DNA from: Collinsella sp. TM09-10AT
GTDB taxonomy: Bacteria > Actinomycetota > Coriobacteriia > Coriobacteriales > Coriobacteriaceae
NCBI RefSeq assembly: GCF_003436275.1
Contig: NZ_QSOP01000010.1
Location: 1 to 15,946, forward strand
Reading direction: 5' to 3'
Length of the DNA: 15,946 bases
The position numbers and the translations under genes are program-made. Under the pieces are notes generated by a model. That model had not been told where the DNA came from and ran no database searches. It saw only the letters and a list, made by a program, of their open reading frames with translations. This document shows positions 1 through 15,946 of this stretch, one piece after another (the first letter of the stretch is position 1; the number at the start of each line of letters is the position of its first letter).

Positions 1-40
1 GGCCGTGTTCCGCTATGCGGTTGTCAATTTGCGAAAGAAA

Positions 41-220
41 TTATGCGTCACCCCCCAGAAACGCCCCATCCATCGAGAGCCATTCGCCCTCCGCATAATA
101 TTTCTCAGGAATGACCGTCCGGTTCCCGTTAACGACGCTCGCCCTCATGCCCGCAAGGCCAGTAACAGCACAGCCGAAAAGCGCAAGCGCCGACCTTCTT
201 GTCCACAGGGTCTTCTTCAT
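41..220 (-). CDS. Small exported or membrane-anchored peptide, possibly truncated
   Basis: I do not recognise this as a named family. Read from the ATG at 220 it is 59 residues. A GTG three codons upstream (229-227) overlaps the stop of the ATPase gene as GTGA and would give 62. The N-terminus (MKKTLWTRRSALALFG) has positive charges, an RR pair and then a hydrophobic stretch to about residue 24. That is signal-peptide-like and weakly Tat-like. After it come only about 35 polar residues (including VIPEKYYAEGEW), ending in GGDA and TAA. The same frame stays open from this TAA to the window edge (13 more codons), so the gene may be a shortened relative of a longer exported protein. Its position as last gene of the exporter operon suggests an accessory or immunity-type surface protein; that is inference. 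Translational coupling to the ATPase is likely because of the overlap or near-overlap. Confidence 0.5.
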   Translation of the reverse strand: MKKTLWTRRSALALFGCAVTGLAGMRASVVNGNRTVIPEKYYAEGEWLSMDGAFLGGDA

Positions 221-225
221 CGCGC

Positions 226-870
226 TCACGACCTTTCCCGAACGTTCACAACGGCACCGTCGCGCATGCAGTAAACCCGATCGGCCAGCTCCTCGAGCAC
301 CTCTCCGTCATGGCTGGACAGAATAACCTCGCGACCCGTTGATGCCGCCATCGCCACAACGCGCTTGAGCATTTCCACGCCCGCTTCGTCGAGGGCATTT
401 GTTGGCTCATCGAGAACAAGCAGCTTCGGCTTTTCCATAATTGCCGCAGCTATCCCCAGACGCTGCTTCATCCCAAGCGAGTATGCTCGGAACTTCTTTT
501 TTTCGTCTGCATCGAGCCCCACGAGCCGCAGGGCAGAGCGAATGTCCTCGCGGGTTGCAACGCCCTTGATCTGAGCAATGAGCTCCAGATTGTCGCAGCC
601 AGACAGATATCCCAAAAAGGAAGGCGCCTCGATCAACATCCCCAGACTCGGCGGGAACGAGATGTCCGCCCCAAGCCTTTGGCCATCGATAGAGATTTCG
701 CCTTCGGTAGGCTTGATCAATCCGCAGACCGCTCGCATAAGCATGGTCTTACCCGAACCGTTTATCCCCTGAAGACCGACCACAGTCCCAGGGTCAACCT
801 CGATGGACACGTTGCGCAGAACATCGTTTTTGCCTATGCGCTTCGATACGTCCCTAACGATCACGCTCAT
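226..870 (-). CDS. ABC transporter ATP-binding protein, LanF/BcrA-like
   Basis: This is a 214-residue ATPase that powers the two membrane subunits encoded just upstream. Visible motifs are Walker A GINGSGKT (35-42), signature YSLGMKQRL (130-138), Walker B LLVLDEP ending at D154-E155, D-loop NALD (158-161) and switch His187. At the Q-loop position the sequence is MLIEAPSF, so Glu81 replaces the usual Gln. This 'E-loop' is known from LanF ATPases of lantibiotic immunity transporters, and the SLGMKQRL signature is typical of the same and bacitracin-type families. The start at 870 was chosen over an upstream in-frame start at 1209 because the extension lies inside the permease gene and has no domain, while ATG 870 has AAGGGGG just upstream and overlaps the permease stop as ATGA. 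The substrate is not visible; a cationic or lantibiotic-like peptide is the family-based guess. Confidence 0.9.
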   Translation of the reverse strand: MSVIVRDVSKRIGKNDVLRNVSIEVDPGTVVGLQGINGSGKTMLMRAVCGLIKPTEGEISIDGQRLGADISFPPSLGMLIEAPSFLGYLSGCDNLELIAQIKGVATREDIRSALRLVGLDADEKKKFRAYSLGMKQRLGIAAAIMEKPKLLVLDEPTNALDEAGVEMLKRVVAMAASTGREVILSSHDGEVLEELADRVYCMRDGAVVNVRERS

Positions 871-1703
871 ATCTTGTCCCCCTTTTCTAAAAGGTCTGCC
901 CTTCGAAACCACAGTCCGCCCAGCGATAGGCATAACGACATAATCACAATTGAAAACAAGACGCTCGAGCCCGTCGCGATTCCCTCTTTGACAATTCCGC
1001 CCCAGCGCAACAGCATCAGGGCATTTCCCAGCAGCACCCAATGCCGCGCATATGCCGAGCAGATCAGGGAGCTCATTAAAACCACAAACGAGACCGACGG
1101 CCCAAGCACAAACCCGACCGCTGCCTGCGCAAACGCAAGCGCCTCGAAAGCAAGAAAGAGTCCTACGAAAAACGGCAGCGCATCTGCCTCGGCAGCTTTG
1201 AGAAACCACGGCGCCAAATTAGCCAGCTGAAGCGACTCGCCATGGACGACCGCGCTGAACGAGGAGCTCACCACCAAGCTCCAAATCACAACAGAGCAAA
1301 CCACCACGAGCAGTGAAAATGCCGTTACCGCCGCCACCAAGATAAAACGCGAGACCCACCAAAGGGTTCTTGACCGGCATCGAACAAGCGCTTGCAAACC
1401 AAACCCGTGCAACGATTCGGTCGGATAATCGAGTGTTGTATAGAGAATGAGCAGAATGAGGAATAGCCACCCTAACGGAGGCACAAACATGGCCCCGGGC
1501 CTAGGCTCAAACGGAGCAGACCCGGCAAACACGAGCGCGAGATTATCCGCAAACCCCAAGGTATCCGTCCTGACCCCATACACAGAAGACAATCCGTAGG
1601 CGTACACCAAGTTCGCAACGGTCACTGCCGCAACCGCAATAAAAGCGATGATGTTCTTCTTCAAAACGGTCCTCAGGTCCGCGGCGACCAGCCTAAACAG
1701 CAT
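867..1703 (-). CDS. ABC-2-type transporter membrane subunit (LanE/G-like)
   Basis: This 278-residue membrane protein has about six hydrophobic segments (roughly 19-37, 75-90, 115-145, 175-197, 200-222 and 245-265). It starts with a short amphipathic cytoplasmic stretch (MLFRLVAADLRTVLKKN), as in LanE/LanG and BcrB permeases. It should pair with the neighbouring 293-residue subunit to form the membrane channel driven by the ATPase at 226-870. Its start ATG (1703-1701) shares one base with the upstream permease stop (TGATG). GAGGTGG sits four bases before it. Its TGA overlaps the ATPase start (ATGA), so all three are probably translated in a coupled way and in balanced amounts. The last residues (RRADLLEKGDKI) form a short charged cytoplasmic tail. 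Assignment is by topology, size and operon context rather than a sequence signature. Confidence 0.8.
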   Translation of the reverse strand: MLFRLVAADLRTVLKKNIIAFIAVAAVTVANLVYAYGLSSVYGVRTDTLGFADNLALVFAGSAPFEPRPGAMFVPPLGWLFLILLILYTTLDYPTESLHGFGLQALVRCRSRTLWWVSRFILVAAVTAFSLLVVVCSVVIWSLVVSSSFSAVVHGESLQLANLAPWFLKAAEADALPFFVGLFLAFEALAFAQAAVGFVLGPSVSFVVLMSSLICSAYARHWVLLGNALMLLRWGGIVKEGIATGSSVLFSIVIMSLCLSLGGLWFRRADLLEKGDKI

Positions 1704-2584
1704 CAGACCACCTCGCGTCTTTTTAAGAATCTCGCGGAAACCAAAGAAAAGACGAACAGCAAGATGATTTCCGCAACCCCCGCTCGGATGTCGGGCCAGT
1801 TATTTAGCGATTCCGACCTGATGCTGTTAAGAATGTTGCAGTTAAAGCCGACGCATGAAAGGACGCTAAAAATCCAGTCGTTAACAAAATGCCATGCAAC
1901 CATAATCAGATATGGAACGACCATCGCCTTGATTCTGCTGCGAAACACAACCGACAGACCGGTCACGGCCATGGATAGAACCCCCAGCGCCACCGCATCG
2001 AACAGCGTATAAACCAGCACGTATAACAGAGGCCGGGAATAAAACAGACCAGAAAAATAGCTATGCAGATAGAGTCCGACGTAAGTCGATTCGTCGACCC
2101 GGGGGAGATACGCGGGAAACAGCATGGAGACAATCAGGAAGTTCACGAGTAGCGGAATAGCCGTGACCGCAAACGCAGAGAGGAAAGCAGACAGCATCTT
2201 CACGTTCACGTATGCATTTCTAGAAACACGCGTGCAGATCTGTGCCTCGTAACCGCTCAAACGCTCGGACAGGCATGACCACGACCCGGCCAACATGGCA
2301 AGCAACGGCAGCGCATAGAAAAACACCGACGCTAGCAACGGCGCGTTCGCGCTCACGACAATCCAGTTGCCAAAGCTACTTTCACGCGTTTGGCCGAGGT
2401 ATGTCTGAGACTGCAGACCAATGCCGTAGCCAAAAGATAACAGCTGCTTGCGCTCAATCTCGAGCGTCCACCACGCCTCGATGGCAGCTGCCATCGAAAT
2501 TACTGTCGCCAAAGTAAGAGCCAACGCAAATATTGGGTTTCCAGATATCTTGGACAACTCGTGCCGAATTAGTTTTTTATTCAA
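1703..2584 (-). CDS. ABC-2-type transporter membrane subunit, first gene of the exporter operon
   Basis: This is a 293-residue polytopic protein with hydrophobic segments near residues 18-36, 88-105, 129-156, 185-211, 215-236 and 270-286. A sizeable loop of about 50 residues after the first segment is probably extracellular. Length, topology and the opening MNKKLIRHELSKISGNP fit ABC-2 membrane subunits of the lantibiotic or bacitracin exporter type. The start is a TTG (2584-2582). GGGAGGGTG lies upstream, and the nearer ATG and GTG codons in the leader run into a stop after a few codons, so TTG is the best choice. It is the first of the overlapping set permease, permease, ATPase, small peptide. 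The leader immediately before its ribosome-binding site folds into a strong hairpin (2604-2635), so expression may be controlled there. Confidence 0.8.
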   Translation of the reverse strand: MNKKLIRHELSKISGNPIFALALTLATVISMAAAIEAWWTLEIERKQLLSFGYGIGLQSQTYLGQTRESSFGNWIVVSANAPLLASVFFYALPLLAMLAGSWSCLSERLSGYEAQICTRVSRNAYVNVKMLSAFLSAFAVTAIPLLVNFLIVSMLFPAYLPRVDESTYVGLYLHSYFSGLFYSRPLLYVLVYTLFDAVALGVLSMAVTGLSVVFRSRIKAMVVPYLIMVAWHFVNDWIFSVLSCVGFNCNILNSIRSESLNNWPDIRAGVAEIILLFVFSLVSARFLKRREVV

Positions 2585-2603
2585 CCGACATCACCCTCCC
2601 ATT

Positions 2604-2635
2604 GGCCGGACCGAGCAACAACGCTCGACCCGGCC
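2604..2635 (-). promoter_or_regulatory. Strong hairpin in the exporter operon leader
   Basis: Two 13-base arms (2604-2616 and 2623-2635) flank a six-base loop. On the minus-strand transcript the arms GGCCGGGTCGAGC and GCTCGGTCCGGCC pair completely, with two G-U wobbles. On the plus strand the same two positions are A-C mismatches, so the structure suits RNA made in the operon direction. It ends three bases before the GGGAGG ribosome-binding site of the first permease. No U-tract follows, so it is not a standard intrinsic terminator. It could protect the mRNA end, affect initiation or be an operator; the role is inference. Confidence 0.6.
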
Positions 2636-2700
2636 CTAATCACAAGCGGTTAATAATGCGTCGACACACGGCAACCTTTGCATGAATAGAGAATGATGTC

Positions 2701-2741
2701 TGTAAACACTCGCTATTGAGTTGATCGCTCAGGCGTTTACA
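2701..2741. promoter_or_regulatory. Inverted repeat between the LuxR-type gene and the exporter genes
   Basis: TGTAAAC (2701-2707) and its exact complement GTTTACA (2735-2741) are separated by 27 bases. Partial complementarity continues inwards. One arm covers the stop codon of the regulator gene. The other gives, on the minus strand, TTTACA, which resembles a -35 box for the exporter operon. I could not find a convincing -10 at the right distance. A LuxR-type operator or a weak terminator stem (no U-tract) are both possible. Confidence 0.35.
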
Positions 2742-4872
2742 CGTTATCTACCTGCGATAACAATGAAATAAGCTCCGCTTTATTCTTGATCTTCAACTGG
2801 CGGTAAGAAGCAGACCGCAGTGCTTGCACCGTAGATGCAGCGTAACCGACATCCTCCGCAATAGCCTTTGTCGTTGCGCCCTCCGCCGTCATCAGCAAAA
2901 TTTGCGACTGAACATCAGAAAGGGAGCGCGACGTAAGCAGGGCCAGCTGGCGCACGCGGGCCGTTTCGGTGGACCCGTTCGCCCGGTACTCCAAGACGGC
3001 CTTCTCGTCCTCAACCGAGCGGGCGAGCGCGATGTGCGTAACGAACATGGGCACAGACCAGCAAACAATCACCGTTGCCACGACGACATTGACAGCCGAA
3101 CTTTGCCCCAACAACGACGCGAGGAACAACGGCTCGAAAACCGTCAGATCCTGCACCATATTGAGCAAGACAGCCCAAACAGGAGCCGTCGCCCCAAAGC
3201 AGAGCATCCATATCCCAAGCATTTTGCGCTGCGGACAGCTTCGCATCACTATATATGTGAGCAGCACCCCCGTCAGCACCGCAAGTCCATGGATTCGCCC
3301 CCTAGCGACCGCATAGATTAAGGCAACCATGCCCATTGACACCAACGGCACGATAGCCCGAGCATGGGCATGCACCTTAAACGGACGCAGCCCAACAGCG
3401 AGCGAAGCCGTAGACGCCACGCCGCAAAACAGGACCGGCACATCCATCAACGGAACGCGTATGCACATCAATGCTGCGATATAGATAAAAGACCAGTCCA
3501 CAGCAGATAGCACCGCCCATACGTACGGGCTTCCGAGCCAAATCGCTTCACCCGCTCTATCCAGCGCAGCGCCACGATTCGCTTTTCCACCCGCGTAGCG
3601 TAGCGACAGAAGCAGTCCGAGACCCAATGCGTAGCTTAAGAGGGAAAAGGCGACAGCCCGCGAAACACCGGACCCCCAATCGCTATCCGCCATTACCAAG
3701 GGCCCCGCCGCAAGGAGGATAAAGAATAATGTGAGCAGGTATCGAAACAGCCGGCGCGTTCGAGCTGATGCCACTATATCGTCAGCATGCCGCTGCGGTA
3801 GCTCATGCCCTACAGTATCGCCCTCACCCGCAAACAGCGCCACGAGCTCGCGTGAGCCCGCAACCGACGCCTTCCCGTATGCTCGGTGAAGCGTTGTTCT
3901 CACCGTCGATGGCTTCGTATCCGTCTCCTTGGCAATTTCCGCCGGCGTTTTCCCTTTGAGCAGCAGTCGAACAAACTGCTCTTCTCTAGGCGACAGGGCA
4001 GGGGAAAACACCCCCGCATCGAATGTGTCGGACGCACAGGCGATATCCGAATTGTTGTCCCGTTTCCCCCTTAGCAACATGCATACGAAGGCAGCAGCGA
4101 TAACGGACCCCATCGCCAGCAATGCAATGACCACGGCATCGCTTGCGAAGTATGCCGCCTCAACAGCCGGAATAAGACCAATAGGAACTGCTACGAGCAC
4201 AGAACAGGCAAACACGTCGCGCCGCCCATGGCCAAAGGCACGAGGGCGGCAAAACGGCGGGGCCACAGTCAATGCGAGATAGACCAACGGAATTAAAAGC
4301 GCAAGGCCAATTGCCGCGGCCGTTACAGGGGGCATCCCCCATGGCTCGGGAACGACTCTCCATGAAACTCGACAGCAAAACAGCAGGCAAGACATGACGG
4401 CTATTGTTTCTGTAAAAATCGCGTCCTGCGGGTGACGAGTTTCCCTTTCGTCAGTCCGTGTCGACCTCTGCGTCAAAGGAGAGTCCGCCGTGCCCCAAAT
4501 AACATATGAGAGAAGCAGCGATCCAACAAAGCACGAGACACACGAAACGCCATGTAACAACCAAATCGGTGCAAACACGATTGGAATAGAGTCTCCGCGA
4601 GCATAGAAAGCCAGGTCGGCCCATTCGGGAACCGTTGCAATAACACCAAGGAAAACACCGATGGCACCGAGATGCCTCGGCCTTCTCATTCCCCCCTTGC
4701 ATAGCGCAGCACCATGAACAAACGCCGCGAGGCATGCGCCCAGGATAACGAGCCAGGTCATTGCACCTGACGCTAGGCCGATTGAAGATGAAAACCGGTG
4801 ATAAGGGGTGACCGCCATTACGACAAGCGCAATGGCGCAGGCAAATGTAGCAGAACGGCGGGAAAAGAGCAT
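2737..4872 (-). CDS. Membrane-embedded LuxR-type regulator with two HTH domains
   Basis: This is a 711-residue protein made of two similar halves. Each half is a block of roughly eight hydrophobic segments followed by a LuxR/GerE-type helix-turn-helix. The first membrane block spans about 8-267 and its HTH about 291-347 (LSPREEQFV, GKTPAEIAKETDTKPSTVRT). The second block spans about 376-616 and its HTH about 648-707 (LSDVQSQIL, TTKAIAEDVGYAASTVQ). Polytopic membrane LuxR proteins with a single C-terminal HTH are widespread in Coriobacteriia; the double arrangement is unusual. It probably senses a ligand in or outside the membrane and controls the neighbouring exporter operon, which lies downstream on the same strand. 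I chose ATG 4872 because GGAGG precedes it. The alternative ATG at 4893 has no ribosome-binding site and sits in a TATAAT box. Function is inferred from domains and context. Confidence 0.85.
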   Translation of the reverse strand: MLFSRRSATFACAIALVVMAVTPYHRFSSSIGLASGAMTWLVILGACLAAFVHGAALCKGGMRRPRHLGAIGVFLGVIATVPEWADLAFYARGDSIPIVFAPIWLLHGVSCVSCFVGSLLLSYVIWGTADSPLTQRSTRTDERETRHPQDAIFTETIAVMSCLLFCCRVSWRVVPEPWGMPPVTAAAIGLALLIPLVYLALTVAPPFCRPRAFGHGRRDVFACSVLVAVPIGLIPAVEAAYFASDAVVIALLAMGSVIAAAFVCMLLRGKRDNNSDIACASDTFDAGVFSPALSPREEQFVRLLLKGKTPAEIAKETDTKPSTVRTTLHRAYGKASVAGSRELVALFAGEGDTVGHELPQRHADDIVASARTRRLFRYLLTLFFILLAAGPLVMADSDWGSGVSRAVAFSLLSYALGLGLLLSLRYAGGKANRGAALDRAGEAIWLGSPYVWAVLSAVDWSFIYIAALMCIRVPLMDVPVLFCGVASTASLAVGLRPFKVHAHARAIVPLVSMGMVALIYAVARGRIHGLAVLTGVLLTYIVMRSCPQRKMLGIWMLCFGATAPVWAVLLNMVQDLTVFEPLFLASLLGQSSAVNVVVATVIVCWSVPMFVTHIALARSVEDEKAVLEYRANGSTETARVRQLALLTSRSLSDVQSQILLMTAEGATTKAIAEDVGYAASTVQALRSASYRQLKIKNKAELISLLSQVDNV

Positions 4873-4890
4873 ACGGCCTCCATAGCGTGT

Positions 4891-4896
4891 CATTAT
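4891..4896 (-). promoter_or_regulatory. Candidate -10 box for the LuxR-type gene
   Basis: On the minus strand the hexamer is a perfect TATAAT, but no good -35 lies 16-18 bases upstream. A start about seven bases downstream would give a short leader that still contains the GGAGG before ATG 4872. This favours 4872 over the in-frame ATG at 4893, which is formed by the last two bases of the box and the next G. A small palindrome (CGAGC-G-GCTCG) lies just upstream and could be an operator. Confidence 0.4.
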
Positions 4897-5014
4897 ATCG
4901 CTCGAGCCGCTCGTTTATCTCTGTTCTCACACCAGCCAGCATCAATGATTCAGGCGAACTCCAATCCGCGCCAGATCACGGTCCGGCTTTTGTTCGCAGT
5001 CCCCACATCAAAGC

Positions 5015-5152
5015 GGGATGCGGTTTCCTTTTGGACGCCGGTTCGGAAAGCGCATCCCGTTCCAGGGCAATATTCTGGGATGCAGTTTCCGCAGCCCACC
5101 CCATTTGGAAAGCGCATCCCATAATTTGGCTGAAAACTGAGATGCGCTTTCC
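5015..5152. repeat. Five alternating copies of a 14-bp element
   Basis: Copies resembling GGGATGCGCTTTCC occur at 5015-5028 (forward), 5045-5058 (reverse), 5077-5090 (forward), 5107-5120 (reverse) and 5139-5152 (forward). Starts are 30, 32, 30 and 32 bp apart. The two reverse copies are identical; the forward copies differ from the consensus at one or two positions. Copies 1-2 and 3-4 can each form a 14-bp stem with one or two mismatches around 16-base loops. A degenerate half (CGCATCCC) follows near 5190-5197. The array occupies the middle of the roughly 440-bp intergenic region between the divergent regulator and kinase genes. It may be an operator array or an extragenic palindromic element. 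I see nothing else supportable in 4897-5014. Confidence 0.8.
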
Positions 5153-5222
5153 GAACGAGCCGAAACGGGCCGAATCGATCGGGCCACCTCGCATCCCGCT
5201 ATCCTCGCCATCTGCCCGAGCG

Positions 5223-5231
5223 TGCTACACT
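5223..5231 (+). promoter_or_regulatory. Extended -10 promoter for the kinase/cell-wall operon
   Basis: TGCTACACT contains a TGn extension and a TACACT hexamer (four of six matches to TATAAT). No convincing -35 is visible, which is common for extended -10 promoters. A start near 5238 would give a leader of about 75 bases before ATG 5312. Confidence 0.45.
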
Positions 5232-5311
5232 AGCAGCATCTATGCCACCGCGAACGGCTCGGCCCCGCGCCCGCCGCTCGCAAACGAACTTTAAACGCAC
5301 GAGGGTTGGCC

Positions 5312-7165
5312 ATGCCGCTTTTCTCGCAACATACCGCCCGGTTCTCGCCGGACGTTCCTTTGGAGGGCACCAGCTCTCGCGAGCTGCTCAAGCGGTACCA
5401 GCCGCTCGAGACACTTGCGACCGGCGGTTTTGGCTCCATCGAGATTTGCCGCGACACGCACCTGCGCCGCCGCGTCGCCATTAAGCGCATCCCCCTTATC
5501 AACGGTGCCGGCATGCCCGCCAGCGACATCATGGATGTCCTGCGCGAGGCGCACACTGCCGCCATGCTTCAACATCCCAATATCGTGCAGGTCATCGACT
5601 TTACGCATGACACAGCCTATGCCTACCTGGTTATGGAATATGTCGATGGCATGTCGCTGGCCGAGTTTTTGCATCGCGTGGACGGCCACTCACTTACCTT
5701 TGACGAGGCCGCGGCCATTGCCGATGCCCTGGGCCAGGCGCTCACCTTCGCCCACAGTAATGGCGTACTCCACCTGGACATTAAGCCCGCCAACGTGCTC
5801 ATCGACCACTCGGGCAATGTAAAGCTCACCGACTTTGGCATGGCGCGACTGTCGTCCGCCGGTGGCTTTGGCGGCTCGCGCGGCGGCACCATCGGCTACA
5901 TGCCGCCCGAGCAGCTCGATATCGAGACCGGCACGGTCGACGAACGCGCCGATGTCTTTGCCCTTGCCTGCGTTATCTATGAGGGCTTGTGCGGCAGCGC
6001 TCCCTTTATGGCGGCCACGCCCGCCGACTCGCTCGACCGCATCATCGGCGGCGCCACCTATCCCAGCGAGCTGATACCACACTTTCCCCCGGGAGCCGAG
6101 GCCGCGCTCATGAGCGCGCTCTCCCCCATGCCGCAGGACCGCCCCAACAGCATCGAGGCATTTTGCGACCAACTCCTTGCCGGTCTGGGCAGCGTGCGCG
6201 AGGGCCGTCGCAGTCTGGAGCAAATGGTTGGCGAGCTTTCGGATGACGAGCAAGAGCTCGACGATATCGAGCCGTCGTACTACGAGGACGACGCCATCGA
6301 GGTCGACCCCGCGCTCGGCTGGGCGGGCACGCGCTGGAGCCATGCGCGCGACTACACCATGCACGCTATCTCGGCGCTAACGTGCGGCACCTTTAGCTTT
6401 TTGCTGATGCAAACGGCCGGGGTCGCGGCGCTTCCCGGCCTGGTCATTGCGGCAATCGCGATCGGAGCGGCGGCTGGCCTGGCCCCCCAGATTGGCTCGG
6501 CCATCTCGGCTGTGGGCTTTTTGGTGCTCATGGCCAACGCCACCATGCAGGCGCAGGGCATCCTGTCGATGTTGCCCGTCGCGGTGATCTTTGCCGCTGC
6601 CATGTCCGGTTGGTGGATCGCCTGGGGTCGCACCGAGGCTGCCGCGAGCGCCGCACTCACCTGCGCGCTTGCGCTTGGCTGTCTGACCGGCAATACCTTC
6701 CTGGCAGCTGGGGTCGCCGCCGGCGTCGCGTCATTTTGGCTCGGCCCGGCAAGCGCTGCCGCGGCAACGGGCATGGGCGCGCTTTTTGCCCGTCTGGCCA
6801 CGGTCGCGCTTTCAGCCGGAGGCGTGCTGGGGCTCGGCAACGTTGCCGCAGCGCTGGGAGACCCGCTCCTTTGGGCTGCCTTTGCGCTGGTCGCGACAAC
6901 TGCCGCGGCGTCATCTGCGCTGCTCAATGCCCATGCCAAGCGTGCCGATCAGGGCTCAAACCTTGCCGCAATCGCCGCCATCGCTGTCACCGGCATCGGC
7001 TGCGCAGCGGCATCCTGTCTTGCACACCATATGGAAATTGCCAGCCTTGCAGCCGCGGTCGCCGCCAAGGCGGCAGTTGCGGGAACCCTATCCTCTATAA
7101 TCGTTGGGATATGCCTATATTTGCTCGGATACCAAAGAACCTATACGGAGAGTGATCTTTCGTGA
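5312..7165 (+). CDS. Ser/Thr protein kinase with C-terminal polytopic membrane domain
   Basis: This is a 617-residue protein. The N-terminal 290 residues are a Hanks-type kinase: glycine loop ATGGFG (36-41), ATP-binding Lys58, Glu79, catalytic loop HLDIKPAN (Asp156, Lys158, Asn161), DFG (174-176), PPE (198-200), Asp214 and Arg277. The usual HRD arginine is Leu155, so it is a non-RD kinase with catalytic Asp kept. An acidic linker (about 308-332) leads to about eight Ala/Gly-rich membrane segments (about 350-610) of no family I recognise. Residues such as VNPD-type PASTA repeats are absent. The start ATG 5312 has GAGGG six bases upstream; TTG 5306 is in frame but less likely. Its stop overlaps the fhaA start (GTGA). 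As first gene of the cell-wall cluster it may stand in for PknA, passing phosphorylation to the FHA proteins; that is inference. Confidence 0.88.
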   Translation: MPLFSQHTARFSPDVPLEGTSSRELLKRYQPLETLATGGFGSIEICRDTHLRRRVAIKRIPLINGAGMPASDIMDVLREAHTAAMLQHPNIVQVIDFTHDTAYAYLVMEYVDGMSLAEFLHRVDGHSLTFDEAAAIADALGQALTFAHSNGVLHLDIKPANVLIDHSGNVKLTDFGMARLSSAGGFGGSRGGTIGYMPPEQLDIETGTVDERADVFALACVIYEGLCGSAPFMAATPADSLDRIIGGATYPSELIPHFPPGAEAALMSALSPMPQDRPNSIEAFCDQLLAGLGSVREGRRSLEQMVGELSDDEQELDDIEPSYYEDDAIEVDPALGWAGTRWSHARDYTMHAISALTCGTFSFLLMQTAGVAALPGLVIAAIAIGAAAGLAPQIGSAISAVGFLVLMANATMQAQGILSMLPVAVIFAAAMSGWWIAWGRTEAAASAALTCALALGCLTGNTFLAAGVAAGVASFWLGPASAAAATGMGALFARLATVALSAGGVLGLGNVAAALGDPLLWAAFALVATTAAASSALLNAHAKRADQGSNLAAIAAIAVTGIGCAAASCLAHHMEIASLAAAVAAKAAVAGTLSSIIVGICLYLLGYQRTYTESDLS

Positions 7166-8175
7166 ACTTCCTGAACATCTTCGAGGACCACGTGGCCGGC
7201 ATCTTCGGTGCCACCCGTGCCCCGTTCTCCTTTAAGAAGCTTGCCAAGCAGGCCGCTCGCGACATGGAGGATCAGACTCTGGTGATCAATGGCGTCAACA
7301 CGGCGCCGGCACTCTATACCATCCTGATCGCCGCCGACGACGATCCCATGCTCGCCCCGTTCTACCCCGAGCTTTCGCGCGAGGTCCGCGAGTTTGTGAA
7401 GGCGCAGGCCGAAAAGCGCCGTTATGTCTTTGTCGGCGAGCCCCTCGTGCGCTTTATGATCGATCCGCAGCTGCGCGCCAGCAAGTTCTCGGTCTTTGCC
7501 GAGAACGTCGATGCCCCCACGCTCGGCCGCCTGTACGAAGAAGAGCGCGCCTATCAAAACGGTCTGGGCCAAAACAACTCCGCGGCAAGCCGTGCCGCCA
7601 GCGCCCCGCGCGCCGGCCAGCAGCAGTTTGCTGCCCCGCAGCAGCAGCGCCCCGCCGCCATGCCCCAGCAGCAACCGACGCCTCGCGCCGCCGCTCCCGA
7701 CCCGCTTGCCATGGCAGACCCCTTCGCGCCTAGCGTCCCCGACCCCGCCGCCGCACCCATCCCGGTGCCGCAGACCGTCTCGCGCGACGCGCTTGCCGGC
7801 ATGGGCGGAGCCGCCGCGACCGGCGCCGCCGTGGGCCTAGGCGCCGCAGCCGGCATCGCCTCCAACATGGCGAGCACTCGCGCCCCGCAGCGCCCGCTCG
7901 CCCAGCTCGTCGACGTCGTGAGCGGCGAGAGCCATAGCATCACCTCCGCACAGGTGACCATCGGTCGCGAGCGCTCAGTTTCCGACATTGCCCTGCGCGA
8001 CCCCAACGTGTCGCGCCGCCACGCCCAGCTCACCTTTACGGGCTCGGATTGGTCGATCGAGGATCTCAATTCCACCAACGGCACGCTCGTCAACAACCGC
8101 CGCATTACGCGCTGCCCGCTGCGCAACGGCGATCTGCTGACGTTTGGCCTGAGCACCTTTGAATTTAGGGGATAG
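7162..8175 (+). CDS. fhaA: FhaA: DUF3662 and FHA domain phosphothreonine-binding protein
   Basis: This 337-residue protein has three parts. Residues 1 to about 115 match the DUF3662 domain at the N-terminus of actinobacterial FhaA (opening MNFLNIFEDHVAGIFGATRAP in outline). A Gln/Pro/Ala-rich linker covers about 130-245 and includes a Gly/Ala stretch near 210-235. A C-terminal FHA domain spans about 246-334, with the phosphothreonine-binding residues GRE (268-270), SRRH (284-287) and DLNSTNGT (301-308). In mycobacteria FhaA binds phosphorylated partners in the PknB wall-synthesis pathway, including the lipid II flippase partner. No MviN/MurJ homologue is in this window. The GTG start at 7162 overlaps the kinase stop and has GGAGAG upstream. 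It is cytoplasmic, as no signal or TM is present. Confidence 0.92.
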   Translation: MNFLNIFEDHVAGIFGATRAPFSFKKLAKQAARDMEDQTLVINGVNTAPALYTILIAADDDPMLAPFYPELSREVREFVKAQAEKRRYVFVGEPLVRFMIDPQLRASKFSVFAENVDAPTLGRLYEEERAYQNGLGQNNSAASRAASAPRAGQQQFAAPQQQRPAAMPQQQPTPRAAAPDPLAMADPFAPSVPDPAAAPIPVPQTVSRDALAGMGGAAATGAAVGLGAAAGIASNMASTRAPQRPLAQLVDVVSGESHSITSAQVTIGRERSVSDIALRDPNVSRRHAQLTFTGSDWSIEDLNSTNGTLVNNRRITRCPLRNGDLLTFGLSTFEFRG

Positions 8176-8181
8176 TCTCTT

Positions 8182-8598
8182 ATGAACATCGATATCGTCC
8201 TTTTTGCAGGCCGCATCGTCCTGGTCGCCCTGCTCTATATCTTCCTGTTCGCCGTCATGAAGACCGGCGTGGGACTTGTGCGCGGGCAGCGTCGCGACTC
8301 GGCTATCTGGACGATCGATGTGGACAAGGGTCCGCGCGGTATCCGCGGCATCCACGTAGACATGCTCGGCCCCGTCATCGTCGGTCGCTCGCCGTCTTCG
8401 GACATCTGCATCAACGAACCATTCGTCTCGGCCTCGCATGCGCGCTTTTCGCTGCAGGGCCCGGCGCTCATCATCGAGGACCTCAACTCGCTTAACGGCA
8501 CGCTCGTCAACGGCCGCCAGCTTGTGGAGCCCGCAACGCTGCGCGAGGGCGACGAAGTCCAGATTGGCGATGTGGTCATGAAGGTGAACCGTCGATGA
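8182..8598 (+). CDS. fhaB: FhaB: membrane-anchored FHA domain protein
   Basis: This 138-residue protein has one N-terminal membrane segment (about 6-28) and a short linker, then an FHA domain (about 60-136). Binding-site residues are GRS (68-70), SASH (83-86) and DLNSLNGT (100-107). It matches FhaB/FipA, found with fhaA, pstP, rodA and pbpA in many actinobacteria and linked there to coordination of wall synthesis and division through phosphothreonine recognition. It begins six bases after fhaA stops, with a weak AGGGG upstream. Its TGA overlaps the phosphatase ATG (ATGA). Confidence 0.93.
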   Translation: MNIDIVLFAGRIVLVALLYIFLFAVMKTGVGLVRGQRRDSAIWTIDVDKGPRGIRGIHVDMLGPVIVGRSPSSDICINEPFVSASHARFSLQGPALIIEDLNSLNGTLVNGRQLVEPATLREGDEVQIGDVVMKVNRR

Positions 8599-10529
8599 TC
8601 GACGAGGAGAACAAGTCCGCGACTATGACCGAGGCACCGGCTGCCGCCACAGCTGCGGCGGCCCACGCCGCTCCGGCGGGCTCCGCACCCGTGGAACCCG
8701 AGGACACCGTGTTCTCCCTGCCTCTTTCGCATGTAACGCATGATATTTCGGATCTCGCCGATAACGAGGACGAAGAGGATGCCGTAGCGGCGCCCATCGG
8801 CGCACATGCCGCGGAACAGCCCACAGCGCCCGAAGCAACCTCGGCGCCGGCTCACTTTGCAGAGCCTGTCGCCGCGGCAATCAACGAGAGCGCTGCGGTG
8901 TTTGCGGCACCCGAGCCCGCCGCGCCGGCGTTTCCCATAGCCCCGGCATCCGAGGTTGCGCCCGTGTCTACGCCGGCGCCCGAGGCGGGGCCATCCCCCG
9001 AGGACGGCCCTGCACCCAAGGCCCCGCAGCCTGCGCCCGCAAGCGAGTCCGATACCGTGGCCGAGCCCGCCGCCCAGTCGCAAAGCACGCCCGCGCCGTC
9101 GCACTTTGCGACACCCGAGCCTATAGACGTCAGCCCGCAAGACGACGAGTCGACCGCCCGCGCGCCCGAGGAGCCCGGCTCCCCGGACACCGGCGATTCC
9201 GAATCAAACGCCGAGACCGACACCGTCTCTCCCGGTGACACAGCCGAGATCGACGTTGCCGCCGTTGAGACCAAGCTCAAAGACCCCGGCTCGACCATGA
9301 GCTTTGAGCCCCTGACCGAGGAGCGCATCGAGACCGACTCGACCTATGATGCCGGCACCACCACGCAACTCATGTGGGGCGCCCGCTCTGACGTTGGCTG
9401 CGTACGCCCGCACAATGAGGATTCCTACCTGGTGCAGTCGCCGCTCTTTTGCGTATGCGACGGCATGGGCGGTCACGCCGCCGGCGAGGTAGCCTCTTCC
9501 ATTGCCGTCGAGACTATTGCCAAGACGGCCCCGCAGTCCGCCGACGCAGCACGCCTGGCCGCAGCCGTCGAGGCAGCCAACGCCGCCGTAATCGAGGCGG
9601 CCCTGAACGGCCTGGGCAAGCCCGGCATGGGCTGCACAGCCACTTGCGCCTATATCGAAAACGACACGCTCGCCATCGCCCACGTGGGTGACTCTCGCGC
9701 CTACCTGCTCCACGAGGGCACGCTCATCCGCGTGACCCGCGACCACTCCTACGTGGAGGAGCTCGTGGACGCCGGTGAGATTACGGCAGACGAGGCTCGC
9801 GTCCACCCAAACCGCTCGGTCATCACCCGTGCGCTGGGCTCGGACCCCGCCATGTATGCCGACCACTTCACTCTGCATATCGAGGAAGGCGACCGCCTGA
9901 TCCTGTGCTCCGACGGCCTTTCGAGCATGATTCCCGATAGCGATATCGAGAACATCGCCACGCAGTCCTCAACCGCGCAAATCTGCGTCGACAACCTAGT
10001 GGACGCGGCGCTTGCCGCCGGCGGCCACGACAACGTGACCGTAGTAGTCGTTGACCTGGTTGACGATGGCGTTATGCGCGAGGCGCAACGCGTGCGTCGC
10101 CGCAACGTCACCATCGGCGTCGTCTTAGGTCTCGTCTTGGTGCTGGCGGCTGCCATCTGGGCCTACACGGGTGTCACCGGCTCGTACTACCTGGGTACCT
10201 ACCAGGGCAATGTCGCCGTCTGGCGCGGCCTGCCCGGCAAGCCGCTCGGACTCAAGCTCCACTGGCTCGAAAGCGAAACCAGTATCAAGCTGTCCGACCT
10301 GCCCGAAGACACGCAAAACCGGCTCAAGGCGGGCATTCCGCAAACAAGTGTCGACGATGCGCAGGACACGATATCCAAGTACCGCCACCAGATCGACGAG
10401 GAGCAGACCCGCCAGGTGATCGACGCGCAAACGATTCGCGACAACACCGACCAGGGATCGACCTCCGAATCAGATTCCGAGAAAACCGCCGAACAGTCCG
10501 CCGAGGCCGAAGCCTCCGAAAAGAACTAG
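8595..10529 (+). CDS. pstP: PP2C-family Ser/Thr phosphatase, membrane-anchored, with long disordered N-terminus
   Basis: The predicted protein is 644 residues. About 255 residues rich in Ala, Pro, Glu, Ser and Thr come first and are probably disordered. A PP2C domain follows (about 260-490): RPHNED (271-276), DGMGGH (289-294), GDSRAY (365-370), SDG (439-441) and GGHDN (476-480). Asp276, Asp289, Asp440 and Asp479 are the expected metal ligands. One membrane segment lies at about 505-525, followed by about 120 residues outside the cell ending in an acidic Ser/Glu tail. It reverses phosphorylation by the kinases of this cluster, as PstP does in mycobacteria. Mycobacterial PstP has no comparable N-terminal extension, so this one is odd. 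The start ATG 8595 overlaps fhaB and has AAGGTG eight bases upstream. A later ATG at residue 11 is possible. The catalytic core would survive any later start up to residue about 255. Confidence 0.93.
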   Translation: MIDEENKSATMTEAPAAATAAAAHAAPAGSAPVEPEDTVFSLPLSHVTHDISDLADNEDEEDAVAAPIGAHAAEQPTAPEATSAPAHFAEPVAAAINESAAVFAAPEPAAPAFPIAPASEVAPVSTPAPEAGPSPEDGPAPKAPQPAPASESDTVAEPAAQSQSTPAPSHFATPEPIDVSPQDDESTARAPEEPGSPDTGDSESNAETDTVSPGDTAEIDVAAVETKLKDPGSTMSFEPLTEERIETDSTYDAGTTTQLMWGARSDVGCVRPHNEDSYLVQSPLFCVCDGMGGHAAGEVASSIAVETIAKTAPQSADAARLAAAVEAANAAVIEAALNGLGKPGMGCTATCAYIENDTLAIAHVGDSRAYLLHEGTLIRVTRDHSYVEELVDAGEITADEARVHPNRSVITRALGSDPAMYADHFTLHIEEGDRLILCSDGLSSMIPDSDIENIATQSSTAQICVDNLVDAALAAGGHDNVTVVVVDLVDDGVMREAQRVRRRNVTIGVVLGLVLVLAAAIWAYTGVTGSYYLGTYQGNVAVWRGLPGKPLGLKLHWLESETSIKLSDLPEDTQNRLKAGIPQTSVDDAQDTISKYRHQIDEEQTRQVIDAQTIRDNTDQGSTSESDSEKTAEQSAEAEASEKN

Positions 10530-10545
10530 AAAGGGAGTGCCGCTT

Positions 10546-13416
10546 ATGAGTCGCCGCAACACCGAGCTGCTCTTGCTCATCGCCTCGGCGTTCCCCGTCA
10601 TCCTGCTGTATGCGATGTACGTCCTCACCGCGGGCGCTGCCATCTCCTTTGAGACGCTCGCCGTACCGATCGGCCTCTTTGCCGCCTTTGCCGCGGCCCA
10701 CATTGCCGTGCGCATCTTGGCGCCCGGTGCCGACCCCGCCATCCTGCCCATTGTCTTTGTGCTTTCGGGCATCGGCATCACGTTCGTGACGCGTCTCGCC
10801 CCCGCTCTCGCCATCTCACAGCTCATCATCCTGTTTGTCTCGGTGGCCCTGATGGTGGGAACGCTCGCGTTGGTTAAGAACCTCGACGTAGTCATGCGCT
10901 ACAAGTACACCTTTGGCATTATCGGCATCATTCTGTTGATGCTGCCTATCTTTATCGGCACCACGATCTCGGGCTCCAAGCTGTGGATTCGCATCGCGGG
11001 CTTTACCATCCAGCCCGGCGAGTTCGCCAAGGTCTTTATCGTGCTGTTCCTGGCCGGGTACCTGGCCGAGAACCGCGAGCTGCTCTCCATCTCCAACCGC
11101 AAGATCCTGGGCTTTAAGATCCCTCGCCTGCGACTGCTGCTGCCGCTGTTTGCCGTGTGGGGTGTGTGCCTGCTCGTCGTCGTCTTCGAACGCGATCTGG
11201 GTTCGGCCGTGCTGTTCTACACCATCTTCTTGCTGATGCTCTACGTTGCCACGGGACGATTCTCGTATGTCGTTATCGGCCTTGCGCTCTTAGCCGTTGG
11301 AGCCGTGGGCGCCTACAAGTTCCTGTCTCACGTTCAGGTGCGTTTCCAGGTTTGGGTCGATCCGTTTAAGGACGCCCAGGGCCAGGGCTACCAGATCGTC
11401 CAGTCGCTCTTCTCGCTTGCCGATGGCGGTCTGGTCGGTGTTGGTATCGGCAACGGCATGGCCAACAACATCCCTGTCGTCGAGTCCGACTTTATCTTCT
11501 CGGCCATCGGCGAGGAGATGGGCCTTTTGGGCGGCGGCGCCGTGCTCATCCTGTTTATGCTCTTTGCCGTGCGTGGCCTCACCACGGCTGCCCGCGCTAA
11601 ATCCGACCTCGCCGCCTTTAGCGCCACGGGCCTTACGGCCGCCATCAGCTTCCAGGCCTTTTTAATCGTGGGCGGCGTTACCCGCCTGATCCCGCTGACC
11701 GGCGTCACCCTACCCTTTATGAGCCAGGGCGGTTCCTCGCTGCTGGCAAGCTTTATCATCGTCGCGCTCCTGCTGCGCGCCGGTGACGAAGCGACCGGAC
11801 GCGAGGCCGAGCTTACCGGCACCGGCACCATGGCCGCCATCACCGATGATCAGGTCGCATCTGCCGCCGCCCCGACGGGCACGCGCTTTGCCACCTCGTC
11901 TTCCTACGGCAGCGGCAGCCATTCCGTCGGCTCGCGCATGCGCCGTCGCCTGCTCGACACGCCTGAATCCGGTGTGCTCGGCCGCGTTGCGCTCGCCAAC
12001 CGTCTAACCCGTGCGGTGCTCGCCTTTACGGCGCTGTTCGCCATCCTTATCGGCAACCTCACCTATGTCCAGGTCATCAAGGCCAAGGACTATCAGGACA
12101 TGCCGACCAACAACCACACTATCGCCCGCTCCAAGTACATCCAGCGCGGTTCCATCATCACGTCCGACGGCGTGACGCTGGCCGAGTCGCTGCAGCAGGA
12201 GGACGGCACCTACGTACGCTCCTACCCCAACGGCAACCTGGCAGCGCACGTGGTTGGCTACGTGAGCCAGCAGTATGGCACCACCGCCATCGAGAGTGTC
12301 ATGAACGACACGCTCACCGGCTCTAAGGATTACTCCAGCTGGAACAACGCCATCGCGTCGCTCGCGGGCCAGACCCAGCCGGGCAACACCGCCAAGCTCA
12401 CCATCGACTCGCGTATCCAGACGGCGGCCGAGCAGGCGCTCAAGGGCTTTAAGGGCGCTGTAGTGGTCATCGACCCGCGTACCGGTGCGGTGCTCGCATG
12501 CGCCAGCTCGCCCACCTATGACAACACCAACATCGACGCCCTGCTGCAGGCGGGCGGCGGCGAGGACGGCTCCATGTACAATCGCGCCATGGACGCGCTG
12601 TACACGCCGGGCTCCACGTTTAAGGTCGTTACGCTTTCCGCGGCACTCGAGACCGGCACCGCCAGCCTTACCAGCACCTACCAGGCGCCCGGCTCCATGG
12701 ACATCGGCAACGCGCCGGTCACCAACTATGCCAACGAGAGCTACGGCACCATCAGCCTGCAGCAGGCCTTTGCCGTGTCTTCCAACGTCGTCTTTGGCCA
12801 GGTGGCAAACGAAGTTGGCGCAAACACGCTCGTGCAGTTTGCCAACGCCTTTGGCTACGGCCAAAAGCTCGGCCAGGACCTGACCTCCGCGGCCTCCATC
12901 ATGGCCGACCCGTCGCTCATGACCGAGTGGGAGACCGCCTGGGCCGGCGCCGGCCAGCCTGTCGGCATGGACCACACGCCCGGGCCGCAGACCACCGTCA
13001 TGCAAAACGCCGTGATTGCCGCCGCCATCGCTAACAGTGGCGTGGTCATGGACCCGTACTTTGTAGCCCAGGTACTCGCCCCGGACGGAACTGTGGTCAA
13101 GACCACGCAGTCCCGCTCGCTGGGTCAGGCCGTCAGCTCCGCCACGGCCGACCAGGTCAAGCAGGCCATGCTCGCCGTCGTCCAGTCCGGTACCGGAACC
13201 GATGCCCAGGTCCCCGGCGTCAAGGTCGCCGGCAAGACCGGCTCGCCCGAGACCGGCGGCACCAACGTCAACTCGACGTTCGTTGGCTTTGCACCTTACG
13301 ATTCACCCACGGTCGCCATCTCGGTGGCCTTGGAGGATTACGACAAACACGACGTCAAGGCGGCCAAGATTGCCGGCATCGTCCTGACCGCGGCGCTCGC
13401 CGCACAGGGAGCGTGA
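10546..13416 (+). CDS. rodA-pbpA: SEDS glycosyltransferase fused to class B penicillin-binding protein (RodA/FtsW-PBP fusion)
   Basis: One 956-residue reading frame encodes two enzymes usually made as partners. Residues 1 to about 412 are a RodA/FtsW/SpoVE membrane polymerase of about ten segments. It includes FERDLGSA (214-221) and SDFIFSAIGEE (314-324), where Asp315 fits the essential SEDS aspartate. A cytoplasmic linker (about 413-485) follows, then a TM segment (about 486-510) that starts the PBP. The PBP has an N-terminal domain (including IQRGSI) and a transpeptidase with STFK (Ser690, Lys693), SSN (745-747) and KTGS (897-900), all intact. The predicted topology places the transpeptidase outside, as needed. 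It should polymerise lipid II and crosslink the strands. ATG 10546 has AAAGGGAG eight bases upstream; GTG 10537 is in frame but overlaps that site. I see no stop or frameshift at the join. Whether it serves elongation (RodA-PbpA) or division is not certain; gene order favours RodA-PbpA. Confidence 0.95.
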   Translation: MSRRNTELLLLIASAFPVILLYAMYVLTAGAAISFETLAVPIGLFAAFAAAHIAVRILAPGADPAILPIVFVLSGIGITFVTRLAPALAISQLIILFVSVALMVGTLALVKNLDVVMRYKYTFGIIGIILLMLPIFIGTTISGSKLWIRIAGFTIQPGEFAKVFIVLFLAGYLAENRELLSISNRKILGFKIPRLRLLLPLFAVWGVCLLVVVFERDLGSAVLFYTIFLLMLYVATGRFSYVVIGLALLAVGAVGAYKFLSHVQVRFQVWVDPFKDAQGQGYQIVQSLFSLADGGLVGVGIGNGMANNIPVVESDFIFSAIGEEMGLLGGGAVLILFMLFAVRGLTTAARAKSDLAAFSATGLTAAISFQAFLIVGGVTRLIPLTGVTLPFMSQGGSSLLASFIIVALLLRAGDEATGREAELTGTGTMAAITDDQVASAAAPTGTRFATSSSYGSGSHSVGSRMRRRLLDTPESGVLGRVALANRLTRAVLAFTALFAILIGNLTYVQVIKAKDYQDMPTNNHTIARSKYIQRGSIITSDGVTLAESLQQEDGTYVRSYPNGNLAAHVVGYVSQQYGTTAIESVMNDTLTGSKDYSSWNNAIASLAGQTQPGNTAKLTIDSRIQTAAEQALKGFKGAVVVIDPRTGAVLACASSPTYDNTNIDALLQAGGGEDGSMYNRAMDALYTPGSTFKVVTLSAALETGTASLTSTYQAPGSMDIGNAPVTNYANESYGTISLQQAFAVSSNVVFGQVANEVGANTLVQFANAFGYGQKLGQDLTSAASIMADPSLMTEWETAWAGAGQPVGMDHTPGPQTTVMQNAVIAAAIANSGVVMDPYFVAQVLAPDGTVVKTTQSRSLGQAVSSATADQVKQAMLAVVQSGTGTDAQVPGVKVAGKTGSPETGGTNVNSTFVGFAPYDSPTVAISVALEDYDKHDVKAAKIAGIVLTAALAAQGA

Positions 13417-13466
13417 TGCCCATGATTGAATCGGACACCCGAGGCGCGCCGCGGCCGAAGAGTTAG
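13416..13466 (+). CDS. Possible 16-codon leader ORF before pknB
   Basis: An ATG that shares one base with the rodA-pbpA stop (TGATG) opens a frame of 16 codons (MPMIESDTRGAPRPKS) ending at TAG 13464-13466. It may simply be chance, since nothing recognisable is encoded. If translated, it would be coupled to termination of the upstream gene. The rest of the 132-bp gap up to pknB shows no clear promoter or hairpin that I could support. Confidence 0.15.
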   Translation: MPMIESDTRGAPRPKS

Positions 13467-13548
13467 CGGCAACGCGCCACACGGCCCCAGCGGCCATATC
13501 GTAGGTACTGCACACATCGTTGAGCGAATAGTTATGTTAGGAGCAGGA

Positions 13549-15516
13549 ATGGAACAGAGGGTCCTCGGGGGAAGATACCTCCTCAAGGATAAGGTGGGGA
13601 CAGGCGGCATGGCGACCGTCTACCGTGCACAGGACCAGGTCCTCGACCGCACGGTTGCCGTCAAGATCATGCTGCCGCAGTATGCTGGCGACGCAACCTT
13701 CGCCGCACGCTTTAAGCAGGAGGCCCAGGCAGCAGCCGGTCTCTCCTCCCCCTATATCGTGGGCGTCTACGATTGGGGCAAGGACGGCGACACCTATTAC
13801 ATCGTCATGGAGTACCTGCGCGGTACCGACCTTAAGAGCGGCATCAAGAGCCACGGCGCCCTCGACCCCAAGAAGGTCGCCCAGATCGGCTCGCAGATCA
13901 GCTCCGCGCTTTCGGTCGCCCACAAGCACGAGATCATCCACCGCGACATTAAGCCGCAGAACATCATGGTGCTGCCCGACGGCAACATCAAGGTGATGGA
14001 CTTTGGCATCGCGCGCGCCAAGAACAGCCACCTCACGCAAGACAACAACGTGCTGGGAACCGCCCACTACGTCAGCCCCGAGCAGACCCGCGGTCAGGAC
14101 CTCGGCCCCACCTCGGATATCTACTCGCTGGGCGTCGTGATGTACGAGTGCGCCACCGGCCGCGTGCCCTTTGACGGTGATGACGCCATCTCGGTCGCAC
14201 TCAAGCAGGTCAACGAGCTGCCTATTCCGCCGAGCCAGATCAACTCCGGTGTCGACGCCGACCTTGAGCGCATCATCCTCAAGTGCATGGAGAAGGACCC
14301 GGCAAACCGCTTCCAGACCGCTGACGAGCTGCGTCAGGTGCTCAACAGCTACCTGTCCGGTCGTGCCGTCAACATCTCGGAGCCCACGCGCATCATCGGT
14401 GCCCCCGGCGAGCTTGGCGCCACCAAGACTCGCGAGCTTTCCGATCAGACGCGCGCCATGGTGCGTCCCGTCTCGGGCGTGAGCGGCCAGAATACCGCCC
14501 GTAGCTCGGTTTCGGGTTCCACCGGCTCCTACGAGGTCGAAAAGCCCAAATCCAACAAGAACAAGATCATCGCCGCCGTGGTGGCAGCCGTTGCCGTCAT
14601 CGGCATCGTGGTGGCCTTTGCCACAGGACTCTTTGGCGGCGAGCAGGTCACCGTTCCCGATGTACTGGGCAAGGACCAGCAGACTGCCGTCGAACTGATC
14701 AAGGAAGCCGGCCTCGAGGTCGGCACCATCGACCAAAGCTACAACGACGATGTCGACGAGGGCAAGGTCGCCGAGCAGACGCCCAACGGCAACACCAAGA
14801 AGGCCAAGGGCACTAAGGTGAACCTGGTAATCTCCAAGGGCCCCAAGCCCTCCGAGAAGGTTGAGGTTCCCCGGCTTGTCGGCCTGACCAAGGACCAGGC
14901 AGAAGCCGCGCTGGCAAGCGTTGGCCTGAAGGGCAACGCCTCCGAGGAGGCCAACGAGGCCGATGAGGGCCAGGTCTTTGAGCAGGGCACCGAAGCCGGT
15001 AAGGAAGTCGCGAAGGGCACGACCATCTCGTACAAGGTCTCGAGCGGCCCGGATACCACGTCCGTCCCCGACCTGACCGACATGACCGAGGCCCAGGCGC
15101 GCAACGCCCTCGATATGGCAGGCTTTGGCGTCGACGTGAGCTACCAGGAGAACGACTCAGTTACCGAGGGAACCGTGATCAGCTGGAACCCCAGCGGCAA
15201 GCAGAAGCCCGGCGCCACGATTACCGTCGTCATTGCCAAGAAGTCCGGCAAGGCCAGCGTTCCGGGTAACCTGTACGGCAAGAGCATCTCCGCCGCCGTC
15301 ACCGCGCTCAACAACGCCGGGTTCTACAACATCGCGTTCTGCGACCAGAACGGCAACCCCGTGAGCGGCAACGAAAACGCCACCGTTACGGGCGTCTCCC
15401 CCACCGGCAAGCAGTCCACCGACAACACGATTACGCTGACGGTTTCGATTTCTGGCTCGGGTTCGGGCTCTGGCTCGGGCACGAGCACGGGCGACGATTC
15501 TGGTACGACCAACTAG
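13549..15516 (+). CDS. pknB: PknB/StkP-type PASTA Ser/Thr kinase
   Basis: This is a 655-residue transmembrane kinase. The cytoplasmic kinase domain (about 10-270) has GTGGMA (17-22), Lys39, Glu58, HRDIKPQN (131-138), DFG (151-153), activation loop Thr163 and Thr171, and SPE (176-178), so it looks fully active and of the RD type. A basic/Ser-Thr juxtamembrane region (about 280-338) precedes a TM segment (about 339-360). Outside are four PASTA repeats (about 366-432, 436-500, 503-566 and 568-634), which in this family bind peptidoglycan fragments or lipid II. The last is more divergent and holds a lone Cys598. A Ser-Gly repeat and acidic tail end the protein. The start ATG 13549 has AGGAG five bases upstream; earlier in-frame starts (13426, 13534) add non-conserved sequence. 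It is the last gene of the operon, followed by a terminator at 15569-15608. Confidence 0.94.
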   Translation: MEQRVLGGRYLLKDKVGTGGMATVYRAQDQVLDRTVAVKIMLPQYAGDATFAARFKQEAQAAAGLSSPYIVGVYDWGKDGDTYYIVMEYLRGTDLKSGIKSHGALDPKKVAQIGSQISSALSVAHKHEIIHRDIKPQNIMVLPDGNIKVMDFGIARAKNSHLTQDNNVLGTAHYVSPEQTRGQDLGPTSDIYSLGVVMYECATGRVPFDGDDAISVALKQVNELPIPPSQINSGVDADLERIILKCMEKDPANRFQTADELRQVLNSYLSGRAVNISEPTRIIGAPGELGATKTRELSDQTRAMVRPVSGVSGQNTARSSVSGSTGSYEVEKPKSNKNKIIAAVVAAVAVIGIVVAFATGLFGGEQVTVPDVLGKDQQTAVELIKEAGLEVGTIDQSYNDDVDEGKVAEQTPNGNTKKAKGTKVNLVISKGPKPSEKVEVPRLVGLTKDQAEAALASVGLKGNASEEANEADEGQVFEQGTEAGKEVAKGTTISYKVSSGPDTTSVPDLTDMTEAQARNALDMAGFGVDVSYQENDSVTEGTVISWNPSGKQKPGATITVVIAKKSGKASVPGNLYGKSISAAVTALNNAGFYNIAFCDQNGNPVSGNENATVTGVSPTGKQSTDNTITLTVSISGSGSGSGSGTSTGDDSGTTN

Positions 15517-15568
15517 TCGCCGCCCCACCGCCCATTACGGCTCCCGCCGCAAACATATTCGCTCACAG

Positions 15569-15608
15569 GCGCCCGCTTGCTCCCCCAGCAAGCGGGCGCT
15601 TCGTTTTT
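15569..15608 (+). terminator. Intrinsic terminator of the cell-wall operon
   Basis: A perfect 13-bp stem, GCGCCCGCTTGCT (15569-15581) with its complement at 15587-15599, encloses a five-C loop. It is followed by TTCGTTTTT. This is a textbook Rho-independent terminator placed 53 bases after the pknB stop. The bases between (15517-15568) show nothing else. Confidence 0.93.
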
Positions 15609-15620
15609 GACATGACATGA

Positions 15621-15946
15621 ACCAGAAGAGCCCGGTACCGTGACGGTGTACCGGGCTCGATCAATCTCTGGTGTCCCCGGGCTGATTCGAAAACTCCCCC
15701 GCGGGGAAATTGGTGACGCGGGTGTCGACGGCTCGAACCCTGCCCTTAGACCAGAAGAGCCCGGCACCGTAGCGGTACCGGGCTCGACAAATCTCTGGTG
15801 CCCCCGGGCGGATTCGAAAACTCCCCCCGCGGGGAAATTGGTGACGCGGGTGTCGACGGCTCGAACCATGCCCTTAGACCAGAAGAGCCCGGCACCGTAG
15901 CGGTACCGGGCTCGACAAATCTCTGGTGCCCCCGGGCGGATTCGAA
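15621..15946. repeat. Tandem repeat of 128-129 bp, 2.5 copies, cut by window end
   Basis: Units begin with ACCAGAAGAGCCCGG at 15621, 15750 and 15878, giving periods of 129 and 128 bp. Copies 2 and 3 are nearly identical; copy 1 differs more. Each unit has a GC-rich hairpin. In copy 1 the arms GAGCCCGGTAC (15628-15638) and GTACCGGGCTC (15648-15658) are perfect. In copy 2 the hairpin is at 15757-15785 with one C-A mismatch that becomes a wobble on the minus strand. On the minus strand each full unit also has two stretches resembling tRNA 3' ends, such as TTCGAATCC followed by CCCGGGGGCACCA, but no matching 5' half. The array may be tRNA-derived or a site used by integrating elements. No gene is supported here; the 118-residue minus-strand frame across it is a by-product of the repeat. 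Confidence 0.85.

Follow-up and report, generated by a model that had tools for sequence, protein, structure and literature searches.

The window, a 15,946-nt stretch of Collinsella sp. TM09-10AT (contig NZ_QSOP01000010.1), carries five 14-mers on alternating strands with start-to-start steps of 30, 32, 30 and 32 bp, located between a LuxR-type regulator gene and a run of cell-wall genes (kinase/FHA/FHA/PP2C/FtsW-PBP/PASTA-kinase) that is read on the forward strand from about position 5306 (Table 1). Coordinates and simulation agree with the original prediction, which had described five alternating elements at this spacing between a regulator and a wall-kinase operon, with both reverse copies identical. 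When first-order Markov sequences of the window's length were searched under strict alternation with at most three mismatches to the consensus, the longest alternating 30/32 chain had two units and appeared once in 3000 simulated sequences, compared with five units in the window. The ABC ATPase encoded in the block that holds the LuxR gene has the lantibiotic-protection ABC ATPases as its nearest NCBIfam model, with a score below the model cut-off. Two other features of the window were noted: positions 10537-13416 are a single 959-aa frame encoding a SEDS-PBP fusion of an FtsW/RodA-type domain (69-417) and a penicillin-binding transpeptidase domain (640-943), and the PASTA kinase gene is followed at 15621-15946, up to the window end, by 2.5 copies of a 128-bp tandem repeat with 94% match. 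In Collinsella sp. TF06-26, another array of seven units (G067:C3:63557-63755) begins just beyond the point matching this repeat.

Table 1. Features of the array and its surroundings in the window
Feature	Position	Strand	Remarks
ABC-transporter genes	226..2584	-	Same accessory block as array and LuxR gene
LuxR-type HTH protein (GerE + sigma-70 region-4-like HTH)	2737..4893	-	Same accessory block as array
Unit 1	5015-5028	+	GGGATGCGGTTTCC; half-site without its outer partner (expected 32 bp leftward); strand pattern of the five units +-+-+
Inner spacer (16 bp), unit 1 to dyad 1	5029..5044		Inner spacers weakly constrained
Dyad 1	5045..5090		Units 5045-5058 (reverse) and 5077-5090 (forward) around an 18-bp outer spacer
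Reverse unit	5045-5058	-	GGGATGCGCTTTCC
Forward unit	5077-5090	+	GGGATGCAGTTTCC
Inner spacer (16 bp), dyad 1 to dyad 2	5091..5106		Inner spacers weakly constrained
Dyad 2	5107..5152		Units 5107-5120 (reverse) and 5139-5152 (forward) around an 18-bp outer spacer
Reverse unit	5107-5120	-	GGGATGCGCTTTCC, identical to the 5045-5058 copy
Forward unit	5139-5152	+	GAGATGCGCTTTCC
Right edge of accessory block	5187		Rightwards, 98% alignment to array-less G003 contig C10
First gene of kinase/cell-wall gene run	5306..7165	+	Present with or without array

The window array is part of an accessory ABC-transporter/LuxR block that is also plasmid-borne. Left of the block's right edge, blastn (E 1e-20) found no alignment of the window within the 40 kb searched of the array-less contig of genome G003. 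Compared with G003, the chromosome of TF06-26 (L024; G067) has an extra 6.3-kb block right after the stop of the upstream gene, which carries the LuxR gene together with ABC-transporter genes and has the array at its right end; window positions 53-5186 align inside it, and no array is present at the left end of the window's block. The ABC/LuxR block recurs, at 94.6% over 6055 bp, on the 30-kb plasmid NZ_CP084005.1 (L182) of C. aerofaciens NBRC 114504. The stretch common to this plasmid and TF06-26 stops within the array's third 14-mer, and the BLAST match between the plasmid and the window (window 53-5061) stops at 5061, just before the third 14-mer. As separate observations, the plasmid's recombinase matches G024:C2 at 100% identity with the same coordinates, which makes G024 probably strain NBRC 114504 itself, and a 900-kb C. 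aerofaciens record labelled as a plasmid, NZ_OY725717.1, gave four matches to an array query and is probably chromosomal.

Rather than being a private switch of the adjacent cell-wall genes, the window array is one member of a dispersed family, with arrays of 2-15 units in many intergenic regions. In the nearest genome (G001, sharing 65% of the window's sampled words) the 14-mer occurs at 22 places with one mismatch, most of which fall in arrays of equal alternation with up to 15 units. Searching related genomes for paired 14-mers, as the original prediction had proposed, gave many intergenic copies, the outcome that it had associated with a dispersed element. The genome searches gave the first places in each genome, and the stretches in which arrays were read come from G001-G004 (38 stretches), G067/G019, G069 and a single contig of G003. 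Those of G001-G004 together with the window and five orthologous loci provided 49 arrays with 308 units. Using a chaining rule that tolerated two bases either way around the expected step, we found outer steps (reverse to forward) of 32 bp in 138 of 142 cases and 31 bp in 4, and inner steps of 30 bp in 106 of 117 and 29 bp in 11. Because this spacing persists across many loci and species, a regularly phased, multi-site DNA signal is supported; of the two grounds on which that prediction could have fallen, the spacing proved to be conserved, whereas no regulatory association common to the arrays was found.

The distribution of arrays among genomes is near all-or-none. Allowing one mismatch, the inner pair pattern was present in 22 of 43 Collinsella genomes and in none of 22 genomes from five other genera of the family, and its reversed control pattern had no matches in the genomes searched. 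Among 396 genomes of the class, the outer dyad pattern was detected in 22, of which 21 belong to Collinsella. The one outside, G375, has two dyads that are probably on a stray (contaminating) or transferred contig, since the DNA flanking one of them matches a Collinsella contig (L056) with 88% identity over 434 bp. Among named genomes, which overlap the G-numbered set with the same coordinates (for example G071/G003, G067/G019 and G408/G004), arrays were present in all 18 of the C. aerofaciens group (6/6 and 12/12), defined as genomes whose kinase is 91-99% identical to that of the window, and absent from the 26 others, including C. stercoris, C. intestinalis, C. tanakaei, C. phocaeensis, Enorma, Atopobium and Olegusella. 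Under stricter filters, a sequence-only dyad model (R1), built from an alignment of 48 of the 72 culled dyads traceable to a locus, gave 50-113 matches per genome in all 22 carriers, although a near-palindromic dyad may have been scored on both strands in these counts. Across the 21 non-carriers it gave one match (G014, E 0.0067), which we treat as chance, and none in the other 20. The clade limit is blurred by two entries, G375 with its two dyads and G014 with its one weak match. A phage origin was set aside, as viral_contigs had no exact match to the 46-mers and the two arrays queried had no match in phages.

Comparison of orthologous arrays between species separates two short boxes from everything around them. 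The GGG and TTTCC boxes differ at 61 of 3847 positions (1.6%) and the spacers at 1532 of 6710 (22.8%), with 501 of 1910 for YRYR and 2748 of 39217 for the flanks; these alignments needed the motif in one genome only, so that some selection remains, and HSPs with >99% identity, <250 bp or <80 bp of flank were left out. By itself, this box constraint fits architecture, regulation, recombination or another role. At single positions, 114 ortholog pairs show that all changes at the first Y are C to T or T to C, and that the W position, which lies seven bases from the dyad centre, is seldom substituted and then nearly always by transversion; this comparison took units that were motif-detected in both genomes and covered 47 of the 49 arrays, after 12 of 126 ortholog pairs had been dropped for exceeding 98.5% identity.

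The array ends indicate how the units group. Among 47 arrays, 25 start reverse and finish forward, none start forward and finish reverse, and one unpaired unit is present in 13 (four being the window locus) and 9, where the arrays, as in the counts of dyad types, gene orientation, terminators and G.U cells, include orthologous loci and are not independent. Because array ends fall between dyads, we take the 46-bp outer dyad as the unit. This unit is polar and is made of two unlike half-sites, with the oriented consensus CGGAAA-N-YRYR-TCCC-R-Y-T-H-Y-GAGSSY-NN-ATTC-Y-GGGA-YRYR-N-TTTCC-G. Each half-site spans about 20 bp (A-D-W-M-Y-GGG-A-YRYR-N-TTTCC), with the GGG and TTTCC centres 10 bp apart, and comes as either a T-type (ATTCY-GGG) or an A-type (RRAVY-GGG). 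Counting each distinct spacer once, 112 distinct dyads comprise 83 A-type/T-type (52 expected), 22 A/A (37 expected), 2 T/T (18 expected) and 5 other combinations. Dyad polarity agrees in 76 of 93 within-array pairs, which are not independent of one another. The heterotypic pattern is also seen at outer dyad positions 17/30 and 18/29, which are complementary less often than expected (z -4.2 and -4.7). Separately, the two neighboring bases at the very centre of the outer spacer are mutually complementary (CG or GC) above composition expectation (z 4.0). Spacer identity is 0.47-0.58 within arrays, 0.45-0.58 between arrays and 0.46-0.50 in a column-composition null, with close spacer matches at orthologous loci. 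Recent tandem duplication was rejected as the origin of the arrays on this ground, the spacers being hardly more alike within than between arrays.

All arrays read are intergenic by our own gene calls, which missed the window's LuxR gene in one round and shortened it in another. Arrays favor convergent gene pairs: 41 array gaps divide into 17 convergent, 16 tandem and 8 divergent, compared with 9, 63 and 29, respectively, for 101 other gaps of at least 80 bp in the same stretches (convergent 17/41 versus 9/101, Fisher 1.8e-5). The neighbors are mutually unrelated and include genes for a Na+/H+ exchanger, patatin, flavodoxin, HAD hydrolase, SDR, thiamine phosphate synthase, molybdopterin-binding dehydrogenase, rpoB, dnaK and tmRNA, among others; a common neighbor gene was discarded as an explanation because the flanking proteins are diverse. 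In all four of G001-G004 (L130, L138, L144, L148) the tmRNA gene has an array at a distance of 120-545 bp, and the intervening stretch varies by the copy number of a repeat starting CCGCGGAGAATCGAACTC. Other arrays lie 263-274 bp upstream of rpoB (L142; one genome) and dnaK (L128/L136/L156; three genomes).

On balance, we consider each array to be, somewhat probably, a row of double-stranded sites for a putative DNA-binding protein, or pair of proteins, specific to the C. aerofaciens clade, making up a BIME-like architectural element; this reading is drawn from sequence comparison. One site would be a 46-bp polar dyad of two inverted half-sites, usually one T-type and one A-type, in which GGG and TTTCC, with about one turn of the helix between their centres, would be the main contacts of the putative protein. 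Because the 62-bp period of the dyads is close to six turns, proteins bound to successive dyads would line up along a single helix face, possibly in a cooperative manner, and the intergenic DNA, in most cases flanked by convergent or tandem genes, could become a nucleoprotein segment that is stiffened or wrapped. The array would then act as BIMEs may, in an architectural or insulating capacity and scattered over the chromosome, and not as the operator of a neighboring operon. Two observations count against this reading: units are hardly more alike within one array than between arrays, and there is no classic wrapping signature, as the 10.33-bp GC rhythm takes 7% of spectral power (compared with 18% at 7.75 bp, 15% at 6.2 bp and 11% at 12.4 bp).

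Changes in gene content at arrays raise another explanation, namely that the dyads are sites of site-specific recombination or cassette exchange, with arrays as landing and exchange points for accessory genes. The gene for a 1362-aa fn3 protein lies between two arrays where another species has a single in-register array (L134 versus L150), and that for a 332-aa protein without Pfam or NCBIfam match (L153:4585-5583, two genomes) lies between two arrays in L153 and L143 where L133 has a single array. By eye, the second dyad of L133 resembles the left array of L153 in its left half and the right array in its right half. In-register exchange of genes at arrays is likely, and the plasmid-borne copy of the window's block, whose DNA common with TF06-26 ends inside an array 14-mer, is consistent with the same explanation. 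Gene-content events were found in 23 of 35 array gaps versus 25 of 87 other gaps, but in these gaps, which include orthologous loci and are not independent, the excess fades with matched length (21/32 versus 7/18 for gaps of at least 250 bp, p 0.08) and is gone at 350 bp or more (16/26 versus 4/6). Judged by eye, the switch points also differ, being mid-dyad in L133 and after the last TTTCC in G001 (L124), as ordinary repeat recombination would give, and the left end of the window's block has no array. Some array neighbors are plain IS elements: an IS21-type insertion (L135:1574-4123) splits an array within a 14-mer, and two IS110-type copies lie near arrays yet outside them (L132, L156). The plasmid's serine recombinase was rejected as a partner, as it has some match in 27 of 43 genomes but a strong one (E 1e-100 or better) in only 6. 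Dedicated recombination sites are a less likely account of the arrays than protein-bound sites, though the likeliest of the alternatives.

BIMEs have two alternating linker lengths and a preference for 3' ends. In the accessible portion of PMC2817692, REPs and BIMEs are defined as regularly spaced intergenic repeats of alternating orientation, in which the unit has a GT(A/G)G head and its own imperfect palindrome. The Collinsella arrays are similar in being intergenic, with short units of alternating orientation and two unit types that pair, and, like REPINs, in consisting of paired inverted short repeats scattered between genes. This likeness makes them a candidate for selfish repeats of the REP/REPIN type that owe their movement to a RAYT-like Y1 transposase, and Y1_Tnp proteins do occur in 37 of 43 Collinsella genomes, including all 22 carriers. 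However, they occur in 15 of the 21 non-carriers too, and a RAYT link was discarded when no dyads were found flanking the Y1_Tnp genes at the seven loci read (L173-L179). The profile of 278 distinct units has no GT(A/G)G head, and a single unit of the window folds no better than chance (-1.9 kcal/mol, z -0.96). Units are not near-identical, nor are they appreciably more alike within an array than between arrays, and it is the boxes that are conserved instead of stem pairing, with no compensatory changes keeping the palindromes paired in 94 dyads. The arrays also lack a 10.75-bp rhythm and, apart from one doubtful contig, are confined to one Collinsella clade. Since head, hairpin, covariation and a RAYT at the seven loci are all missing, we call the arrays BIME-like but not REP/BIME by the definition available to us from that source, and transposition by a RAYT-like enzyme is improbable. 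Of the proposal that the element is a mobile extragenic palindrome, the dispersed distribution stands, while mobility in the REP/RAYT sense does not, within the tests made.

Other repeat systems share some of these traits. CRISPRs likewise have short repeats, fixed spacing and locus-specific spacers, but the Collinsella repeats alternate in orientation and their spacers are partly motif-constrained. Partition and iteron-type operator arrays carry many phased copies of one protein site, as these arrays would; the latter differ in their inverted alternation, in being at many loci per genome and in having no common neighbor gene.

The bias toward convergent genes would also suit sites at which DNA gyrase, or some other topoisomerase, removes supercoils from between such genes in the way of E. 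coli BIME-2, which, in the part of PMC6379681 available, is bound and cut by gyrase. The gyrase motif described there has a 10.75-bp GC rhythm that is not seen in the arrays, whose boxes are also far stricter than that degenerate motif. Moreover, non-carrier relatives presumably have gyrase, yet have no arrays, and we regard this explanation as decidedly improbable.

Hairpins in a transcript, serving as terminator, processing or attenuator elements, had also been suggested. The window array does fold well as RNA (z -5.4 and -5.5 on the two strands; single pairs, z -2.9 to -4.9), as inverted sites must. Yet among 94 of 180 distinct dyads retained after culling, with columns at least four apart, none of 2775 column pairs had Watson-Crick/G-U covariation (largest z 2.8), and pairing between dyad arms was within z 2.3 of the composition prediction (66 of 91 inner and 79 of 119 outer segments left after culling near-copies). 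Counted over 49 arrays on strands as stored, G.U cells outnumber C.A cells by 270 to 193 (nominal p 0.0004, although the cells are not independent); for the 16 arrays that lie between tandem genes, the coding strand gives 100 to 75. Because C.A mismatches stay common, we read this excess only as a weak hint of an RNA-level role, which makes the protein-site reading slightly less probable and an RNA element slightly more so. A terminator-like site was found inside 2 of 43 arrays and within 110 bp on one side of 10 of 43, compared with 23 of 1500 random stretches and 12 of 179 stretches after stops elsewhere, and the window has no Rfam match at gathering score. The good folding of the window copy and the mild G.U excess notwithstanding, we set an RNA element aside for its missing covariation and consider it very improbable.

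Least probable of all is a local operator of the divergent LuxR gene or of the wall-kinase operon, both of which the original prediction had suggested. The LuxR gene does accompany the array in the window and at all 5 fetched array-bearing loci. We nevertheless set this explanation aside, since the array is missing from 15 of the 20 kinase loci fetched for the C. aerofaciens group, where a different gene ends just upstream of the operon, since the operon-proximal upstream DNA is conserved both with and without the array, and since arrays elsewhere adjoin unrelated genes.

The open-access literature searched, to which subscription papers do not belong and in which PMC8040213 and PMC7771070 were available in part, gave no description of these arrays. 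The accessible text of PMC8040213 reports 250 palindromic candidate RNAs, with one Collinsella candidate (HMP2_254) upstream of L7/L12, and some motif in that collection may overlap these arrays. Returning to protein-bound dyads as the preferred reading, one extension, to which we give a modest chance, is a nucleoprotein system peculiar to the C. aerofaciens clade, in which a putative protein on heterotypic polar 46-bp dyads, set in 62-bp register at many intergenic loci, would provide docking platforms where accessory DNA, plasmid blocks included, joins, exchanges in register or is lost. The species C. aerofaciens is common in the human gut. Its array motif is known in sufficient detail to serve as DNA bait, which allows a direct search for a binding protein. 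Such a protein, if found, would be a new factor in DNA organisation or recombination that is specific to the clade, and would have implications for the purpose of alternating intergenic arrays such as BIMEs, here in a setting with no known RAYT or gyrase link.
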